Source: Anaeromyxobacter soli (lineage in GTDB: Bacteria > Myxococcota > Myxococcia > Myxococcales > Anaeromyxobacteraceae). Taken from it: a stretch of 64,000 bases of DNA. This document shows, one piece after another, positions 1-64,000 of this stretch; the stretch's first letter is position 1, and every line of letters begins with the position of its first letter. The notes beneath the pieces are model-generated. The model was not told the origin of the DNA, made no database searches, and saw nothing but the letters and a program-made list of their open reading frames with translations. A program made the translations under genes and the position numbers. Location of the stretch: the NCBI RefSeq assembly GCF_022808855.1, contig NZ_JAKZLF010000013.1, positions 1 through 64,000 on the forward strand. Direction: 5' to 3'.

Positions 1-20
1 CCGCATTCCGTCGTAGGCTT

Positions 21-42
21 GCTATTCAGTTTTCAAAGACCG
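21..42 (-). promoter_or_regulatory. boxA-like rRNA leader element
   Basis: On the minus strand this reads TCTTTGAAAACTGAATAG, the sequence typically found in rRNA leaders and 16S-23S spacers, where boxA loads the antitermination complex. It lies downstream of six promoters pointing the same way, so an rRNA gene (probably 16S) should begin beyond the left edge. The rRNA itself is not visible. Confidence 0.7.
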
Positions 43-126
43 AACGAACCCTCCCGATCCGTCTCCGGCTCGGGCCTGACTTGCGCGGTGTCTCGAGGAC
101 AATCCGTTCCGTCAGCGAGGGCGGCG

Positions 127-155
127 TGTTTAGCAGCTTGCCGTCCCAGTGTCCA
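127..155 (-). promoter_or_regulatory. rRNA promoter P6 (weakest match)
   Basis: TGGACA, a 17-bp spacer, then TAAACA on the minus strand. It is weaker than the five upstream copies but keeps the same 17-bp spacer and falls 77 bp after P5, in step with the array. Confidence 0.5.
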
Positions 156-203
156 GGGCTGATTCCGAGCAACTCGGAACCCGCCCTTTCGTGAGGGAGT
201 CGG

Positions 204-232
204 TTTCTAGCCGACCCGCCTCCGCCCGTCAA
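204..232 (-). promoter_or_regulatory. rRNA promoter P5
   Basis: TTGACG, 17-bp spacer, TAGAAA on the minus strand, followed by a GC-rich discriminator. It is the fifth of the tandem set and lies 79 bp after P4. Confidence 0.7.
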
Positions 233-282
233 GCCCCTCGCGACGTTCAGCCGTGTCGCGTTCGAGCTCGAGGAGGGCGCAG

Positions 283-311
283 CTTCTACCCTCCATCGGG
301 CACCCCGTCAA
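283..311 (-). promoter_or_regulatory. rRNA promoter P4
   Basis: TTGACG, 17-bp spacer, TAGAAG on the minus strand. The bases after the -10 box (CTGCGCCC) are GC-rich, as expected for a growth-rate or ppGpp-responsive promoter. It lies 72 bp after P3. Confidence 0.75.
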
Positions 312-354
312 GCGCGTCCGAATCATCCGTTCGGCCGAGCCTGGGAGGGGGCGT

Positions 355-383
355 CTTGTAGCCGCCTCCCGGGGGTACGTCAA
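355..383 (-). promoter_or_regulatory. rRNA promoter P3
   Basis: TTGACG, 17-bp spacer, TACAAG on the minus strand, with a GC-rich discriminator (ACGCCCCC). It lies 88 bp after P2. Confidence 0.75.
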
Positions 384-442
384 GGAAGAAACCCTGCTAC
401 TTCGGATGCTTGCTGCCGGGTTTCCACCAGAACCGGGGGCAG

Positions 443-471
443 CTTCTACCCCCGCTCTCCCCTCCCGTCAA
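443..471 (-). promoter_or_regulatory. rRNA promoter P2
   Basis: TTGACG, 17-bp spacer, TAGAAG on the minus strand, with discriminator CTGCCCCC. It lies 86 bp after P1. Confidence 0.75.
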
Positions 472-528
472 GCTGGCTCCGGATCGTGCTGTCCGCCGTC
501 CGTGAGCCCGCCGCCGCGAGGGGTGCGC

Positions 529-557
529 GTTGTACCCGCGTCCCGAGAGGGAGTCAA
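529..557 (-). promoter_or_regulatory. rRNA promoter P1 (most upstream)
   Basis: TTGACT, 17-bp spacer, TACAAC on the minus strand, with discriminator GCGCACCC. It begins only 35 bp after the gmk stop codon and opens the six-promoter array that runs to the left edge. Confidence 0.75.
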
Positions 558-592
558 GCCGTCGAGGCCTCCTCCCCTCCCCTGCTCGCGCG

Positions 593-1264
593 TCAGCGCG
601 CCCAGCCGCGCAGATCCGCGCGCTCGCGCAGGCAGCGCTCCGCGGTCTCCGCTGCGCCGGGATCGCGCCTCCCGGCGCGGCGCGCGCGCACGTGCGCGGC
701 GATCGCGTCGAGCTTCGCGAGCGCGTCCTCGAGCTCGTCGTTCACCACGACGAACTCGTAGGTCTGGAGCCCGCGCGCGATCTCGTCGTGCGCGGCCGCG
801 AGCCGCCGCCGGATCACGTCCTCGGCGTCGGTGGAGCGGCCGCGCAGCCGGCGCTCCAGCTCGGCCTCGTCGGGAGGGAGCACGAGCACCGTCGCCGCCG
901 CGTCGGGCCAGGCCGCGCGGATCTGGGCGCCGCCCTGGACGTCGATGTCGAACAGCGCGATGCGTCCCGCCGCGAGCGCGGCGTCGACCGTGTGACGGAG
1001 CGTGCCGTAGCGCCTGGCGTGGACCTCCGCCCACTCGGCGAAGGCGCCCTCCCGGACGAGCTCGGCGAAGCGCTCCGGCGTGACGAAGTGGTAGTCCACC
1101 CCGTCGCGCTCGTCGCCGCGCGGCGCGCGCGTCGTCGCGGAGATCGAGAACACCGCGTCGGGGTGCGTCGCGCGGAAGCGGTGCGCGAGCGTGGTCTTGC
1201 CGGCGCCGGAGGGCGCGGAGAGGACGAGGAGCAGCCCGGGCGCGGGGGAGGCCTCACTCGACAT
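593..1264 (-). CDS. gmk: guanylate kinase
   Basis: Cytosolic enzyme that phosphorylates GMP to GDP with ATP, essential for guanine nucleotide supply. The 223-residue protein has the P-loop APSGAGKT at about residues 17-24 and the family GMP-binding region that follows (TTRAPRGDERDGVDYHF). Length is normal for Gmk. The ATG overlaps the end of the upstream yicC by 11 bp, so the two are probably translationally coupled; yicC-gmk adjacency is common in bacteria. It is the last gene of the long minus-strand run starting at msbA, and the next thing downstream is the rRNA promoter array. Confidence 0.95.
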   Translation of the reverse strand: MSSEASPAPGLLLVLSAPSGAGKTTLAHRFRATHPDAVFSISATTRAPRGDERDGVDYHFVTPERFAELVREGAFAEWAEVHARRYGTLRHTVDAALAAGRIALFDIDVQGGAQIRAAWPDAAATVLVLPPDEAELERRLRGRSTDAEDVIRRRLAAAHDEIARGLQTYEFVVVNDELEDALAKLDAIAAHVRARRAGRRDPGAAETAERCLRERADLRGWAR

Positions 1265-2129
1265 TCTGCACCTGCTCGCGCATGCGCTCGATCTCGGCCT
1301 TGAGCGCGACGACCACGCCGGCGATCTCGGCGCTCTGCGACTTGGAGCCGACCGTGTTCACCTCGCGGTGCATCTCCTGGACGAGGAAGTCGAGCTTGCG
1401 CCCGGCGGGCTCGCCGCCCCCGAGGAGCGCGCGCACCTGCGCGGCGTGGCTCGCGAGGCGCGTGAGCTCCTCCGCGACGTCGCTCCGGTCGGCGAGCAGC
1501 GCGACCTCCTGCGCCAGCCGCGCCGGGTCGAGCGCCACCCCGCGCGCGAGCTCGGCGAGCCGCTCCTCGAGCCGCGCGCGGTGGTGCTCCACCGCCTGGG
1601 GCGCGAGCACCGCGACCCGCGCCGCCAGCGCCTCGACCGTCGCGAGCCGCGCGGCGAGATCGCGGGCCAGCGCCTCGCCCTCGCGGGCGCGCATCTCGAG
1701 GAGCGCCTCGAGCGCCGCCCCGAGGCCGGCCCGCAGGGCCTCGCGCGCGCCGTCGAGGTTCACGTCGCGCTCTTCGAGCCGCACCACGCCGTCCGCGGCG
1801 AGGATGTCGGCGAGCGTCGCGCCGGCGGCGAGGCCGAGGCGCGCCTGGAGCTCGGCGAAGGCGCGCGCGTACGCCTCGGCGAGCTGGACGTCCACCCGCG
1901 GCGCGAGGCCGCCCGCGCCCGCGGCGCGCCGGATCGACACGTCCACGCTCCCGCGCGCGAGCCGATCCTTCACGGCCTTCGCCGCCTCGAGCTCGAGCGC
2001 CGCGTACTCGCGCGGCAGCCGGACCTTCACCTCGCAGAACTTGTGGTTGACGGAGCGGACCTCGACGTCGAGCTCCTCGCCCGCGGCCGCGCCGTGGCCG
2101 GCGCCGTAGCCCGTCATGCTGCGGATCAT
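1254..2129 (-). CDS. yicC: YicC family protein (YicC/YloC-like endoribonuclease)
   Basis: 291-residue member of the YicC family. The N-terminus MIRSMTGYG is the family hallmark and fixes the ATG; the C-terminal DUF1732 signature around LDFLVQEMHREVNTVGSKS is intact. Family members in E. coli and Bacillus are reported RNA endonucleases involved in sRNA and mRNA turnover, and the coiled, Glu/Arg-rich middle fits the usual oligomeric helical body. It overlaps gmk by 11 bp. The start lies 56 bp after the stop of the Trm112-like gene, so it may also have its own promoter; none is obvious. Confidence 0.93.
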   Translation of the reverse strand: MIRSMTGYGAGHGAAAGEELDVEVRSVNHKFCEVKVRLPREYAALELEAAKAVKDRLARGSVDVSIRRAAGAGGLAPRVDVQLAEAYARAFAELQARLGLAAGATLADILAADGVVRLEERDVNLDGAREALRAGLGAALEALLEMRAREGEALARDLAARLATVEALAARVAVLAPQAVEHHRARLEERLAELARGVALDPARLAQEVALLADRSDVAEELTRLASHAAQVRALLGGGEPAGRKLDFLVQEMHREVNTVGSKSQSAEIAGVVVALKAEIERMREQVQNVE

Positions 2130-2185
2130 CGCTCCACCCCGGGGCAATTCATGGGCGCGGACCGTAGCGTCGCCCACCGGGAGCG

Positions 2186-2398
2186 TCAAGGCGCGCCGCC
2201 GCCCTCTCCGGAGCGGCCGGGCGGACGATCGCCGAGCGGCCGCGCCTCGTCGAGCAGCATCACCGGGATGTCGTCCTCGATGCGGAAGACCAGCCGGCAC
2301 GCGTGGCAGCGGATCTCCCGGAGCTCCTCGCGGAACTCGAGATCGCCCTTGCAGCGCGGGCAGGCGAGGATCTCCTTCAGCTCGGGCGCGAGCGCCAT
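2186..2398 (-). CDS. Trm112 family small zinc-binding protein
   Basis: 70-residue protein of the Trm112/UPF0434 (YcaR) family. Four cysteines in two pairs (CPRC near residue 13, CHAC near residue 31) form the zinc site, followed by the family sequence [18 protein letters not shown]. In eukaryotes Trm112 activates methyltransferases; the bacterial role is poorly known. In many Gram-negatives the gene sits next to lpxK or kdsB, and here it lies at the end of the lipid A/core run, 21 bp after the glycosyltransferase. The C-terminus is a Gly/Pro-rich tail. Confidence 0.88.
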
Positions 2399-2419
2399 CG
2401 AAAACCTCCGGCGCGGAGA

Positions 2420-3553
2420 TTACGCCGCGCGTCCGGCGGGCGGCAAGGCCAGGATCTCGGCGAGGAACGCGGCGATCGCGTCGCCTCGCGCGGTCTCCGT
2501 GAACGCGGTGGTCATGCGCTCGCGCGCGGCCCGCCCCATGGCCTTCGCGCGGGCAGGCGCGCCGAGGAGCTCCACGAGGGCGTCGGCGAGCGCGGCGACG
2601 TCGCCCTGCGGGACGAGGAGCCCCGTCGACCCGTCGACGATCGCCTCCGCGGGCGCGCCGAAGCGGTACGCCACCCCCGGCCGCCCCGCGGCCATGCCCT
2701 CGAGCAGCGCGCGGCAGGTGCCGTCGTTCCCCTCCGCGAGCAGCACCTTCGCGTCCAGCGTCCGGTACGCCGCGGCGAGCTCGGCCCCTGCCCGGTACCC
2801 GGCGAAGACGACGTTCCGCTGGAGCCCGCGGTGCGCGACCCGCACCCGGAGCGCCTCCTCCCCCTCCCCCCGCCCGACCACGACGAGCCGCGCCTCGGGG
2901 AGCCGGTCGGCCACCCCGCGGAAGGCGTCCACGAGATCCTCGTGGCCGCGGCGGGGCTTGATCCGCGAGACGATGCCGGCGACCGGCGCTCCGGCCGCGA
3001 TGCCGAGCTCCTCGCGCAGGTCGGGGCCCTCCGGCGTGAACGTCCCCGCGTCCACCGCGCCGCGCGTGGCGAGCACCCGCGCCTCCGGGACGCGAAAGCG
3101 CTCGACGAGGACCCGCGCGTGGGCCTCGCACACCGCCACGAGGCCGTCGGTGCGCCGGAACGCGAGGCCCTGCACGCCGCCCCGGGCGAGGGCGCGCGCG
3201 GCGTGCACCGTCCGCACGACGCGCGCCCGGCCGCCGGCGCCCGCGGCGAGCAGCGCCAGCACGTGATCGTGCGAGAAGTTCGCGTGCAGCACGTCCACGC
3301 CCCCGCGCGCGAGCGCGGCGAGGCGGCCGACGTCGCGGAGGTAGCGGACGGGCCCGGACTTCGGGGAGAGCGCGAGGTCGCTGCGCACCGCGAGCCCCTC
3401 GGCGCGGAGCCGCTCGACGAGGTTGCCGGGGCGGAGCGTCTCGACCGCGAGCTCCACCTCGTGGCCGTGCGCGAGGAGCGCCCGCGCCACCGAGGCCATC
3501 GGCTCGGCCGGGCCGGTCCACCACGCCGACGAGAGGAGCTCCAGGACCCGCAC
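2420..3553 (-). CDS. glycosyltransferase family 4, probable LOS core
   Basis: 377-residue GT-B fold glycosyltransferase. The N-terminal acceptor domain (MRVLELLSSAWWTGPAEP) is followed by a C-terminal nucleotide-sugar domain containing GIVSRIKPRRGHEDLV and the region LLAEGNDGTCRALLEGMAAG, which matches the E-x7-E area of GT4 enzymes. The start is GTG. It lies 20 bp after rfaE2 in the lipid A/core run, so it probably adds a sugar to the heptose core; donor and acceptor cannot be read from sequence. It is cytoplasmic, with no signal peptide or membrane segment. Confidence 0.82.
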   Translation of the reverse strand: MRVLELLSSAWWTGPAEPMASVARALLAHGHEVELAVETLRPGNLVERLRAEGLAVRSDLALSPKSGPVRYLRDVGRLAALARGGVDVLHANFSHDHVLALLAAGAGGRARVVRTVHAARALARGGVQGLAFRRTDGLVAVCEAHARVLVERFRVPEARVLATRGAVDAGTFTPEGPDLREELGIAAGAPVAGIVSRIKPRRGHEDLVDAFRGVADRLPEARLVVVGRGEGEEALRVRVAHRGLQRNVVFAGYRAGAELAAAYRTLDAKVLLAEGNDGTCRALLEGMAAGRPGVAYRFGAPAEAIVDGSTGLLVPQGDVAALADALVELLGAPARAKAMGRAARERMTTAFTETARGDAIAAFLAEILALPPAGRAA

Positions 3554-3573
3554 GCCGGCCGCCGCGCGCCCGC

Positions 3574-4068
3574 CTACCGGCGCGTCGCCTCGAGCTTGCC
3601 GATGAGCTCGGTGGTGGAGTGGTCCTTGGGATCGCCCGCGACCGCCACGCGGCCGCCGTAGGAGCGCACCTCGGCCGCCTCGGGGATCGTGTCGGGCGTG
3701 TAGTCGGTGCCCTTCACCTGCACGTCCGGGCGGAGCGCGCGGATCACCGGGACCACGTCCTTCGAGTCGAAGAGGACCACGTGATCCACGCAGGTGAGCG
3801 CCTCGAGGATCTCGGCGCGCTCCGTCTCCGGGACGACCGGCCGCCCGGGCCCCTTGTTCGCGCGCGTGGAGGCGTCGCTGTTCACCGCGACGACGAGCAG
3901 GTCCGCCTCCGCCTTCGCGCCCTGCAGGTAGCGGAGGTGTCCCACGTGGAAGAGGTCGAAGACGCCGTTCGCGAGCGCGATGGTCCGGCCGGCCGCGGTC
4001 GCGGCGGCCCGCACGGCCGGGAGCTCGTCGAGGGCGACGCGCTTCGAGGCGCTCAAGTCGGACCTCAT
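3574..4068 (-). CDS. rfaE2: D-glycero-beta-D-manno-heptose 1-phosphate adenylyltransferase
   Basis: 164-residue nucleotidyltransferase that makes ADP-heptose from heptose 1-phosphate and ATP for the lipopolysaccharide inner core. The cytidylyltransferase-like core is clear: GVFDLFHVGHLRYL carries the HxGH catalytic motif, and STTELIGK near the C-terminus is the usual ISTT(R)-like end. In many proteobacteria this activity is the C-terminal domain of bifunctional HldE; here it is a separate gene whose ATG overlaps the stop of the kinase gene rfaE1 by 4 bp (ATGA), so the pair is coupled. Confidence 0.93.
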   Translation of the reverse strand: MRSDLSASKRVALDELPAVRAAATAAGRTIALANGVFDLFHVGHLRYLQGAKAEADLLVVAVNSDASTRANKGPGRPVVPETERAEILEALTCVDHVVLFDSKDVVPVIRALRPDVQVKGTDYTPDTIPEAAEVRSYGGRVAVAGDPKDHSTTELIGKLEATRR

Positions 4069-5075
4069 GGGCGGAGGAGCTCCGCGGCGAGCTCGTCGCG
4101 CGACACGGTGGCGGTCCCCGGCTTCTGCACGACGAGCGAGCCCGCCACGTTCGCGAGGCGCGCGGCCGTCACCGCATCGCCCCCTGCGGCGAGGCCCGCG
4201 CTGAAGGTGGCGGCGACGGTGTCGCCCGCGCCGGTCACGTCCACGGCGTCCTGGCTGCCGTGCGCGGGGACGTGCACGGGCGGCAGCCCCTTGCGGAAGA
4301 CGGACATGCCGTTTCGCCCGCGGGTGACGAGCAGCACCTCGCAGTCCACGCGCTTCTGGAGGGTGCGCGCGGCGCGCTCGAGGGCGCCCGGCTCGCCGAG
4401 CGGCACGCCGGACGCCGCCTCGAGCTCGACCTCGTTCGGCTTCACCATGGTGAGGCCGGTGTAGGCGCGCAGCTGGTAGCGCGAGTCGACGCAGACCGGG
4501 ACCCCGCCTCGCTTCAACCGGCGGAGCGCCTCGATGGCGTCGGCGTGGACCGTGCCCGAGCCGTAGTCGCTCGCGAGGATCGCCTGGGCCGAGCGCCCGT
4601 GCTTCTCGAGCTCGCGGACGAGCCGCTTCTGGACCGCCGCGGAGAGCGGCTCGCGGGGCGCGCGGTCGAGGCGGATCATCTGCTGGCGCCGGCTCGAGCG
4701 GCCGCCGGCCAGGATCCGCGTCTTCGCCTCGGTGGGACGGCCCGCGACGCGGATCAGCCCCGAGACGTCGATGCCGCCGCCCTCGAGCTCGTCGAGGAGC
4801 GCGGTGCCGAGCGCGTCGTCCCCGACGACCCCCACGGCGCGGACCTTCACGCCGAGCGCGGCGAGGTTCTGCGCGGCGTTGCCGGCCCCGCCGGCCTTCA
4901 GCTCGGAGGCCTCGTAGCGCACGATGAGGACCGGCGCCTCGCGGCTGATCCGCTCCGTCTCGCCGTAGACGTACTCGTCCGCGACGAAGTCGCCCACCAC
5001 CACCACCTCGGTCCGCGCGAACGAGGGGAGCAGGCCGGCGAGCGAGGGCAGGAGGTTCTCTCGGGGGCGGCGCAC
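4065..5075 (-). CDS. rfaE1: D-glycero-beta-D-manno-heptose-7-phosphate kinase
   Basis: 336-residue PfkB/ribokinase-family enzyme phosphorylating heptose 7-phosphate at C1, the step before adenylylation by RfaE2. It shows VVVGDFVADEYVYGE near the N-terminus, the glycine-rich GGAGNAAQNLAALG substrate motif, and DVTGAGDTVAATFSAGL near residue 275, whose Asp is the catalytic base. The length matches the N-terminal half of HldE. It is followed by rfaE2 with a 4-bp overlap and preceded by lpxL with a 9-bp gap. Confidence 0.94.
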   Translation of the reverse strand: MRRPRENLLPSLAGLLPSFARTEVVVVGDFVADEYVYGETERISREAPVLIVRYEASELKAGGAGNAAQNLAALGVKVRAVGVVGDDALGTALLDELEGGGIDVSGLIRVAGRPTEAKTRILAGGRSSRRQQMIRLDRAPREPLSAAVQKRLVRELEKHGRSAQAILASDYGSGTVHADAIEALRRLKRGGVPVCVDSRYQLRAYTGLTMVKPNEVELEAASGVPLGEPGALERAARTLQKRVDCEVLLVTRGRNGMSVFRKGLPPVHVPAHGSQDAVDVTGAGDTVAATFSAGLAAGGDAVTAARLANVAGSLVVQKPGTATVSRDELAAELLRP

Positions 5076-5084
5076 GCGCGTTTC

Positions 5085-5999
5085 CTACCGCGCGCCGTCC
5101 GCGCGCGTCAATGCGGAGGCGGCCGCCGGGGGACCCGCGGCCTCGCCCTCCGGCCGCGTCTTCCACCGGCGGTGGAGCCAGTACCAGCGGTCGGGGTAGA
5201 GGCGGATCCAGCGCTCGAGCCGGTCGTTCAGATCCTGCATGAACGCGAGCGCGTCCGCGTCTCGGTCGCCGGTGTCGGGCACCGCGAGGGGCCCCTCGAT
5301 GACGACCTTGTGGCGCCCGTCGCCGAGCGGGACGGAGACCGTGAAGACCACGGCCGCCCCGGTGCGCATCGCGAGCAGCGCCGGGGTCGCGGCGGTCGCG
5401 GCCGGGACGCCGAAGAAGGTCGGGAAGATGGCGCGCCGGCGCGGCTGGTTCTGGTCGATGACGTAGCCGAGCACGCGCCCCGCCTTGAGCGAGCGGATCG
5501 CGGCCGAGAGCGTGCTGCCCCGCGTGACCACGAGATCCTCGACGCCGGCGCGGAGCCGCGCCTTTCGCCAGAGGTCGTTCGCGCCCGACTTGCCCATCTC
5601 GCGCGTGATCATGGTGATGGGGACGCCGCGCAGCGTGTGGGCGGCGGCCAGCACCTCGAAGTTCCCGAAGTGCCCCGTCGCGGCGATGACCCCCTTCCCG
5701 CGCGCGCGCGCCTCCTCGAACCGGTCCCAGCCCTCGTGCACGAAGATGCCCTCGAGCTCCTCGCGCGAGAGGGACGGCACGCGGAAGAAGTCCGGGATCA
5801 TCTGCCCGAAGTTGCGGTAGGTGCGGCGCGCGATGTCTCTGCGCTCGCCCTCGGTCTTCTCGGGGAAGGCGAGCCGGAGGTTGTCGAGCACCACGCGCCG
5901 GCGGATCCGGCTCGTCCAGGCGAGCCAGCCGAGGGCTGCGCCGAGCGCCGCGACGACGCGGGGCGGGAGGCGGGCGAGGAAGAAGCCGAGGAGGCGCAT
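5085..5999 (-). CDS. lpxL: lipid A biosynthesis acyltransferase (LpxL/HtrB family)
   Basis: 304-residue inner-membrane enzyme adding a secondary acyl chain to the Kdo-lipid A precursor. An N-terminal hydrophobic segment (about residues 5-28) anchors it, and ATGHFGNFEV near residue 115 holds the HX4E catalytic motif of the LpxL/LpxM family. DRWYWLHRRWKTRPEG at the C-terminus is the typical end. ATG 5999 was chosen because the protein then begins directly at the membrane anchor; upstream in-frame codons would add a non-conserved tail. It sits 5 bp after lpxK. Confidence 0.92.
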   Translation of the reverse strand: MRLLGFFLARLPPRVVAALGAALGWLAWTSRIRRRVVLDNLRLAFPEKTEGERRDIARRTYRNFGQMIPDFFRVPSLSREELEGIFVHEGWDRFEEARARGKGVIAATGHFGNFEVLAAAHTLRGVPITMITREMGKSGANDLWRKARLRAGVEDLVVTRGSTLSAAIRSLKAGRVLGYVIDQNQPRRRAIFPTFFGVPAATAATPALLAMRTGAAVVFTVSVPLGDGRHKVVIEGPLAVPDTGDRDADALAFMQDLNDRLERWIRLYPDRWYWLHRRWKTRPEGEAAGPPAAASALTRADGAR

Positions 6000-6004
6000 G
6001 CGAG

Positions 6005-7120
6005 TCACCCAGCGCTGCGAGAGGAACCGGCGTGGACCGTGAGCGCTGCGTCGAGGACCTCGGCGAGGACCGCCTCCCCCCGGACGAGCTCCGCGTCGAT
6101 GCGCACCGCGCACAGGCGCGGCTCGGCGGCGCGGGCCGGCGCGAGCCGGACGGCGTCCTTCTCGGTCATGACCACGCGCGCGCGGGCGGCCTCCGCGGCG
6201 CGGAGGACGTCGTCGAGCTCGCGCTCGGTGAACCGGTGGTGGTCGGGGAAGGCCCGCTCCGCGACCACCTCGGCGCCGAGCCCGGCGAGGGTGCCGAGGA
6301 ACGCGCCGGGCCGCGCGAGCCCGGACACGGCGATCACGCGCTCCCCGCGCAGCGCGCCGAGGCCGAGGCTCCGCCCGAGCGTCCCGTCGACCACGTCGAC
6401 CGGCGCGTGCCGCGACTCGACCGGCGCGCGGCCGGTGGCGTCGAGCGCCAGCGCGCGCAGCGCCGTGAGCGCCGCCGCGTCCGCCCCGTCCACCCGGGAG
6501 AGCCAGACGAGCCCCGCGCGCCGGATCGCCCCGCGAGGCTCGCGGTTCGGGCCGCGCGGCAGCAGGTGCCCGTTGCCGAACGGGTTCGCTGCGTCGAGCA
6601 CCACGACGTCGAGGTCGCGCGCGAGGGCGCGGTGCTGGAACCCGTCGTCGAGGACGAGGGCGTCGGCGCCGAGCGTGGCGACCGCCATGGCGGCGAGCGC
6701 GGCGCGGCGGGGACCGCACAGCACGGCGACGCCCGGCAGCCGGCGCGCGAGGAGCGCCGGCTCGTCGCCCGCCTCGTCCGCGCCGAGGAGCGTCCGCACC
6801 CCGTCGGAGACGACGCGCGGGTCGGCGCGCGACGCGCCGTAGCCGCGCGAGAGCACCGCCACGCGCCGGCCGCGCGCGGCGAGCCGGCTCGCGACCGCGA
6901 TGGCGGCGGGCGTCTTGCCGGCGCCGCCGACCGCGACGTTGCCGATCGACACGACCGGAACGCCGGCGCGCGCCTGGGCGAGCAGCCCGCGGTCGTAGAG
7001 CGCGCCGCGGGCCGCGGCGCCCACCCGGAACAGGCCCTCCGCGAGGACGAGCGGCGCGAGCAGCGCGGTCTCGCCGGGCGCGGCGTGGGGTCGCCACCAG
7101 ATCCGCTCCACGAGGCTCAT
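6005..7120 (-). CDS. lpxK: tetraacyldisaccharide 4'-kinase
   Basis: 371-residue membrane-associated P-loop kinase that phosphorylates the 4' position of the lipid A disaccharide. Visible hallmarks are the Walker A region IGNVAVGGAGKT at about residues 59-70, DDGFQH (family signature), and FPDHHRFTERE near the C-terminal third. The N-terminus is hydrophobic, as in LpxK. The ATG overlaps the waaF stop by 4 bp (ATGA). Lipid A, Kdo and heptose genes in one run indicate coordinated assembly of the LOS inner core. Confidence 0.95.
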   Translation of the reverse strand: MSLVERIWWRPHAAPGETALLAPLVLAEGLFRVGAAARGALYDRGLLAQARAGVPVVSIGNVAVGGAGKTPAAIAVASRLAARGRRVAVLSRGYGASRADPRVVSDGVRTLLGADEAGDEPALLARRLPGVAVLCGPRRAALAAMAVATLGADALVLDDGFQHRALARDLDVVVLDAANPFGNGHLLPRGPNREPRGAIRRAGLVWLSRVDGADAAALTALRALALDATGRAPVESRHAPVDVVDGTLGRSLGLGALRGERVIAVSGLARPGAFLGTLAGLGAEVVAERAFPDHHRFTERELDDVLRAAEAARARVVMTEKDAVRLAPARAAEPRLCAVRIDAELVRGEAVLAEVLDAALTVHAGSSRSAG

Positions 7121-8115
7121 CGGGCGAGCAGCTCGCGGGACGCCGCGAGCACGGCCTCGGGCGCGAGATCGCGCAGGCAGCGGTGGTGGCCCTCGGGGCA
7201 GTAGTCCCCGCCGTGGTTCGAGCACGGGGCGCAGGCGAGCGCCAGCGAGAGCGACCGCCCCGGCGCGGGCGGTCCCCAGCGCGCCGCCGAGGTCGGGCCG
7301 AAGAGCGCGAGCGCCGGGACGCCGACCGCCGTGGCGAGGTGCACGGGGCCCGAGTCGCACGCGACGAGGAGCCGGACGCGGGAGAGCGCGGCGGCGAGCG
7401 CGTCGAGCGGCAGGAACGAGAGGTCGGCGGCCACCTCGCAGCGGGCGGCGGCGCGGAAGGCGGCGAACGCGTCGCGGTCGCCCGGCCCGCCGCACAGCAC
7501 GATCCGGTGGCCCTCGGCGGCGAGCGCGTCCGCGACCGCGGCGAACCGCTCCGCCGCCCAGCGCTTCGTGGCCCAGCGGGCGCCCGGGGCGACGGCGACG
7601 ATGGAGCCGTCCACCGCGCCGAGCGCGTCGTCGGCGAGGGCCCGCGCCTGCGCCGAGAGCGCGACCTTCATCCGGCCGGGCTCGCCGATGCCGAACGGCG
7701 CGAGGGCCTCCGCGTAGAGGCGGGTCTGGTGCGCGCGCACGAGCGGCGGGTCCGCCCCGAAGACCGACCGCAGCGCCTGCAGCGCGGAGCGGCGGCGGAA
7801 GGCGGCGCGCATCGGCGCGGCGGCGCGCGCCACGAGGACGCTGCGGGCCTTGTGCTGGAGGTCGATCGCGACGTCGAACCGGCCGCGCAGGCTCGAGGCG
7901 AGCCCCCACGCGCCGTTCGTGCCGTCGCGCCCGAGCCGGTGGACCTGGGCGAGCTCCGGCAGCCCCTCGAGCAGCGGCGCGTAGAGCGCGTCCGTCACCC
8001 ACTCGATCCGCGCCGCGGGGAAGCGCCGGCGCAGGGGCTCGAGGACGCTCGTCGCGAGGACGACGTCCCCGAGCGCGCTGTAGCGGACGACGAGGATGCT
8101 CGCCGGATCCGTCAC
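7117..8115 (-). CDS. waaF: glycosyltransferase family 9, probable LPS heptosyltransferase
   Basis: 332-residue GT9 enzyme, likely transferring ADP-heptose to Kdo or to the first heptose. The N-terminal VVRYSALGDVVLATSVLEPL and the C-terminal VACDSGPVHLATAVGVPALALFGPT are the two conserved blocks of the WaaF/WaaC family. The tail CAPCSNHGGDYCPEGHHRC carries five Cys/His residues of the kind seen in many GT9 proteins. The GTG start overlaps the kdtA stop by 4 bp (GTGA). Whether it is heptosyltransferase I or II cannot be settled here; only one such gene is present in the window. Confidence 0.88.
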   Translation of the reverse strand: MTDPASILVVRYSALGDVVLATSVLEPLRRRFPAARIEWVTDALYAPLLEGLPELAQVHRLGRDGTNGAWGLASSLRGRFDVAIDLQHKARSVLVARAAAPMRAAFRRRSALQALRSVFGADPPLVRAHQTRLYAEALAPFGIGEPGRMKVALSAQARALADDALGAVDGSIVAVAPGARWATKRWAAERFAAVADALAAEGHRIVLCGGPGDRDAFAAFRAAARCEVAADLSFLPLDALAAALSRVRLLVACDSGPVHLATAVGVPALALFGPTSAARWGPPAPGRSLSLALACAPCSNHGGDYCPEGHHRCLRDLAPEAVLAASRELLAR

Positions 8116-9392
8116 GCCGCCGCCTTTCCACGCGGGAGCATGGAGAGCATGTGCTCGACGTTGCGGGCGCTCGCGCCGCGGATCGACGTCACCGAGCCGC
8201 GCGCCAGCGCGCCGAGCTCCTCGAGCTGGTCGGGCCGCGAGAGCAGCTCCTCGGCCACCTTGAGGAGCTGCTCGGGCGAGGCGACCTGGATCCCGCCGCG
8301 CCCCTGCAGCACCTGCACCGAGTCCTTGAAGTTCTCCATGTGCGGCCCGAACAGCACGGGCTTCCCCTGCGCCGCGGGCTCGAGCACGTTCTGCCCGCCG
8401 CGCGTGACGAAGCTCCCGCCCACGAAGACCAGCGTCGCGAGGCGGTAGGCGATCGAGAGCTCGCCGATGGTGTCGAGCAACGTGACCTGCGCGTGGCCCG
8501 CGGGCGCGCCGCCGCTGCGCAGGCGGACGCCGAGCCCCGCCTCCGCCGCGAGCGCCATGATCTTGCCGCAGCGCTCGAGGTAGCGCGGCGCGATGACGAG
8601 CTGGAGGCGCGGGTGGCGCTCGAGCAGCCCCTTGTACACGCCGAGGACGAGCTCCTCCTCGCCCTCGTGGGTGGAGCCGGCCATGAAGACGGGCGCGGTC
8701 GGGTCGAGGCCCATCTCCGCACGGAGCGCCTGCTCCTTGCCCTCCGCGCCTTCGAGCACGAGCGCGTCGAACTTGGTGTTCCCGGTCACCCACACGCGAT
8801 CGGGGGCGGCGCCGAGCGCGAGCGCCCGCTCCGCCTCCTCGTCCGAGCGCATGAGGAAGCAGTCGATGCGGCGGAGGGGGTTCCGGATGGCGCGGAACAT
8901 CGCGCGGTAGCGCGAGAGCTTCGCCGGGTTGAAGCGGCCGTTCGTGAGCGCGATCCGCACCCCCGCCTTGCGGGCGGCGCGGATGAGGTTCGGCCAGATC
9001 TCCGTGTACTCGAGCACCAGGAGGTCGGGCTTCAGCGCCGCGACCGCGCGCCGGGTCGCGCCGAACAGATCGTACGGCGCGTACAGCACCACGTCGGCCT
9101 CGGCGAGCTTCTTCCGCGCCATCTCCTGGCCGCTGTTCGTGATGGTGGTGACGATGATGCAGGAGCCCGGCAGGCGCCGCTTCAGCTCCCGCATCATCGG
9201 CTGGAGCGAGAGGAGGTCGCCGGCGCTCGCGCCGTGCAGCCAGACCCGCGGGCTGCCCCGGCCGAGGTCGAGGCCGCGCCGGTAGAGGCCGAGGCGCTGG
9301 GCGATGCCGTGGCGCAGCTTCGGGTGCGTGAGCAGCACCGGCAGCGCGAAGACGAAGAGCGCGTAGCTCGCGATGACGTAGACGAGGTGCAG
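8112..9392 (-). CDS. kdtA: 3-deoxy-D-manno-octulosonic acid (Kdo) transferase
   Basis: Inner-membrane GT-B enzyme (WaaA) that attaches Kdo to lipid IVA. I place the start at CTG 9392: it has a good ribosome site (AGAGG, 7 nt before) and adds the short N-terminal membrane anchor (HLVYVIASYALFVFALPVLL) expected of WaaA, giving 426 residues. The usual alternative, GTG 9338, cuts that anchor. FVTRGGQNVLEPAAQGKPVLFGP is the conserved donor-site block. Odd point: the family motif S-[VI]-G-E, whose Glu is the catalytic base (E60 in E. coli), reads SAGD here with Asp at residue 59. Confidence 0.9.
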   Translation of the reverse strand: MHLVYVIASYALFVFALPVLLTHPKLRHGIAQRLGLYRRGLDLGRGSPRVWLHGASAGDLLSLQPMMRELKRRLPGSCIIVTTITNSGQEMARKKLAEADVVLYAPYDLFGATRRAVAALKPDLLVLEYTEIWPNLIRAARKAGVRIALTNGRFNPAKLSRYRAMFRAIRNPLRRIDCFLMRSDEEAERALALGAAPDRVWVTGNTKFDALVLEGAEGKEQALRAEMGLDPTAPVFMAGSTHEGEEELVLGVYKGLLERHPRLQLVIAPRYLERCGKIMALAAEAGLGVRLRSGGAPAGHAQVTLLDTIGELSIAYRLATLVFVGGSFVTRGGQNVLEPAAQGKPVLFGPHMENFKDSVQVLQGRGGIQVASPEQLLKVAEELLSRPDQLEELGALARGSVTSIRGASARNVEHMLSMLPRGKAAA

Positions 9393-9416
9393 GGCGGGAC
9401 CTCTCGTGGGGCGCTT

Positions 9417-10511
9417 TTACTCGATGCGCAAGGGGTTCGTGAAGATCCACGGCCGGCCGTCGATCCGGGCCTCCACGCGGTAGTCGCCGGGGGCGCACCG
9501 GCCGTCGCAGCGGAACGCGGCGCCGTCCGCGTCCGGGGCGAGCGCGCCCGCGGGGCGGCCGTCGCGCAGGAGCGCGAACCGGGCGCGCGGATCGGGGGGC
9601 GCGCCGAGCGACAGCGCGATCGTCTCCGGGTCGGGGCGCCCGAGCCGGACGCGCGCCGCCGGCGCGACGCCGTCGAAGACGCACGCCGCGCTGCCGTCGA
9701 GGAGCGCCGCGGTCACCGCGCGCGCGTCGGCCTCCGCGTCCCCGCTCCGGCGCACGGGCACGCGCATCGAGAACGCCTCGAAGGCCGCGCGGTAGCCCGG
9801 GTAGCCGTGCGCGTCGGCCGAGCACAGGAGCACGCGGACCTCGCCGCGGCCGCGCGCGGCGCCCTCCTCGGCGTCGAAGCGCGCGAGCTCGTCCGCGGGA
9901 TCGGCGGCGAGCGCGAGCACGGCGCCGGCGCCGTCGAAGGGCAGCGCCGCCGCGGCGCGCACCACCTTGCCGGCCGCGCGATCCGTCACCACCCGGTACC
10001 AGGACGTGTCGTTCGAGACGACCTCGAAGCCGCGCCACGGCCCCCGACCCCAGCCGGTGAAGGGCCGGCGCGGGTGGAACGGGTGCGCCAGCACCGCCTG
10101 GCCGCCGAGCGCGGCGATCGCGCCGAGGGGATCGCGGACGCGCTCCTCCCGCGTGAGCGCGCGCGGCACCCCGAGCGCCACCACGTGTCCGTAGGGGGTC
10201 GAGACCTCGGTGGCGGGCACCACGAGGACGCCGTCGAGGTACTCCGCCCGCTCCGGGGCGCGGACGTTGTGATCGGTGACCACGACGAAGTCGAGGCCCG
10301 CGGCGCGCACCGCGGCGACCACCTCCGCGAGCGAGCCGCGGCCGTCGCTCGCGGTGGTGTGCACGTGGTAGGCGCCGCGCAGCCCCTCCCGCGCCGCGTC
10401 GGCGTGCGCGGCCCCGGAGCGGCGCAGCGTGCGCTCCCGGAGCGCCATCGCGCCGAACCCCGCGTAGCCGGCGAGGAGGAGGACGACCGCGGCGAGGACG
10501 ATCCGCTTCAA
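9417..10511 (-). CDS. PHP-domain metal-dependent phosphoesterase, membrane anchored
   Basis: 364-residue protein with one N-terminal hydrophobic segment (about residues 3-21) and a PHP (polymerase and histidinol phosphatase) domain. The metal ligands are seen in YHVHTTASDG, VTDHN, LAHPFHP and SADAHGYP. The C-terminal 90 residues look like a beta-rich domain with paired Cys (CDGRCAPGDY). The start is TTG, 2 bp after the msbA stop; no ATG is nearby. It sits between msbA and kdtA, so I infer a periplasmic-side role in envelope or lipid phosphate chemistry, but no substrate is evident. Confidence 0.8.
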   Translation of the reverse strand: MKRIVLAAVVLLLAGYAGFGAMALRERTLRRSGAAHADAAREGLRGAYHVHTTASDGRGSLAEVVAAVRAAGLDFVVVTDHNVRAPERAEYLDGVLVVPATEVSTPYGHVVALGVPRALTREERVRDPLGAIAALGGQAVLAHPFHPRRPFTGWGRGPWRGFEVVSNDTSWYRVVTDRAAGKVVRAAAALPFDGAGAVLALAADPADELARFDAEEGAARGRGEVRVLLCSADAHGYPGYRAAFEAFSMRVPVRRSGDAEADARAVTAALLDGSAACVFDGVAPAARVRLGRPDPETIALSLGAPPDPRARFALLRDGRPAGALAPDADGAAFRCDGRCAPGDYRVEARIDGRPWIFTNPLRIE

Positions 10512-10513
10512 GC

Positions 10514-12349
10514 CTAGCCCGCGCTCACGCGCGCCTCCGCGCGCGCCTCGCCCTCGAAGATCCGGTGGAGGCGCGCGTACTCGCCGCCGCGCGCGACGAG
10601 CTCGTCGTGGGTGCCGAGCTCGACCACGCGCCCGCCGGAGAGGACCACGATGCGGTCGGCGTTCCGCACCGTCGAGAGGCGGTGCGCGATGACGAGCGTG
10701 GTGCGGCGGCGTCCGCCCTCGATGGCCATGAGGGAGTCGAGCGCGCGCTGCACCTCGCGCTCGCTCTCCGCGTCGAGCGCGCTCGTCGCCTCGTCGAGCA
10801 CGAGGATGGGCGCGTCCTTGAGGAAGGCGCGGGCGATCGCGATCCGCTGCCGCTGGCCGCCCGAGAGGAGGACGCCCTTCTCCCCCACGCGGGTGTCGTA
10901 CCCGTGAGGCAGCGCCTCGATGAAGCCGTGCGCCTGCGCGAGCCGCGCCGCGCGCTCCACGTCGGCCTGCGCCACCTCGGGACGGCCGTAGGCGATGTTC
11001 GCGCGGATGGTGTCGTTGAAGAGCACCGTCTCCTGCGTCACGAGCGCGAGCTGGGCGCGCAGGCTCGCGAGCGTCACGTCGCGGACGTCCTTCCCGTCGA
11101 CGGTGATCCGGCCGTCGGTGACGTCCCAGAAGCGCGGCAGGAGGTTCGCGACGGTCGTCTTGCCGCCTCCGGACGAGCCGACGAGCGCCACCACCTCGCC
11201 CTTGCGGATCTCGAGGTCGAGGCCGTGCAGCACCGGGCGATCGCCGTACGCGAAGGCCACCCGCTCGTAGCGGATCGCCTCCGCGAACCGCGGGAGGACC
11301 TCGCGGCCGTCGTCCGGCACGGCGGAGGGCGTGTCGAGGATCTCGAAGATCCGGTCGCCGGCCGCCGCGCCCTGCATCGCGATCTGCCCGACGCGCCCGA
11401 GCTGCTTCACGGGCGTGTAGAGGAGGAGCACCGCCGCCACGAAGGAGAAGAACTTCCCCGGCTCGAGCTCCCCCGCCAGGATCCGCCCGCCGACCCACCA
11501 GATCGCGGCCGCGAGCCCCGCCGCCCCCATGATCTCCATGAGCGGCGACGAGAAGGCCCGGACGAGATAGCTGCGGCGCAGGATCCGGATGAGCTTCCCG
11601 TTCGCCTCGGCGAAGCGGCCGGACTCCCAGCGCTCCATCCCGTAGGCCTGCACGACCCGCATCCCGCTCACCGCCTCCTGCACCATCTCGGACAGCTCGC
11701 CGGCGGTGGACTGGGCGTGGCCCGTGACGCGCTTCAGCCGCTTCGCGAGGCGCACGACCGGCAGGAGCGTGACGGGGACCGCGCCGAAGGCGACGAGCGA
11801 CATGCGCCAGTCGAGGACGAAGCACGAGACGAGCATCACGATGACGGTGAGCCCGTCGCGCAGGTAGCTCGGGATCGCGTTCGAGACGGCGGTCTCGACC
11901 GAGAGCACGTCCGCCGAGAAGCGCTGGAGGATGTCGCCGGAGTGGCGGCGCGTGTAGAAGCCGGGCGACAGCCGCAGGAGGTGGTCGAAGAGGGCGCGGC
12001 GGACGTCCGCGATCATCCGCTGCCCGACCATCCCCATCAGGTAGAACTGCCCGAAGTAGGCCACGCCCTTCAGCGCGGCGACGCCGACGATGATCGCGGG
12101 CAGGATGCCGAGGATGGTCGAGCGGTCCAGCCGGGCGAGCTGGCCCGCGACGTCCCACGACGCCGGCACGAACTTGGCGAGGCTGCCGAGGGCCCGCGGG
12201 TCCCCGCGGAACAGGAACTCGAGCGCCGGCCCGAGCAGGTACACGTAGGCGGCCGTCGTGACCGACAGGATCGCCATGCAGAGGATGGCGACGGCGAGCG
12301 TCAGCTTGTACGGCGCGACGAAGCGGAGGAGTCTCAGGTACGAGCGCAA
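10514..12349 (-). CDS. msbA: lipid A export ATP-binding/permease (MsbA family)
   Basis: 611-residue ABC half-transporter with an N-terminal six-helix exporter domain (about residues 1-310) and a C-terminal ATPase. Walker A VALVGSSGGGKTTVANLL, signature LLSGGQRQRIAIARAF and Walker B ILVLDEATSALD are complete. It acts as a homodimer flipping lipid A-core across the inner membrane. It is the first gene of the minus-strand envelope run, and its position beside kdtA, lpxK and waaF supports the MsbA assignment over a generic drug exporter. Upstream lies a 189-bp divergent gap. Confidence 0.93.
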   Translation of the reverse strand: MRSYLRLLRFVAPYKLTLAVAILCMAILSVTTAAYVYLLGPALEFLFRGDPRALGSLAKFVPASWDVAGQLARLDRSTILGILPAIIVGVAALKGVAYFGQFYLMGMVGQRMIADVRRALFDHLLRLSPGFYTRRHSGDILQRFSADVLSVETAVSNAIPSYLRDGLTVIVMLVSCFVLDWRMSLVAFGAVPVTLLPVVRLAKRLKRVTGHAQSTAGELSEMVQEAVSGMRVVQAYGMERWESGRFAEANGKLIRILRRSYLVRAFSSPLMEIMGAAGLAAAIWWVGGRILAGELEPGKFFSFVAAVLLLYTPVKQLGRVGQIAMQGAAAGDRIFEILDTPSAVPDDGREVLPRFAEAIRYERVAFAYGDRPVLHGLDLEIRKGEVVALVGSSGGGKTTVANLLPRFWDVTDGRITVDGKDVRDVTLASLRAQLALVTQETVLFNDTIRANIAYGRPEVAQADVERAARLAQAHGFIEALPHGYDTRVGEKGVLLSGGQRQRIAIARAFLKDAPILVLDEATSALDAESEREVQRALDSLMAIEGGRRRTTLVIAHRLSTVRNADRIVVLSGGRVVELGTHDELVARGGEYARLHRIFEGEARAEARVSAG

Positions 12350-12538
12350 GGCGCGGCCATCCTATGCCAGAACGTCCGCGGGGGGCAGGACGACGCTACC
12401 CCGTCCGGGCGGCACCCTCACCCACCCGGCCGCCCGCCCGGCCGCCTGCCGCCCCCACTGGCCCGGTTGACCCACCCTCGCCGCCGGCGCCGAATCGGAT
12501 CGTGGGCGCGGCCCACGCCGCGCGCCACGGAGGTCGCA

Positions 12539-12994
12539 ATGGCGAGGACGGTGGAGCAGAGGCGGAACCCGGCGGGCGTCGAGCACTGCATCGCGATCAC
12601 GGGCAAGGGCACGCCCGGCGGCACGGCGCTCGAGGAGGCGATCGAGGCGGTGACGAGGACCGCGGCGGTGCTGGCGGCGGCCAAGAAGAAGGGCGGGAAC
12701 CTGTTCCGCCCGGGCGCGCCCGAGGTCCGGCTGCGTCCGGCCGGCGAGGGTGATCGCGGGAGCGGGGGCTTCACGGTGCTCGTGCGCGTCCCCGACTTCG
12801 TGAGCGCGCGCGACGCGCGCGAGGCGGCGCACGAGGCCGCGGAGCGTCGGCCCGCCGCCAAGGCCGTGAGGCTCGTCGCGGTGGGCGCGGCGGCGCTGCG
12901 CGGCGGCGGGCGGCCGGGCCGCGACCGGCAGCCGAGCGGGATCCGTCGCACGCGCTCGGGGCCGCAGCACCGGGCCCGCGAGACGCTGCGCTGA
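12539..12994 (+). CDS. hypothetical protein, 151 residues
   Basis: I do not recognise a family. A clear ribosome site (GGAGG, 6 nt before ATG) supports the start. The first 60 residues contain GVEHCIAITGKGTPGGTALEEAIEAV and a Lys/Ala stretch (AAAKKKGGN); a short beta-like piece (FTVLVRVPDF) follows, then an Ala/Arg-rich tail that may be disordered and nucleic-acid binding. It has no signal peptide or membrane segment. It is divergent from msbA, convergent with the EF-G paralogue, and followed by a strong hairpin. Confidence 0.6.
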   Translation: MARTVEQRRNPAGVEHCIAITGKGTPGGTALEEAIEAVTRTAAVLAAAKKKGGNLFRPGAPEVRLRPAGEGDRGSGGFTVLVRVPDFVSARDAREAAHEAAERRPAAKAVRLVAVGAAALRGGGRPGRDRQPSGIRRTRSGPQHRARETLR

Positions 12995-13024
12995 GCGACG
13001 GGTCGCGCTCGCGACGACCGTCGC
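12995..13024. terminator. bidirectional hairpin between convergent genes
   Basis: Starting at the base after a plus-strand stop codon, GCGACGG GTCGCG, a 2-nt loop, CGCGAC, a 2-nt bulge, then CCGTCGC: 13 paired positions in all. There is no long U-tract. Its position between the stops at 12994 and 13039 fits a shared terminator. Confidence 0.65.
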
Positions 13025-13038
13025 AGCGCGCGGCTCGC

Positions 13039-15108
13039 TCACTCCTCGAGGCCCTTCACCTTCCCCTCCGCCCGCCGCCGCTCGATGATCTTCTGCGCGA
13101 TGGGCGGCGGGACGGGGTCGTAGTGCGAGGCCTCCATCGTGAAGTACCCGACGCCCTGCGTGAGCGAGCGGAGGTCGGCGTCGTAGGTCATCGCCTCGGC
13201 GTGCGGGCAGAGGGCGCGGACGAGCACCCCGCGCGCGAGCGGCTCCATGCCCTGCACCTTCGCGCGCCGGCTGTTCAGGTCGCCCATCACCGCGCCGACG
13301 TACTCCTCGGGGACGCGCACCTCGAGCTTCATCACGGGCTCGAGGAGGATCGGGCGCGCCTCGAGGACGGCCTTCTTGAACGCCATCGAGCCCGCCACCT
13401 GGAACGCCATGTCGGAGCTGTCCACGTCGTGGTAGCTGCCGAACACGAGCCTCGCCCTGAAGTCGACGACCGGGTAGCCGGCGAGCGGCCCGGAGTGCAG
13501 GGCGCCGCGGATCCCCTTCTCGACCGAGGGGATGAACTGGCGCGGGACCACGCCGCCGACGATGGCGTCCTCGAACTCGAACCCCTCCCCGCGCGCCTTC
13601 GGCACGAGCTCGACGTGGGCGTCGCCGTACTGCCCGTGCCCGCCGGTCTGCCGCTTGAACTTGCCCTGCGCCTTGGCCGGCGCGGTGATGGTCTCGAGAT
13701 ACGCGGGCGTCGGGGGCGCGAGCGTGACCTCGACGCCGTGCTTGCGCTTCACGCGCTCCACCGTCACCTCGATGTGCGCCTGCCCCATGCCCTGGAGGAG
13801 CATCTCGCCCGTGTCCGGGGAGCGGGCCAGCTCGAGCGAGGGGTCCTCCTCGATGAGCTTCTGCAGCGCCGCGGCGGCCTTGTCGTCGCCGGCCTTCGCG
13901 TGGACGGCGTACGACACCGGCCGGGTGTGCTGCGCGAAGTGCGGCAGGAGGATGGGGGCGGCCGGGTCGCACAGCGTGTCGCCGGTGTGCGCGTCCTTCA
14001 GCTTCATGAGCACGACGAACTCGCCGGGTCCCGCCTCGGGCACCTCCGCCGTCTGCGCCCCGTCGGTGCGGTGCAGGTGCGAGACGCGCTCCTCGCTGCG
14101 GGTCCTGGGGTTCATCACGTTCGCGTCGTGCTTCAGGGTGCCGGAGAACACCCGGACGTAGTCGACGCGCCCGGCGAAGTGGTCGATGGTCGTCTTGAAC
14201 ACCTGCCCGCAGAACGGCGCCTCGGGGGTGGCGGGGCGCGTCACCTCCTTGCCGGCGAGGTCCTTGCCCTTCACCTCGCGCGCCTCGGGGCCCGGGACGA
14301 TCCCAACGACGAGGTCGAGCAGCTCGCGGACGCCGACGCCGCTCTTCGCGCACGTGCACGCGACGACGAGGATGCGCTGCTCGGCTGCGCCCCGGGCGAG
14401 GCCGCGCGCGATCTCCTCCTCCGAGAGCGACCCGCCCTCGAGGTACTTCCCGAGCAGCTCGTCGTCCGACTCCGCGGCGGCCTCGACGAGCGCGGTGCGG
14501 AGGCGCTCCGCCTCGGCCGAGAGCTCGCCGGGGATCGCGCCCTCCTCGTACCGGCCCTTGCCGTCGTGCAGGTGAGCCTTCATCGAGACGAGGTCCACGA
14601 GGCCGGCGCACTTGCCGCCGCGCAGGATCGGGAGCTGGACCGGGACCGGCTTCACCTTGAGCGAGGACTCCACGTCGGCGAGCGTCCTCGCGAAGTCGGC
14701 CTGCTCGTGGTCGAGCCGGGTGATCACCGCGATCGCCGGGCGGCCCGAGTCGGCGAGCACGTCGTACGCGCGCTCGGCCCGGTTGTGCGCGCCGTCGGCG
14801 GCCGAGAGGGCGAGCACCGCGCCATCGGTCACCTGCAGCGCCCACTCCACCTCGGTGAGGAACGCGGCGAACCCCGGGCAGTCGAGCACGTGGAACGCCC
14901 GTCCGCCCTCCTCGAAGCTCTCGGGGTGGAGCGCCAGCGTGAAGTTTCGCTTCTTCTCCTCGGGCTCGGCGTCGAGGCGCGAGGTGGAGGCTTCGCCCGG
15001 GGGCCGCTTCGGATCGGCGATGCGCCAGAGCGCCTCGACGAGGGCGGTCTTGCCCGCCCCGTCGGCGCCGATGATGGAGAAGGTGCGGATCACGCGGGAG
15101 TTGGCCAT
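13039..15108 (-). CDS. elongation factor G-like GTPase (EF-G2 type paralogue)
   Basis: 689-residue translation GTPase with the full EF-G domain layout: G domain (GADGAGKTALVEAL near residue 14, DCPGFAAF G3), beta-barrel domain II, and domains III-V (QTGGHGQYGDAHVELVP, VMGDLNSRRAKVQGM). It departs from canonical EF-G: G2 reads RNFT instead of RGIT, and G4 reads TRLD instead of NKxD. These changes match the EF-G2/FusA2-like subfamily, whose cellular job is unclear, so I do not call it fusA. A GGAG ribosome site precedes the ATG. Confidence 0.88.
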   Translation of the reverse strand: MANSRVIRTFSIIGADGAGKTALVEALWRIADPKRPPGEASTSRLDAEPEEKKRNFTLALHPESFEEGGRAFHVLDCPGFAAFLTEVEWALQVTDGAVLALSAADGAHNRAERAYDVLADSGRPAIAVITRLDHEQADFARTLADVESSLKVKPVPVQLPILRGGKCAGLVDLVSMKAHLHDGKGRYEEGAIPGELSAEAERLRTALVEAAAESDDELLGKYLEGGSLSEEEIARGLARGAAEQRILVVACTCAKSGVGVRELLDLVVGIVPGPEAREVKGKDLAGKEVTRPATPEAPFCGQVFKTTIDHFAGRVDYVRVFSGTLKHDANVMNPRTRSEERVSHLHRTDGAQTAEVPEAGPGEFVVLMKLKDAHTGDTLCDPAAPILLPHFAQHTRPVSYAVHAKAGDDKAAAALQKLIEEDPSLELARSPDTGEMLLQGMGQAHIEVTVERVKRKHGVEVTLAPPTPAYLETITAPAKAQGKFKRQTGGHGQYGDAHVELVPKARGEGFEFEDAIVGGVVPRQFIPSVEKGIRGALHSGPLAGYPVVDFRARLVFGSYHDVDSSDMAFQVAGSMAFKKAVLEARPILLEPVMKLEVRVPEEYVGAVMGDLNSRRAKVQGMEPLARGVLVRALCPHAEAMTYDADLRSLTQGVGYFTMEASHYDPVPPPIAQKIIERRRAEGKVKGLEE

Positions 15109-15125
15109 GTCGTGTCTCCGGCTTC

Positions 15126-15145
15126 CCCGCGCCCCGGGGCGCGGG
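15126..15145. repeat. 20-bp perfect palindrome upstream of the EF-G paralogue
   Basis: CCCGCGCCCCGGGGCGCGGG is its own reverse complement and lies 17 bp upstream of the EF-G-like start. It could be an operator or a leader hairpin; nothing else identifies it. Confidence 0.4.
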
Positions 15146-15210
15146 CGTGTGCGTTGAAGGATGCAACGAGACGCATGCGCGGCGCCACGTGTTCTTCACC
15201 GCGCGGCAGA

Positions 15211-15230
15211 CGCGGCCCGAGAGGGCCGCG
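15211..15230 (-). terminator. GC hairpin after the acyl-CoA synthetase gene
   Basis: CGCGGCCC and GGGCCGCG form a perfect 8-bp stem around a 4-nt loop, 19 bp past the minus-strand stop at 15250. There is no U-tract, so termination is inferred from position. Confidence 0.5.
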
Positions 15231-15249
15231 CCCGTTCGTCGCGCCCGCG

Positions 15250-16947
15250 TCAATCGCCCCTGGCGATCTCCGGGAAGTCGTCCTGCCAGAACTCGCGCGG
15301 GCCCCGCGGCGCCCCGGGCTCGCGGCCCTGCTCGCGGCGCCGCAGCTCGACCCGCCGGATCTTGCCCGAGACGGTCTTGGGCAGCTCCGAGAACTCCAGG
15401 CGGCGGACGCGCTTGTACGGCGCGAGCCTCCGGCGCAGGAACCGGAAGAGCTCGAGCGCGAGCTCGCGGTCCGGCGCGCGCCCCGGCTTGAGGATGATGA
15501 ACGCCTTGGGGACGAGGCCGCGCACCGCGTCGGGGCTCGGCACGACGGCCGCCTCCGCGACGGCGTCGTGCTCGATGAGCGCGCTCTCGAGCTCGAAGGG
15601 GCTGATCCGGTAATCGGAGCTCTTGAAGACGTCGTCGGCCCGCCCGACGTAGGTCACGTACCCGCCCGCGTCCCGGGCGGCGACGTCGCCCGTGTGGTAA
15701 TGGCCGTGGCGCGTCGTGAACTCGTTCAGGTTGGGGTCCTGCTCGTAGCCCGCCATGACGCCGGCCGGGCGCGGGTCGAGCGTGATGGAGAGCTCGCCCT
15801 CGGGCGCGTCGTTCCCCTCCTCGTCGAGCAGCGCGATGCGGTAGCCCGGCAGCGGGCGGCCCATCGAGCCGGGCTTGAGCGGCTGGCCCGGCGAGTTGCC
15901 GATCTGCGCCGTGGTCTCGGTCTGGCCGTAGCCGTCGCGGATCGTCACGCCCCAGGCCTTCCGGACCTTCTCGATCACCTCGGGGTTGAGCGGCTCGCCC
16001 GCCGAGAGCGCCTCGCGGACCTTCACCTGGTGGCGGGAGAGATCCTCGAGGATGAGCATGCGCCAGACGGTGGGCGGCGCGCACAGGGTCGTGATCTGGT
16101 GCCGCTCCAGGACGCCGAGCGTCTCGCGCGGCACGAACCTCGCGTAGTTGTGCACGAACACCGTCGCCCCGGCGTTGAACGGCGCGAAGAAGCTCGACCA
16201 GGCGTGCTTCGCCCAGCCCGGCGACGAGACGTTCATGTGCACGTCGCCCTCCCGCAGGCCGATCCAGTACATCGTCGAGAGGTGGCCCACCGGGTAGCTG
16301 CGCTGGGTGTGCACGACGAGCTTCGGCTTCGCGGTGGTGCCGCTCGTGAAGTAGAGCAGCACCGGGTCCGAGGACATCGTCTCGCCGTGCGGGATGAACA
16401 GCGACGACTCGTCGTAAGCGAGCTCGAACGGGATCCAGCCCGGCACCTGCTCGCCCACGACGTGCCGCGCGAACCCGCCGTCGAGCGCCCGCATCTTCTC
16501 CGCGCCGGCGGGGTCCGTCACGACGTGGCGCACCCGGCCGCGCTCCACGCGATCGACGAGGTCCTCCGGCGTGAGCAGCGTGCTCGCCGGGATGACGCAC
16601 GCGCCGAGCTTCATGGCCGCGAGCATTACCTCCCAGATCTGCACGCAGTTCGGCAGCATCATGAGGATGCGATCGCCGCGCTCGACGCCGTGGCGGCGGA
16701 GGTAGATCGCGACGCGGTTGGAGCGCTCCGCCAGCTCGGCGTACGAGAGGCGCACCTCCGCGCCGTACTCCTCCACGAGGTGCAGCGCCGTCCGCGGGTT
16801 GCCGTCCGCGACGATGTCGAACCAGTCGAGCGCCCAGTTGAAGCGATCGAGGGCCGGCCAGCGGAACTCCCGGTAGGCGGTCTCGTAGTCCTCGCGGTGC
16901 TGCACGAGGAAGTCGCGGGCGCGGCGGAAGCTCTCCGTGGACGACAT
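15250..16947 (-). CDS. acyl-CoA synthetase, AMP-forming (ACSM/medium-chain-like)
   Basis: 565-residue adenylate-forming ligase that activates a carboxylate to acyl-CoA via acyl-AMP. YFTSGTTAKPKLVVHT is the P-loop (usually TSGTTGxPK, here Ala for Gly), DGYGQTET is the adenine-binding motif, YHTGDVA carries the ribose-binding Asp, and TVSGKIRRVELR near the C-terminus holds the catalytic Lys. ATG 16947 has an excellent ribosome site (GGGAGG, 5 nt before). Overall layout resembles ACSM/benzoate-type enzymes, but the exact acid cannot be told. It is a single-gene unit between MarC and EF-G2. Confidence 0.87.
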   Translation of the reverse strand: MSSTESFRRARDFLVQHREDYETAYREFRWPALDRFNWALDWFDIVADGNPRTALHLVEEYGAEVRLSYAELAERSNRVAIYLRRHGVERGDRILMMLPNCVQIWEVMLAAMKLGACVIPASTLLTPEDLVDRVERGRVRHVVTDPAGAEKMRALDGGFARHVVGEQVPGWIPFELAYDESSLFIPHGETMSSDPVLLYFTSGTTAKPKLVVHTQRSYPVGHLSTMYWIGLREGDVHMNVSSPGWAKHAWSSFFAPFNAGATVFVHNYARFVPRETLGVLERHQITTLCAPPTVWRMLILEDLSRHQVKVREALSAGEPLNPEVIEKVRKAWGVTIRDGYGQTETTAQIGNSPGQPLKPGSMGRPLPGYRIALLDEEGNDAPEGELSITLDPRPAGVMAGYEQDPNLNEFTTRHGHYHTGDVAARDAGGYVTYVGRADDVFKSSDYRISPFELESALIEHDAVAEAAVVPSPDAVRGLVPKAFIILKPGRAPDRELALELFRFLRRRLAPYKRVRRLEFSELPKTVSGKIRRVELRRREQGREPGAPRGPREFWQDDFPEIARGD

Positions 16948-17031
16948 GCGGGCCTCCCGGGGTGGAGGCCGAGTGTGACAGACGGCCACAGGGCATTGCG
17001 AGACGCCCCGCCCGTCCCGTCCGGGTGCTCG

Positions 17032-17682
17032 CTAGGGACCCAGCAGGCGTCCGGCGAAGGACTCGGACAGCCCATCGAGCATGAACTGGATGCCGATGGC
17101 GACGAGCAGCAGGCCCGCCGCGCGCTCGAGGATGGCGAGGCCGGTCCGCCCCAGCACGCGCTCCGTCCGCGTGGCGCCTGCGAGGATCACGTAGCTCCCC
17201 GCGGCGGTGAGCGCGATCGCGACCAGCACGGGGATGGCGTGCCACCAGGGCCCGCTCCGCGCGCGCGCCATGAGGACGACGGCGGTCGCGATGCTCCCCG
17301 GCCCGGCGAGCAGCGGCATCGCGAGCGGCACGATGGCGATGTCCTCCTTGTCGGCGCCCGCCTCCACCTCACCCTCGGTGATGCGCGTCCTGGACGGCTG
17401 GGTGCGGATCATGTCGAGCGCGAGGAGGAGCAGCACGACCCCGCCGGCGATCTTGAACGCGCCGAGGCTGATGCCGAGCAGCTTGAAGATCCAGGCGCCG
17501 GCGAGCGCGAACGCGGCGAGCACGAGGCCGGCGGCGATGGCCGCGCGGAGCGCGATGACGCGCCGCTCCTCCGCGCTGTGCCGCCTCGTCATCGCGAGGA
17601 AGAACGGCACCGCAGAGAACGGATCGACGACGAAGAAGATCGCCGAGAACGAGACGAGGCCGAGGCCGAGGAGCTCACCCAT
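17032..17682 (-). CDS. MarC family integral membrane protein
   Basis: 216-residue inner-membrane protein of the MarC/UPF0056 family. Six hydrophobic segments are visible; the first contains the family motif FVVDPFSAVPFFLAMT and the fourth LAMPLLAGPGSIATAVVLM. MarC was once linked to multiple antibiotic resistance but that role was not upheld; function remains unknown. It lies 43 bp downstream of the polyprenyl-phosphate glycosyltransferase gene and could be co-transcribed with it. Confidence 0.88.
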   Translation of the reverse strand: MGELLGLGLVSFSAIFFVVDPFSAVPFFLAMTRRHSAEERRVIALRAAIAAGLVLAAFALAGAWIFKLLGISLGAFKIAGGVVLLLLALDMIRTQPSRTRITEGEVEAGADKEDIAIVPLAMPLLAGPGSIATAVVLMARARSGPWWHAIPVLVAIALTAAGSYVILAGATRTERVLGRTGLAILERAAGLLLVAIGIQFMLDGLSESFAGRLLGP

Positions 17683-17725
17683 GACGAGGCGGGCGGAAGA
17701 TACCGCGGACGGCCGCGGCGCGGGG

Positions 17726-18466
17726 CTACTTCTCGGGCGCGGCGCGGCGCGCGAACCCCGAGCGGCGGATCGACCAGACCTTGCGCACCGCCTCGATCAC
17801 GATCCGGCGCGACATCTTCGACTGCCCCACCCGCCGGTCCGCGAAGACGATCGGCACCTCCACCACCCGGAACCCCCGCCGGAGCGCGCGGTAGGTGAGC
17901 TCGATCTGGAACGCGTAGCCCGAGCACTCGACGCTCGGCAGGTCGATCGCCTCGAGCACCTCGCGCCGGAAGCACTTGAACCCGCCGGTGAGGTCGCGCA
18001 CGCGCACGCCGAGGATGGTCCGCGCGTAGAGGCTGCCCCCGCGCGAGATGAGCTTGCGGCCGAGGCCCCAGTTCACCGTCCCGCCGCCCGGGACGTAGCG
18101 CGAGCCGAGCACGAGGTCGGCGTCGCTGCGGGCGCGAGCGAGCAGGGCCGGCAGGTAGCGCGGGTCGTGCGAGAAGTCGGCGTCCATCTCGAGCACGTAG
18201 GCGTACCCGCGCGAGAGCGCCCAGTCGAAGGCGGCGAGGTACGCCCTCCCGAGCCCCTGCTTCGCGGCGCGGTGGAGCACGTGGACGCGCGGCTCGCGCG
18301 CGGCGAGCCGGTCGGCGAGCTCGCCCGTGCCGTCCGGCGAGCTGTCGTCCACGACGAGCACGTCCACGTCCGGCGTGGCGGCGAGGATGCCCGCGACGAT
18401 GGGCTCGAGGTTCTCGCGCTCGTCGTAGGTGGGGAGGCAGACGATCGCCGGGCGCCGCTCCGTCAT
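17726..18466 (-). CDS. polyprenol monophosphomannose synthase-like glycosyltransferase
   Basis: 246-residue GT2 enzyme of the DPM1 type, expected to transfer a hexose from a nucleotide donor to polyprenyl phosphate on the cytoplasmic face. VDDSSPDGTGELAD, the DxD-containing EMDADFSHDP, and VPGGGTVNWGLGRKLISRGGSLYAR with LTGGFKCFRREVLE are all typical. The C-terminus lacks membrane helices, as in bacterial Ppm1/DPM1 catalytic domains. Its ATG overlaps the lpxB stop by 4 bp, so it is coupled to lipid A synthesis; the polyprenyl-sugar may decorate lipid A, glycans or proteins. Confidence 0.85.
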   Translation of the reverse strand: MTERRPAIVCLPTYDERENLEPIVAGILAATPDVDVLVVDDSSPDGTGELADRLAAREPRVHVLHRAAKQGLGRAYLAAFDWALSRGYAYVLEMDADFSHDPRYLPALLARARSDADLVLGSRYVPGGGTVNWGLGRKLISRGGSLYARTILGVRVRDLTGGFKCFRREVLEAIDLPSVECSGYAFQIELTYRALRRGFRVVEVPIVFADRRVGQSKMSRRIVIEAVRKVWSIRRSGFARRAAPEK

Positions 18467-19596
18467 GACATCACCCCCACGATCTCCTCCGCCACGCGCC
18501 GGGGCGCGCCGGGCTCGCCGAGCGAGTCGCGCACCTCCTGCAGCGCCGCGAGCTGCGCGTCGCGCACCGCGCGATCGCCGAGGAGCCGCTCGATCTCCGC
18601 GGCCATGCGCGCCGGGCTCGCCTCTCCCTGCAGGAGCTCGGGGACGACGCTTCGGCCGGCGAGGATGTTGACGAGCGCGAAGTGCGCGATGCGCACGAGC
18701 ATCCTGCCGAGCGCGTACGTGAGCCAGGAGAGCCGGTACACCACGACCATCGGCCGGAGCATGATCGCGGTCTCGAGCGTGGAGGTGCCGCTCTTCACGA
18801 TGGCGGCGTCGCTCGCGCCCACCACCTCCTCGGTGCGCCCGTCGACGAGCTTCACCTCGATGGTGCGGTGCACGGCGAGGTACGGCTCGAGCGCGGCGCG
18901 CGGGAGGGTCGGGGCGACCGGCACCACGAACTGCGCGTCGGGGTGGACGGCCTTGATCCGCTCGGCGGCCTCGAGCATGGGCGCGAAGAGGCGCTTCAGC
19001 TCCGACGCGCGGCTCCCCGGCACGAGCGCGACGGTGGTCCGGCCGTTCGCGAGTCCGAGGGCGGCGCGGTAGCGGTCCGGGGCCTCCGGCGGCGGCCGCT
19101 CCGCGAAGGGGTGCCCGACGAAGCGCGCCCGGACGCCGGTGCCCTCGTAGAAGCTCGGCTCGAACGGGAGGATGCAGAGCATCCGGTCGACGACCTTCGC
19201 GATCTTCTTCGCCCTGCCCTTCCGCCACGCCCAGATGGTGGGCGAGACGTAGTAGACGACGGGGATCCCGAGCTTCTTGAGCTTCGCCGCGAGGCGGAGG
19301 TTGAAGTCCGGCAGGTCGACGAGCAGGGCCGCCTTGGGGCGGCGCTCGGCGGCGGCGCGCGCGAGCAGGCGCAGGATCCCGAGGATCCGCGGCAGCCGCG
19401 GCAGCACCTCGGCGACCCCCATCACCGAGATGTCCTCCGCCGGCGCGAGCACCTCGAGCCCCGCGGCGCGCAGCCGCGGACCGCCGACCCCGAACGCGTG
19501 GATCCCGGGCCGCAGCGCCGCGAGCTCCTCGAGCGCGCGCGCCGCGTGCAGATCGGCGCTCGCCTCGCCGGCGACGATGAGGATCTCCTCGGACAA
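18463..19596 (-). CDS. lpxB: lipid-A-disaccharide synthase
   Basis: 377-residue GT19 enzyme joining UDP-diacylglucosamine and lipid X into the lipid A disaccharide. GEASADLHAARALEEL at residues 10-25 is the signature start of LpxB; SPTIWAWRKGRAKKIAKVVDRMLCILPFEPSFYE and VPGSRASELKRL are the central family blocks. Length is typical. It begins at ATG 19596, and the nearest upstream gene is divergent (119 bp away), so its promoter should lie at 19597-19715, although no clear box is seen. lpxA, lpxC and lpxD are not in the window. Confidence 0.95.
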   Translation of the reverse strand: MSEEILIVAGEASADLHAARALEELAALRPGIHAFGVGGPRLRAAGLEVLAPAEDISVMGVAEVLPRLPRILGILRLLARAAAERRPKAALLVDLPDFNLRLAAKLKKLGIPVVYYVSPTIWAWRKGRAKKIAKVVDRMLCILPFEPSFYEGTGVRARFVGHPFAERPPPEAPDRYRAALGLANGRTTVALVPGSRASELKRLFAPMLEAAERIKAVHPDAQFVVPVAPTLPRAALEPYLAVHRTIEVKLVDGRTEEVVGASDAAIVKSGTSTLETAIMLRPMVVVYRLSWLTYALGRMLVRIAHFALVNILAGRSVVPELLQGEASPARMAAEIERLLGDRAVRDAQLAALQEVRDSLGEPGAPRRVAEEIVGVMS

Positions 19597-19715
19597 GCCG
19601 GCGGGTCATAACACGCACGCCTGGGCGGTCCAACGGTCCCAGGGGTCGGTGTGGGCACCCGGCGCCACGAAGATCGCGGTGGAGCCCCGCGCCGGTGCGT
19701 GGCTAACATCCCCCC

Positions 19716-20414
19716 GTGCCGCTCTTCCGCCGCCGGCCGCGCACGCGAGCCGAGATCGTCGCCGCCGCCGACCGCGCCCGGGCGCGCGGACGCATCCGCA
19801 AGGCGGTGGCCGGGTACCGCGAGGCCCTCCGCAACGACCCCGAGGACCCCTCGCTGAACGTGAAGCTCGCTCCGCTGCTCGCGCGCCTCGGCCAGGGCGC
19901 CGAGGGCGCCCGCTGCTTCCGCCGCGCGGCGGAGCGCCACCTCGCCGCGGGGTTCACCGATCGCGCCGCAGCGGTGTGCGCCACGGCGACCGGGGTGTTC
20001 CCCCTCGAGCCCGCCTTCCGCGTCGAGCTCGCCCGTCTGCACGCGCTGCGGGGCCGCCGGGCCGACGCGGTGGGTGCCCTCGTGGACGGCGGGCGCGCGC
20101 TCGCCCGGGCGCGGCGCCGCCCGGCCGCCGTGTCGCTCCTGCGCCGGGCGCTCGAGCTCGAGCCGCTGCACCTCGAGGCGCGGCTCGCGCTCGCGCCGGC
20201 GCTCGCCGCCGAGGGTGAGCGCGAGGAGGCGCGCTCCCTGCTCCGGGGACTCGAGGGGCACGCCCGCGGGCGGGACCTTCGGCGGGTGCGGTGGGCCGCG
20301 CTGCGGCTCGCGCCGACCCCCGCCGCGCTCTGGCGCTGGCTCTCCGCCGCGTTCGCGGGCGACGCGCCCGGCCGCCAGCCCGGCGGCGGGCGCGGACGAG
20401 ACCGCGCTCGCTAG
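19716..20414 (+). CDS. tetratricopeptide-repeat protein
   Basis: 232-residue soluble protein made of helical repeats of the TPR kind: ADRARARGRIRKAVAGYREALRNDPEDPSLN, then units around LARLGQGAEGARCFRRAAERHLAAGF and PAAVSLLRRALELEPLHLEARLALAPALAAEGEREEA. The start is GTG. It has no signal sequence, so it is probably a cytoplasmic scaffold. No partner is suggested by the neighbours; lpxB is divergent and a small membrane protein follows at 20466. Confidence 0.7.
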   Translation: MPLFRRRPRTRAEIVAAADRARARGRIRKAVAGYREALRNDPEDPSLNVKLAPLLARLGQGAEGARCFRRAAERHLAAGFTDRAAAVCATATGVFPLEPAFRVELARLHALRGRRADAVGALVDGGRALARARRRPAAVSLLRRALELEPLHLEARLALAPALAAEGEREEARSLLRGLEGHARGRDLRRVRWAALRLAPTPAALWRWLSAAFAGDAPGRQPGGGRGRDRAR

Positions 20415-20465
20415 TCCACGTTTGGATTTGCGTCCACTCCGGCCCCCATGCTGGAGTGCGACCGA

Positions 20466-20894
20466 ATGACACATGGGGGCCGGAGCGTCAGGGGCGAGCT
20501 GCCCTGGCTGGGGGTGTCGCTGTGCGGCATCCTGGCCGCGCACGCGTTCTCGCACTTCGTCATCCACCGCGGCGCCATCGTGGCGTCTCTCGCCGCCACC
20601 GGGACCGTGCCAGGCTGGATGTGGGGCGCCCTCTTCGCGCCGGAGCTCGTCGCCTGCTTCATCGTGGGGTGGCGGCTGACGCGCTGGTGGCAGGTCGGCC
20701 TGTACGCCGTCGGGGCGACCGTGGTGCGCCAGGCCTGCGAGCTCGCGCTCCACTTCGCCGGCGACGCGGGGCACGTCATCGAGGGGCCGCGCGCCGTGCT
20801 CGTCGCGACCCCGGTCGTCGCCCTCGTCTACGCGATGCTCATCGGGCTCGCCTCGGCGTCCGGCCGCCAGGACCGGCAGCTCGACGGCGCCTGA
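20466..20894 (+). CDS. small membrane protein, unknown function
   Basis: 142-residue protein with four hydrophobic segments: WLGVSLCGILAAHAFSHFVI, the MWGALFAPELVACFIVGW region, WQVGLYAVGATVVRQACEL, and VATPVVALVYAMLIGLA. I chose ATG 20466 because GGAG lies 9 nt before it; an in-frame ATG at 20448 has no ribosome site. I do not recognise a family. It is convergent with the ArsR-type regulator gene. Confidence 0.55.
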   Translation: MTHGGRSVRGELPWLGVSLCGILAAHAFSHFVIHRGAIVASLAATGTVPGWMWGALFAPELVACFIVGWRLTRWWQVGLYAVGATVVRQACELALHFAGDAGHVIEGPRAVLVATPVVALVYAMLIGLASASGRQDRQLDGA

Positions 20895-20946
20895 ACGGCG
20901 GGACGATGCGCGGCACCGAGGGCGACCGCGCGTCGCCAGCCGTCAT

Positions 20947-21258
20947 TCAGCGCTCGCAGCGCTCCATGCAGCAGACGAGGTCTTCCAGCGCCGGCTCGGC
21001 GAGCCGGTAGCGCGCGAAGCCGTCCTCGCGCGTCGCGGCCACGAGCCCGAGGCTGCGCAGGATGCGCAGCTGCTGGGAGACGATCGCCTGGCTCGCGCCC
21101 AGGCGCTCCGCGAGCGTCGAGACGTTCAGCTCCTCGCGGCAGAGCGAGGCGACGATGCGCAGCCGCAGCGGGTGCGCGACGGCCTTCAGCACCTCCGCGA
21201 TCCGCCCGGCGCGGGCGGGGTCGGAGGCGAGGGGGGGCTCTGGACGAAGGTTCGACAC
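20947..21258 (-). CDS. ArsR-family transcriptional regulator, possible persulfide sensor
   Basis: 103-residue winged-helix protein; LGASQAIVSQQLRILRSLGLV is the recognition helix region. It lacks the metal-binding ELCVCDL motif (here ELNVSTL), so it is not a classical As/Cd sensor. Cysteines are at 40, 96, 97 and 101. A Cys in the second helix plus a Cys near the C-terminus is the arrangement of the SqrR/BigR persulfide sensors (C41/C107-type). The gene lies 53 bp after the octahaem cytochrome gene and near a YeeE/YedE pair, a class of transporter also found in bigR operons. The sensor type is inference. Confidence 0.8.
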   Translation of the reverse strand: MSNLRPEPPLASDPARAGRIAEVLKAVAHPLRLRIVASLCREELNVSTLAERLGASQAIVSQQLRILRSLGLVAATREDGFARYRLAEPALEDLVCCMERCER

Positions 21259-21311
21259 GGAGGGACAGGATAGCGCGGACGGGCGTCGGGCGCCCGCCCG
21301 CGCCGGGGGAC

Positions 21312-22688
21312 CTAGAACTCTTCCTTCTTCTGCTCCTTGTCGTGGAGCCGGTCGAACCAGAGCTCCGCGCTCTTCAGCTTGCGCCGGGCGATCTCGCCCT
21401 TCGAGTAGCCCAGCGCCTCGAAGTCGAGCTGCCCGTTCGCGGTGTGGCAGCGATCGCAGGACAGCGCCTTCTGCCTCGTCACGAGGTGGCTGTTCGCGAA
21501 GTAGATGGTCTGCCAGCCGGGGACGGGGTCGACGTTCTTCAGGCCGAGCGTCTTCGCGGCGGAGGCGACGCCCGCGAGCGTGTCACCGGTCGCCGTCGGC
21601 TGGGCGAAGTCCATGGAGAGGAGCTTGCCCGTGCGGCGATCGTAGTAGGCGCGCCCCTCGTAGATCTTGAACGGGGTGATCTTGCTCTTCGGGTCGGCCC
21701 GGCTGCCCTTCGGGCCGATGAAGTGCGGCTCGTTCCGGACGGAGCCGTTGAACCACGCGTAGACCGGCTTCGTGCCCGCCGGCTCCCGCTTGATGGTGGA
21801 CGGCTCCCAGAAGCCCGTCGACGCGTCCTTCGACCACTTCGTGAAGTCCTTCGCCACCGCGCCGCCCGAGGTCGGGATGTGGCAGGTCTGGCAGGCGATC
21901 TTCGCGACGTGCGCGTCGTAGTCCGCGTCCTTGTGCGGCTTGGCGCCGTGGCAGTCGGCGCAGGCCACGCGGACGCCGTCGTTCGCCCAGTTGTTCGGAT
22001 CGAAGCCCGTCGGGATCTTGTGGTCCTTCGCCTTGTGGCAGTCGGCGCAGGTCATGCCCTTCGCGGCGTGCGCGTCGTGCTCGGCGTCGAACGCGAAGCC
22101 GCGCTTGATGAGCGTGCCGCCGCCCGCCGTCTCGTGGCAGGTCATGCAGGCCTTGACGGTGGGCTTGCCCACCGCGAGGGCCGCCTCGACGCTCCGGTCC
22201 TGCCCGATCGCGACCTTGCCGTCGGGGGTCTTGTAGGGCTTGCGCTTCGAGTAGTCGTACTTGGCCGAGTGGCACACCAGGCAGTCGATGGCGGCCTCCG
22301 CCTCCGCGCCGTCCGAGCCGACGCCGGCGAGGTGGTTGCCGGGGTGGCAGGTGTTGCAGCCGGTGAGCTTCGTCTTGCCGAGCGCGTTCTGCGGGATCTC
22401 CTTGAGATCGTTGACGACGTCGTTCCCGTTGCAGAACGTGTAGATGCGGTTCTTCATCCCGTACTCGAGCTTGGGATCAAGGTTGTCCACGTTCGTCACC
22501 TTGGACGCGTGCTTCCAGTGGACGGTCCCGAGGAACGCCTTCGCCGTGCCGGGGTGGCACTCCTCGCAGGTCTCCGGGCCCTTGTAGCCCTTCTCGCGGA
22601 TGACGTCGTTTCCGGGGTGCTCGGCGGCGAGCGCGGGCGCGGCGGCGAGGGCCGCGGCGAGCGCGAGGGTGCGGGACAGGATGCGCAT
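21312..22688 (-). CDS. octahaem c-type cytochrome, tetrathionate reductase (OTR)-like
   Basis: 458-residue secreted multihaem cytochrome with a clear Sec signal peptide (cleavage near ALAA-EH, residue 22). Eight CXXCH motifs occur: CEECH (41-45), CNTCH, CLVCH, CMTCH, CADCH, CADCH, CQTCH and CDRCH. Blocks such as FLGTVHWKH, IDCLVCHS, MTCADCHKAKDHK, IACQTCHIPTSGG, YAWFNGSVRNEP and SKITPFKIYEGRAYYD resemble the octahaem OTR family, whose Shewanella member reduces tetrathionate, nitrite and hydroxylamine in vitro. ATG 22688 is chosen from GGAG 7 nt before it; GTG 22694 is the alternative. Physiological substrate is unknown. Confidence 0.87.
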   Translation of the reverse strand: MRILSRTLALAAALAAAPALAAEHPGNDVIREKGYKGPETCEECHPGTAKAFLGTVHWKHASKVTNVDNLDPKLEYGMKNRIYTFCNGNDVVNDLKEIPQNALGKTKLTGCNTCHPGNHLAGVGSDGAEAEAAIDCLVCHSAKYDYSKRKPYKTPDGKVAIGQDRSVEAALAVGKPTVKACMTCHETAGGGTLIKRGFAFDAEHDAHAAKGMTCADCHKAKDHKIPTGFDPNNWANDGVRVACADCHGAKPHKDADYDAHVAKIACQTCHIPTSGGAVAKDFTKWSKDASTGFWEPSTIKREPAGTKPVYAWFNGSVRNEPHFIGPKGSRADPKSKITPFKIYEGRAYYDRRTGKLLSMDFAQPTATGDTLAGVASAAKTLGLKNVDPVPGWQTIYFANSHLVTRQKALSCDRCHTANGQLDFEALGYSKGEIARRKLKSAELWFDRLHDKEQKKEEF

Positions 22689-22716
22689 TTTCACTCTCCG
22701 TTCAGCGTGTGATCTG

Positions 22717-22758
22717 AAAAAAAGGGCTGCAGCGCAAGGGGACGTGCGCTGCAGCCCT
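22717..22758 (-). terminator. strong intrinsic terminator
   Basis: A perfect 14-bp stem (TGCAGCGC core) with an 8-nt loop, followed on the minus strand by a run of seven to eight T. It lies 33 bp after the 101-residue small-protein stop and just before the octahaem cytochrome start, so it ends the transporter unit and separates or attenuates cytochrome expression. Confidence 0.88.
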
Positions 22759-22791
22759 GCTCCGGCCCTCTGGAGGGGAGCCAGAGCGTCG

Positions 22792-23097
22792 CTAGCAGCC
22801 GCCGGCCTTCTTGAAGAACGTGGAGTGGTTCTTCCCGTCCTTCTTCTCGAACTTGGCCTTGATCTCGTCGCCGACGCCGATCCGCTTGTCCTTGAACTTG
22901 TCGAGCGTGACGGTGTCGTCCACGAGCAGATCGACGAGCGAGCCGCTCTTCGAGTCCTTGAGCGTCGCCGTCGCCGTCGCGCCGGCGAGGTCGATCTTCG
23001 TCACCGTGCCGAGCATCTTCTCCTCGGCGTGCGCGGGGGTCGCGGTCGCGAGGGTGAAGGCGACGGCGAGGGTGAGGGCGGACAGGATCTTCTTCAT
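22792..23097 (-). CDS. small secreted protein, 101 residues
   Basis: The first 24 residues are a Sec signal peptide (KKILSALTLAVAFTLATATPAHA). The mature 77 residues are rich in Lys, Asp and Val, with a beta-like stretch (LGTVTKIDLAGATATATL) and one Cys at the very C-terminus (KKAGGC). A good ribosome site (AAGGAG, 7 nt) precedes the ATG. I do not recognise a family; the short single-domain form suggests a periplasmic OB- or SH3-like fold. It follows the YeeE/YedE pair by 43 bp and is closed by an intrinsic terminator. Confidence 0.75.
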   Translation of the reverse strand: MKKILSALTLAVAFTLATATPAHAEEKMLGTVTKIDLAGATATATLKDSKSGSLVDLLVDDTVTLDKFKDKRIGVGDEIKAKFEKKDGKNHSTFFKKAGGC

Positions 23098-23140
23098 CTT
23101 GCTTCTCCTTGTGTCGACTGCGGGGTGAGCGGCGGCGGGA

Positions 23141-23854
23141 TCAGGGCGCCGCAGCGGTGCCGGTGGGCAGGGCGAGCATCGCGACGCCGGCGAGGGCCAC
23201 CGCGACCAGGCCGACGAAGATCCACTTCTTCGCCGCGCCCGACGGGCTCTCGGCGAGGGCCGCTCCGGCGACGAGGCGCTCGATGCGCTCGCCCGCGAAG
23301 AAGGCCGCGATCGCGAACGCCACGACGAAGACGGCGACGATCGGCGCGGGGAGCCCGAGCCAGGTGGAGAGCGAGAGCGCGCCGAGCTTGCCCGAGTTCG
23401 GGAACGCGCCGAGCGCCGGCTCGACGTGCGCGTACACGAGGCCGCCCACGACCACGCCGAAGACCGTCGAGACGCCGTCGAGCTTGCCGGAGGCGGTCGC
23501 GACGAGCGAGGTGCCGGGGCAGTAGCCGGACATCACGAACCCCGCGCCGAGCAACAGGCCGCCCACGATCATCGGCCAGAGGTAGGTCGGGTAGTTGAAC
23601 TGGATGGCCGCGAGGTCCACGACCCCCGCGGAGGAGAGCACGACGAGCCCGAGCATCGCCGTCACGATCGCCGTGAACATCACCTTGAGGACGGTGAAGT
23701 CGTAGCCGTAGAACTGCCCGACGAGCTTCTGGGCGCGCCCGAAGCCGGAGCGCTCGAGCACGAACCCGAACGCGATCCCGACGACGACCGCGACGCCCAG
23801 GCCGAGGGCGCGGCGCTCGTCGGAGAGCGCCTCGATGGGGAAGATCGTCGTCAT
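23141..23854 (-). CDS. YeeE/YedE family transporter, second half
   Basis: 237-residue membrane protein of the YeeE/YedE (sulfur transport, DUF395) family. The motif GFGRAQKLVGQFYGYDFTVLK and the later SGYCPGTSLVATASGKLDG (conserved Cys in the pore) match the family. Hydrophobic segments are numerous (about seven). Characterised YeeE imports thiosulfate by relaying it along cysteines. Here the transporter is split in two genes that overlap by 4 bp (ATGA), each with its own conserved Cys motif, so they probably assemble as one unit. Confidence 0.85.
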   Translation of the reverse strand: MTTIFPIEALSDERRALGLGVAVVVGIAFGFVLERSGFGRAQKLVGQFYGYDFTVLKVMFTAIVTAMLGLVVLSSAGVVDLAAIQFNYPTYLWPMIVGGLLLGAGFVMSGYCPGTSLVATASGKLDGVSTVFGVVVGGLVYAHVEPALGAFPNSGKLGALSLSTWLGLPAPIVAVFVVAFAIAAFFAGERIERLVAGAALAESPSGAAKKWIFVGLVAVALAGVAMLALPTGTAAAP

Positions 23855-24366
23855 CGCCACTGCCTCCTCAGGAAGTAGGCGACCGCGTAGCCGCCCGCGA
23901 ACACCGACAGCATGAAGGCCCACGACCCGACCGACATGGCCGCGCCGCCCGAGAGCGCCTGCCCCGAGGTGCAGCCGCGCGACAGCTTGGCGGCGAACCC
24001 CATGATCACGCCGCCCGCGATCGCGAAGCCGATCCGGCCGCCGCTCGAGAAGCTCGGGCCCTTCAGCACCTCGCGCGAGAAGCGCCCCGAGGTGATCGCG
24101 CCGAGGACGCCGCCGATGAGGACGCCCACGACCTCGAACACGAGCCAGTCGTCGAGCGGGTGACCGTCCTCGAGCATGCCGGCGATGGCCGGCACTCGCT
24201 CCGCGTGCGCGGGCGCCAGGCCGGACACGGCCCACACGCCGACCCGGTACGTCGCGCCCGAGGCTCCGAGCCCCTTCCCCATGAGCAGGAACGTGACGAG
24301 CAGCACCAGCCCGAGCGCCACGCCTCCGGCGTAGGGGTTCCAGAATCTGTTGGGGTTCCTCTCCAT
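23851..24366 (-). CDS. YeeE/YedE family transporter, first half
   Basis: 171-residue inner-membrane protein with about four hydrophobic segments. GFAAKLSRGCTSGQALSGGAAMSVGSW is the YeeE/YedE signature with its conserved Cys. ATG 24366 is chosen because GGAGG lies 5 nt before it; an in-frame extension to 24459 lacks such a site. It is the first gene of a three-gene unit (two transporter halves, small secreted protein). The divergent region upstream holds an inverted repeat that may be its operator. Confidence 0.83.
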   Translation of the reverse strand: MERNPNRFWNPYAGGVALGLVLLVTFLLMGKGLGASGATYRVGVWAVSGLAPAHAERVPAIAGMLEDGHPLDDWLVFEVVGVLIGGVLGAITSGRFSREVLKGPSFSSGGRIGFAIAGGVIMGFAAKLSRGCTSGQALSGGAAMSVGSWAFMLSVFAGGYAVAYFLRRQWR

Positions 24367-24907
24367 CCGTTCCTCCGCGTCGCGCGCGGCCCGTTCGACG
24401 AGCCGCGCCAGTCCGAGCTCAAGCGAGAGAGCCCATGCCTCCCCGAAGGGTTCTTCCACCGCTCGGCAGGCGGCCCGGCTCCACCGCCCGCGCCGCGGCG
24501 GCGGCGAGCGTCCGGGGCCTCGCGCACCGCTTCGCCCGCGGGCGCCCGCGCCGCCCCGCGGGGCCGGCCTCTGCGTCCTGCCGAAGAAGACATAGCGACA
24601 TCGCTAGTTCGCTATGCAACCGCCGCACCCATCCCCGACCCTGCGGCGCTTCCGCCCATTTCTCGCGGGCTTCGGAGGCCCGCACCCCCTCCCCGCGCCG
24701 CCGCCTCCCGTCCTCCGGCGCGCAACCGGTGCGTGCTCGCGAGCCGAGTACGCAAATCGATCCGCCGCGCGCGGGTGAGCGATCCGCGAGGCGGCGACCG
24801 CCCCGCCGCACGATGGGCTCCCCATCACGATTTCTCTATCAGTGAAACCGAACCTGTCCCGTCCGGGCGAGATGACAAGGTCCCGTCACACGGATTAGAC
24901 AGTCCGA
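24367..24907. other. 541-bp divergent intergenic region
   Basis: It lies between the YeeE/YedE unit (minus) and a histidine kinase gene (plus). Apart from the inverted repeat at 24591-24616 I see no gene; the open frames here are Arg/Pro-rich and overlap on both strands, as expected by chance at this GC level. The last 100 bp are less GC-rich and probably hold the kinase promoter, but no good -35/-10 pair stands out. Confidence 0.5.
24591..24616. promoter_or_regulatory. inverted repeat, candidate ArsR-type operator
   Basis: CATAGCGA and TCGCTATG form a perfect 8-bp inverted repeat around 10 bp, and inside it AGCGA-CA-TCGCT makes a second, overlapping repeat. The ATAG...CTAT pattern is like operators of ArsR/SmtB-family repressors. 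It stands out as an AT-richer island upstream of the YeeE/YedE unit. Binding by the regulator at 20947-21258 is inference. Confidence 0.5.
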
Positions 24908-26254
24908 GTGCCCCCTGGCCCCTCCCAGCGCGCGGGCGAGCCTCGACCGAACGTTTCCGAACCGCCCCGCGCCTCACGCTGGCGGCGGCGCCTGCCCTGG
25001 CCGCCCGGCCGCATCGTCGCCGCTTACGCGCTGCTCTCCGCCGTCTGGATCGAGCTGTCCGATCGGGCCGTCGAGCTGCTGATCGGCGATCACGCCGGGA
25101 CGATGATCCAGACCGCGAAGGGCATCGCCTTCGTCGCGGTCACCTCCGTGATGCTGTACGCGCTCATCGGGCGTCGCGAGCGCGGCCTGCGCACGCGCGG
25201 CGCAGAGATCCGCGCCACCATCGAGAGCATGGCGGACGCGGTGCTCGTCGTGGACGCGGACACCCAGATCGTGGAGGCGAACCAGGCCGCGGCCGAGCTC
25301 CTGCGCGTCGGCAGCCGCGAGGCGCTGCTCATGCCGATCGCCGAGTGGGGCAAGCGCTTCCAGCTGCGCCACCTCGACGGCACGCCGGTCCCGCTCGAGC
25401 GCTTCGCGACGATCCGCGCGCTCAAGGGCGAGCGGGTGCCCGCGTACGACGCGATCATCCGCTCCGCCGACGGCCGCGACGTGTTCCTCTCCGTCACCGC
25501 CTCCCCCGTGCTCGTCCCGGGCGGCGGAACGGAGCTCGCCGTCGCGGTGCTGCGCGACGTCTCGCCCGCGCGCCGGCTGGACGAGCTGCGCGACGAGTTC
25601 CTCTCCACCGCCGCGCACGAGTTCAAGACCCCCCTCGCCGTGATCAAGGCGTATGCCCAGCTCCTCCAGAAGCGAGATCCCGGCGAGGCGCAGGCGCTCG
25701 TCGTCATCCAGCGCCAGGTGGACCGCCTGAACAGGCTCGTCCAGCACCTCCTCGACACGACGCGCCTCCGGCTCGACGCGCGCGAGGGGCACCTGCAGCA
25801 CTTCGACCTCGGCGCGCTCGCCGGCGAGGTCGTGTCCCGCATGCGACCCGCCGCGCCGGCCCACGCCCTCTCGGTCGCGACCGTGCCGGCGCAGGTGCTC
25901 GCCGATCGCGAACGGCTCTCGCGCGTGATCACGAGCCTCGTCGACAACGCGGTCCGCTACTCCCCCGGCGGCGGCGCGGTCTCGGCGCGCGTCGAGTCGC
26001 GGGACGGCGAGGCGATCTTCTCGGTGGAGGACCACGGCCTCGGCATCCCGCCCGAGCGTCAGGCCCGGATCTTCGAGCGCTACTACCGCGCCCACGCGGG
26101 CACGCCGCAGGACTACGGCGGGCTCGGCCTGGGCCTCGACATGAGCCGCGAGATCGTGGCCCTCCACGGCGGGCGCATGTGGTTCGAGAGCGCCCCGGGC
26201 CGCGGCTCCACCTTCCACTTCAGCGTGCCGCTCGCCGGGGAGGGCTCCGCATGA
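24908..26254 (+). CDS. sensor histidine kinase with PAS domain
   Basis: 448-residue membrane kinase. Two hydrophobic segments near residues 34-50 and 70-88 bracket a very short outside loop; a PAS domain follows (about 100-220), then HisKA with FLSTAAHEFKTPLAVIKAYAQLL, phospho-acceptor His at 237, and an ATPase domain with N box NAVRYSPGGG, G1 DHGLGIPPE and G2 GGLGLGLDMS. It autophosphorylates and passes phosphate to a receiver. The small sensor loop suggests it senses the membrane or a cytoplasmic PAS ligand. Start GTG 24908 is the least certain part. The receiver gene overlaps its stop by 4 bp. Confidence 0.85.
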   Translation: MPPGPSQRAGEPRPNVSEPPRASRWRRRLPWPPGRIVAAYALLSAVWIELSDRAVELLIGDHAGTMIQTAKGIAFVAVTSVMLYALIGRRERGLRTRGAEIRATIESMADAVLVVDADTQIVEANQAAAELLRVGSREALLMPIAEWGKRFQLRHLDGTPVPLERFATIRALKGERVPAYDAIIRSADGRDVFLSVTASPVLVPGGGTELAVAVLRDVSPARRLDELRDEFLSTAAHEFKTPLAVIKAYAQLLQKRDPGEAQALVVIQRQVDRLNRLVQHLLDTTRLRLDAREGHLQHFDLGALAGEVVSRMRPAAPAHALSVATVPAQVLADRERLSRVITSLVDNAVRYSPGGGAVSARVESRDGEAIFSVEDHGLGIPPERQARIFERYYRAHAGTPQDYGGLGLGLDMSREIVALHGGRMWFESAPGRGSTFHFSVPLAGEGSA

Positions 26255-26646
26255 CCTCGCGCAGCGTGCTCGTCGTCGAGGACGATCCGGACCTCCTCGC
26301 CCTGCTCGAGATGATCCTCGAGGACGCCGGCCACAAGGTGCGGACCGCCCAGGAAGGCGGAGCGGCGCTCGCCCGCGTCGCCGAGGAGATGCCGGGCGTG
26401 ATCCTCCTCGACATGCGGATGCCCGGCATGAACGGGTGGGAGTTCGCGCGCGAGTTCCGTACCCGCTTCGGGCACGCCTGCCCGATCGTCGTCGTGACGG
26501 CCGCCGAGAACGCGCGGGGCCGCGCCGAGGAGATCGGCGCCGAGGGATGGCTGTCGAAGCCGTTCGAGCTCGAGGACGTCCTCGCGACGGTGGCGCGGCA
26601 CCTCTCAACGGCGGAGGGGGCGGAGGGGGCGCCGGCGACGCGCTGA
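26251..26646 (+). CDS. single-domain response regulator
   Basis: 131-residue receiver-only protein. The acidic pocket (VVEDDPD), the phospho-acceptor Asp at about 54 in ILLDMRMPGMNGWE, and Lys 103 in WLSKPFE are intact. There is no output domain; the last 15 residues are an Ala/Glu-rich tail. The ATG overlaps the kinase stop (ATGA), so the two form one unit. It must act by protein contact or in a phosphorelay, as single-domain receivers commonly do in myxobacteria. Confidence 0.88.
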   Translation: MTSRSVLVVEDDPDLLALLEMILEDAGHKVRTAQEGGAALARVAEEMPGVILLDMRMPGMNGWEFAREFRTRFGHACPIVVVTAAENARGRAEEIGAEGWLSKPFELEDVLATVARHLSTAEGAEGAPATR

Positions 26647-26713
26647 ACGGCCGATCATGACTCGCGAACAGGCCAGCGAAGCGAGCCCGCCAAACTGTCG
26701 TCTAGCGCCCTCG

Positions 26714-27874
26714 CTACGGGAATAGCGTGAACCGCACGCCCGCCTCGAAGAGCGGCTGGAGCCCGCGGTCGTCGATCGAGCGGCGGGGCAGTCCGAGGCC
26801 CTCCTCCTCGATGCGCGTGTAGGTGGTCCACGAGACGCCGCCGTAGAGGCCGACGCCGAACACCGGGTTCGAGCGCAGATCGACGCCGCCCATGAGGCGC
26901 AGCATCTCGTGGCCGGTGTAGGAGACGAGCTCGTGGCTGTCGCCGTTCGACGTCGTCACATTCGCCGCGGCGAAGCCGGTGCCGACCGCGAGCCACTTGC
27001 CGACCGGCGAGGTGGCGCCCCAGGTGTGCCTGAGGAGCACGCCGAACTTCACCGTCGAGGACATGCAGTCGAGCCCCGCCGCGGAGCAGGCGTCCCGGTA
27101 CATGTTGCCCGCGTCACCGACGCCCACGTCGAGGTAAAGGCCGAGGCCGATGGCGGGCGTGATGCGCGCGCCGCCCTCGAACCAGAGGTCGAGCTGCCCC
27201 TCGAGCACGTCGCCCGTGTCGATCCCATCTCCCATGTCGCCGCCGAAGCCGATCCCTCCCAGCCCGAAGGAGGCGTACACGGGGAGGATGGGCGCGAGGC
27301 CTCGCTGCGGGCGCGCCTGGGCAGGCTGAGCGTACGGCGGCGGGCCCGCGTACGGCGGCCCCGCGGGCGGTGGCGGACGCCGCGGTGGCGGAGGGCGCGG
27401 ATAGGGCTCGCGGCGCACGCGCACCGAGCCGTCCGCGTAGGCGATGCGCGCGATCTGCTCCGCGGGGATCCGCCGGGTCGTCCCGTCGGGGAGCTGGATC
27501 GTCACGCCCTCGGAGACCTCCTCGATGACGCGCCCGCGGACGCGTCCGCCGCTCACGAGGAAGACGGTGTCGAGCGGCCCCTGCACGACCGGCGGGGCGC
27601 TCCTCGGCTCCTGCGGCGCGGTCGCCGCGGGCCCGGACGGCTGCGACTGCGGCGGGCCGGCCGGGCTCGCCTGCCTCGCGCCACCGCCGCGCTCGATCCG
27701 CACGATCGCGTCGGGGTCGAAGCGCCGCAGGGTGCCGTCCTCGAGCTGGATCGTGACGCCCGTCGACGGGCTCTCCTCGACGATGGTGCCGGTGACCCGG
27801 GTCCCGTCCTTGATGACCACCGTGTCTTGCGCCGGCGCGGCGGCCAGGGCCGCGGCGAGCAGGATCGCGAGCAT
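26714..27874 (-). CDS. outer-membrane beta-barrel-like protein with duplicated N-terminal module
   Basis: 386 residues with a signal peptide (first 15 or so). Two copies of a 45-residue beta-rich module follow: DTVVIKDGTRVTGTIVEE...RIER and DTVFLVSGGRVRGRVIEE...RIAY, each containing VTIQL-[EP]-DGT-x-RR. A Pro-rich linker (YPRPPPPRRPPPPAGPP) joins them to a C-terminal domain of about 190 residues with alternating Gly/aromatic beta strands ending in FEAGVRFTLFP, the usual barrel end with a terminal aromatic residue. I infer an outer-membrane or periplasmic barrel; function is unknown. Confidence 0.7.
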   Translation of the reverse strand: MLAILLAAALAAAPAQDTVVIKDGTRVTGTIVEESPSTGVTIQLEDGTLRRFDPDAIVRIERGGGARQASPAGPPQSQPSGPAATAPQEPRSAPPVVQGPLDTVFLVSGGRVRGRVIEEVSEGVTIQLPDGTTRRIPAEQIARIAYADGSVRVRREPYPRPPPPRRPPPPAGPPYAGPPPYAQPAQARPQRGLAPILPVYASFGLGGIGFGGDMGDGIDTGDVLEGQLDLWFEGGARITPAIGLGLYLDVGVGDAGNMYRDACSAAGLDCMSSTVKFGVLLRHTWGATSPVGKWLAVGTGFAAANVTTSNGDSHELVSYTGHEMLRLMGGVDLRSNPVFGVGLYGGVSWTTYTRIEEEGLGLPRRSIDDRGLQPLFEAGVRFTLFP

Positions 27875-28120
27875 GTTCGTCCTCCGGACGGACCCCAGGG
27901 CCCGTCCCTTCCGAGCACACTAGCGACAAGCGTGCCGCTCCCGCAGGCCGCCGGGCTCCGCGGCCCGGGTGCCGTGCCGCACCGCGACATCACGGGCATT
28001 TCGCCATCCCGGCCCGATCCCTCGGGGACGGGCGGACCGTCCGCCCGCCCGCGCCGACCGCCTCCCCCTGTGGGCGGGCGGCTCGCGTGTCGCAAGGGAT
28101 TCACGCCCCGCCCGCTGCCC

Positions 28121-28702
28121 TCACGCGGTCTCGGGATCGATCCACCTCTGCACGCGCGGCGGCTCGAACCGGTCGAACGCGTCGAGCAGCGCTCCGGGCT
28201 CCTCTCCGACGAGGATGAGCCGGCGATGCTCGGACCGAAGGAAGCCCTCCGTCACCGCATGATCGAAATAGGAGATGAGCGGGCGGTAATAGCCGGCGAC
28301 GTCGAGGAGCCCGCAGGGCTTCGCGTGGAGGCCGAGCTGCGCCCAGGTGAGGATCTCGGAGAGCTCCTCGAGCGTGCCCATCCCGCCGGGCAGCGCGAGG
28401 AAGGCGTCGGAGAGCTCCGCCATCTTCGCCTTGCGCTCGTGCATCGATCCGACCACGTGCTGCCGCGTGAGGCCGCCGTGGCCGAGCTCGCGCGCGAGGA
28501 GCGCTCGCGGGATCACCCCGTCCACCTCGCCGCCCGCCTCGAGCGCGGCGCTCGCCACCGCGCCCATGAGCCCGACGCTCCCGCCTCCGTACACGAGGCC
28601 GAGCCCGCGCCTCGCGAGCGCCCTCCCGACCTCCTGCGCCATCGCCACGTACGAACCGTTGATCCCGGGGGAGGAGCCGCAGAACACGCAGATGCGTTTC
28701 AT
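28121..28702 (-). CDS. LOG family protein (TIGR00730, nucleotide 5'-monophosphate phosphoribohydrolase)
   Basis: 193-residue Rossmann-fold enzyme of the LOG (lonely guy) family, which cleaves ribose 5-phosphate from cytokinin-type or purine/pyrimidine nucleotides. VYGGGSVGLMGAVA, the MHERKAKM segment and the hallmark LPGGMGTLEEL are present. The ATG (28702) starts directly at KRICVFCGSSPG, typical for the family. Bacterial LOG/PpnN-type proteins salvage nucleotides or bind alarmones. It stands alone, divergent from sdhCAB. Confidence 0.9.
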   Translation of the reverse strand: MKRICVFCGSSPGINGSYVAMAQEVGRALARRGLGLVYGGGSVGLMGAVASAALEAGGEVDGVIPRALLARELGHGGLTRQHVVGSMHERKAKMAELSDAFLALPGGMGTLEELSEILTWAQLGLHAKPCGLLDVAGYYRPLISYFDHAVTEGFLRSEHRRLILVGEEPGALLDAFDRFEPPRVQRWIDPETA

Positions 28703-28792
28703 GCGCCGCAAATTAACGGACCAGTCTGGCCCGCAAAGGGCCCCTCCCGGGACTAGCATACCCGCGCGTGGTCTGGCACCGTGTCGGCCTCT

Positions 28793-29481
28793 ATGTCGAC
28801 CTCCGTGAGTCCGGTGTCCGCGCCCCGCGCTACGCGCCTGGGCGCCCTGTGGAACAGCGCCGTCGGTAAGAAGGCGCTGATGGCTGTGACGGGGATCGTG
28901 CTGTTCCTGTTCGTCCTCGTTCACATGATCGGCAACCTGCAGGTCTTCCAGGGTGCCGCGAAAATCAATCACTATGCGGAGCTGCTCCGCATCTCCCCGC
29001 CGTTCCTCTGGTTCACGAGGATCGTGCTGCTCGTGGCGGTGTTCGTCCACGCGCTCGCGGGCATCGAGCTCTGGATGGAACGCCAGCGCGCGCGCCCCGT
29101 GGGCTACCAGGACTACCGTCCGGTGGTCTCGTCCACCGCCTCGCGGACGATGATCTGGAGCGGCCTGCTCATCCTCCTCTTCGTCGTTTACCACCTGCTC
29201 GATCTCACGATCGGCGTGGTGAACCCGAGGTTCGAGCACGGGCAGGTGTACGCCAACCTCGTCGCGAGCCTGTCGCGCGCGGTGGGCGCCGCCATCTACC
29301 TCGTCGCGATGATCGGGCTCGGCTTCCACCTCTGGCACGGGCTCTATTCGATGTTCCAGTCGCTCGGCCTCTCGAACCGCGGCATCTCGCCGACGATCCA
29401 GAAGTTCGCGATCGGCTTTGCCGTGCTCCTGACGCTCGGGTTCTCCGCCGTTCCGCTGGCCGTCATCCTCGGCCTCGTGGG

Positions 29482-29485
<4 letters not shown>
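28793..29485 (+). CDS. sdhC: succinate dehydrogenase cytochrome b558 subunit
   Basis: 230-residue integral membrane subunit anchoring the flavoprotein and iron-sulfur subunits and binding two b haems and quinone. Five hydrophobic helices are visible, with conserved His in [32 protein letters not shown] and [15 protein letters not shown], the set of the Bacillus/delta-proteobacterial type B enzymes. I start at ATG 28793; GTG 28781 in frame is possible, and neither has a strong ribosome site. It overlaps sdhA by 4 bp. Confidence 0.88.
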
Positions 29486-31403
<1,918 letters not shown>

Positions 31404-31407
<4 letters not shown>

Positions 31408-32234
31408 GGATCACCCTCGACATCTGGCGTCAGAAGAACCCGCGCGACCCCGGCCGCTTCGAGCGGTTCGAGGTGCCGAACGTCAACGAGCACATGTCCT
31501 TCCTCGAGATGCTGGACGTGCTGAACCAGCAGCTCGTCTCGGAGGGCAAGGAGCCGGTGGCGTTCGACTCCGACTGCCGCGAGGGCATCTGCGGCATGTG
31601 CGGCTTCCTCATCAACGGCGAGGCGCACGGGCCGCTCCGCAACGCGACCGTGTGCCAGACGCACATGCGCCACTTCAAGGACGGCGACGTGCTGCGCCTC
31701 GAGCCGTGGCGGGCGTCGGCGTTCCCGGTGCTGCGCGACCTCATCGTCGACCGGTCCGCCCTCGATCGCATCATCGCCGCGGGCGGCTACACCTCGACCC
31801 GCGCCGGCAGCGCGGCCGAGGCGAACCAGATCCTCATCCCGAAGCCGTCCGCCGACAAGGCGATGGAGGCGGCGGCGTGCATCGGGTGTGGCGCGTGCGT
31901 CGCGTCCTGCCCGAACGCCGCGGCGGCGCTCTTCACCGGCGCCAAGATCGCGCACCTCGGCCACCTGCCTCAGGGTCAGCCCGAGCGCATGGGGCGCGCG
32001 ATCGCCATGACGAGCCAGGCGCACGCCGAGGGCTTCGGTCACTGCACGACGATCGGCGAGTGCGAGGCGGTCTGCCCGGCCGGCATCAAGCTCGAGGTCA
32101 TCTCGCGGATGAACAAGGACTTCATCAAGGCGACGCTCGGCGGGTACGCCAACGAGGTGCAGACGCTCGCGGCGCTGCCGCCCTCCGCGGCGATGCGCTT
32201 CTTCGAGGCCGAGCCGCCCAAGAAGGAGCCGTAA
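31404..32234 (+). CDS. sdhB: succinate dehydrogenase/fumarate reductase iron-sulfur subunit
   Basis: 276-residue electron-transfer subunit carrying three clusters: [10 protein letters not shown] with a later Cys for the [2Fe-2S] centre, [13 protein letters not shown] for [4Fe-4S], and [15 protein letters not shown] for [3Fe-4S]. The GTG start overlaps the sdhA stop by 4 bp (GTGA), so the C-A-B set is translated together. Gene order C-A-B and the single b558 anchor mark a type B menaquinone-linked enzyme, in line with an anaerobic or facultative respiratory lifestyle. Confidence 0.95.
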
Positions 32235-32249
32235 GCCGTCAGCCGTCCC

Positions 32250-32268
32250 CGCCGGCTCCGCGCCGGCG
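32250..32268 (+). terminator. hairpin after sdhCAB
   Basis: CGCCGG, a 7-nt loop and CCGGCG form a 6-bp GC stem 15 bp past the sdhB stop. It has no U-tract; termination is inferred from position. Confidence 0.45.
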
Positions 32269-32380
32269 AGCCCCGCCCCGCATGCGCCGCGACCTCGCGG
32301 CGTGCGCGGGGCGGTGGCATTTCGAGGGTGCGGCGCGGCGAGCTCTCCCCCGCGACGGGGACGGACGGACGCGCGGAGAC

Positions 32381-33169
32381 CTAGGCCGGCTCGAGCTCGG
32401 CGAGGAGCGGCTGCGCATCCCGGAGCGCGTGCGAGAACCAGCGCTCCCAGGGGAACCGTCCCTCCGAGTCGGGCCACACCGCCTGCAGCGCCGGGAAGCG
32501 CGGGCCGCCGTGGAACCAGCCTGCGTAGCCGAGGTACGCCGGGTAGTGGCGGCGCGCGACCGGCCGGAACGCGACCGGACGGTCCAGGAGGATCCCGTCC
32601 ACGACGCCGCCCTCCTCGAACCGCTCCCCGGCGCGCACGCGCGCGCCGAGGCGGTCGAGCGCGGCCTCGCGAGTCGCGGCGTCGAGGCCGAAGACGATGA
32701 CCTCCGGGTGATCGAACGAGCGGAACAGCCCGACCGTGAAGGCGTGCTCAGCGCCCGCGCCCTCGGCCTGGATGACGTGCCACCCGCCCTCGGCGACGTC
32801 CGCGAGCACGCGGAGGTCGAGCGCGTCGAGCGGCTCGCCGCGCCGGGGCGGATAGCGCGGATCGAGCGACGGCCAGCGGCGCGACGGTCGCGTGGGGAGC
32901 GGGAGCGGGCCCTCCCGGACGTGCCAGCGCTCCCCGAGGCCGGCGCGGCCGAGCGTCGTTCCGCGCGGGTGCAGCACGATCTCGACGCACGACGGGTCGC
33001 GCGCCACCACGGCGTCGAGCGTCCAGTCGCGGTCGTCGGCGGCGTCGTGCGGGGCGCGCCCGCACCGGAACCGCCACTCCGCGCCCCCGTCTCGGCCGCG
33101 GGCCGCGGCCAGGATGGGCGCGCCACCCTCGGCCACGTGCTTGCACACGGCGGCGCGATCGCTGGACAT
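32381..33169 (-). CDS. DUF4262 domain protein
   Basis: 262 residues. The C-terminal half (about 130-260) matches DUF4262: GWHVIQAEG, AFTVGLFRSFDHPEVIVFGL, GWFHGG and FPALQAVWPDSEGRFPWERW. The N-terminal half looks like a small immunity/Imm-like beta domain (VCKHVAEGGAPI, WRFRCGRAPHD) as in other two-part proteins of this kind. No catalytic residues are known. It is probably cytoplasmic. Start ATG 33169 is preferred over an in-frame GTG at 33205; neither has a good ribosome site. It is divergent from the Wzx-like gene. Confidence 0.72.
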   Translation of the reverse strand: MSSDRAAVCKHVAEGGAPILAAARGRDGGAEWRFRCGRAPHDAADDRDWTLDAVVARDPSCVEIVLHPRGTTLGRAGLGERWHVREGPLPLPTRPSRRWPSLDPRYPPRRGEPLDALDLRVLADVAEGGWHVIQAEGAGAEHAFTVGLFRSFDHPEVIVFGLDAATREAALDRLGARVRAGERFEEGGVVDGILLDRPVAFRPVARRHYPAYLGYAGWFHGGPRFPALQAVWPDSEGRFPWERWFSHALRDAQPLLAELEPA

Positions 33170-33308
33170 CGACGGGAGCAGACCACTTCGGTGCCTGCTT
33201 GTCACGGGGTGTCACGGGCGTCCCAGCGCGTCATGCCGGTGGCCCTCCGGGGTGGCCGCCGCGGCGCCCCGTTGCCGCGCCACGCACGGAGCCCGACCGT
33301 CTTGTGGA

Positions 33309-34907
33309 ATGGCGGCCGAGACCGACGCGGCGGATCCGGGCGGGGCGTCCCTCATGAGACAGGCGGGGCCGCTCATCGCGGCGCGCCTCTTCACCGCGAT
33401 CCTGACGCTGTCGATCCCGCTCGTGCTCGCGCGGGTCCTCCCGCTCGCCGAGTACGGCACGTACAAGCAGCTCTTCCTCATCGCGCTGACGCTCTCGTCG
33501 ATCCTCCCGCTGGGCGTCGGGCAGAGCCTCTACTACTTCATTCCGCGCACGACCCACCGGCGCGTCTACTTCGGCCAGACCCTGCTCTTCCTGCTCGCGG
33601 CGGGCGGCGTGGCGGCGGTGGGGCTGTTCGCCGCGATGCCGCGCGTGGCCGCGGCCTTCGAGAACCCAGGGCTGCTCGACCATCGCCTCCTCCTCGCGCT
33701 CTACACGGGCTTCACCGTCGCCGCGTCCCCGCTCGAGCTCTCGATGACGAGCCAGGGCCAGACGCGTCGCTCCGCGCTCACCTACCTCGTGTGGGACAGC
33801 GCCCGCGCCGCCGCGTTCGTGGTGCCGGCCACCACGGGCCGCGGCCTGGGGGCGATGATGACCACCCTCACCTTGCTCGCCGCGCTCCGGCTCGTGGCCG
33901 CCTGGGCGGTGATGCTGGGCGGGAAGCGAGGCCCCCTCCTCGACCGGCGCCTCTTCGCGGGACAGCTGGCGTACGCCTTCCCGTTCGGGATGGCGATGCT
34001 CGTCGCGATCCCCCAGCAGTACGCCCACCAGTACGTCGTCGCGAGCACCGTCGGCCCCGCCCTCTTCGCGATCTACGCGGCCGGCTGCTTCGACCCGCCG
34101 TTCGTGGATCTGCTGTACACGCCCACCGGCGAGGTCCTCATGGTGCGCCTCGGCGCGCTCGAGAAGGCGGGACGCGCGGGCGAGAGCGTCGCCGTCTTCC
34201 GCGAGGCCGCGGGCCACCTCGCCCGCTACCTCCTGCCGGGCGTCGTCTTCCTGTGGGCGATCGCCCCGGACTTCGTGGTCGCCGTGTTCGGCGAGCGCTT
34301 CGCGCCCTCCGCCACGATCTTCCGCGTCTGGCTGCTCGCCATCCCGTTCGGCGTCTTCCCCATGGACGCTGCGCTCCGCGCCCGCAACGAGACGCGGCAC
34401 CTGTTCCGCGCGTACGTCGTGAAGGCGGTCGCGACGGTGCCGCTCGTGTGGGCCGGCGTGAGCCGCTTCGGGATCCTCGGCGGGGTCGGGTCCTACGTCG
34501 CGGCGGAGCTCGTCGGCAAGGCGATGCTCGCGGCCCGGCTCCCGCGCGCGCTCGCCGACGCGGGCGTCCGTCCGCCGCTGCAGGCGCTCGTGCCCTGGGG
34601 CGAGATCTCGCGGGCCGGGATCGGCGGGACGCTCGCCGCGATCGCCGGCGTCGCGGTCCTCCGCGCGGCCCCTGCGCTGGAGGCGCCAGGTGCCGCCGCG
34701 ACCGCCCTGTACCGGTTCGTGCCGCTCGCCATCGCGGGGCTCGTGGGCGCCGCGATCTATGTCGCGGTGCTCTGGATGACGGGCGTGCGCCCGGCCGCCG
34801 CGCTCGCCGCGATCCGCTCGCGCCGGCCGGCCGGGCTCCGTGAAAGCTCAGCGGGCCTGCGCCCCCTCGCGGCGCACCGCGCCGTAGACGATGCGAGGGA
34901 CGTCTAG
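33309..34907 (+). CDS. Wzx-type polysaccharide flippase
   Basis: 532-residue polytopic inner-membrane protein of the MOP/polysaccharide transporter superfamily, with 12 to 14 hydrophobic segments. AARLFTAILTLSIPLVLARVLPLAEYGTYKQLFL is the usual start of Wzx-like proteins. It should flip undecaprenyl-linked repeat units to the periplasm for the exopolysaccharide locus that follows on the opposite strand. Its 3' end overlaps the convergent glycosyltransferase gene by 60 bp, so the C-terminal 20 residues (RPLAAHRAVDDARDV) are probably extra tail. It is the only plus-strand gene of the locus. Confidence 0.85.
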   Translation: MAAETDAADPGGASLMRQAGPLIAARLFTAILTLSIPLVLARVLPLAEYGTYKQLFLIALTLSSILPLGVGQSLYYFIPRTTHRRVYFGQTLLFLLAAGGVAAVGLFAAMPRVAAAFENPGLLDHRLLLALYTGFTVAASPLELSMTSQGQTRRSALTYLVWDSARAAAFVVPATTGRGLGAMMTTLTLLAALRLVAAWAVMLGGKRGPLLDRRLFAGQLAYAFPFGMAMLVAIPQQYAHQYVVASTVGPALFAIYAAGCFDPPFVDLLYTPTGEVLMVRLGALEKAGRAGESVAVFREAAGHLARYLLPGVVFLWAIAPDFVVAVFGERFAPSATIFRVWLLAIPFGVFPMDAALRARNETRHLFRAYVVKAVATVPLVWAGVSRFGILGGVGSYVAAELVGKAMLAARLPRALADAGVRPPLQALVPWGEISRAGIGGTLAAIAGVAVLRAAPALEAPGAAATALYRFVPLAIAGLVGAAIYVAVLWMTGVRPAAALAAIRSRRPAGLRESSAGLRPLAAHRAVDDARDV

Positions 34908-36014
34908 CCCGGTCAGGTCCTCGTACAGCGCGTCGTAGCTCGCGCGCATCTGCTCCACCGAGAACTCACGCTCGACCCGCCGCCGACCCCGCTCGCCCAT
35001 CCGTCGCCGCAGCGGGGCGTCGTCGAGGAGCTCCAGGAGGCGCCGCGCGAGGACGGCCGGCGCGCCGGGCGGGACGAGGAAGCCCTCCTCGCCCTCGTGG
35101 ACGAGCTCCGGAGTCCCGCCCACCGAGGTCGCGACCACGGGGAGGCGCGCGGCCATCGCCTCCAGGAGGGCGTTCGAGATCCCCTCGGCGTAGCTGGGCG
35201 AGACCGCCACCTCCGCCCGCGCGAGGAGTGAGGCCACGTCGCGGCGGTGGCCGAGGAAGTGGCAGTGCTCGGCCACCCCGAGCTGGCGGGCCGCCCGCTC
35301 GAGGAGCGGCCGGCGCGCGCCGTCGCCGACGAGCACGAGGCGCGCCTCGGGCCGGGCGCGCACGACCTCCCGCATCGCGTGGAGGAGGTCCGTCTGGCCC
35401 TTCACGGGATGGTGCATGTTGGCGACGCAGACGATCGCGCCGGCCTCCGGCGCGGGGGCCTCGGGGGCGCGGCGCGCCGCGCGGTCGAGCTCGCCGAGAT
35501 CCACGCCGTTCCGCACCACCACGACGCGGTCCGGCGCCACTCCGTCGCGGACGGCCTGGTCGCGGATGCAGAGCGCGTTCACGAGCACCCGGTCGGCGAG
35601 GCGCGACGCGAGCACGAGCGCGGGGCGGTGCAGGCCGGGGAGCTGGTGCCCGAGATCCACGCGGGTGACGATCGACGGGACGCCGGCGAGGCGGGCCGCG
35701 ACCACGCCGAGGACGTTCGTGCGAAGGTCCTGGGCGTGGACGATCCGGACCCGCTCCTCCTGGACGAAGCGCACGAGGCGCGCCACCTGGAGCAGCGTGT
35801 ACGCCCTGAGGAGCTTGCTCCCGACGTCGAACACGAACGGGCGGACACCCTCCGCGGCGAGGTCCGCGAGGTGCTCGCCGTCGTCGTGCAGGGTCGCGAC
35901 CACCGGCTCGAAGCGCGAACGCTCCATCGTCCGGACGTTGAGGACGGTCTGACGCTCCTGCCCACCGAGCTGGAAGCGGTCCTGGAAGACGAGGATCTTC
36001 AGCGGGCGGCCCAC
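34848..36014 (-). CDS. glycosyltransferase family 4 (exopolysaccharide)
   Basis: 388-residue GT-B enzyme. N-terminal FQDRFQLGGQERQTVLNVRTM is the typical GT4 acceptor start; VVRNGVDLGEL, VANMHHPVKGQTDLLHAM, and SPSYAEGISNALLEAMAARLPVVATSVGG (E-x7-E region) are the C-terminal donor blocks. I take GTG 36014 as start, overlapping the upstream Wzy-like stop by 16 bp; a CTG at 36002 with a 4-bp overlap is possible. It is the last gene of the minus-strand polysaccharide run. Donor and linkage are not predictable. Confidence 0.85.
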   Translation of the reverse strand: MGRPLKILVFQDRFQLGGQERQTVLNVRTMERSRFEPVVATLHDDGEHLADLAAEGVRPFVFDVGSKLLRAYTLLQVARLVRFVQEERVRIVHAQDLRTNVLGVVAARLAGVPSIVTRVDLGHQLPGLHRPALVLASRLADRVLVNALCIRDQAVRDGVAPDRVVVVRNGVDLGELDRAARRAPEAPAPEAGAIVCVANMHHPVKGQTDLLHAMREVVRARPEARLVLVGDGARRPLLERAARQLGVAEHCHFLGHRRDVASLLARAEVAVSPSYAEGISNALLEAMAARLPVVATSVGGTPELVHEGEEGFLVPPGAPAVLARRLLELLDDAPLRRRMGERGRRRVEREFSVEQMRASYDALYEDLTGLDVPRIVYGAVRREGAQAR

Positions 36015-37300
36015 GGCGGCAGCTCCCCCCCGAGCGCCGCCCGCTCGCGCGAGAGCCGCATCGTCACCAGGGCGCAGGCGAACAGGAAGTAGAGGAACCA
36101 GGACAGCGAGTACCCGTTGGCCATCTCGATGACGAGGTAGCCCGCGAGCGCCGCGAAGACCGCGCGGGCCTCGGTGCCGACGAGCGGATCCGCGCCGACG
36201 CGCCACAGCTTCGGCATGAGCCAGGCGACGAACGCGCAGAAGAGCAGGAACGCGACCACCCCGAGCTCGCCGACGATCTCGAGCAGGATGTTGTGCGCGA
36301 CGTAGCGGCGCCCGCCCGCCTCGAGCGGCGCGTAGCGACCCCAGGCCTGGAGGTACGCGCTCGCGCCCACGCCCGTGAACGGGCGCTCCTCGAGGATCAC
36401 GCCCAGCACCTTCCAGGCGTTCTCGCGCCCCTCGACCGAGACGTCCGTCTCGTACTGCGTGATCGTGGCGTTGCGCTCCCAGAAGCTCGAGGGCGCGAAC
36501 GCGACGAGGCCGAGCGCGATGGCCGAGGCGGCGACGAGCTTCCTCGCCGTGCTGAGGCTCTTGCCGCGGAACAGGAAGAGTGCGATGGCGACGGCCGCGG
36601 CCACCGAGCCGGAGCGGGAGTGGGTGAGCACGATGGCCGAGATTTGGGCGGCGAAGACGGCGGCGAACGCCACGCGGGCCCAGCGCTTCCTCGCGGTGAC
36701 CGCACCGTAGAGGGCGAAGGGCATCACGGCGATGAGGCACATCGCGAGGCGGTTGGGATCTGCGTACGGACCGCGCCAGTGCGTGCGGAACCCGTCGATG
36801 AGGGCGTCGTCGTTGCGCCAGACGTCGATCGCCCCGAGGGCCGGGCCCAGCGCGGCGAGGGTCCCCACGAGCATGAAGCGCCTGAGCCGCTGGGGGCCGT
36901 CCACCGCGTTCTGCACGACGACGAAGACCACCGCCATCTTGGCGGCCTCGACCGTCGCGCCGAGGGTGTCGGTCTGCGAGATGGTCCAGGCGAGCGAGAG
37001 CGGCACGAAGGACAGGTAGACGAGGAGCGGGACCACGCCCGGACCGCCCACCCGCACCCGCTCGCCGGAGGTCACCCGGTGCATGAGCAGCGCGAAGGCT
37101 CCGACCGCCATCGCCACGAAGGCGAGCCGGAACTGCTCGAACCACGGCCACCAGAACTGCGGGTTCGAGTACAGCATCACGACGAACGCGAGCGTGGCGC
37201 CGTGCACGAGCAGGTGCCACCTCCGGCTCGCGCGCTCGATCCACGCTTGCCGCGCGAGGAGCGCCGAGTCGAGAGTCGCTGCGTCCGCGTGAGCCGTCAT
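35999..37300 (-). CDS. O-antigen ligase/Wzy-like polymerase
   Basis: 433-residue inner-membrane protein with about ten hydrophobic segments. The large loop contains LTHSRSGSVAAAVAIALFL and, further on, ERPFTGVGASAYLQAWGRY, HNILLEIVGELGVVAFLLF, the pattern of the Wzy_C/WaaL (O-antigen ligase-like) domain. In an exopolysaccharide locus with Wzx, Wza and Wzc homologues, polymerisation of flipped repeat units is the more likely role than ligation to lipid A. ATG 37300 has GAGG 5 nt before it; GTG 37306 is an alternative. Confidence 0.82.
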   Translation of the reverse strand: MTAHADAATLDSALLARQAWIERASRRWHLLVHGATLAFVVMLYSNPQFWWPWFEQFRLAFVAMAVGAFALLMHRVTSGERVRVGGPGVVPLLVYLSFVPLSLAWTISQTDTLGATVEAAKMAVVFVVVQNAVDGPQRLRRFMLVGTLAALGPALGAIDVWRNDDALIDGFRTHWRGPYADPNRLAMCLIAVMPFALYGAVTARKRWARVAFAAVFAAQISAIVLTHSRSGSVAAAVAIALFLFRGKSLSTARKLVAASAIALGLVAFAPSSFWERNATITQYETDVSVEGRENAWKVLGVILEERPFTGVGASAYLQAWGRYAPLEAGGRRYVAHNILLEIVGELGVVAFLLFCAFVAWLMPKLWRVGADPLVGTEARAVFAALAGYLVIEMANGYSLSWFLYFLFACALVTMRLSRERAALGGELPPWAAR

Positions 37301-37439
37301 GTCCACCTCTGTGGGTCAGAAGGTGCGCGCACCCTGGCTCGCCCGGCCACCGTCCGTTCGGGGTCCGCTGAGCAGCCAGGCAGGCGTGCTCGACGAGGGA
37401 GTGGACCTGTACCTGAAGATCCCGAGCGCACGCCGCACC

Positions 37440-38621
37440 TCACGAGGCCGCGCGCTCGCGGCCGGCCGCGTGCGCCTCGTCGTCCACCGCTCCGGACAGG
37501 GCGTCCGGGCGCTCGCCCGAGACGTGCCGAGCGAGCCCCAGCGTGTGGAAGACGCTGTCCAGGCTGCAGATGGCGAGCGCCGCGCTGTAGGAGATCGGGC
37601 CGAGCGTCGAGTTCTCCCAGAGCACCTTGCGCGACATCGCGTACGGGTCGCCGCCGCGCACGTTCTCGCGATCCTCCGTGGTGACCCCCGTCTCGAACCC
37701 CGACTCGGCGACCGCGTGCCGCACCGCCGGCGTGTAGTAGCCGTTCGGATAGGCGAAGTGGAGCGGCGGGCGCCCGAGCCGCTCCGCGATCATCTGGCTG
37801 CAGCCGGCGATCTCGCGGCGCGCCTCCTGGAGCGGCAGGTTCGAGAGCACCGCGTGGTTCACGGTGTGGCCGCCCACGTCCATCCCCGCGCCGCGCAGCT
37901 CCGCGAGCTCTTCCCAGGTCATCGCGCGCGTGTCGTCGGGGAGGTCCTGCTCGGCGAGGCCGGTCCGCGCCTCGAGGGCGCCCGCGATCGCCACCAGCCG
38001 ATCGTGCGGGAGCCGCGCGATGAGCCGGTCGAGGGTCGCGGCCGGCCCGGGCTCCGCGCAGGCGGTGAGCAAGGACTGCAGCGGCCCCGGCAGCCCTGCC
38101 CGCTCCACCGGGATCCCGCGCCGCGCGATCTCGGTGAGCGAGGCGTAGAGGCGGTCGTGCGGGAACCGCTTCGCCGTGCCGGTGTAGCCGGTCGCGACGA
38201 AGAAGGTGGCCGGGACCTTGAGCGCGGCGAGGACCGGCATCGCCACGTGGTGGTTGTCGGCGTAGCCGTCGTCGAAGGTGACGACGAACGCGTCGCGGCG
38301 GCGCGTGCCGGGCGGCTCGCCCAGGATCCGGCGCGCGTCGGAGAGCGACACGATCTCGCGGGTGCGCGCGATGTCCTCGATCTGGCGCTGCAGGGTCTGT
38401 GCGGAGATGAACATCGAGGCGATCGACTCGCGGGCGCTCGCCTCGAAGTCCAGGGTGGCGCGGTGGTACGAGAGGATGACCACGCGGGTCCCGCCGGCCT
38501 GCCGCCGCTGCCACGTCCGCACCGCGCGGTGGACCCCCGCCGCGAGGAAGGTCCCCGCCGCCGCGACCTTCACCGCCCGCCTCAGGATCCACTTCGGGCT
38601 GTTGTCCGCACGCTCCGGCAT
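37440..38621 (-). CDS. polysaccharide deacetylase (NodB homology)
   Basis: 393 residues with a basic N-terminus and a hydrophobic helix near residues 15-33, then a carbohydrate esterase 4 domain. FVVTFDDGYADNHH contains the catalytic Asp and metal-binding Asp; MDVGGHTVNHAVLSNLPL supplies the two His ligands; HFAYPNGYYTPAVRHAVAESGF is the third block. It probably removes N-acetyl groups from the polymer, at or beyond the inner membrane. It follows the FemAB-like gene by 70 bp, and a 12-bp palindrome (GGTGCGCGCACC, 37322-37333) lies just downstream. Confidence 0.87.
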   Translation of the reverse strand: MPERADNSPKWILRRAVKVAAAGTFLAAGVHRAVRTWQRRQAGGTRVVILSYHRATLDFEASARESIASMFISAQTLQRQIEDIARTREIVSLSDARRILGEPPGTRRRDAFVVTFDDGYADNHHVAMPVLAALKVPATFFVATGYTGTAKRFPHDRLYASLTEIARRGIPVERAGLPGPLQSLLTACAEPGPAATLDRLIARLPHDRLVAIAGALEARTGLAEQDLPDDTRAMTWEELAELRGAGMDVGGHTVNHAVLSNLPLQEARREIAGCSQMIAERLGRPPLHFAYPNGYYTPAVRHAVAESGFETGVTTEDRENVRGGDPYAMSRKVLWENSTLGPISYSAALAICSLDSVFHTLGLARHVSGERPDALSGAVDDEAHAAGRERAAS

Positions 38622-38691
38622 CTTCCGCCTCTCTTCTTCACCTTCGACCTCGCCGCCGCGCGGCGCGGCCCCACCCCCGCCGTACCGCCAG

Positions 38692-39903
38692 TCAGCCGCC
38701 GCGCGCGCCCGCCAGCGCGCTCGCCTCGAGCGAGCGCCTCGCGCGCCTGAGCGCCCCCCACACCCGCTCCGGCGCGACGGACCTCGCGATCCCGCGCGCC
38801 GCGCGGAACGCCTCCTCCGCGGCGACGGCGGTCCCGGCGCGCAGCGACGGCGCCTGCAGGCGGACGCTGCACGTCTCGCGGCGATCCCAGGCCCAGTCCA
38901 TCTTGTAGGCCTCGGTGCCGCGCAGGAAGTCGTAGTCGGTGAGGCCGCGCGCGTAGGCGTCCGCGACCGTCCGCCCGACGAGCACGACGCCGGGGCTCCG
39001 GGCCGACCAGGCAGGGTCGTAGCCGGACTGATAGTAGAAGAAGCGGCGGCCCACCTCGAGGCCGTAGACCGCGGCGATCGCGTCGCGCCCCACGAACAGG
39101 CGGTACATGCGCAGCCAGCCGCGCGCGGCGAGGAGCGGCGCCACCTCGCGGTGGAACTCCTCGACCGGCCCGGGCGGGATGCCGGAGGAGCCGCCCTCGA
39201 CCTCCCAGCGCAGCCGGTGCAGCCGCAGGAAGTCGTCCATGGCGGCGGTCGCCTCGTCCGCGGCCGCGACCTCGATCCGGAAGCCCGCCTGCTTCTCGAG
39301 CCAGCGGACCCGCCGCGCGTACGTCTCGCGCCGGCGGATCCTGGCGAGGTGCTGCTCGAAGGTGCCGCGCACGACGAACCCGGGACAGACGAAGCCGCGC
39401 TCCACCTGCGCCCGCACTCCGCGCGGCGCCATGGCCGCGCGCAGGGCGGCGACGGTCGGCGAGCCGCAGGGGAGGTCCTCGAGGCAGAGGACGTCCCACG
39501 CCGCGGCCCCCGCCGCGAGCGCCCGCGCGATCGCCTCGCGCGCGGCGGCCGCGTGCTCGGGCCGGGCGAGCACGTCGAGGCCGTCCGCGCCGGTGAGGCC
39601 GTTGCCGAGGAGGCTGAAGCGCCGCTCCCCCACGAGCCCCGGGCGCGCCGAGAGCACGAGGAGCCCGGCGAGCCGCGCGTCGCGGTCGCGCGCCTCCAGG
39701 ATCCAGATCGGCCGGCGCGCGGCGAAGCAGCGGTGGAAGGTGTGGAGCCACTCCCAGGAGAGGAACGGCGACGGCGCCTGGGCGGCGTCGAAGAGCGCGC
39801 GCCACTCCTCCTTCAGGACCGCGAGGCGCGCGGGGTCGCGGTGCTCGACGACGGTGAGGCCGGCGGCGCGCTCCCCGGCGGGCGCTGGGCTGGTGGGCGT
39901 CAC
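38692..39903 (-). CDS. FemAB/CelD-like GNAT-fold acyltransferase (second copy)
   Basis: 403-residue cytoplasmic protein of the BcsL/CelD-like GNAT-fold superfamily (acetyltransferase domain GNAT_6). PSPFLSWEWLHTFHRCF near residue 45 and FYYQSGYDPAWSARSPGVVLVGRTVADAYARGLTDYDFLRG near residue 290 are the two characteristic blocks. Family members are found in exopolysaccharide and cellulose loci and are thought to acylate or aminoacylate sugars. The start ATG overlaps the aminotransferase stop by 4 bp, linking its job to the amino-sugar step. Substrate unknown. Confidence 0.78.
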   Translation of the reverse strand: MTPTSPAPAGERAAGLTVVEHRDPARLAVLKEEWRALFDAAQAPSPFLSWEWLHTFHRCFAARRPIWILEARDRDARLAGLLVLSARPGLVGERRFSLLGNGLTGADGLDVLARPEHAAAAREAIARALAAGAAAWDVLCLEDLPCGSPTVAALRAAMAPRGVRAQVERGFVCPGFVVRGTFEQHLARIRRRETYARRVRWLEKQAGFRIEVAAADEATAAMDDFLRLHRLRWEVEGGSSGIPPGPVEEFHREVAPLLAARGWLRMYRLFVGRDAIAAVYGLEVGRRFFYYQSGYDPAWSARSPGVVLVGRTVADAYARGLTDYDFLRGTEAYKMDWAWDRRETCSVRLQAPSLRAGTAVAAEEAFRAARGIARSVAPERVWGALRRARRSLEASALAGARGG

Positions 39904-41081
39904 TCGAGCGCCTCCCTCACGCAGCGGGCGAGGTATGCCATGTCGTCGGGCTGCAGGTCCTGATGCACGGGGAGCTCGAGCACGCGCCGCCGGAGCATCG
40001 CGACGTCCGGGAACGGCTCCTCGGGGCAGAGCGGGTGCCCGGTGCGCCAGAAGTCCACCGTCTCGACGCCGCGCGCGGCGAGCCGCGCGGCCACGGCTGC
40101 CTTGTCGTCGCAGAGGAGCGGGTAGAAGAGCGGGCTCGCGCCGGCGGGCAGCTCCGGGAAGATCGGCACCACCCGGTCGCGCAGCCGGCCGAGGAGGAGG
40201 AAGTAGTTGCGCCGCCGCGCCGCGACGATGGCCTCGGCGTCGAGCCGCCGGGCGATGAGCTCGGAGAGGGAGCTCATGCCGAGATCGACCGTCGCGAGGT
40301 CGAACGTCATGGTGCCGGTGGAGACCGGGTGAACTCCGGTCGCGCCGCGCACGTACGAGTACGCCCGCCGCGCCGCGCTGCGGAGCGCCTCGCCCGCGTC
40401 CCCGAGCCGGAACGCGGCGTTCTGGAGGAGCGAGCCGGTCGCGTGGGAGAGCGTGGACGCGAGCGGCGCCGCCTCCGGCTGCGGGACCTCGCCGCGAACG
40501 GACGGGTCGTTCACGACGAGCGCGCCGCCGTTCGGCACCGGGAGCGTCTTGTAGAAGCAGAAGATCCCGAGCGCGCCCACCGACCCGAGCGGCCGGGTCC
40601 CCTCGGCGGCGAGGAGCGACAGCGCGCAGTCCTCCACCACCGGCAGCCCGTGCCGCCGCGCGATCGCCGTCACCTCGTCCATCGGCTGCGCGAAGCCGGC
40701 GTAGTGGATGACGTAGAGGGCGCGGGTGCGGGGGCCGATCTTGGCCTCGAGGTCCTCGAGGTCGAGGCGCATGCGAGCGTCCACCCGCACGAAGCGCGGG
40801 AACGCGCCGGCCGCGGCGAGCGCCCCCACCTCCACGCCGTGGTGGTAGGCCGGCACGAGCACCTCGTGGCCCGTGAGCCCGAGCAGCCGCGCGCCGTGGT
40901 AGACCGCGTTCCGCGCCAGGTAGAAGTGGGTCGTGCGCCGCGCCCCGAACGGGAAGGCGGGCGGCCGGGAGGCGGCCAGGGGAGAGAGCATCCTCGGCCA
41001 GAGCGTGGGCAGGGCCGGGATGTAGCGCCTGCGCGCCTCGCGCGCGGTCGGCCAGGTCCGCGCCGCCACCGCCCGACTCAT
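39900..41081 (-). CDS. DegT/DnrJ/EryC1-family PLP aminotransferase
   Basis: 393-residue pyridoxal-phosphate enzyme. IHYAGFAQPMDEVTAIARRHGLPVVEDCALSLLA includes the Asp that holds the cofactor ring, and IFCFYKTLPVPNGGALVVND contains the Schiff-base Lys. The family aminates keto-sugars on nucleotides. ATG 41081 gives the usual ATGA overlap with the upstream gene; a GTG at 41090 is an alternative. It is flanked on both sides by FemAB/CelD-like genes with 4-bp overlaps, which suggests that the new amino group is acylated. The particular sugar cannot be inferred. Confidence 0.85.
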   Translation of the reverse strand: MSRAVAARTWPTAREARRRYIPALPTLWPRMLSPLAASRPPAFPFGARRTTHFYLARNAVYHGARLLGLTGHEVLVPAYHHGVEVGALAAAGAFPRFVRVDARMRLDLEDLEAKIGPRTRALYVIHYAGFAQPMDEVTAIARRHGLPVVEDCALSLLAAEGTRPLGSVGALGIFCFYKTLPVPNGGALVVNDPSVRGEVPQPEAAPLASTLSHATGSLLQNAAFRLGDAGEALRSAARRAYSYVRGATGVHPVSTGTMTFDLATVDLGMSSLSELIARRLDAEAIVAARRRNYFLLLGRLRDRVVPIFPELPAGASPLFYPLLCDDKAAVAARLAARGVETVDFWRTGHPLCPEEPFPDVAMLRRRVLELPVHQDLQPDDMAYLARCVREALE

Positions 41082-42214
41082 CGCCACCACGAGAGCGCCT
41101 CCTTCACGGCCGGGCGGACCCGGTGCTTCAACGTGTGCATGGCCCTGCCGGCGAAGGAGGGGCGATACACGTAGAGCCAGTCATGGGGAGCGTGGGCCGG
41201 AGCCCAGTCGCGCTTCCACTCCATGTCGGGGCCGAGGAAGTCGAAGCGCGAGAGGCCGCGCGCCTCGCACTCGGCGAGCACCTCCCGCTGGAGGAGCTGC
41301 CCGGGCGAGACCTGGCCGAGGCGCTCGTCGTACGCCGTCTTCGGCAGGTAATAGACGCCGCGGTGCACCACGCCGAGGTGCACCGCGATGGCGCGGCCGT
41401 CGAGGGTGAGCGCGCGCACCGCGAGCGCCCCGCGCTGGGCGGCGTCCCGCGCGATGCGCGCGTAGAACTGCACGAGGGGCTGCGCGAGCGCGATGGCGGT
41501 GCCGCCCTGCCCCTTCCACCCGCTCGCCTCGAGCGCGAAGAACTCCGCGAGCGCCACGTCGAGCCCCTCGGCGCCGTCCACGCGCGTGAGCGCGACCGCG
41601 CCCAGCTCGCCGAGCCGCCTCGCGCGCCGGCGCAGGTTCGCGCGGAACTTCGCGCTCGTGCGCTCCTCGGCGCCCTTCTCGGACAGCTCGACGTAGGGCG
41701 TCCGCAGCGACTCCCAGCGCCCGGCGAGGTGACGGTCCGCGCGCGCGGCCGCCTCCAGCAGCACCGAGGTCGGCCCCTCGCGCGGGACGTCCCGCAGCAC
41801 GAGCACGTCCCAGCGGATCCGGTCGCGCAGGTGGCCCCACAGCGCCGCGACCGCGCCGGGGGCGTCCTCCCCGAGGACCCACTCCACCCGGCAGGAGTGG
41901 TCGTTCGCAGGGGCGACGAGCCGCGTCACGCCGCGCTCTCGCTGCAAGAGGAGCGGGGCCATCCCGGCGGCCCGGCCGGCGCGGGTGCGCGCGACGAGCA
42001 CCCGCAGCGGGGCGTCCGGCGCGAAGGCGTCGAGCCAGGCGGAGATCCACTCGTGACGGGCGAACGGGACGTCCACCGGGCCGCGCGCGAGCAGCCCGTT
42101 CCACTCGTCCCGGAGCGCGTCGAAGGCGGCGCGCCCCTGCAGCTCCTCGACGCGGTAGCGCGAGCCGGCGGGCTCGTGGGCGGGCGCGAGGAGGGTCTCG
42201 GCGGTCTGGACCAA
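41078..42214 (-). CDS. FemAB/CelD-like GNAT-fold acyltransferase (first copy)
   Basis: 378 residues with the same superfamily layout as the copy at 38692-39903 but clearly diverged: VPFARHEWISAWLDAFAPD near residue 50, a central RRARRLGELG helix, and YYLPKTAYDERLGQVSPGQLLQREVLAECEARGLSRFDFLG near residue 300. The end carries WAPAHAPHDWLYVYRP, as in FemAB-related proteins of exopolysaccharide loci. It begins 15 bp after the YvcK-like gene and is coupled to the aminotransferase. Predicted to act in the cytoplasm on a sugar intermediate. Confidence 0.78.
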   Translation of the reverse strand: MVQTAETLLAPAHEPAGSRYRVEELQGRAAFDALRDEWNGLLARGPVDVPFARHEWISAWLDAFAPDAPLRVLVARTRAGRAAGMAPLLLQRERGVTRLVAPANDHSCRVEWVLGEDAPGAVAALWGHLRDRIRWDVLVLRDVPREGPTSVLLEAAARADRHLAGRWESLRTPYVELSEKGAEERTSAKFRANLRRRARRLGELGAVALTRVDGAEGLDVALAEFFALEASGWKGQGGTAIALAQPLVQFYARIARDAAQRGALAVRALTLDGRAIAVHLGVVHRGVYYLPKTAYDERLGQVSPGQLLQREVLAECEARGLSRFDFLGPDMEWKRDWAPAHAPHDWLYVYRPSFAGRAMHTLKHRVRPAVKEALSWWR

Positions 42215-42229
42215 GGTGTCGTCCCCTCC

Positions 42230-43240
42230 TCAGCGGACCCGCGCGATCGCGAGCAGCGCGCGCGCGAGCTTCCGGGGGTCGTGGCGCCCGCGCTCTCCCT
42301 CGGCGAGCAAGTCGGTCACGACCGGGACCGCGCCCGCGGCGTCGATCGCCGCACGTTCGACCCGCACCGGGACCGCACCCTCCCCGGCGTAGGCCGCCAC
42401 CACGTCCTCGGGCAGCGGGGGCCGCTGCGCGAGCGCCACGTCCACCACGTCCCCGAGGTGGCGCTGCACGGCGCGGACGTGATCGGCGGCGTCGAAGCCG
42501 TCGGTCTCGCCGGCCTCCGTGAAGAGGTTCACGACCAGGACGCGCGTCGCGCCCGTCGTCCGCAGCGCCTCCGGGATGCCCGGCACGAGGAGCCCGGCGA
42601 GCACGCTGGAGTAGAGGCTGCCCGGCCCCAGCACCACCAGGTCCGCGCCGAGGATCGCCTCGATCGCCTGGCTCGAGGCCTGGGCCGCGCCGGCGAGCCG
42701 CAGCTCCGCCACGCGGCCGCGCGCCGCCGCGATGGCGGTCTCGCCGCGCACGATCCGGCCATCGTCCAGCTCCGCGACGAGCTCGACCGGCGTCGCCGTG
42801 GCGGGGACCACCCGACCGCGGACGCCCAGCATCCCGGCCGCGGCCTCCACCGCCTGGCCGAAGTCGCCGAGCCGCTGCGCGAGCGCGGTGAGGACGAGGT
42901 TGCCGATGGTGTGACCGGCGAGCTCGCCGCCCCCCTCGAAGCGGTGCTGGAACACCGACGCGAGCGGCGCTCCCGCCGCGAGCGCCACGAGGCAGTTGCG
43001 GACGTCGCCCGGCGCGGGCACGCCGTAGCGCCGCCTGAGCTCGCCGGAGCTCCCCCCGTCGTCCGCGGTCGTGACCACGGCGGTCAGCTCCACCGCGGGC
43101 TCCTCGTCCGGCTCTCCGTCGCCGGCGGCGAGCCCCTCGAGGACCCGGGGCAGCCCGGTCCCGCCGCCCACCGCCACGACGTGCACGGATCGCGCGTCGG
43201 GTGCGCGCACCGGCCGGGGGACGAGCTCCTCGAGCACCAT
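42230..43240 (-). CDS. yvcK: YvcK/CofD-like UDP-sugar-binding protein
   Basis: 336-residue member of the YvcK (gluconeogenesis factor) branch of the CofD-like family. VVAVGGGTGLPRVLEGL, TTADDGGSSGELRR, PGDVRNCLVALA, GHTIGNLVLTAL and LGPGSLYSSVLAGLLVPGIPEAL are all family blocks. YvcK in Bacillus and Listeria binds UDP-GlcNAc and tunes envelope carbon flow; the coenzyme F420 enzyme CofD is the alternative, but no F420 genes accompany it. Its ATG shares one base with the stop of the WbaP-like gene, so it belongs to the exopolysaccharide operon. Confidence 0.85.
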   Translation of the reverse strand: MVLEELVPRPVRAPDARSVHVVAVGGGTGLPRVLEGLAAGDGEPDEEPAVELTAVVTTADDGGSSGELRRRYGVPAPGDVRNCLVALAAGAPLASVFQHRFEGGGELAGHTIGNLVLTALAQRLGDFGQAVEAAAGMLGVRGRVVPATATPVELVAELDDGRIVRGETAIAAARGRVAELRLAGAAQASSQAIEAILGADLVVLGPGSLYSSVLAGLLVPGIPEALRTTGATRVLVVNLFTEAGETDGFDAADHVRAVQRHLGDVVDVALAQRPPLPEDVVAAYAGEGAVPVRVERAAIDAAGAVPVVTDLLAEGERGRHDPRKLARALLAIARVR

Positions 43241-44637
43241 CACTTCGCCCCCTTCCCGAGGAGCACCACCTTCGCGGTGGCGAGGAGGCAGACGAGGTCG
43301 AGGAACAGCGAGGCGTTCTTGATGTAGTAAAGGTCGTACTCGAGCTTGCGGGCCTGTTCCTCCATCGTGGAGCCGTACCCGTACTTGAGCTGCGCCCACC
43401 CGGTGAGGCCCGGCTTCACGAGCTCGCGCAGCGTGAAGAGCGGGTAGCGCACCTTCAGCTCGGAGAGGAACACCGGCCGCTCCGGGCGCGGGCCGACGAG
43501 GCTCATGTCGCCGCGGAGCACGTTCCAGAGCTGCGGTAGCTCGTCGAGCCGCGCGCGCCGCAGGAAGCGGCCCAGCGGCAGCACGCGGGGATCCTGCTCG
43601 GTCGCCCACACCGCGCCGTGCTGCTCGGCGTCGCGGCGCATGGTGCGGAACTTCCACACGCGGTACGGCGTGCCGCTGCGTCCGGTGCGCTCCTGCGAGT
43701 AGAAGATCGGGCGGCCGTCGGAGAGCCAGATCGCGATCGCGGTGGCGACCATGATCGGCGCCGCCCCGGCGAGCATCACGAGCGACACGGCGAGGTCGAG
43801 CGCCCGCTTGGCGGTGCGCGTGCCGCGCGAGACGCGGAAGCCGTCGTCGAAGATGAGCGAGCTGGGACGCACGAGCGACAGCGGGATGCGCTGCAGCGTC
43901 GCCTCGGCGAAGCCCACGTCGTCCACCACCCGGCGACCGCGCGTGCGGAGCGTCAGGAGGTCGTCGATGGGCAGGCCCTCCCGCCGGTCCTCCATGGCGA
44001 CCACCACGATCTGGACGCGCTCCCGGCGCGCGACCTCGCCGAGCGAGCCCTCCAGGATCGCGTCCGCCGGGACCGCGGCCGGGGCGAGCGACCGCTGGGG
44101 CCTCACGAAGCCGACCGCCCGGTAGAGCCCGTCCGCCTCGCGCTCCATCGCGCGCGCGAGGTCGCGGGCCCGCGCGCCGGTCCCGAGGAAGACAACCCGG
44201 GTCGGCGAGCCGACGACGGCCGGCATGAGGACGCGGGCGGCGATGACGCCGAAGGCGCCGCCCGCGGCGGCGAGCACGAGCGAGCGGTGCAGCATCCACC
44301 CGGGCAGGAAGAGGTCGAGCGCGATGTCGGCGAGGGCGATGGCGATCGCGGCCACGCCGATCGCCCGCAGGAGGCGCCGCCCGTCCGCGCGATCGCGCAC
44401 CGCCGCGTGGAGGTCGTAGAGGTCGCCGAGATAGAGCGCGCCCGCGAAGAACACGGAGGCGAGCGCGGCGCGGAGCACCGCCGGGTACATCGGCGGCCCT
44501 CCCACGGAGCTCGTCGCCTGGGCGGCGACCGGCCCGAGGGACGCGCCCGCGAGCAGCGCCAGCACGAGGACCGTCTCCTCGGCGAAGAAGTACGCCGCCT
44601 TGCGCGGCGAGAACCAATGGTTGAAGACCCGGACCAA
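43240..44637 (-). CDS. exopolysaccharide polyprenyl glycosylphosphotransferase (WbaP-type)
   Basis: 465-residue initiating enzyme that moves a sugar 1-phosphate onto undecaprenyl phosphate. Four N-terminal hydrophobic segments and a CoA-binding-like domain (VVFLGTGARARDLARAM) precede the transferase: KRALDLAVSLVMLAGAAP, a membrane re-entrant helix, then YRVWKFRTMRRDAE, FLRRARLDELPQLWNVLRGDMSLVGPRPER and LTGWAQLKYGYGSTMEE. I take TTG 44637 because GGAGG lies 4 nt before it; an extension to 44709 is less likely. It is separated from the kinase gene by two hairpins. Confidence 0.88.
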   Translation of the reverse strand: MVRVFNHWFSPRKAAYFFAEETVLVLALLAGASLGPVAAQATSSVGGPPMYPAVLRAALASVFFAGALYLGDLYDLHAAVRDRADGRRLLRAIGVAAIAIALADIALDLFLPGWMLHRSLVLAAAGGAFGVIAARVLMPAVVGSPTRVVFLGTGARARDLARAMEREADGLYRAVGFVRPQRSLAPAAVPADAILEGSLGEVARRERVQIVVVAMEDRREGLPIDDLLTLRTRGRRVVDDVGFAEATLQRIPLSLVRPSSLIFDDGFRVSRGTRTAKRALDLAVSLVMLAGAAPIMVATAIAIWLSDGRPIFYSQERTGRSGTPYRVWKFRTMRRDAEQHGAVWATEQDPRVLPLGRFLRRARLDELPQLWNVLRGDMSLVGPRPERPVFLSELKVRYPLFTLRELVKPGLTGWAQLKYGYGSTMEEQARKLEYDLYYIKNASLFLDLVCLLATAKVVLLGKGAK

Positions 44638-44716
44638 GTCCCCTCCCCGTCCAACCCCGACCGCCGTGCCCGGCGCGCACTCCCGCGCACGGGCCAGGAC
44701 CCGAGCCACCGTCTCC

Positions 44717-44739
44717 GGCCACGACCGTGCGTCGTGGCC
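44717..44739 (-). other. 9-bp hairpin in the kinase-WbaP gap
   Basis: GGCCACGAC, a 5-nt loop and GTCGTGGCC pair perfectly. It is the second of two hairpins in the 159-bp gap between two polysaccharide genes, and could be an attenuator, a processing site or an operator. Confidence 0.5.
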
Positions 44740-44755
44740 ACCCCCCTCCCACGCC

Positions 44756-44787
44756 CCCTCCGCGCCGCCGCTGGCGGCGCGGGAGGG
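44756..44787 (-). terminator. strong hairpin after the BY-kinase-like gene
   Basis: CCCTC-CGCGCCGCC and GGCGGCGC-GGGAGGG pair with one bulge around a 3-nt loop, only 9 bp past the minus-strand stop at 44797. No U-tract follows, so it may be partial termination that lowers expression of the downstream biosynthetic genes relative to the export genes. Confidence 0.5.
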
Positions 44788-44796
44788 CGCCGGTCC

Positions 44797-45531
44797 TTAC
44801 CCCGCGCGGCGGCCGGCGATGGCCGGCGCCGCCTCCCCGGGTCCGCCGTACAGCCAGCGCCCGTGCGCCACGGACTCCGGGTCGACGTCGTTCAGCACCA
44901 CGCCCGCGGCCCGGTCGCCGAGCGACTCGAGCGCGAGCCGCACGACCTGGCGCGGCGTCGCCCCGGCGCGCACGACGAGCACGGCCGCGTCGGCCGCCCC
45001 CGCGAGCCGCTCGCCGTCCGCGAAGGCGAGCGCCGGGGGCGCGTCGAGGACGACGAGGTCGTACGCCGCCCGCAGCTGCTCCACGAGCGCCGCGGTGCGC
45101 GGGTGGCGGATCGCCGCCACCGGGTCACGCACCTCGCCCGCGCACAGCACCGACAGCATGCCGACGCGCACGATGGCCTGGGACAGCTCGGCGGTGCCGT
45201 CGAGCACCTCGGCGACCCCTGCGCGCGGCGCGAGCCCGAACAGGCTCGCCACCGACGGCCGGCGGAGATCCGCGTCGACGAGGACCACTGCGCGCCCTTC
45301 CTGCGCGGCGGTGAGCGCCAGGTTGGCTGCGGTGGTGGTGCGGCCCTCGCCGCGGCTCGCGCTCGTCACGGCGACGACGCGCATGGCGCGGCGCGCCGCG
45401 AGGCGGGCGAGCCGCTGGTAGAGCACGCGGTACTGGTCCGCCGCGGGCGAGTCCGGCGCGGCCAGGGCCACGAGCTTCTTCTCGGGCGCGGCGGCGGGGT
45501 GGGTGGCCTGAAGGGTGTCGGCAGGGATCAT
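44797..45531 (-). CDS. CpsD/BY-kinase-like P-loop ATPase, degenerate
   Basis: 244-residue cytoplasmic protein homologous to the kinase partner of Wzc-type co-polymerases. Walker A' VVLVDADLRRPS and Walker B VLDAPPALA are intact, but Walker A reads SASRGEGRTTTAANLA with Arg 64 where Lys is expected, and the C-terminus (LYGGPGEAAPAIAGRRAG) has no Tyr cluster. It may bind nucleotide without autophosphorylating, or act as a regulatory MinD-like partner. ATG 45531 has GGAGGA upstream. It follows the Wzc-like gene by 31 bp. Confidence 0.8.
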   Translation of the reverse strand: MIPADTLQATHPAAAPEKKLVALAAPDSPAADQYRVLYQRLARLAARRAMRVVAVTSASRGEGRTTTAANLALTAAQEGRAVVLVDADLRRPSVASLFGLAPRAGVAEVLDGTAELSQAIVRVGMLSVLCAGEVRDPVAAIRHPRTAALVEQLRAAYDLVVLDAPPALAFADGERLAGAADAAVLVVRAGATPRQVVRLALESLGDRAAGVVLNDVDPESVAHGRWLYGGPGEAAPAIAGRRAG

Positions 45532-45562
45532 CGGTCCATTCCTCCGATCGATTACGCGCAAG

Positions 45563-46924
45563 TCAGGAAGCCCGCCCGATGCGAGGGATCGCCGCGAGCA
45601 CGGGGATGCCCAGCGTCGCCGCGTCCTCGGGTCCACGCATCGATGCATCGAGCCACTCGGCGATCCCCGCCGCCCCGAGCCCCATCGCGATCGCGGCGAG
45701 CACCGCGATCCACAGGAGCTTGGGCCGGTCGGGGGCGGCCGGCAGCCGGGGCGTGACCGGCGTCTCCACCATCCGGAACATGGTCGGCTGGTCCGCCGCG
45801 AGGAGCTGCTCGGCGGCCGCCGAGTCGGCGCGCCGCGAGAGCGTCGAGGCGTACTTGGCGCGCATCACCTCGTACTCCCGGGACAGGTTCGCGAGCGCCT
45901 GGCCCCAGCGCGGCGCCGCCTCGATCCGCTTCTGGTAGGTGGTCATCTCCTTGCGGAGGGAGGCGATCTGCTCCTCGTGCGCGCGCACCTCGTCGTCGAT
46001 GCGCGCGAGGTGAGCCTGCACGCGCTCCTTCTGGAACTTCTCGAACGCGCCGTCGCGCTGGGAGAGCGCCTCCTGGAACTCGCGCCGAGCGCGCTTCACG
46101 TCGGGGTGATCCGGCCCGTAGGCCGCCTCGGCCGCGTTGAGGCGCCGCAGCGCGGCGTCCAGGCCGGCCTCGGCGAGACCCGGACCGCTCGGGCCCTCCG
46201 GGATGGACGAGAGCACGTCGCCGCGGCGCCGCTGCGCGTCGGCGATCGCGCCGAGCCGCATCTCGATCTGGCTCTGCGCGCGCCCGACCGCGCGGGCGTT
46301 GTCCTCGAGCAGCTCGGGCAGCTCGGCGGTGTGGTCCACCTTGAAGGCGAGGAGCTTCTTCTCCTGCGTCGAGAGCTCCTTGCCCATGTCGTCGACCTGG
46401 CGATCGAGGGTCTCGCGGAGGCTGCGCGCCTGGGCCTCGAGGACCTGACGCGTGAGCTCGCCGTAGTACTTCGGCAGGAGCTCAGCGGCCCGGGCGACCT
46501 TCTCCGGATCCCTGCCGCGCACCTCGACCACGAAGAGCAGCGCGGGCGCGCCGGCGGGGACCTCGCCCTCGAGCCGGACCTCCACGTTCCGCCGCATCTT
46601 GCGGAGCGCCTCGTCCATGTCGTCGCGGAGATCGGGGAAGAAGTCGGTCTCCTTGATCACCCGCTCGAGCACCGGGCGGGCCAGGATGCCGTGCTTGATG
46701 GTCCGCATCCGATCCTCGAACGGCGTGCCGTTCTGGGCCGGGAAGAAGTCGAGCCCCAGCCGCCGCGGCTCGATCTGGACCACCGATTGGGCGGAGTACT
46801 CCGAGGGGACGCCGAGCGCGAGCGCAACCCCGACGACGAGCACCGCGCCTGCGACGACCAGCGCGAGGAGCCGGCGACGCCGCAGCGCCGCGAGGAGATC
46901 CTGCAGGGTGTAGGTCCGTTCCAT
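45563..46924 (-). CDS. Wzz/GumC-family polysaccharide co-polymerase
   Basis: 453-residue inner-membrane protein with a transmembrane helix near residues 20-40, a long periplasmic coiled region (about 150-370, Glu/Arg/Gln-rich, with RREFQEALSQRDGAFEKFQKER), and a second helix near residues 405-425 preceded by a Pro-rich segment (VTPRLPAAPDRPKLLW). It lacks a kinase domain; that role would fall to the next gene. It controls chain length and links the polymerase to the outer-membrane exporter. Confidence 0.87.
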   Translation of the reverse strand: MERTYTLQDLLAALRRRRLLALVVAGAVLVVGVALALGVPSEYSAQSVVQIEPRRLGLDFFPAQNGTPFEDRMRTIKHGILARPVLERVIKETDFFPDLRDDMDEALRKMRRNVEVRLEGEVPAGAPALLFVVEVRGRDPEKVARAAELLPKYYGELTRQVLEAQARSLRETLDRQVDDMGKELSTQEKKLLAFKVDHTAELPELLEDNARAVGRAQSQIEMRLGAIADAQRRRGDVLSSIPEGPSGPGLAEAGLDAALRRLNAAEAAYGPDHPDVKRARREFQEALSQRDGAFEKFQKERVQAHLARIDDEVRAHEEQIASLRKEMTTYQKRIEAAPRWGQALANLSREYEVMRAKYASTLSRRADSAAAEQLLAADQPTMFRMVETPVTPRLPAAPDRPKLLWIAVLAAIAMGLGAAGIAEWLDASMRGPEDAATLGIPVLAAIPRIGRAS

Positions 46925-46940
46925 TCGTCCTTCCTCTTCG

Positions 46941-48065
46941 TCACCGTTCCGGCAGGGTCCAGCCGAGCCGGAGTCCGAACGTCGTTCGCCGCAGCGCGGC
47001 CGACGAATCGTCGAGCCGCGCGAAATGTGTCGCTGCCAGCGCCAAGCGCACCCCTCCCCCGACGAGGAGTGCCGCCTCGCCGTAGGTCACGTAGCCGGTC
47101 ACCGCGTCCCCGCCGCTCGGGGCCCGGCCGGAGCGCCAGATGCCGCCGTCACCGCGGAGCTCGAAGCGCCGCGCGAACCTGCGCGCGAGCCCGAGCTCGA
47201 CCGAGTCGACGAGGCCAGGGCTCGCGGTGTTGCCGAGGCCCAGCCCGTGGGCGAGCTGCGCACGCCCCTCCCAGTCGCGGGAGACGCCGACGAGCTCGAC
47301 GCTGCCCTCGGGGACGACGACCGCGTTGCCGCTCTTCAGCCACAGGGCGGGCCCCGCCGAGCCGTTCACGGTCAGCTGCCGGCTGAGCTCGTACCGCGCG
47401 CGCGCCCTGAGCGCGTGCGCGAAGGCCCAGTCGGTGGCGTCCCGCTCGAAGCCCTGGAACAGCGAGGCCAGGTAGCCGGCCCCGAACGAGAGGCGCCGGC
47501 CGTACCGGTACAGCGCCTCCACGCCGGGCTGGTGCATCGCGCCGCCCGTGCGGTCGTCGAAGCGGACCGTGTCCTCCGTGAGCAGGGCGGCCACGTCCAC
47601 GCGCTCGGAGGCGCGGTACTCGGCCCTGCCCCGGCCGTGGAGGATGAGCGCGGAGTCGCGCCCCGTGCGGAAGACGCCCATCTGCGCGAGCCCCACCGGG
47701 TCGAACGCGTACGCGCCCCGGAAGTCCGCGTGGAGCGTGAGGCGCCGCGTGGTTCGCGCGTCGAGCACGAGCGACCCGCGGTGGTTCCAGCTCCCTCCGG
47801 GCTGCATGCGCTCGTACGTGAGGAAGTCCACGCCGTAGAGCGTGCGGAGCTCCCAGGTGTGATCGCGGAAGCGGAGCCCCACGTCCGGGGACACCCGGCC
47901 GACGCGGTCGCTGCCCGAGCCGTCGTAGAGCACGTTCGAGTCGTAGCCGCCCTCGAGGGTGAGGCGGGCGATGGGATCCACGACCGTGCTCGCCGCCGCC
48001 CGCGCCGCAGCGCAGAGAGACACGGCGCAGAGCGCCGCCCTCCCGAAGCGCCCCGGCGCTCCCAT
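46941..48065 (-). CDS. outer-membrane beta-barrel protein of the polysaccharide locus
   Basis: 374 residues. ATG 48065 (AGAGG 6 nt before) gives a signal peptide (RAALCAVSLCAAARAAAS); ATG 48092 is an alternative. The mature part is strand after strand with alternating residues, for example LTLEGGYDSNVLYDGSGSDRVGRVSPDVGLRFRDHTWELRTLYG, ending TTFGLRLGWTLPER. GYDSNV is a motif of the outer-membrane barrel proteins found in myxobacterial and PEP-CTERM polysaccharide loci. It may be the pore or an anchor; the exact role is inferred from its place between wza and wzc homologues. Confidence 0.75.
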   Translation of the reverse strand: MGAPGRFGRAALCAVSLCAAARAAASTVVDPIARLTLEGGYDSNVLYDGSGSDRVGRVSPDVGLRFRDHTWELRTLYGVDFLTYERMQPGGSWNHRGSLVLDARTTRRLTLHADFRGAYAFDPVGLAQMGVFRTGRDSALILHGRGRAEYRASERVDVAALLTEDTVRFDDRTGGAMHQPGVEALYRYGRRLSFGAGYLASLFQGFERDATDWAFAHALRARARYELSRQLTVNGSAGPALWLKSGNAVVVPEGSVELVGVSRDWEGRAQLAHGLGLGNTASPGLVDSVELGLARRFARRFELRGDGGIWRSGRAPSGGDAVTGYVTYGEAALLVGGGVRLALAATHFARLDDSSAALRRTTFGLRLGWTLPER

Positions 48066-48108
48066 CGCCCACCTCTTCCTCGGCCCTCTCATGGTCGGCA
48101 CCGTCCCG

Positions 48109-48690
48109 CTACGGCACGTAGAGGACGTCGCCGCCCCTGAGCCAGAGCGCACCCTCCGCCTCCCCCTTCACCAGCTCGTCGAACGAGAGCTTCACTCGAT
48201 CGGTCTTCCCGTTCGCTCCCTGGCGGAGCCAGCTCACCTCGCCGCGGGCGAACTCGGTGCGCCCGCCGGCGAGCGCGATCGCCTGCACCACCGACATGGG
48301 ACCGCGCAGCGGGAACCCGCCAGGGCGCGTCACCTCGCCGAGCACGTACACCCGCGGTCCGTTGATCTCCCGGACCAGCACGGCCACGGCCGCGTCCTTG
48401 ATGTACGGGCCGAGCGCCTTCGTGAGGCCCTGCTGCAGCTCCCCCGGCGTCTTGCCTGCCGCGTCCATCTCCCCCGCGAGCGGAAGCGAGATCTTGCCGT
48501 CCGGCCGGACGGGCACGACCCGCGTCAGCTCTGGCTCGTGCCAGACGACGACCTCGAGCACGTCCTCGCGCCCGATGCGGTACTCGCCCACTTCGGGCCG
48601 GGGATCCGGCCGCTGCGAGGCCCCCGACGAAGCGCACCCCGTCGCGGCGAGGAGAATGCCGGCCACCACTGCCCTCTTCGAGAACGCCAT
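48109..48690 (-). CDS. polysaccharide export lipoprotein (Wza family)
   Basis: 193-residue outer-membrane export protein. The signal peptide ends in a lipobox (ILLAATGC, Cys near residue 19). The Poly_export domain starts at YRIGREDVLEVVVWHEPELTRVVPVRPDGKISLPLAGEMDAAG and a SLBB-type block follows (VYVLGEVTRPGGFPLRGPMSVVQAIALAGG). It is shorter than E. coli Wza and lacks the C-terminal amphipathic helix, so the barrel gene next door may complete the exit pore. A strong ribosome site (GGAGG) precedes the ATG, and a sigma-54 promoter lies upstream. Confidence 0.88.
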   Translation of the reverse strand: MAFSKRAVVAGILLAATGCASSGASQRPDPRPEVGEYRIGREDVLEVVVWHEPELTRVVPVRPDGKISLPLAGEMDAAGKTPGELQQGLTKALGPYIKDAAVAVLVREINGPRVYVLGEVTRPGGFPLRGPMSVVQAIALAGGRTEFARGEVSWLRQGANGKTDRVKLSFDELVKGEAEGALWLRGGDVLYVP

Positions 48691-48737
48691 CCAATTCCTC
48701 CCGGGACTCCCCGTCCCGAAACGACTCCCTCGCATCG

Positions 48738-48753
48738 AGCACACCTCGTGCCA
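48738..48753 (-). promoter_or_regulatory. sigma-54 (-24/-12) promoter for the exopolysaccharide operon
   Basis: The minus strand reads TGGCACGAGGTGTGCT, against the sigma-54 consensus TGGCACG-N4-TTGCT; only one consensus base differs, and GG and GC keep the right spacing. Transcription would start about 12 bp downstream, leaving a 35-nt leader before the wza start at 48690. A sigma-54-dependent regulator is encoded nearby at 49310-50776. Confidence 0.7.
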
Positions 48754-49024
48754 CGACGCGTCGTTCACCCCGAGCGAACTCCACGCCACGCGTCGCCGCT
48801 CCTCCAGCGCACGTCGTCCACGCGATCCGGCGTGCGGCCACGAACGCGACGCGCGAGCGAGCGGCTGCCGCCGAGAGCGGGTTCCGGTGCGACGCTGAGG
48901 AACTTTTTTCCCTCGCGTGGGAACGGACGTGCCTGCGTTGCCGCGGCGACGAGGCGGGATGACGTTCTCCCTGGACGCGGCAGGATGGACCGGCAGTCGG
49001 CGCCGGTATGGAGGGCGGGAAGGC

Positions 49025-49222
49025 ATGCTGAGGGCGGCGGCGTGGACGCTGGGCCTGTTCGGGGTCGGCACTTCGGTCGTTGGACTGTTTCCGGAATCGG
49101 CATGGGTCGAGCCGATCGTGCTGCTCGCGCTCGGGATCGCGTTCCTGTACGTGAGCGCGCGCACCGGCTTCCGCGAGCGCCGCTCGCGCGGCGAGCTCGC
49201 CCCCAAGCAGGCTGCGGCCTGA
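49025..49222 (+). CDS. small membrane protein, 65 residues
   Basis: Two hydrophobic segments (AAAWTLGLFGVGTSVVGLF and WVEPIVLLALGIAFLYVSAR) and a short basic tail. GGGAAGG just before ATG 49025 supports this start; in-frame ATG and GTG codons up to 48917 would add a non-hydrophobic tail. I do not recognise a family. It is divergent from wza and convergent with the sigma-54 regulator, separated from the latter by a terminator. Confidence 0.5.
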   Translation: MLRAAAWTLGLFGVGTSVVGLFPESAWVEPIVLLALGIAFLYVSARTGFRERRSRGELAPKQAAA

Positions 49223-49268
49223 GCTTTCCGGCGGGAGGGGCGCATCGGATCTCCGGGGGGGGACCAGG

Positions 49269-49302
49269 GCGCGGCGCGGCTCCTCGCGGGGCCGCGCCGC
49301 GC
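49269..49302. terminator. bidirectional intrinsic terminator
   Basis: GCGCGGCGCGGC and GCCGCGCCGCGC form a perfect 12-bp stem with a 10-nt loop, followed on the plus strand by TGCTTTCT. It lies between the convergent stops at 49222 and 49310. Confidence 0.8.
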
Positions 49303-49309
49303 TGCTTTC

Positions 49310-50776
49310 TCACTCGATCGTCGCCGCGTCTCGCGGGTCGACGATCCCGCAGTCCTTGATCTTGTAGAGCAGCGCCTTGTAGCTGACCTGCAGGCGCTTC
49401 GCGGCCTTCCGCTTGTTCCAGCCGGTCCGCATGAGCGCGCGGAGGATCGCCTCGCGCTCCGCGATGCGCGCGGCCCGCCGGGCCACGTCCTTGAGCGGCG
49501 CGTCCTCCGGGAGCGCCGGGCCCTCGCCCGGGCGGTGGACGCCGTTGACCCCGGGCGCTGCCGGCGGATGGGCCCCCGCGGCGACGAGCGCCGGCGGCGA
49601 GCCGCCGAGCTCACCCAGGACCATCGCGGGATCGCGCAGGACGACGAGCCGTCGCACGAGGTTCTCGAGCTCCCGGACGTTCCCGGGCCAGTCGTAGGCG
49701 TGGAAGCGCTCCATCACCTCGGCCGGGATCTCCTCGAGCCCGCCCCGGTAGCGCTGCCGGTACTTGTCGACGAAGTGCCGCACGAGGGGACCGATCTCCT
49801 CGCGCCGCTCGCGGAGGGGCGGGACCCGGATCGTGACGACGTTCAGCCGGTAGAAGAGATCCTCCCGGAACGTGCCCTGCCGGATGGCCGCCTCGAGGTT
49901 GCGGTTCGTCGCGACCACGACGCGGGCGTCCACGCGCACCGGGCGCTTGCCGCCCACCCGGTAGAACTCCTCGTCCTGGAGGACCTGCAGCAGCTTCGCC
50001 TGCAGCCGCGGATCCATCTCGCCGATCTCGTCGAGGAAGATCGTCCCCCGGTGAGCCAGCTCGAACTTGCCGGGCTTCTCCGCGTGCGCTCCCGTGAACG
50101 CCCCCTTCTCGTGTCCGAAGAGCTCGCTCTCGAGGAGCTCTCCCGGAAGGGCCGCGCAGTTGATCTTCACGAAGGGGCGGCCCGCGCGGTGGCTGGTCGC
50201 GTGGATCCGCCGAGCGATCACGTCCTTGCCGACGCCGCTCTCGCCGATGAGCAGCACCGGCACGTCCGTGTCGGCGATCCGGTTCACCAGCGACCAGACG
50301 CGCTCCATCGGGCCGGAGAGCGGGGTGGTGGGCAAGAGGTCGCCGTCGCCCGACTCGGCCACGACCGCTGCGACGCGCGCCTCGGCGACGTCGGGGGGAC
50401 GCCGTCCGGGTCCGTCGAGGGCGCGGCGCAGCACGAGGTTCAGCTCGGAGACCTCGAAGGGCTTCGGGAGGTAGTCGTTCGCGCCGAGCTTCATCGCACG
50501 GACGACGTCCTCCGCCTGCGCCAGCGCCGACATGACGATCACCGGGACGCGCGGGTCGCGCTCGCGGATGCGCCGGAGGACCTCGAACCCGTCGGGCTCG
50601 GGGATCACCAGATCGAGCAGCACGGCGTGGGGGCTGGAGTTCGCGATCGCCGCCAGCGCCTCGACGCCGTTGCGAAGGGGGCGCACGCGATATCCCGCGG
50701 TCGCGAGGAACTCGCAGAGCGCCTCGCGGGCGTCGTCGTCGTCCTCGATGACCAGTACGGTGCAGTCTTTGTCCAT
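49310..50776 (-). CDS. sigma-54-dependent response regulator (NtrC type)
   Basis: 488 residues in three domains: receiver (phospho-acceptor Asp about 55 in AVLLDLVIPEPDG), AAA+ ATPase (Walker A GESGVGKD, ELFGHEKGAFTGA loop that contacts sigma-54, Walker B GTIFLDEIGEM, arginine-finger region FREDLFYRLNV), and a Fis-type helix-turn-helix at the end (WNKRKAAKRLQVSYKALLYKI). It activates sigma-54 promoters when phosphorylated. No kinase gene is adjacent, so its partner is elsewhere. Start ATG 50776 places MDKDCTVLVIEDDDD at the N-terminus, where receivers begin. Confidence 0.93.
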   Translation of the reverse strand: MDKDCTVLVIEDDDDAREALCEFLATAGYRVRPLRNGVEALAAIANSSPHAVLLDLVIPEPDGFEVLRRIRERDPRVPVIVMSALAQAEDVVRAMKLGANDYLPKPFEVSELNLVLRRALDGPGRRPPDVAEARVAAVVAESGDGDLLPTTPLSGPMERVWSLVNRIADTDVPVLLIGESGVGKDVIARRIHATSHRAGRPFVKINCAALPGELLESELFGHEKGAFTGAHAEKPGKFELAHRGTIFLDEIGEMDPRLQAKLLQVLQDEEFYRVGGKRPVRVDARVVVATNRNLEAAIRQGTFREDLFYRLNVVTIRVPPLRERREEIGPLVRHFVDKYRQRYRGGLEEIPAEVMERFHAYDWPGNVRELENLVRRLVVLRDPAMVLGELGGSPPALVAAGAHPPAAPGVNGVHRPGEGPALPEDAPLKDVARRAARIAEREAILRALMRTGWNKRKAAKRLQVSYKALLYKIKDCGIVDPRDAATIE

Positions 50777-50931
50777 CGTCGTTCCGCCGGCGGGGAGGTG
50801 CTTGCCGCCGGTGTGAAAATGGAACGACCAGGTGTTCCCGGCACCGGCCCTAACGCGGCGGCTGACGGCCGAGCGAGCGCTTCGCTTCGCTTTCGCGTGG
50901 AGGCGTTCCATGACATACCGGGGCCGTGCGG

Positions 50932-51189
50932 ATGTCCCGTTCCCGTCTCCTCCTCCGGGCGGTCCTGCTCGCGACGGGAGGCGCGTTCATGCTGTGGAAG
51001 GCGTACGACTCCGCCCGCGGCGCGCGCGCGCTGCAGGGCGGCGAGGCGACGCTCCTCGATCGCGTCGCGCTCGTCGAGGCGCTCGTCGGCGTCCTCGCGC
51101 TCGGCGCGGCGTTCGTGGCCGCCGCCGCGCTTCGACCGCGCCGCAGGAAGCGCACGCTCACCCTCGGCGACGCGGATCGCCGGCCCTGA
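50932..51189 (+). CDS. small membrane protein, 85 residues
   Basis: Two hydrophobic segments (LLLRAVLLATGGAFMLWKAY and VEALVGVLALGAAFVAAAAL) with a basic C-terminus (RPRRRKRTLTLGDADRRP). I chose ATG 50932; GTG 50926 is in frame. A better ribosome site (GGAGG) precedes ATG 50910, but that is another frame without hydrophobic character. No family is recognised. It is divergent from the sigma-54 regulator. Confidence 0.45.
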   Translation: MSRSRLLLRAVLLATGGAFMLWKAYDSARGARALQGGEATLLDRVALVEALVGVLALGAAFVAAAALRPRRRKRTLTLGDADRRP

Positions 51190-51204
51190 CGCCGCTCCGA
51201 GCCC

Positions 51205-51352
51205 CGGCGCGCGGCTCGCGGAGCTCGGCCCGCCCGGTCTCCCGGTGATCGTGTACTGCGAGACGGGGAGGAAGAGCGCCGCGGTCGCTCGCGCGCTCGC
51301 AGAGCTCGGCTACTCGCGCGTCTACGATCTCGGCGCGCGCTCCAGCTGGTGA
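51205..51352 (+). pseudogene. rhodanese-domain remnant
   Basis: The plus-strand frame ending at 51352 contains ARLAELGPPGLPVIVYCETG, then RKSAAVARALAELGYSRVYDLGARSSW, the second half of a rhodanese domain with the active-site Cys loop (CETGRKS). The first half (the DVR...GHIPGA part) is missing and no start codon with a ribosome site precedes the piece. I read it as a decayed gene. Expression as a very short protein cannot be ruled out. Confidence 0.5.
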
Positions 51353-51404
51353 TCGGTGGAAGGGGCGACGCGCGCTCCCGGGCGGGAACCCCTCGCGGCG
51401 CTCT

Positions 51405-53243
51405 TCAATAGAGGCGGGCGAGCTCCGCGCCCGAGTAGTAGCTGCCCAGGATCTCGCGGTACCCCTGGCCGGCCTGCGCACGCCCCACCGCGCCCCACTG
51501 GCACATCCCCGCGCCGTGGCCCCACCCCCCGCCGCGCAGGACGACGCCGTCGCTGGTGGGCTCCACCACGAACATCGCGGAGGGCAGCTCGCCGAGGAGC
51601 CGCCGGATGCGGAGCTCACCGGCGATCTCGACGCGCCCACGCTCGCCCTCGACGGCGAGGCGGCGGGCGCGACCCGACACGCCGCGCGCGCCGACCGCGA
51701 TGGCGCGCACATGACCGACCCCGAGCTGCGCGGCCGCCGCGTCGAGCTCCGCGGCCGAGAGGCGGCGCTCCCATCGGAAACGCGTCATGCCCGGCGTGGA
51801 GGGCCGGCGGCACCACGCGTCTCCGGGCTCGGCGAGGAACGCGCGGAGCCTCGCCTCGTCGGCGAGCCCTTCCTTCCATCTCGCCGCCTGGGCCGCGGGA
51901 AGATCAGGCCGTCCACGCAGGCTCGCGCTCGCGGCGCCGCCCCAGACGAGCTCGTTGTGCTCCCCGTGGCCGCCGCAGGTCGCGGAGTACACGGCGTCGA
52001 CGAGCGCCTGGTCCGCCGCGCCGAAGAGCGTCTCCCCGCGCGTGGTGCGCACCGCCTCGTCCGTGCGCGAGGTCCGCGCGCCGTCGCCGCGGTACGCCTG
52101 ACAGTGAACCTCGGCGCACAGCATGAACGGGTCGGCCGAGTGGCGCGCGCCGAGCTGCGCGAGGACGTTCGAGCGGGCGGTGACCGCCTGGGCCTTGAGG
52201 GCCTCGAGCGGCGAGGACGCCGGCATCTCGCTGGGGACGAGCCCGCGCAGGAGCTCCTCGAGCGGGACCCCGTGGATGGCGGCGATCCCCCCGTGCGCGT
52301 CCAGCGTGACGAACAGTCGGCCTCCGTAGGCCCTGTCCTCGCGCGCCCGGCCGCGAGGACCGCGATCGTGCTCGACGCCCTCGACGAGGAACCCGGCGTC
52401 TCCCGCGACGTCCAGCCACAGCGCCGCGTCCGCCTCGCCGAGCGGCGCGCCGCCCTCGCCGCGGAGCTCGAGCGTCCCGCGCGGCCGGGCGACCACCTCT
52501 GCGCTCAGCGCCGGCTGCTCCCCGAACCGCTCGCGCAGCGACGCGCCGGTCGCCCGCGCCGCCTCGAGCGAGCCGTCTCCCTCGGCGACGAGGAGCTCGC
52601 GGCGCGCGTCCACCACCCGGCCGCCGACGCCGTACACCGTGCCGGTCACGCGGGAGCGCACCGGCACACCTCGCGCCGCCCAGGTGCGCCGCGCCTCGTC
52701 CAGCGCGGCACGCGCCGCGAGCGGCGCCTCCGCGAGCAGGGCGTGGTGAACGACGATCGCGGGCGCCGCCTCGCGCGCGCGGACCGTGAGCCGGGCACCG
52801 GCAGGGACCTCGACGACGGTCCCCCCTCGCAGCGTGATCCGCCCGGGGGCGCGGGCGCGGAACGCGATCTCGCGCTGCCCCTCCATCAGCCGGATCGTGA
52901 CGAGCGGCTCGCCGTCTCGCGTGAACGCGAGGCGGTGGGCCCAGAGGAGCTCGAGGGGATCGGCGAGATCGGCCGCGGGAGGGGGAGCGAGGGGAGCGGG
53001 CGCCGGAGGCGGGATGGCGGTCGGGGTCGGGGTCGGGGTCGAGGTCGAGGTCGGGGTGGGGGTCGGGGTCGAGGTAGGGGTCGAGGTCAGGGCCGGGGCG
53101 GGGGTGGAGATCGACGGCGACGGCGACGGCGAGGTCGAGCTCGGGGCGTGCTCCACCCTCCCCGTGCCTCCCACCTCGTTCCGCCCGATCGCGCACGCGA
53201 GCAGCGCGGCGACGGCGAACCCCAGGGCTCCGCGGCTCCTCAC
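51405..53243 (-). CDS. SpoIID/LytB-domain lipoprotein
   Basis: 612 residues. A signal peptide with a lipobox-like LLAC (about residue 16) is followed by a low-complexity Ser/Thr/Pro linker (residues about 45-80), a Pro-rich piece, a beta region, then a SpoIID domain from about residue 300: PLEELLRGLVPSEMPASSPLEALKAQAVTARSNVLAQ, YSATCGGHGEHNELVWGG, and GGWGHGAGMCQWGAVGRAQAG near the C-terminus. SpoIID cleaves peptidoglycan glycan strands that lack stem peptides. The GTG start overlaps the HAMP gene stop by 4 bp. It acts in the periplasm or outer membrane. Confidence 0.85.
   Translation of the reverse strand: MRSRGALGFAVAALLACAIGRNEVGGTGRVEHAPSSTSPSPSPSISTPAPALTSTPTSTPTPTPTSTSTPTPTPTAIPPPAPAPLAPPPAADLADPLELLWAHRLAFTRDGEPLVTIRLMEGQREIAFRARAPGRITLRGGTVVEVPAGARLTVRAREAAPAIVVHHALLAEAPLAARAALDEARRTWAARGVPVRSRVTGTVYGVGGRVVDARRELLVAEGDGSLEAARATGASLRERFGEQPALSAEVVARPRGTLELRGEGGAPLGEADAALWLDVAGDAGFLVEGVEHDRGPRGRAREDRAYGGRLFVTLDAHGGIAAIHGVPLEELLRGLVPSEMPASSPLEALKAQAVTARSNVLAQLGARHSADPFMLCAEVHCQAYRGDGARTSRTDEAVRTTRGETLFGAADQALVDAVYSATCGGHGEHNELVWGGAASASLRGRPDLPAAQAARWKEGLADEARLRAFLAEPGDAWCRRPSTPGMTRFRWERRLSAAELDAAAAQLGVGHVRAIAVGARGVSGRARRLAVEGERGRVEIAGELRIRRLLGELPSAMFVVEPTSDGVVLRGGGWGHGAGMCQWGAVGRAQAGQGYREILGSYYSGAELARLY
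53020..53090. repeat. hexanucleotide repeat tract in the SpoIID-like gene
   Basis: About 11 copies of a 6-bp unit, mostly GGGGTC and GAGGTC on the plus strand, encode a Ser/Thr-Pro linker. Copy changes keep the reading frame, so only linker length would vary. Confidence 0.75.
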
Positions 53244-53911
53244 GACGCGAGCCGCGCGTCCTTCTCGGCCGCCAGCGCCTCCAGCGACGCGGCGGCGGCG
53301 GCCCGCGCCTCCGGGGCAGCGCCGGGATCGCGGAGGAGCGCAGCGGCCCGCGCGAGCTCCTCGCGCTCTCGAGCCTCGCGCTCGCGGATGGCGTCCACCA
53401 TCGCGCCGACGTCCACCGCGAGATCGACGAGCAGGTCGCGAGCGCGCAGGGGCCGGACCGGCGCGAGCCGGCCTGCGGCGACGTCGCGACAGGCGCGGCT
53501 CAGGACGAGCGCGGGGCCGGCGATCCGGTGCGTCACCACCACCGCAGCCGCGAGGAGGCACGGCAGCACGGCGGCGAGCACGACGGCCACGAGGCCGATG
53601 CGTCCTCGGTCCTCCGCCGCGAGCGCCTGCGCGAGGGACTCGCCGGCGAGCGGATCGCCGAGGGCCACGACCCGGCTCGTCTCGCGATACGCCGTCCAGA
53701 GGAGCCAGCCCAGGCCGGCCGAGAGCGCGACCGCCACGGCGAGGAGGTAGCTCGCGAGCCGGAGCTGCAGCGCGCCGTCGAGGAGATAGTTGCGGAACCG
53801 CCGGCGCGGGGGCTCTGCGGGAGGAGCCAAAGGCTCGGGCGCGGCCGGCGCTGGCGCCGCGCCAGGTGAGGGCGGCGGGACGGGACTCTGCCGGCCGGAC
53901 GCGGATTCCAT
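53240..53911 (-). CDS. membrane protein with HAMP-like domain
   Basis: 223 residues: a Pro/Ala-rich N-terminus (about 1-37), a transmembrane helix (SYLLAVAVALSAGLGWLLWTAY), a short periplasmic loop, a second helix (GLVAVVLAAVLPCLLAAAVVV) and a HAMP-type stretch (THRIAGPALVLSRACRDVAAGRLAPVRPLRARD), then coiled coil. It has no kinase or chemoreceptor output domain. Similar stand-alone HAMP proteins are seen in myxobacteria. Its stop overlaps the SpoIID gene start, which suggests it signals to or positions that lipoprotein. Confidence 0.72.
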   Translation of the reverse strand: MESASGRQSPVPPPSPGAAPAPAAPEPLAPPAEPPRRRFRNYLLDGALQLRLASYLLAVAVALSAGLGWLLWTAYRETSRVVALGDPLAGESLAQALAAEDRGRIGLVAVVLAAVLPCLLAAAVVVTHRIAGPALVLSRACRDVAAGRLAPVRPLRARDLLVDLAVDVGAMVDAIREREAREREELARAAALLRDPGAAPEARAAAAASLEALAAEKDARLAS

Positions 53912-53920
53912 CCCTTCGGT

Positions 53921-54634
53921 TTACCTCCCCCCGAGCCGCGCCGCGAGATCCTCGCACAGCGCCCGGGCGGCGGCGTCGAGGGCCCGGGCGGCGTAGGAGG
54001 CGATCTTCGCCTCGGGGATCGCCCCCGCCGCGGAGAGGCGCGCGCCGCTCTCGAGCATCGCCGCCATGCGCCCATCGCCGTCGACGGCGACGAGCGCCGC
54101 CTTGACGGCGACGATCGTCCGCACGGCGTCCGAGTCCACGTCGACCCGCAGCACCGTCGGCTTCAGCACCATCCCGCCGCGTTCGAGGACCTCCCAGCCG
54201 TGCGCCGCGAGGTGCCGCGCGATCGCTGCGCGGAGCGCGTCCCGGGCCGCGGCCCCGCCGGCGCTCCCGCCGGGCTCGTCGATCGAGAACGCGAGGCCGA
54301 GCACGTCGAGGGCGCGGACGACCGCGGCCCGCACGGCCGGATCCGCGTCCGAGCGGCGCGCCGCCTCGAGCGCCCGGCGTGCCCCTCCGCCCCCGACCCT
54401 GCCCAGCGCGCCGGCCGCGGCGATGCGGACCGCGGGCGCGGCGTCGGACGCGAGCGCCGCGGCGAGCAGCGGGACGGCCTCCGCTTCGCCGCGCTGGCCG
54501 AGCACGATCGCCGCCTGAGCGCGGACCTTCACCGAGCCGTCCTCGCGGAGCGCGCGGGCGGCGTCGTCGTGGGAGTCGGCGCGGGCGACCGCGGTGAGCG
54601 CGAGGAGGACTGCGCAGACTGCGATCCGTGGCAT
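53921..54634 (-). CDS. secreted HEAT-repeat protein
   Basis: 237 residues with a signal peptide (AVCAVLLALTAVARA). Residues 25-110 contain HEAT/PBS-lyase-like repeats: DGSVKVRAQAAIVLGQRGEAEAVPLLAAAL and APAVRIAAAGALGRVGGGGARRAL, DADPAVRAAVVRALDVLG. The second half (about 115-237) is a beta/alpha region with VLRVDVDSDAVRTIVAVKAALVAVDGDGRMAAMLE. It lies 9 bp upstream of the HAMP gene, so all three (HEAT, HAMP, SpoIID) form one unit, probably an envelope module. Confidence 0.75.
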   Translation of the reverse strand: MPRIAVCAVLLALTAVARADSHDDAARALREDGSVKVRAQAAIVLGQRGEAEAVPLLAAALASDAAPAVRIAAAGALGRVGGGGARRALEAARRSDADPAVRAAVVRALDVLGLAFSIDEPGGSAGGAAARDALRAAIARHLAAHGWEVLERGGMVLKPTVLRVDVDSDAVRTIVAVKAALVAVDGDGRMAAMLESGARLSAAGAIPEAKIASYAARALDAAARALCEDLAARLGGR

Positions 54635-54638
54635 GCGC

Positions 54639-54658
54639 GCGCGAGTGTACGCTCGCGC
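54639..54658 (-). terminator. hairpin between the aminotransferase and HEAT genes
   Basis: GCGCGAG and CTCGCGC pair perfectly across a 6-nt loop, 28 bp after the aminotransferase stop and just before the HEAT-gene start. It may end the aminotransferase unit. Confidence 0.45.
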
Positions 54659-54686
54659 CCTGCCGCCGCCAGGGCGATTTCGCCGC

Positions 54687-55607
54687 CTACCTGCGCACCC
54701 TCAGTCCTACAGGACCGCCCGCGAGTCGCCTGAAGGCCTGGTGCAGGTGATGGGTGAGCGGCCCGGGGCGCCCGGCGCCGACGGGGCTGTCCCCGAGCCG
54801 TGTGACGGGGAGGATCTCCCGGACGGTGGAGGTGATGAAGAGCTCGTCCGCGCGCTCCAGGTCTTCCGGTCGGAGCGGCACCTCCTCGACGGGGACGCCC
54901 TCGGCTCGCGCGAGCCGGAGCACCACCGCCCGCGTCACGCCCTCGAGGATCCCGGACGCGATGGGCGGGGTGAGCAGCCGGCCCCCGGCCACCGCGAAGA
55001 CGTTGGAGGACGAGCCCTCCGTCACGAACCCCGCGTCGTCGAGCAGCAGCGCCTCCTGCGCGCCGGCCGCGCGTGCCTCCCGGACGGCGAGCACGTGCGT
55101 CAAATGGGCGCCCGTCTTCGCGGAGGGGTCCACCGCCTGCGGGGAGGCGCGCCGAACTCCCACGACCGCCGCCGGGATCCCGTCCGCGTAGGCCCGCGCC
55201 GGCGGTCCGACGAGCGGCTGCACGATCACGATGGCGAGCGGATCGACGGCGAGCGCCGGATCGAGCCCGATCTCCCCTGCCCCGCGCGTCATCACCACGC
55301 GGACGTACCGCTCGCCCGCGTTCCACGGCGCCGCGTCCGGCTCCGGCGCGTCCGCTCCGCGCGCGGCGGCGAGGGTGCGATCGATCTCCGCGGCCGTCCG
55401 TTGCGCGTCCCAGCGCGGCGAGAGCCCGATGCGGGCCGCGGAGTGCGCGAGCCGGGCGAGGTGGGCCTCGCGCTCGAACGGGCGGCCGCCGTAGGTCCGG
55501 ATCACCTCGTAGACGCTGTCGCCGTACAGGAAGCCGCGGTCGAACACCGAGACCCTCGCCTCCGCGGGGGCGACGAGGGAGCCGTCGAGGTTCACGAGCG
55601 TCCGCAT
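54687..55607 (-). CDS. class IV aminotransferase (branched-chain/4-amino-4-deoxychorismate lyase type)
   Basis: 306-residue PLP enzyme of fold type IV. VSVFDRGFLYGDSVYEVIRTYGGRPFEREAHLARL is the N-terminal block, DPSAKTGAHLTHVLAVREARAAGAQEALLLD holds the cofactor-binding Lys, and EGSSSNVFAVAGGRLLTPPIASGILEGVTRAVV is the C-terminal block. The family includes IlvE, D-alanine transaminase and PabC; the sequence alone does not separate them. It is cytosolic and appears to be a single-gene unit. Confidence 0.88.
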   Translation of the reverse strand: MRTLVNLDGSLVAPAEARVSVFDRGFLYGDSVYEVIRTYGGRPFEREAHLARLAHSAARIGLSPRWDAQRTAAEIDRTLAAARGADAPEPDAAPWNAGERYVRVVMTRGAGEIGLDPALAVDPLAIVIVQPLVGPPARAYADGIPAAVVGVRRASPQAVDPSAKTGAHLTHVLAVREARAAGAQEALLLDDAGFVTEGSSSNVFAVAGGRLLTPPIASGILEGVTRAVVLRLARAEGVPVEEVPLRPEDLERADELFITSTVREILPVTRLGDSPVGAGRPGPLTHHLHQAFRRLAGGPVGLRVRR

Positions 55608-55708
55608 GCCCCTGTTCTAGCGGAGAAGCGCGCGCCCGGCGCGCCGGGGTGTGGACCGCACGAGTCGCTCGACCGCGCGGGCGCCCCCTACGGATCCGGC
55701 CCGAATTC

Positions 55709-55737
55709 TTGACCCTGGGATCCCCCGGCGATATCCC
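55709..55737 (+). promoter_or_regulatory. promoter of the zinc-ribbon gene
   Basis: TTGACC, a 17-bp spacer and TATCCC. The predicted start of transcription falls at about 55744, only a few bases before ATG 55747, so the message may be leaderless. Confidence 0.45.
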
Positions 55738-55746
55738 GGGAAATCG

Positions 55747-56145
55747 ATGGATGCCGCGGTCGAGTGCACTCACTGCAAGGTCGTGATGACGAGCTGGTCG
55801 GCTCCGGCCAGCCAGATCCGCTACTTCCAGTGCCCGTTCTGCGCGCGGACGCACTCCTCGCTCTACGGCGAGGTGTTCCGGCGGCGCGCAGGGGCGCGGG
55901 TGATCGACGCGCCCGCCCGGGCCTCCGCGCCTGCCGAGATCCCGATGGCGAGCGCCGAGGACATCCGCTGGGCCCGCGTGAAGGCGACCGCCGCCCAGTG
56001 GTTCGCGCGGGTGGAGGCGGACGAGCGCGCCTGCGCGCCGCGCGCCGCGCCCGTGACGCGAGTCCCCGCTAGACCCGCCCCTGCCGCTCCCGCGGCAGCC
56101 CGTGCTCGCATGGCCGTGGCCGCCGGCACGAAGCGCAAGCCCTGA
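55747..56145 (+). CDS. zinc-ribbon protein, unknown function
   Basis: 132 residues. Two CXXC pairs (ECTHCKVVM and QCPFCARTH, about residues 7-10 and 29-32) would bind one zinc at the N-terminus. The rest is Ala/Arg/Pro-rich with a helix (AEDIRWARVKATAAQWFARVEADERAC) and a basic tail. It has no signal peptide. I do not recognise a family. The start codon sits at the end of a -35/-10 pair with almost no leader. Confidence 0.65.
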   Translation: MDAAVECTHCKVVMTSWSAPASQIRYFQCPFCARTHSSLYGEVFRRRAGARVIDAPARASAPAEIPMASAEDIRWARVKATAAQWFARVEADERACAPRAAPVTRVPARPAPAAPAAARARMAVAAGTKRKP

Positions 56146-56199
56146 CCTCCGCGCGCTGGGCGAGGCCGCGACCCTCCGCGCAACCGCGGGACGGCGTCC

Positions 56200-57441
56200 T
56201 CATCCCGCACCCCCGAAGGGCGCCTCGGATCCCATCGCCCGGGCGAGCTCTGCCTCGGCCTCCGCGAGCTCCGCGAGCGCCTCCACGTGCTCCCGCCTCG
56301 CCTCGACGGCGCCACGCCGGATGAGCAGCAGCTCGGCGACCCCGATCTTTCCGGCGTCGTAAGCCTTCGTCGCGAGCGTGACGTTCGCCGCGGCGCCGGC
56401 GAGGGCCTCGCCCTCGAACGCCTGAGCGGCCTCCGCGGCGGTCTCGAGCCGCGAGACGGCCAGCCGCACCTCCTCACGGACGCGCCGCTCCGCCGCTGCG
56501 ACCTCGGCCTCGGCCCGCGCCACGCGGGCCGAGGCGAGGCCTCGCCCGCCCTGGTTACGGTTGAAGACCGGCAGCTCGAACGTGAGCGTCCCGAGGACCA
56601 CGTCGGCCCCCTCCTCGCGGGAGTACCTTCCGCCGATCGCCGGAGCGGGAAGCGACTCGCGTCGCGCGAGCCGCACCTCGCTCTCGGCCGCGGCGAGCTC
56701 GCGCCGCGCCGCGACGAGATCCGTCCGGGCGGACAGCGCCCGGTTCACGAGGCCCTCGGTGTCGAGGGGGGCGGCGCGGATCGCCCGCGGCAGCGCGCCG
56801 GCGAGCTCGAGCGGCGCGCCCGGCTCGCTGCCGAGCAGCGTCCGCAGCTCGGACAGCGCGGACGCTTGTCGCCGAGACGCTACCGCGACCGCTCGCGCCG
56901 CGCGTGCTCCCTCCACGCGCGCCGCGTTCACCTCGAGCTGCGTCGTCGCGCCGAGCTCGAAACGCCGCTCGACCGCGTGCACGGCGTCACGGGCGACCGT
57001 GAGGTCCTCACGTGCGAGCGCGATCAGCCGCTCGGCCGCGAGCACGCGTGCGAACGAGGCGCGGACCTCGGACGCGAGCCCGACGCGTCGCGCCGCGAGG
57101 CGCGCCTCGGACACGTCCCGCTCCGCCGACGTCACGTCGATCCGCGCGCCGCGCTGACCGAAGAGCTCGACGCGCTGCGAGACTGCGACCTCGACGTCGG
57201 TCGTGCGCCGGTCGCCCCGGCTCCGTGGGCCGGCGGCCGCCGAGATCTCCGGGTTGGCTCGAAGCGGGAGCTCCGCGTCGGCGAGCCGCGCGCGGGCCGC
57301 CCGGGCCTCCGCGGCGAGCCCGGCGAGCTCCGGGTTCCGCTCCAGCGCGATCGCGACCGCGCGCTCGCTCGTGAGGGGTTCCGCCCCTGCCGCCGACGCC
57401 AGGCAGACGGCCGCCGCGGCGGCGATGTTCTTCGCGTTCAC
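56200..57441 (-). CDS. czcC: outer-membrane efflux protein (CzcC/TolC family)
   Basis: 413-residue outer-membrane channel with a signal peptide (about 20 residues, AAAAAVCLASAAGA). Two OEP repeats are visible: AVAIALERNPELAGLAAEARAARARLADAELPLRANPEI and, in the second half, EEVRLAVSRLETAAEAAQAFEGEALAGAAANVTLATKAYDAGKIGVAELL. Long helices and the small-residue pattern match CzcC. It joins CzcA and CzcB to export metal ions through the envelope. The ATG overlaps the czcA stop by 4 bp. Confidence 0.88.
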   Translation of the reverse strand: MNAKNIAAAAAVCLASAAGAEPLTSERAVAIALERNPELAGLAAEARAARARLADAELPLRANPEISAAAGPRSRGDRRTTDVEVAVSQRVELFGQRGARIDVTSAERDVSEARLAARRVGLASEVRASFARVLAAERLIALAREDLTVARDAVHAVERRFELGATTQLEVNAARVEGARAARAVAVASRRQASALSELRTLLGSEPGAPLELAGALPRAIRAAPLDTEGLVNRALSARTDLVAARRELAAAESEVRLARRESLPAPAIGGRYSREEGADVVLGTLTFELPVFNRNQGGRGLASARVARAEAEVAAAERRVREEVRLAVSRLETAAEAAQAFEGEALAGAAANVTLATKAYDAGKIGVAELLLIRRGAVEARREHVEALAELAEAEAELARAMGSEAPFGGAG

Positions 57442-60400
57442 GCCCGCTCCTCCCGTGCCGCCGAAAGCCCGGATCGTTCGGGCTCGCGCTCCGGGTCCAG
57501 GTCCTCCTCTCGCTCACCGCGCTCCGCGTCGCCCTTCGCCCGCAGCGCGGTGAACAGGACGGGCATCACGAGCAGCGTGAGCGCGGTGGACGACAGGACG
57601 CCGCCTATCACGACCGTCGCGAGCGGTCGCTGGACCTCGGCGCCCGGTCCCGTCGCGAGCGCCATGGGGATGAACCCGAGCGATGCCACCGACGCGGTCA
57701 TGAGCACCGGCCGAAGCCGGGAGATCGCCGCCTCGCGTACCGCCTCGAGGAGCGCGACGCCCCGGTCGAGCAGCTGCCGGACACGCGAGACGAGCACGAG
57801 CCCATTCAGCACCGCGACGCCGAACAGCGCCACGAACCCGACCGCCGCCGAGATCGAGAACGGCAGCCCGCGCGCGGTCAGCGCCAGGATGCCTCCGACG
57901 AGGGCGAAGGGTACGCCGCTGAAGATGCGGAGCGTGTCGAGCAGGCGCCCGCTCGAGGCGTGGATCAAGAGGAACACCAGCGCGAGCGCGATCGGCACCA
58001 CGACGAGGAGCCGCGTGCGGGCGCGCTCCAGGTTCGTGAACTGCCCGCCGAAGCGCACGAAGTAGCCGTCGGGCAGCTCCACCCGCTCGCCGATCGCCTG
58101 CCGGGCCGCCGCCACGAAGGACCCGAGATCGCGGCCGTGCACGTTCGCCTGGACCACCACGCGCCGCTTGCCCCACTCCCGCTGGATGGTCGTCGGGCCC
58201 GAGTGCTCCTCGACGTGCGTGAGCCGCGAGAGCGGGATCCGCTCGCCGGCGGGGCCCGGCACCTGCACGGCCCCCAGCGCCTCGGGATCCCGGAACTCCT
58301 CCGGGAGGCGGACGCCGAGCGCGAAGCGGCGGTCCCCCTCGCGGATCTCTCCCACGTGGCGGATCCCGACCGCCTCCGTGGCGTCGAGCACGCTGCGGGC
58401 GGTGATCCCGTACCGGGCGATGGCGTCGCGGTCCACGGTGACCTGGAGCACGGGCTGCCCGGTCACCTGCTCCACCGTCACGTCCGCGGCCCCGGGGATG
58501 CCCCTCAGCACCGTCTCGACCTCGCGTGCCTTCGCGCGAAGGAGGTCGAGATCGTCGCCGAACAGCTTCACGCCCAGGTCGCTGCGGATGCCGGCGACCA
58601 TCTCGTTGAGCCGCATCTCGATGGGCTGCGTGAAGGCGAGCCGCTCGCCCGGGAGGCCCTCGAGCTCCTTTCGCATCGCCTCGACGAGCTCGGCTTGCGT
58701 GTGCGCGCGCTTCCAGCGCTCCCGCGGGCGGAGCGCCACGAACACGTCGGACAGCTCGACGCCCATCGGATCCGTCGCGACCTCCGGCGTGCCGGTGCGT
58801 GTCCAGACGCGCTCCGCCTCGTCCGGGAACTTCGCCAGGATCACCTGCTCGATCCGCTCGCCCATGCGGACGGACTCGTCGAGCGAGACCTCGGCGAGGC
58901 GCGCGACGTTCACGACGATCGTCCCCTCCGACAGGCGCGGCACGAACTCGCTCCCGAGCCGGAGCGCGCCGATCGCCGCCAGCGCGACGACCGCCGCGGC
59001 GCCGCCGAGTACCCACCGTGAGTGCGCCATCGTCCACGCGAGGATCGGCGCGTACGTCCGCTTCAGCCATCCCACCCACCTCGGCTCCGGGTGGGCACCC
59101 CTGCGAAGCGCCAGCGACGCGAGCACCGGCGCGAGCGTCATCGACAGGAGGACGGAGCCGAGCAGCGCGAGCACGACGGTGAGCGCCATCGGCCGGAACA
59201 GCTTCCCCTCGACGCCCTCGAGCGTGAGGATCGGCAGGTACACGAGCGCGATGATGAGCTCACCGAAGAGCGTCGGCTTGCGCACCTCGACGGCCGCGTC
59301 GCGCACGACCTCGCTGACCGTGCGCCGCCCGCCCTCCATTCCCAGGCGCCGCTCGGCGTTCTCGACCAGGATCACGGAGCTGTCCACGACCAGCCCGAAG
59401 TCGATCGCGCCGAGAGACATGAGCGTCCCGGCGACGCCGAACCGCAGCATCCCCGTGAACGCGAAGAGCAGGGAGAGCGGGATGGCGCTCGCCACGATCA
59501 GCCCTGCGCGGAGGTTCCCGAGGAACGCGAACAGCACCGCCACGACGAGGAGCGCCCCCTCGAGCAGGTTGTTCCGGACCGTCCGCAGCACGAGGTCCAC
59601 GAGCTCGGTGCGCTCGTAGACCGGCTCGGCCGTGATTCCGGCAGGGAGGCTCTTCTGGAGGTCCGCGAGGCGCGCCGCGAGCGCCTTCGTGACCTCGTGG
59701 CTGTTCTCGTGGACGAGCATGAAGCCGAGCCCGAGCACGGCCTCGCCCTCGCCGTCCGCCGTGACGGCCGCGCGGCGGATCTCGTGCCCGACCTCGACGC
59801 GGGCGACGTCGCGGATCCGCACGGGCACGCCGTCGTGCGCGGCGACGACCACGCCTTCGACGTCGCGCCCGTCCGTGAGCGCGCCGACGCCCAGCACGAG
59901 GCGGCTCGTCCCGCCGCGATCGAGGACGCCGCCGCCGACGTTCGCGTTGTTCTTCTCGAGCGCCTCGTAGACGTCGCCGAGCGACAGGTCGAACTTCTGG
60001 AGGCGGCGCGGATCGACGACGACGTGCCACTGCTTCTCGTTGCCGCCCCAGGCGTTCACCTCGGCCACCCCGGGGACGCTCCGGAGCTGGGGCGCCACGA
60101 TCCAGTCGTGCGCGGTCCGGATCTCCTCGAGCGACCTGCCCTTCCCCTTCACGAGATAGTGGAAGACCTCGCCGAGACCGGTCGCGACCGGCCCGAGCGC
60201 CGGCCGTTCGATGCCCGCGGGGAGCTCGAGCCGGGAGAGTCGCTCCGAGACCTGCTGCCGGGCGAACCACAGGTCCGTGCCGTCCTCGAACTGGACGGTG
60301 ATCTGCGAGAGCCCGAACTTCGAGATGGAGCGGAGGTCCTCGACCTTCGGCAGCCCCGCGAGCACCTGCTCTACGGGGATCGTGAGCTGCCGCTCGACCT

Positions 60401-60578
60401 CGAGCGGCGCCAGGGCGGGCGCGACCGTGTTCACCTGCACCTGCACGGGCGTCGTGTCCGGGAAGGCGTCCATGGGGAGCGCGCGGAACGAGAGCACCCC
60501 GGCGACGACGATCGCGATCCAGGCGCCGACGACGGCCCGGCGGTGCCCGAGGGACCACTCGATGATTCGCGTGAGCAC
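57438..60578 (-). CDS. czcA: heavy-metal RND efflux pump (CzcA)
   Basis: 1046-residue inner-membrane proton-driven exporter with twelve hydrophobic segments and two large periplasmic loops. The fourth-helix region AIDFGLVVDSSVILVENAERRL contains the two Asp and one Glu of the proton pathway in the arrangement of the Zn/Co/Cd (HME1-2) pumps rather than the Cu/Ag ones. PMDAFPDTTPVQVQVNTVAPALAPLEVE is the N-terminal block. It is 8 bp downstream of czcB. Substrate is likely divalent Zn, Cd or Co, consistent with the CadC-type regulator. Confidence 0.93.
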   Translation of the reverse strand: MLTRIIEWSLGHRRAVVGAWIAIVVAGVLSFRALPMDAFPDTTPVQVQVNTVAPALAPLEVERQLTIPVEQVLAGLPKVEDLRSISKFGLSQITVQFEDGTDLWFARQQVSERLSRLELPAGIERPALGPVATGLGEVFHYLVKGKGRSLEEIRTAHDWIVAPQLRSVPGVAEVNAWGGNEKQWHVVVDPRRLQKFDLSLGDVYEALEKNNANVGGGVLDRGGTSRLVLGVGALTDGRDVEGVVVAAHDGVPVRIRDVARVEVGHEIRRAAVTADGEGEAVLGLGFMLVHENSHEVTKALAARLADLQKSLPAGITAEPVYERTELVDLVLRTVRNNLLEGALLVVAVLFAFLGNLRAGLIVASAIPLSLLFAFTGMLRFGVAGTLMSLGAIDFGLVVDSSVILVENAERRLGMEGGRRTVSEVVRDAAVEVRKPTLFGELIIALVYLPILTLEGVEGKLFRPMALTVVLALLGSVLLSMTLAPVLASLALRRGAHPEPRWVGWLKRTYAPILAWTMAHSRWVLGGAAAVVALAAIGALRLGSEFVPRLSEGTIVVNVARLAEVSLDESVRMGERIEQVILAKFPDEAERVWTRTGTPEVATDPMGVELSDVFVALRPRERWKRAHTQAELVEAMRKELEGLPGERLAFTQPIEMRLNEMVAGIRSDLGVKLFGDDLDLLRAKAREVETVLRGIPGAADVTVEQVTGQPVLQVTVDRDAIARYGITARSVLDATEAVGIRHVGEIREGDRRFALGVRLPEEFRDPEALGAVQVPGPAGERIPLSRLTHVEEHSGPTTIQREWGKRRVVVQANVHGRDLGSFVAAARQAIGERVELPDGYFVRFGGQFTNLERARTRLLVVVPIALALVFLLIHASSGRLLDTLRIFSGVPFALVGGILALTARGLPFSISAAVGFVALFGVAVLNGLVLVSRVRQLLDRGVALLEAVREAAISRLRPVLMTASVASLGFIPMALATGPGAEVQRPLATVVIGGVLSSTALTLLVMPVLFTALRAKGDAERGEREEDLDPEREPERSGLSAAREERA

Positions 60579-60586
60579 GGTCGCTC

Positions 60587-62140
60587 CTAGTCGTCGGCGC
60601 AGCCAGCGCCGATGGAGTCCTTCAGGATCTCGGTCTTGAGGACGAACGCGCCGGTCGTGACGACCTCCGAGCCGGGCGCGAGGCCGCCGACGACCTCCAC
60701 GTCACCGCCGACCCGCGCGCCGAGCCGGACCGCGACGGGGTCGTACTGGCCCGGCGCGGTCCGCACGAACACGAGATCGTGCTCCTGCGCCCGCTGGATC
60801 GCGTCGCGCGGGACGAGGAGGGCGCCCCGCGGCGCGGCCACCTCGATGGTGCCGTGCACGAACGCGCCTGCCCGGAGCGCTCGGTCCTGGTTCGGCAGGT
60901 CCACGCGGACGCGGACCGTTCGCGTCCGCGGGTCGACCGACGCGGGCACGCGCGCGACGCGCGCCTCGCGGACCTCACCGGACCCGTCGACGCGAACCGT
61001 CACCTTCTGGCCTGCGCGGAGCGCTCCCGCGTGCTCCTCGGGGACCTCGAGCACGGCCCAGAGCGTGCGGACGTCCGCGATCTCGACGAGGGAGTCCTCC
61101 GGCGAGACCGCCCGTCCCGCGACGGCGGCCCGCGCGACCACGGTCCCATCGAACGGGGCGACGAGCGCGTACCGGCCGCCGCTCCCCGCTGCGCCCGCGC
61201 CTGCGGCGCGCAGCTCGGCTCGAGCCGCGTCACGCTCGGCCTCGGCCGCGGCGAGCTCCGTGCGCGCCTGCTCCACGTCGCGTCGCGAGCTGATCCCGTC
61301 GCCCACGAGCGACTCCTCACGGGCGAGCGCTGCCCGCGCCGACTGAGCGCGCGCCTCGGCCGCGGCGAGCCTCGACTGCGCCCCGCCGACGGCGCCGGAA
61401 GCGAGCACGACGAGCGGCTGGCCTCGGCGGACGTCCTCGCCCACGTCGACCTTCACCTCGACGACGGTCGCCTCGCCGCGCGCGGACAGCCGCGCGAGCT
61501 TGTTCTGGTCGAACTCGAGCTGGCCGACCGCCTCGATCCTCGGCGCGAACGGACGCTCCACGACGCGCGTGGTCACGATCCCGGCTTCCCGCTCCAGCTC
61601 TGCGGAGGCGAGGCGGATCTTCGTCCCCGGCTCCGGAAACGAGGGGAGCTCGTGCCCGGCGGCCTTCACCTTCTCGGGGTGACAGTACGGGCACACGGAC
61701 TCGGGATACCCGTGCTCGCGGCAGTAGTCGCCGGCCTGGATGAACTTCGCGATGAGCTGCGGCCGGCACTTCGTGCACATCTCCTCGGGGACCGCGTGCT
61801 CCTTGCACCAGGGCAAGGGGCCCGGCGCGGCCTTCGCCGTCGTCTTCGCGGCCGCGAACGTGAGCCCTGGGTTGCACTTCACGCACTGCGACTCGGGGAC
61901 GCCGTGCTCGTTGCACCAGTCGCCCATCTCCTTGAACGCCGGGATGAGGTCCGGGTTGCACCTCGTGCACAGGTCCGCGGGGACGCCGTGCTCGCAGAGC
62001 CTCGGCGCCTCGGCGCTCGCGGCGTGCGCCGCCTTCTCCGAGGTGCCGCCGTGCGGTCCCTCCGCGCCCGGCGCCGTGCGCGTGCAACCTGCCCCCGCGA
62101 CGACCGCGGCGAGCGCTACCGTCAGGGCGACCCGGGTCAC
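60587..62140 (-). CDS. czcB: RND periplasmic adaptor (CzcB) with four-unit Cys/His repeat domain
   Basis: 517 residues. After a signal peptide with possible lipidation at Cys 19, residues 49-154 hold four repeats of C-x(1,2)-H-x(6)-C-x(2)-C: C49-H51-C58-C61, C76-H79-C86-C89, C112-H115-C122-C125 and C140-H143-C150-C153. From about residue 175 a normal CzcB adaptor follows, with barrel and lipoyl halves (EAVGQLEFDQNKLARLSARGEATVVEVKVDVGEDVRRGQPLVVLAS), a coiled hairpin, and the DGTVVARAAVAGRAVSPEDSL return. The GTG start overlaps the upstream stop (GTGA), with GGAGG 7 nt before. The repeats probably bind metal. Confidence 0.9.
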   Translation of the reverse strand: MTRVALTVALAAVVAGAGCTRTAPGAEGPHGGTSEKAAHAASAEAPRLCEHGVPADLCTRCNPDLIPAFKEMGDWCNEHGVPESQCVKCNPGLTFAAAKTTAKAAPGPLPWCKEHAVPEEMCTKCRPQLIAKFIQAGDYCREHGYPESVCPYCHPEKVKAAGHELPSFPEPGTKIRLASAELEREAGIVTTRVVERPFAPRIEAVGQLEFDQNKLARLSARGEATVVEVKVDVGEDVRRGQPLVVLASGAVGGAQSRLAAAEARAQSARAALAREESLVGDGISSRRDVEQARTELAAAEAERDAARAELRAAGAGAAGSGGRYALVAPFDGTVVARAAVAGRAVSPEDSLVEIADVRTLWAVLEVPEEHAGALRAGQKVTVRVDGSGEVREARVARVPASVDPRTRTVRVRVDLPNQDRALRAGAFVHGTIEVAAPRGALLVPRDAIQRAQEHDLVFVRTAPGQYDPVAVRLGARVGGDVEVVGGLAPGSEVVTTGAFVLKTEILKDSIGAGCADD

Positions 62141-62400
62141 TTCACGCCCTCCTTCGCGAGCTTCGGGTTGCACCGGGCGCACTGGCTCTCGGGCACGCCG
62201 TGCTCCCCGCACCAGTCGCCCTTCGCCTTGAACACGGGGACGAGCTTCGGGTTGCACCGCGTGCAGAGCGTCTTCTTCACGCCGTGCTCGCACCTGGCCG
62301 CGGTGGAGTCCGCCGCGCGCGCGGCCGGCTCGGCGGCACGGCCCGGGACGGCGGAGGTGAACAGGGTGACCAAGCCGAGCGCGAGGACGATCGTGCGCAT
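62137..62400 (-). CDS. small secreted protein with two Cys/His repeats
   Basis: 87 residues. A signal peptide (IVLALGLVTLFTSAVPG) precedes two copies of the unit found in the adjacent CzcB: C37-H39-C46-C49 (CEHGVKKTLCTRC) and C64-H67-C74-C77 (CGEHGVPESQCARC), joined by NPKLVPVFKAKGDW, almost the same linker as in CzcB. A ribosome site (AAGGAG) supports ATG 62400. It overlaps the czcB start by 4 bp. I infer a periplasmic metal-binding protein that hands ions to the adaptor. Confidence 0.85.
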   Translation of the reverse strand: MRTIVLALGLVTLFTSAVPGRAAEPAARAADSTAARCEHGVKKTLCTRCNPKLVPVFKAKGDWCGEHGVPESQCARCNPKLAKEGVK

Positions 62401-62529
62401 GGACTCTTCTCCTTCCGCGCAGTGGGCGCGGCGAGCGGACCGCGCTATCGCGCGGGCGCGTCGTGGACTTTGGACGAAGGACGGGGAAACCCGCTCGAGC
62501 GGGCACACTGCTCCCGTGATGGGAGCGCG

Positions 62530-62835
62530 TCAGGCTCTCGGCGGGTGAAACACGCCGGCCGTCACCACCGGGAGCCGAGGCGACGCCTGCGCGACGACGA
62601 CGCTGCGCACGATCGTCGCTGCTGCCGGGCCGGGGCACGGCGCGCCGACCACGGCGAGGGATGCATGCACGTTCGCGCAGATGCCCTGGGCGCAGTTCGG
62701 CGGACAGTGCTTGCCGTCCAGCGCGCCGTCGCACGCCGCTGCGCAGTCGTCGTCCAGCGCGGCCGTGAGGACCTGGGGGACGCCCGACGTGAACACGCCG
62801 ACGGCGACGAGGACGAGCACACGCAGGAGGCGCAT
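62530..62835 (-). CDS. small secreted Cys-rich protein of the metal-efflux operon
   Basis: 101 residues: signal peptide (LLRVLVLVAVGVFTSGVPQVLTA), then an acidic Cys-rich segment DDDCAAACDGALDGKHCPPNC followed by AQGICANVH (five Cys in this region, one more in GAPCPG), and a C-terminus ending VFHPPRA. Small proteins of this sort with a Cys/Asp-rich middle accompany heavy-metal RND operons, but I cannot name the family. The ATG lies 2 bp after the CadC-type stop. A 129-bp gap separates it from the next gene. Confidence 0.75.
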   Translation of the reverse strand: MRLLRVLVLVAVGVFTSGVPQVLTAALDDDCAAACDGALDGKHCPPNCAQGICANVHASLAVVGAPCPGPAAATIVRSVVVAQASPRLPVVTAGVFHPPRA

Positions 62836-62837
62836 GC

Positions 62838-63227
62838 TCACCGCGTCCCTTCGAGCGCGGTCTCGAGCGCTTCCCGGACCCACGCGTCGGCGAGGCTGTA
62901 GTACGCGAGCTTGCCGTCCATTCGGAACTTCACGAGGCCGAGCCTGCGGAGGAGCTGCAGCTGCTGCGAGGTGGCGGGCATCGAGCGCCCCGCGACCTTC
63001 GAGAGATCGCAGACGCACAGCTCGGCGCGGCAGAGCGCGTGCAGGATGCGGACCCGGGTGGGATCGGAGAGCGCCGAGAACCGCTCGGCGACCTGCAAGA
63101 TGGCCGCGTCGTCCGGGGCCGCGGCGCGAACCGCGGCGACCCTGCGCGCGTCCACGCACACCACCGCGCACTCACCCGACGCGTCGAGGCGCGGGGGACG
63201 GGCACGGCGGGGTCGGGCGGAAGTCAC
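62838..63227 (-). CDS. CadC/SmtB-type metal-responsive repressor (ArsR family)
   Basis: 129-residue winged-helix repressor. The ELCVCDL metal-binding motif lies in the first DNA-binding helix and SMPATSQQLQLLRRLGLVKFRMDGKLAYYSLAD is the reader and wing. The N-terminus carries CAVVC (residues about 20-24) followed by VDARRV, which mirrors the C-x3-C-x-D-x2-[KR]-V start of staphylococcal CadC, where these cysteines and the CVC pair form the Cd/Pb site. It should release DNA when Cd, Pb or Zn binds. GTG 63227 is the best start that keeps the first Cys pair. It is the first gene of the efflux operon. Confidence 0.88.
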   Translation of the reverse strand: MTSARPRRARPPRLDASGECAVVCVDARRVAAVRAAAPDDAAILQVAERFSALSDPTRVRILHALCRAELCVCDLSKVAGRSMPATSQQLQLLRRLGLVKFRMDGKLAYYSLADAWVREALETALEGTR

Positions 63228-63240
63228 TTCCACGACTTCG

Positions 63241-63269
63241 AAACTACGAAATCGGCTCCGCTCGGTCAA
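63241..63269 (-). promoter_or_regulatory. promoter of the metal-efflux operon
   Basis: TTGACC, a 17-bp spacer and TAGTTT on the minus strand. The -10 box is flanked by TTCG and CGAA half-sites, so the CadC-type protein could bind over it and shut off its own operon. The start of transcription would lie about 7 nt before GTG 63227. Confidence 0.55.
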
Positions 63270-63285
63270 GCGGCCGCGGAGGACC

Positions 63286-64000
63286 TCACCGCAGCGTCTT
63301 CAGGAACAGGAGCAGATCGTCCCAATCCTGCCCGCTCAGCTGCCAGCGCGGCATGCGGGGGTCGAGCGTCTCGCCGTCGGCGCCGACGCCCTCGACGACC
63401 GCGCGGCGGATGAGCTCGTCCGTATACGTGGGGCCTCGAGTGCCGTCGGGCTCGCGCAGGCCGGACGGGTCCGTGAGGTTCGGGTACGTGATGTTCGGCG
63501 TCGTGAACATCATGGTGCGGAGGCCATGCCCATCGGACCCGTGACAGCCTGCGCAGCCGCTCCTGGTCATCATCATCATCCCGAAGCCGCCGCTGCGGAC
63601 GATCGGCTGTCCGTCAGCGCCGATCCCCCAGTCGAAGATGCGCTCGCCGAGAGCGACGGGATCGCCGCTCGGGCCGGGGACGACGCCCGGGCCACCGCCG
63701 CATCCGTTCGCCATCGGTCCCCAGCCGTAGCCGTAGCCGTCGAGACCGCTCATCATCTGTCCGCACCGCGCGTAGACGTGCGCGGAGTACGAGGCCATGA
63801 CGTCCGCGTGACGGAAGGCCTCCGCCTGGTCGTCGGTCAGGCTCGCGAAGGTGCACGCGACGCGGCCGTGCGCGTCGAGCTCGGCGAGCATCGCGCTCGC
63901 GACGCAGCTCATGTCCACGTACGCGACGCCGTCGTGCGCACCGATGAAGCCGTCCATCGCGCCGCTCAGCTGGACCATCTGCGAGATCCACGGACGCACC
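63286..64000 (-). CDS. c-type cytochrome, 5' end outside the window
   Basis: The visible 237 residues are the C-terminal part; the frame is open to the right edge, so signal peptide and start are not seen. One haem motif CAGCHGSDGHG is followed by PRMPRWQLSGQDWDDLLLFLKTL, with Met as probable sixth ligand, as in cytochrome c class I domains. Before it lies a Met/Gly/Tyr-rich stretch (MMSGLDGYGYGWGPMANGCGGG) and MMMMTRSGC, unusual for a cytochrome. It is the next gene upstream of the metal-efflux operon on the same strand. Confidence 0.72.
   Translation of the reverse strand, partial: VRPWISQMVQLSGAMDGFIGAHDGVAYVDMSCVASAMLAELDAHGRVACTFASLTDDQAEAFRHADVMASYSAHVYARCGQMMSGLDGYGYGWGPMANGCGGGPGVVPGPSGDPVALGERIFDWGIGADGQPIVRSGGFGMMMMTRSGCAGCHGSDGHGLRTMMFTTPNITYPNLTDPSGLREPDGTRGPTYTDELIRRAVVEGVGADGETLDPRMPRWQLSGQDWDDLLLFLKTLR

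Follow-up and report, generated by a model that had tools for sequence, protein, structure and literature searches.

Here we describe a repeated Cys-His-Cys-Cys unit that is shared by an RND periplasmic adaptor and a small exported protein of Anaeromyxobacter soli, and we propose, with a probability of roughly two in three, that the unit forms a small Cys3His metal site by itself, and that its operon provides an RND exporter with a thiol-based metal relay in the periplasm. The proposal builds on the observed units and their operon, the conservation of the ligands, the swaps among them, the confidence of the predicted fold and the linkage to thioredoxin.

The reverse strand of the window (the whole 64-kb stretch of DNA that was analysed) carries an apparent operon in the order ArsR/SmtB repressor, Cys-rich exported protein, 87-residue two-unit protein, RND adaptor, pump and channel:

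62838-63233, reverse strand: ArsR/SmtB repressor, the first gene of the operon, start codon uncertain (NF033788 above cut-off; SmtB, CadC and Lmo1102 matches)
62530-62835, reverse strand: second small exported Cys-rich protein with the C-terminus FHPPRA (translation; without Pfam match)
62137-62400, reverse strand: 87-residue exported protein, mostly two CHCC units behind a signal peptide (translation)
60587-62140, reverse strand: RND periplasmic adaptor (CzcB/ZneB-like) with a GTG start and four units before the adaptor fold (HlyD_D23, 2e-40; TIGR01730; ZneB 3lnn)
57438-60578, reverse strand: RND pump of the CusA/CzcA family, with the Met triad of CusA absent (TIGR00914; alignment to ZneA and CusA)
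56200-57441, reverse strand: outer-membrane channel of the CzcC/TolC type (OEP, 6.8e-42)

The overlap of the small gene with the adaptor gene that was reported in the preliminary description was confirmed as a GTGA, formed by the TGA stop of the small gene (62139-62137) and the GTG start of the adaptor (62140-62138), with AAGGAGG upstream. The pump and channel genes also overlap, stop over start, and the two overlaps make co-translation likely. The adaptor had been named CzcB; it is indeed an RND adaptor according to PF16576 (HlyD_D23; 138.8 bits, threshold 30) and TIGR01730 (178.6 bits, threshold 94.9), but with 192.9 bits it stays below the cut-off of the CzcB/NccB subfamily TIGR00999 (319.3), and CzcB is therefore a loose name for it. 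The pump reaches 1165.8 bits with TIGR00914 (CusA/CzcA heavy-metal RND; cut-off 701.45) and is closest to ZneA, its best PDB match being ZneA 4k0e.

Some further features of the region were observed. Homologues of the exported protein at 62530-62835, with a C-terminal F-x-PPRA and varying Cys clusters, lie upstream of the small unit protein or of a unit adaptor, and most Myxococcales loci with enough flank have one in this position. A protein with a CAGCH haem-binding motif is encoded upstream of the ArsR gene (63286-63999, reverse strand). The adaptor itself has a G-A-G-C ending (60587-60630, reverse strand), in which C514, nearly invariant in 22 unit-bearing adaptors, may act as an additional metal ligand.

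A six-frame scan of the 64-kb window for C-x(1,2)-H-x(6)-C-x2-C located six units, all at 61682-62292 on the reverse strand and none elsewhere, and thus reproduced the two units in the small protein and four in the adaptor that had been described:

62254-62292, reverse strand: small protein unit 1, CEHGVKKTLCTRC (motif scan)
62170-62211, reverse strand: small protein unit 2, CGEHGVPESQCARC (motif scan)
61958-61996, reverse strand: adaptor unit 1 (motif scan)
61874-61915, reverse strand: adaptor unit 2 (motif scan)
61766-61807, reverse strand: adaptor unit 3 (motif scan)
61682-61723, reverse strand: adaptor unit 4 (motif scan)
61874-61996, reverse strand: adaptor units 1 and 2, CEHGVPADLCTRC and CNEHGVPESQCVKC, with the linker FKEMGDW (folded mini-domain in the model)
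61682-61807, reverse strand: adaptor units 3 and 4, CKEHAVPEEMCTKC and CREHGYPESVCPYC, with the linker FIQAGDY (motif scan and model)

The spacing C-x(1,2)-H given earlier holds overall, with the correction that in unit 1 of both proteins a single residue separates C and H; the ligands of the 87-residue protein are C37-x-H39...C46-x2-C49 and C64-x2-H67...C74-x2-C77. Two units in the small protein were equalled in 10 of 100,000 residue shuffles, and the four of the adaptor were never reached by shuffling. The two proteins also have a linker in common, which reads FKAKGDWC in the small protein, FKEMGDWC between adaptor units 1 and 2 and FIQAGDYC between adaptor units 3 and 4, and unit pairs including this F-K-x(2)-G-D-[WY]-C linker share 49-65% identity with the first adaptor pair, taken as reference. 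In a tree of the pairs from Myxococcales, the small protein, adaptor units 1-2 and adaptor units 3-4 formed three groups, each with both Anaeromyxobacter and Myxococcus members, indicating that the duplications predate the split of these genera. The duplication that had been suspected from the linker is therefore borne out, and it is an old one, leaving three paralogous groups of pairs across Myxococcales.

Searches of Pfam, NCBIfam, PDB sequences and PDB folds with the unit gave nothing above threshold, in agreement with the earlier remark that it was not recognised as a named family. Weak Pfam matches to zf-C6H2, B-box, EsV-1-7 and HMBD were all under cut-off and were dropped. The literature search found no paper that describes the unit, and a plasmid collection contributed two weak planctomycete matches only. 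The unit is a widespread module, not yet named, on a known kind of machine.

The three Cys and one His per unit, as originally claimed, proved to be strongly conserved. All four ligands, in the pattern C-x(1,2)-H-x(5,6)-C-x2-C, are kept in 477 of 487 units, which come from 178 frames with related species included. Six of the ten exceptions have His for the last Cys, two stop at a UGA, and the remaining ones have lost a single ligand or are unclear. The His variants (CPVHH, CPIHH, CKVHD and CVKHH) come from related species and so represent perhaps three independent events. As read from the sequences, a His at the position of the last Cys is compatible with a metal site and not with a disulfide, and with three Cys the thiols of a unit cannot all pair off within it. 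In a 49-row alignment of diverse pairs, the ten invariant columns are the eight Cys/His ligands together with D62 and S72, and in units 3-4 of 22 adaptors seven of the eight ligands never vary and the eighth is almost constant. The conserved ligands, the swaps among them and the gene context thus suggest that the units bind metal.

AlphaFold2 modelled the small protein with a pLDDT of ~85-92 over the units, each predicted as a short hairpin and the CxxC followed by a helix, and a PDB fold search with this model returned no relative. In the adaptor model, each of the two pairs folds as a mini-domain of its own, with a disordered linker (96-106) between them, and behind them stands a ZneB/CusB-like adaptor, for which ZneB (3lnn) was the top structural match in the PDB (E 3.5e-27).

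The ArsR of the window (P0006) carries the Cys pairs of CadC-type sensors, an N-terminal ECAVVC and an ELCVCD, as aligned to Lmo1102, and it matches CadC (1u2w) with an E of 1.6e-15. ArsR genes also lie close to the unit adaptors of three further groups (L220/L221, L223 and L169), and most of the distant ArsR homologues in such positions retain ELCVCD and a single N-terminal Cys. In CadC itself, Cd, Pb and Zn are sensed via Cys7, 11, 58 and 60 (PMC4287715), and a CadC-like ArsR at the start of the operon points to these metals. Our best guess is that Cd, Pb or Zn would be the metal, copper also being possible.

A scan of named genomes yielded 30 loci in Anaeromyxobacter, Myxococcus, Archangium, Corallococcus, other Deltaproteobacteria, Phycisphaerae, other Planctomycetota and one Nevskiales MAG, and the closest named relative of the window's genome was Anaeromyxobacter terrae. 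Among the sampled genomes, units were present in 57 of 195 Myxococcota, the phylum of the window, nearly all in one order, in 82 of 392 from the phylum of a Phycisphaerae MAG, in 21 of 141 from the phylum of locus L030, and in 5 of 247 from that of a deltaproteobacterial MAG. In the phylum to which the Nevskiales MAG belongs, 2 of 200 genomes had units, that MAG being one of the two, and its planctomycete-like locus may be a binning error. The claimed link to a metal RND pump is upheld by a czcA gene within reach in 26 of the 30 named loci, as well as by the TIGR00914 assignment of the window's pump; of the other four loci, L029 and L033 run out of contig, L031 lies near a contig start and L028 is a thioredoxin fusion.

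Four architectures were distinguished. In Myxococcales, a two-unit small protein accompanies a four-unit adaptor, while in Planctomycetota and others the adaptor has two to six units, with or without a two-unit small lipoprotein or a longer six-unit one; the planctomycete small proteins at L170, L178, L181 and L188 have added His-rich stretches. The third, again in Myxococcales, is a lipoprotein in which one unit pair is fused to a thioredoxin domain with WC-x2-C. The fourth is a DtxR/IdeR-type metal-dependent repressor (L192, 1477-1989, reverse strand) with a single weak unit-like match, CEHGLDESQCKKC, at its C-terminus, which may be convergent. Unit number varies freely from 2 to 6, with pairs gained or lost. 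In another genome of the window's genus (G005), two adaptor units only were found and the small protein was not detected, indicating that the full set of units is not essential.

Thioredoxin is a recurrent neighbour of the units. Of the Myxococcales loci whose upstream DNA is long enough, ten (L005, L006, L007, L009, L012, L013, L015, L016, L017 and L033) have a gene for a thioredoxin-like lipoprotein ahead of the small genes, four (the window, L004, L037 and L068) have ArsR in its place, and L008 has neither. Most Myxococcus-type operons thus encode a thioredoxin, the fold of which was confirmed by Pfam, and none is present in the window's own operon or the ArsR-type loci. In another phylum, a thioredoxin gene directly follows czcA (L021 and L030/L222). 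Fusions of a unit pair to a thioredoxin-like domain were found in five loci:

L064, 6509-7207, reverse strand: unit pair fused to a thioredoxin-like domain
L065, 6866-7579: the same fusion
L066, 6648-7337: the same fusion
L067: the same fusion
L028, 2145-2831: the same fusion

In L065, L067 and L028 the fusion is followed by a similar unclassified protein (SNPNLPVG...). No thioredoxin was seen near HMBD adaptors (L071-L100), the short flanks of which make this an unfair control. Given the thioredoxin genes in the operons and behind czcA, and the fusions with a unit pair, a functional link is likely, and most simply we infer that thioredoxin would be the reductant of the ligand thiols.

The two units that stop at a UGA belong to RND adaptors of related genomes from one order of the planctomycete phylum:

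L171 (genome G379, contig C405), 1684-1686, reverse strand: in-frame TGA at the fourth ligand of the unit
L183 (genome G405, contig C441), 1378-1380: in-frame TGA at the fourth ligand of the unit

Both UGA codons stand in the context ESQCPL-UGA-G, where relatives have Cys, in loci with the gene order arsR, czcC, adaptor and czcA. The frame before the TGA contains the sole membrane anchor and three units, and the frame after it three more units and the adaptor; near the TGA there is no start codon common to L171 and L183, and the downstream stretch has no signal sequence. A SECIS-like hairpin of six pairs with an AGUU loop begins 22 nt past the UGA and is kept in both loci with one A-U to G-U change; energies of shuffled sequences fail to single it out consistently, covariation is minimal with two sequences, and Rfam gave no match at the hairpin. 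SelB scored above the curated cut-off in G379 (partial) and G405, and a tRNA-Sec with the anticodon TCA was found in G405 and not in the fragmented G379. A search for more UGA-bearing relatives within the order returned the same two of 12 genomes only. The two adaptors, unlike that of the window, thus show the features expected of a bacterial selenoprotein, namely an in-frame UGA at a Cys position, a hairpin and Sec machinery, and selenocysteine is likely the fourth ligand in these candidates, which we regard as a strong prediction. Sec has been proposed as a metal ligand in other metal-resistance proteins, and a 2026 review of prokaryotic selenoproteins names metal transporters, while a term search of its main text gave no RND adaptor (PMC13188914).

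We suggest that the CadC-like ArsR would release the operon when a soft divalent metal rises, most likely Cd, Pb or Zn. The two-unit small protein would take up the metal in the periplasm and would probably deliver it to the adaptor's four tethered units, and the loaded adaptor units could in turn load or switch the CzcA pump. The periplasm is an oxidising compartment, so thiol ligands need to be kept reduced, a task that thioredoxin may perform in many relatives.

The proximity of CxxC motifs to thioredoxin, as separate genes and as fusions, and the CxxU generated by the in-frame UGA of two genomes could instead mean that the units are redox modules. In this reading they would alternate between the dithiol and disulfide states together with the neighbouring thioredoxin, and would serve the pump by redox switching or repair and not by carrying metal; Sec usually stands in for a redox-active Cys (PMC1794560). 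However, the His and the first Cys are conserved as strongly as the CxxC, and exchange of the last Cys for His destroys the dithiol yet preserves a metal site. Moreover, thioredoxin is missing from the window's operon and the ArsR-type loci, and the proposed ligand role of Sec in metal resistance offers another account of the CxxU, so that we consider redox modules unlikely. Quite unlikely, too, is a structural zinc mini-fold whose true job would be protein contact, such as a contact by which the small protein docks to the adaptor or to the outer-membrane channel. The invariant non-ligand residues (D62, S72, P-E-S and N-P) suggest a selected surface and the small fold is predicted confidently, but the freedom of unit number from 2 to 6 fits capacity better than one docking surface, and the CadC-like regulator links the operon to soft metals. 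That the units are a divergent branch of HMBD (PF19335), which occupies the same place before RND adaptors in tandem copies with the same ligand order C-x2-H...C-x2-C, is improbable, since this profile gave no match at E 1 in the window proteins and 9.4 bits in a six-unit relative (gathering cut-off 23.6), the hhalign alignment was confined to the CxxC...L part (23.7% probability over 10 columns, against 0.3% over the whole unit), and the H-to-C spacing and the context (G-M vs N-P) differ. The window's own genome does have a 1081-codon frame with two true HMBD domains (G000, contig C56, 74080-74304), so that two kinds of metal-binding module coexist there.

To our knowledge, the Met-based Cus system is the only one for which the periplasmic uptake of thiophilic ions by metal-exporting RND pumps is understood in detail. 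If the metal relay proposed here is true, a widespread Cys3His module common to adaptor and partner would be the thiolate counterpart of Cus, the link to thioredoxin would account for the survival of thiol ligands under oxidising conditions, and Sec as a ligand within an RND adaptor would widen both the selenoproteome and the chemistry of metal efflux. Thioredoxin and selenocysteine are two unexpected additions that raise the find above routine annotation. For the full proposal, of a new tandem periplasmic metal-thiolate family that, controlled by thioredoxin, passes soft metals on to RND pumps and has Sec as fourth ligand in the RND adaptor of one lineage of the planctomycete phylum, we see even odds.

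Several known systems share parts of this design. The putative Sec of L171 and L183 has its likeness in metal-resistance selenoproteins, MerT-like proteins, a cation ATPase and SaoB/SaoC, where Sec likewise occurs in a metal-handling protein (PMC13188914). HMBD resembles the unit in location, tandem copies and ligand order, but has the flanking motif C-P-M-H-P...C-P-x-C-G-M-x-L. The adaptor fold and the pump family are those of Cupriavidus ZneB/ZneA and CzcB/CzcA, with ZneB (3lnn) and ZneA (4k0e) the best PDB matches, whereas the PDB match of the window's adaptor to ZneB begins at residue 197, behind the units. In CusCBAF of E. coli, metal transfer from CusF to CusB activates CusA (PMC6235853), and here too a small, putatively metal-binding periplasmic protein, a putative metal stretch at the front of the adaptor and an RND pump are encoded together, a likeness of design and not of sequence, by which a relay of the CusF/CusB N-terminus type would be a better parallel than a passive sponge. 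In contrast to the present operon, CusF, a Met2His protein, shows no resemblance in sequence and the CusB N-terminus is a disordered three-Met site, while both partners described here share one tandem Cys3His unit.
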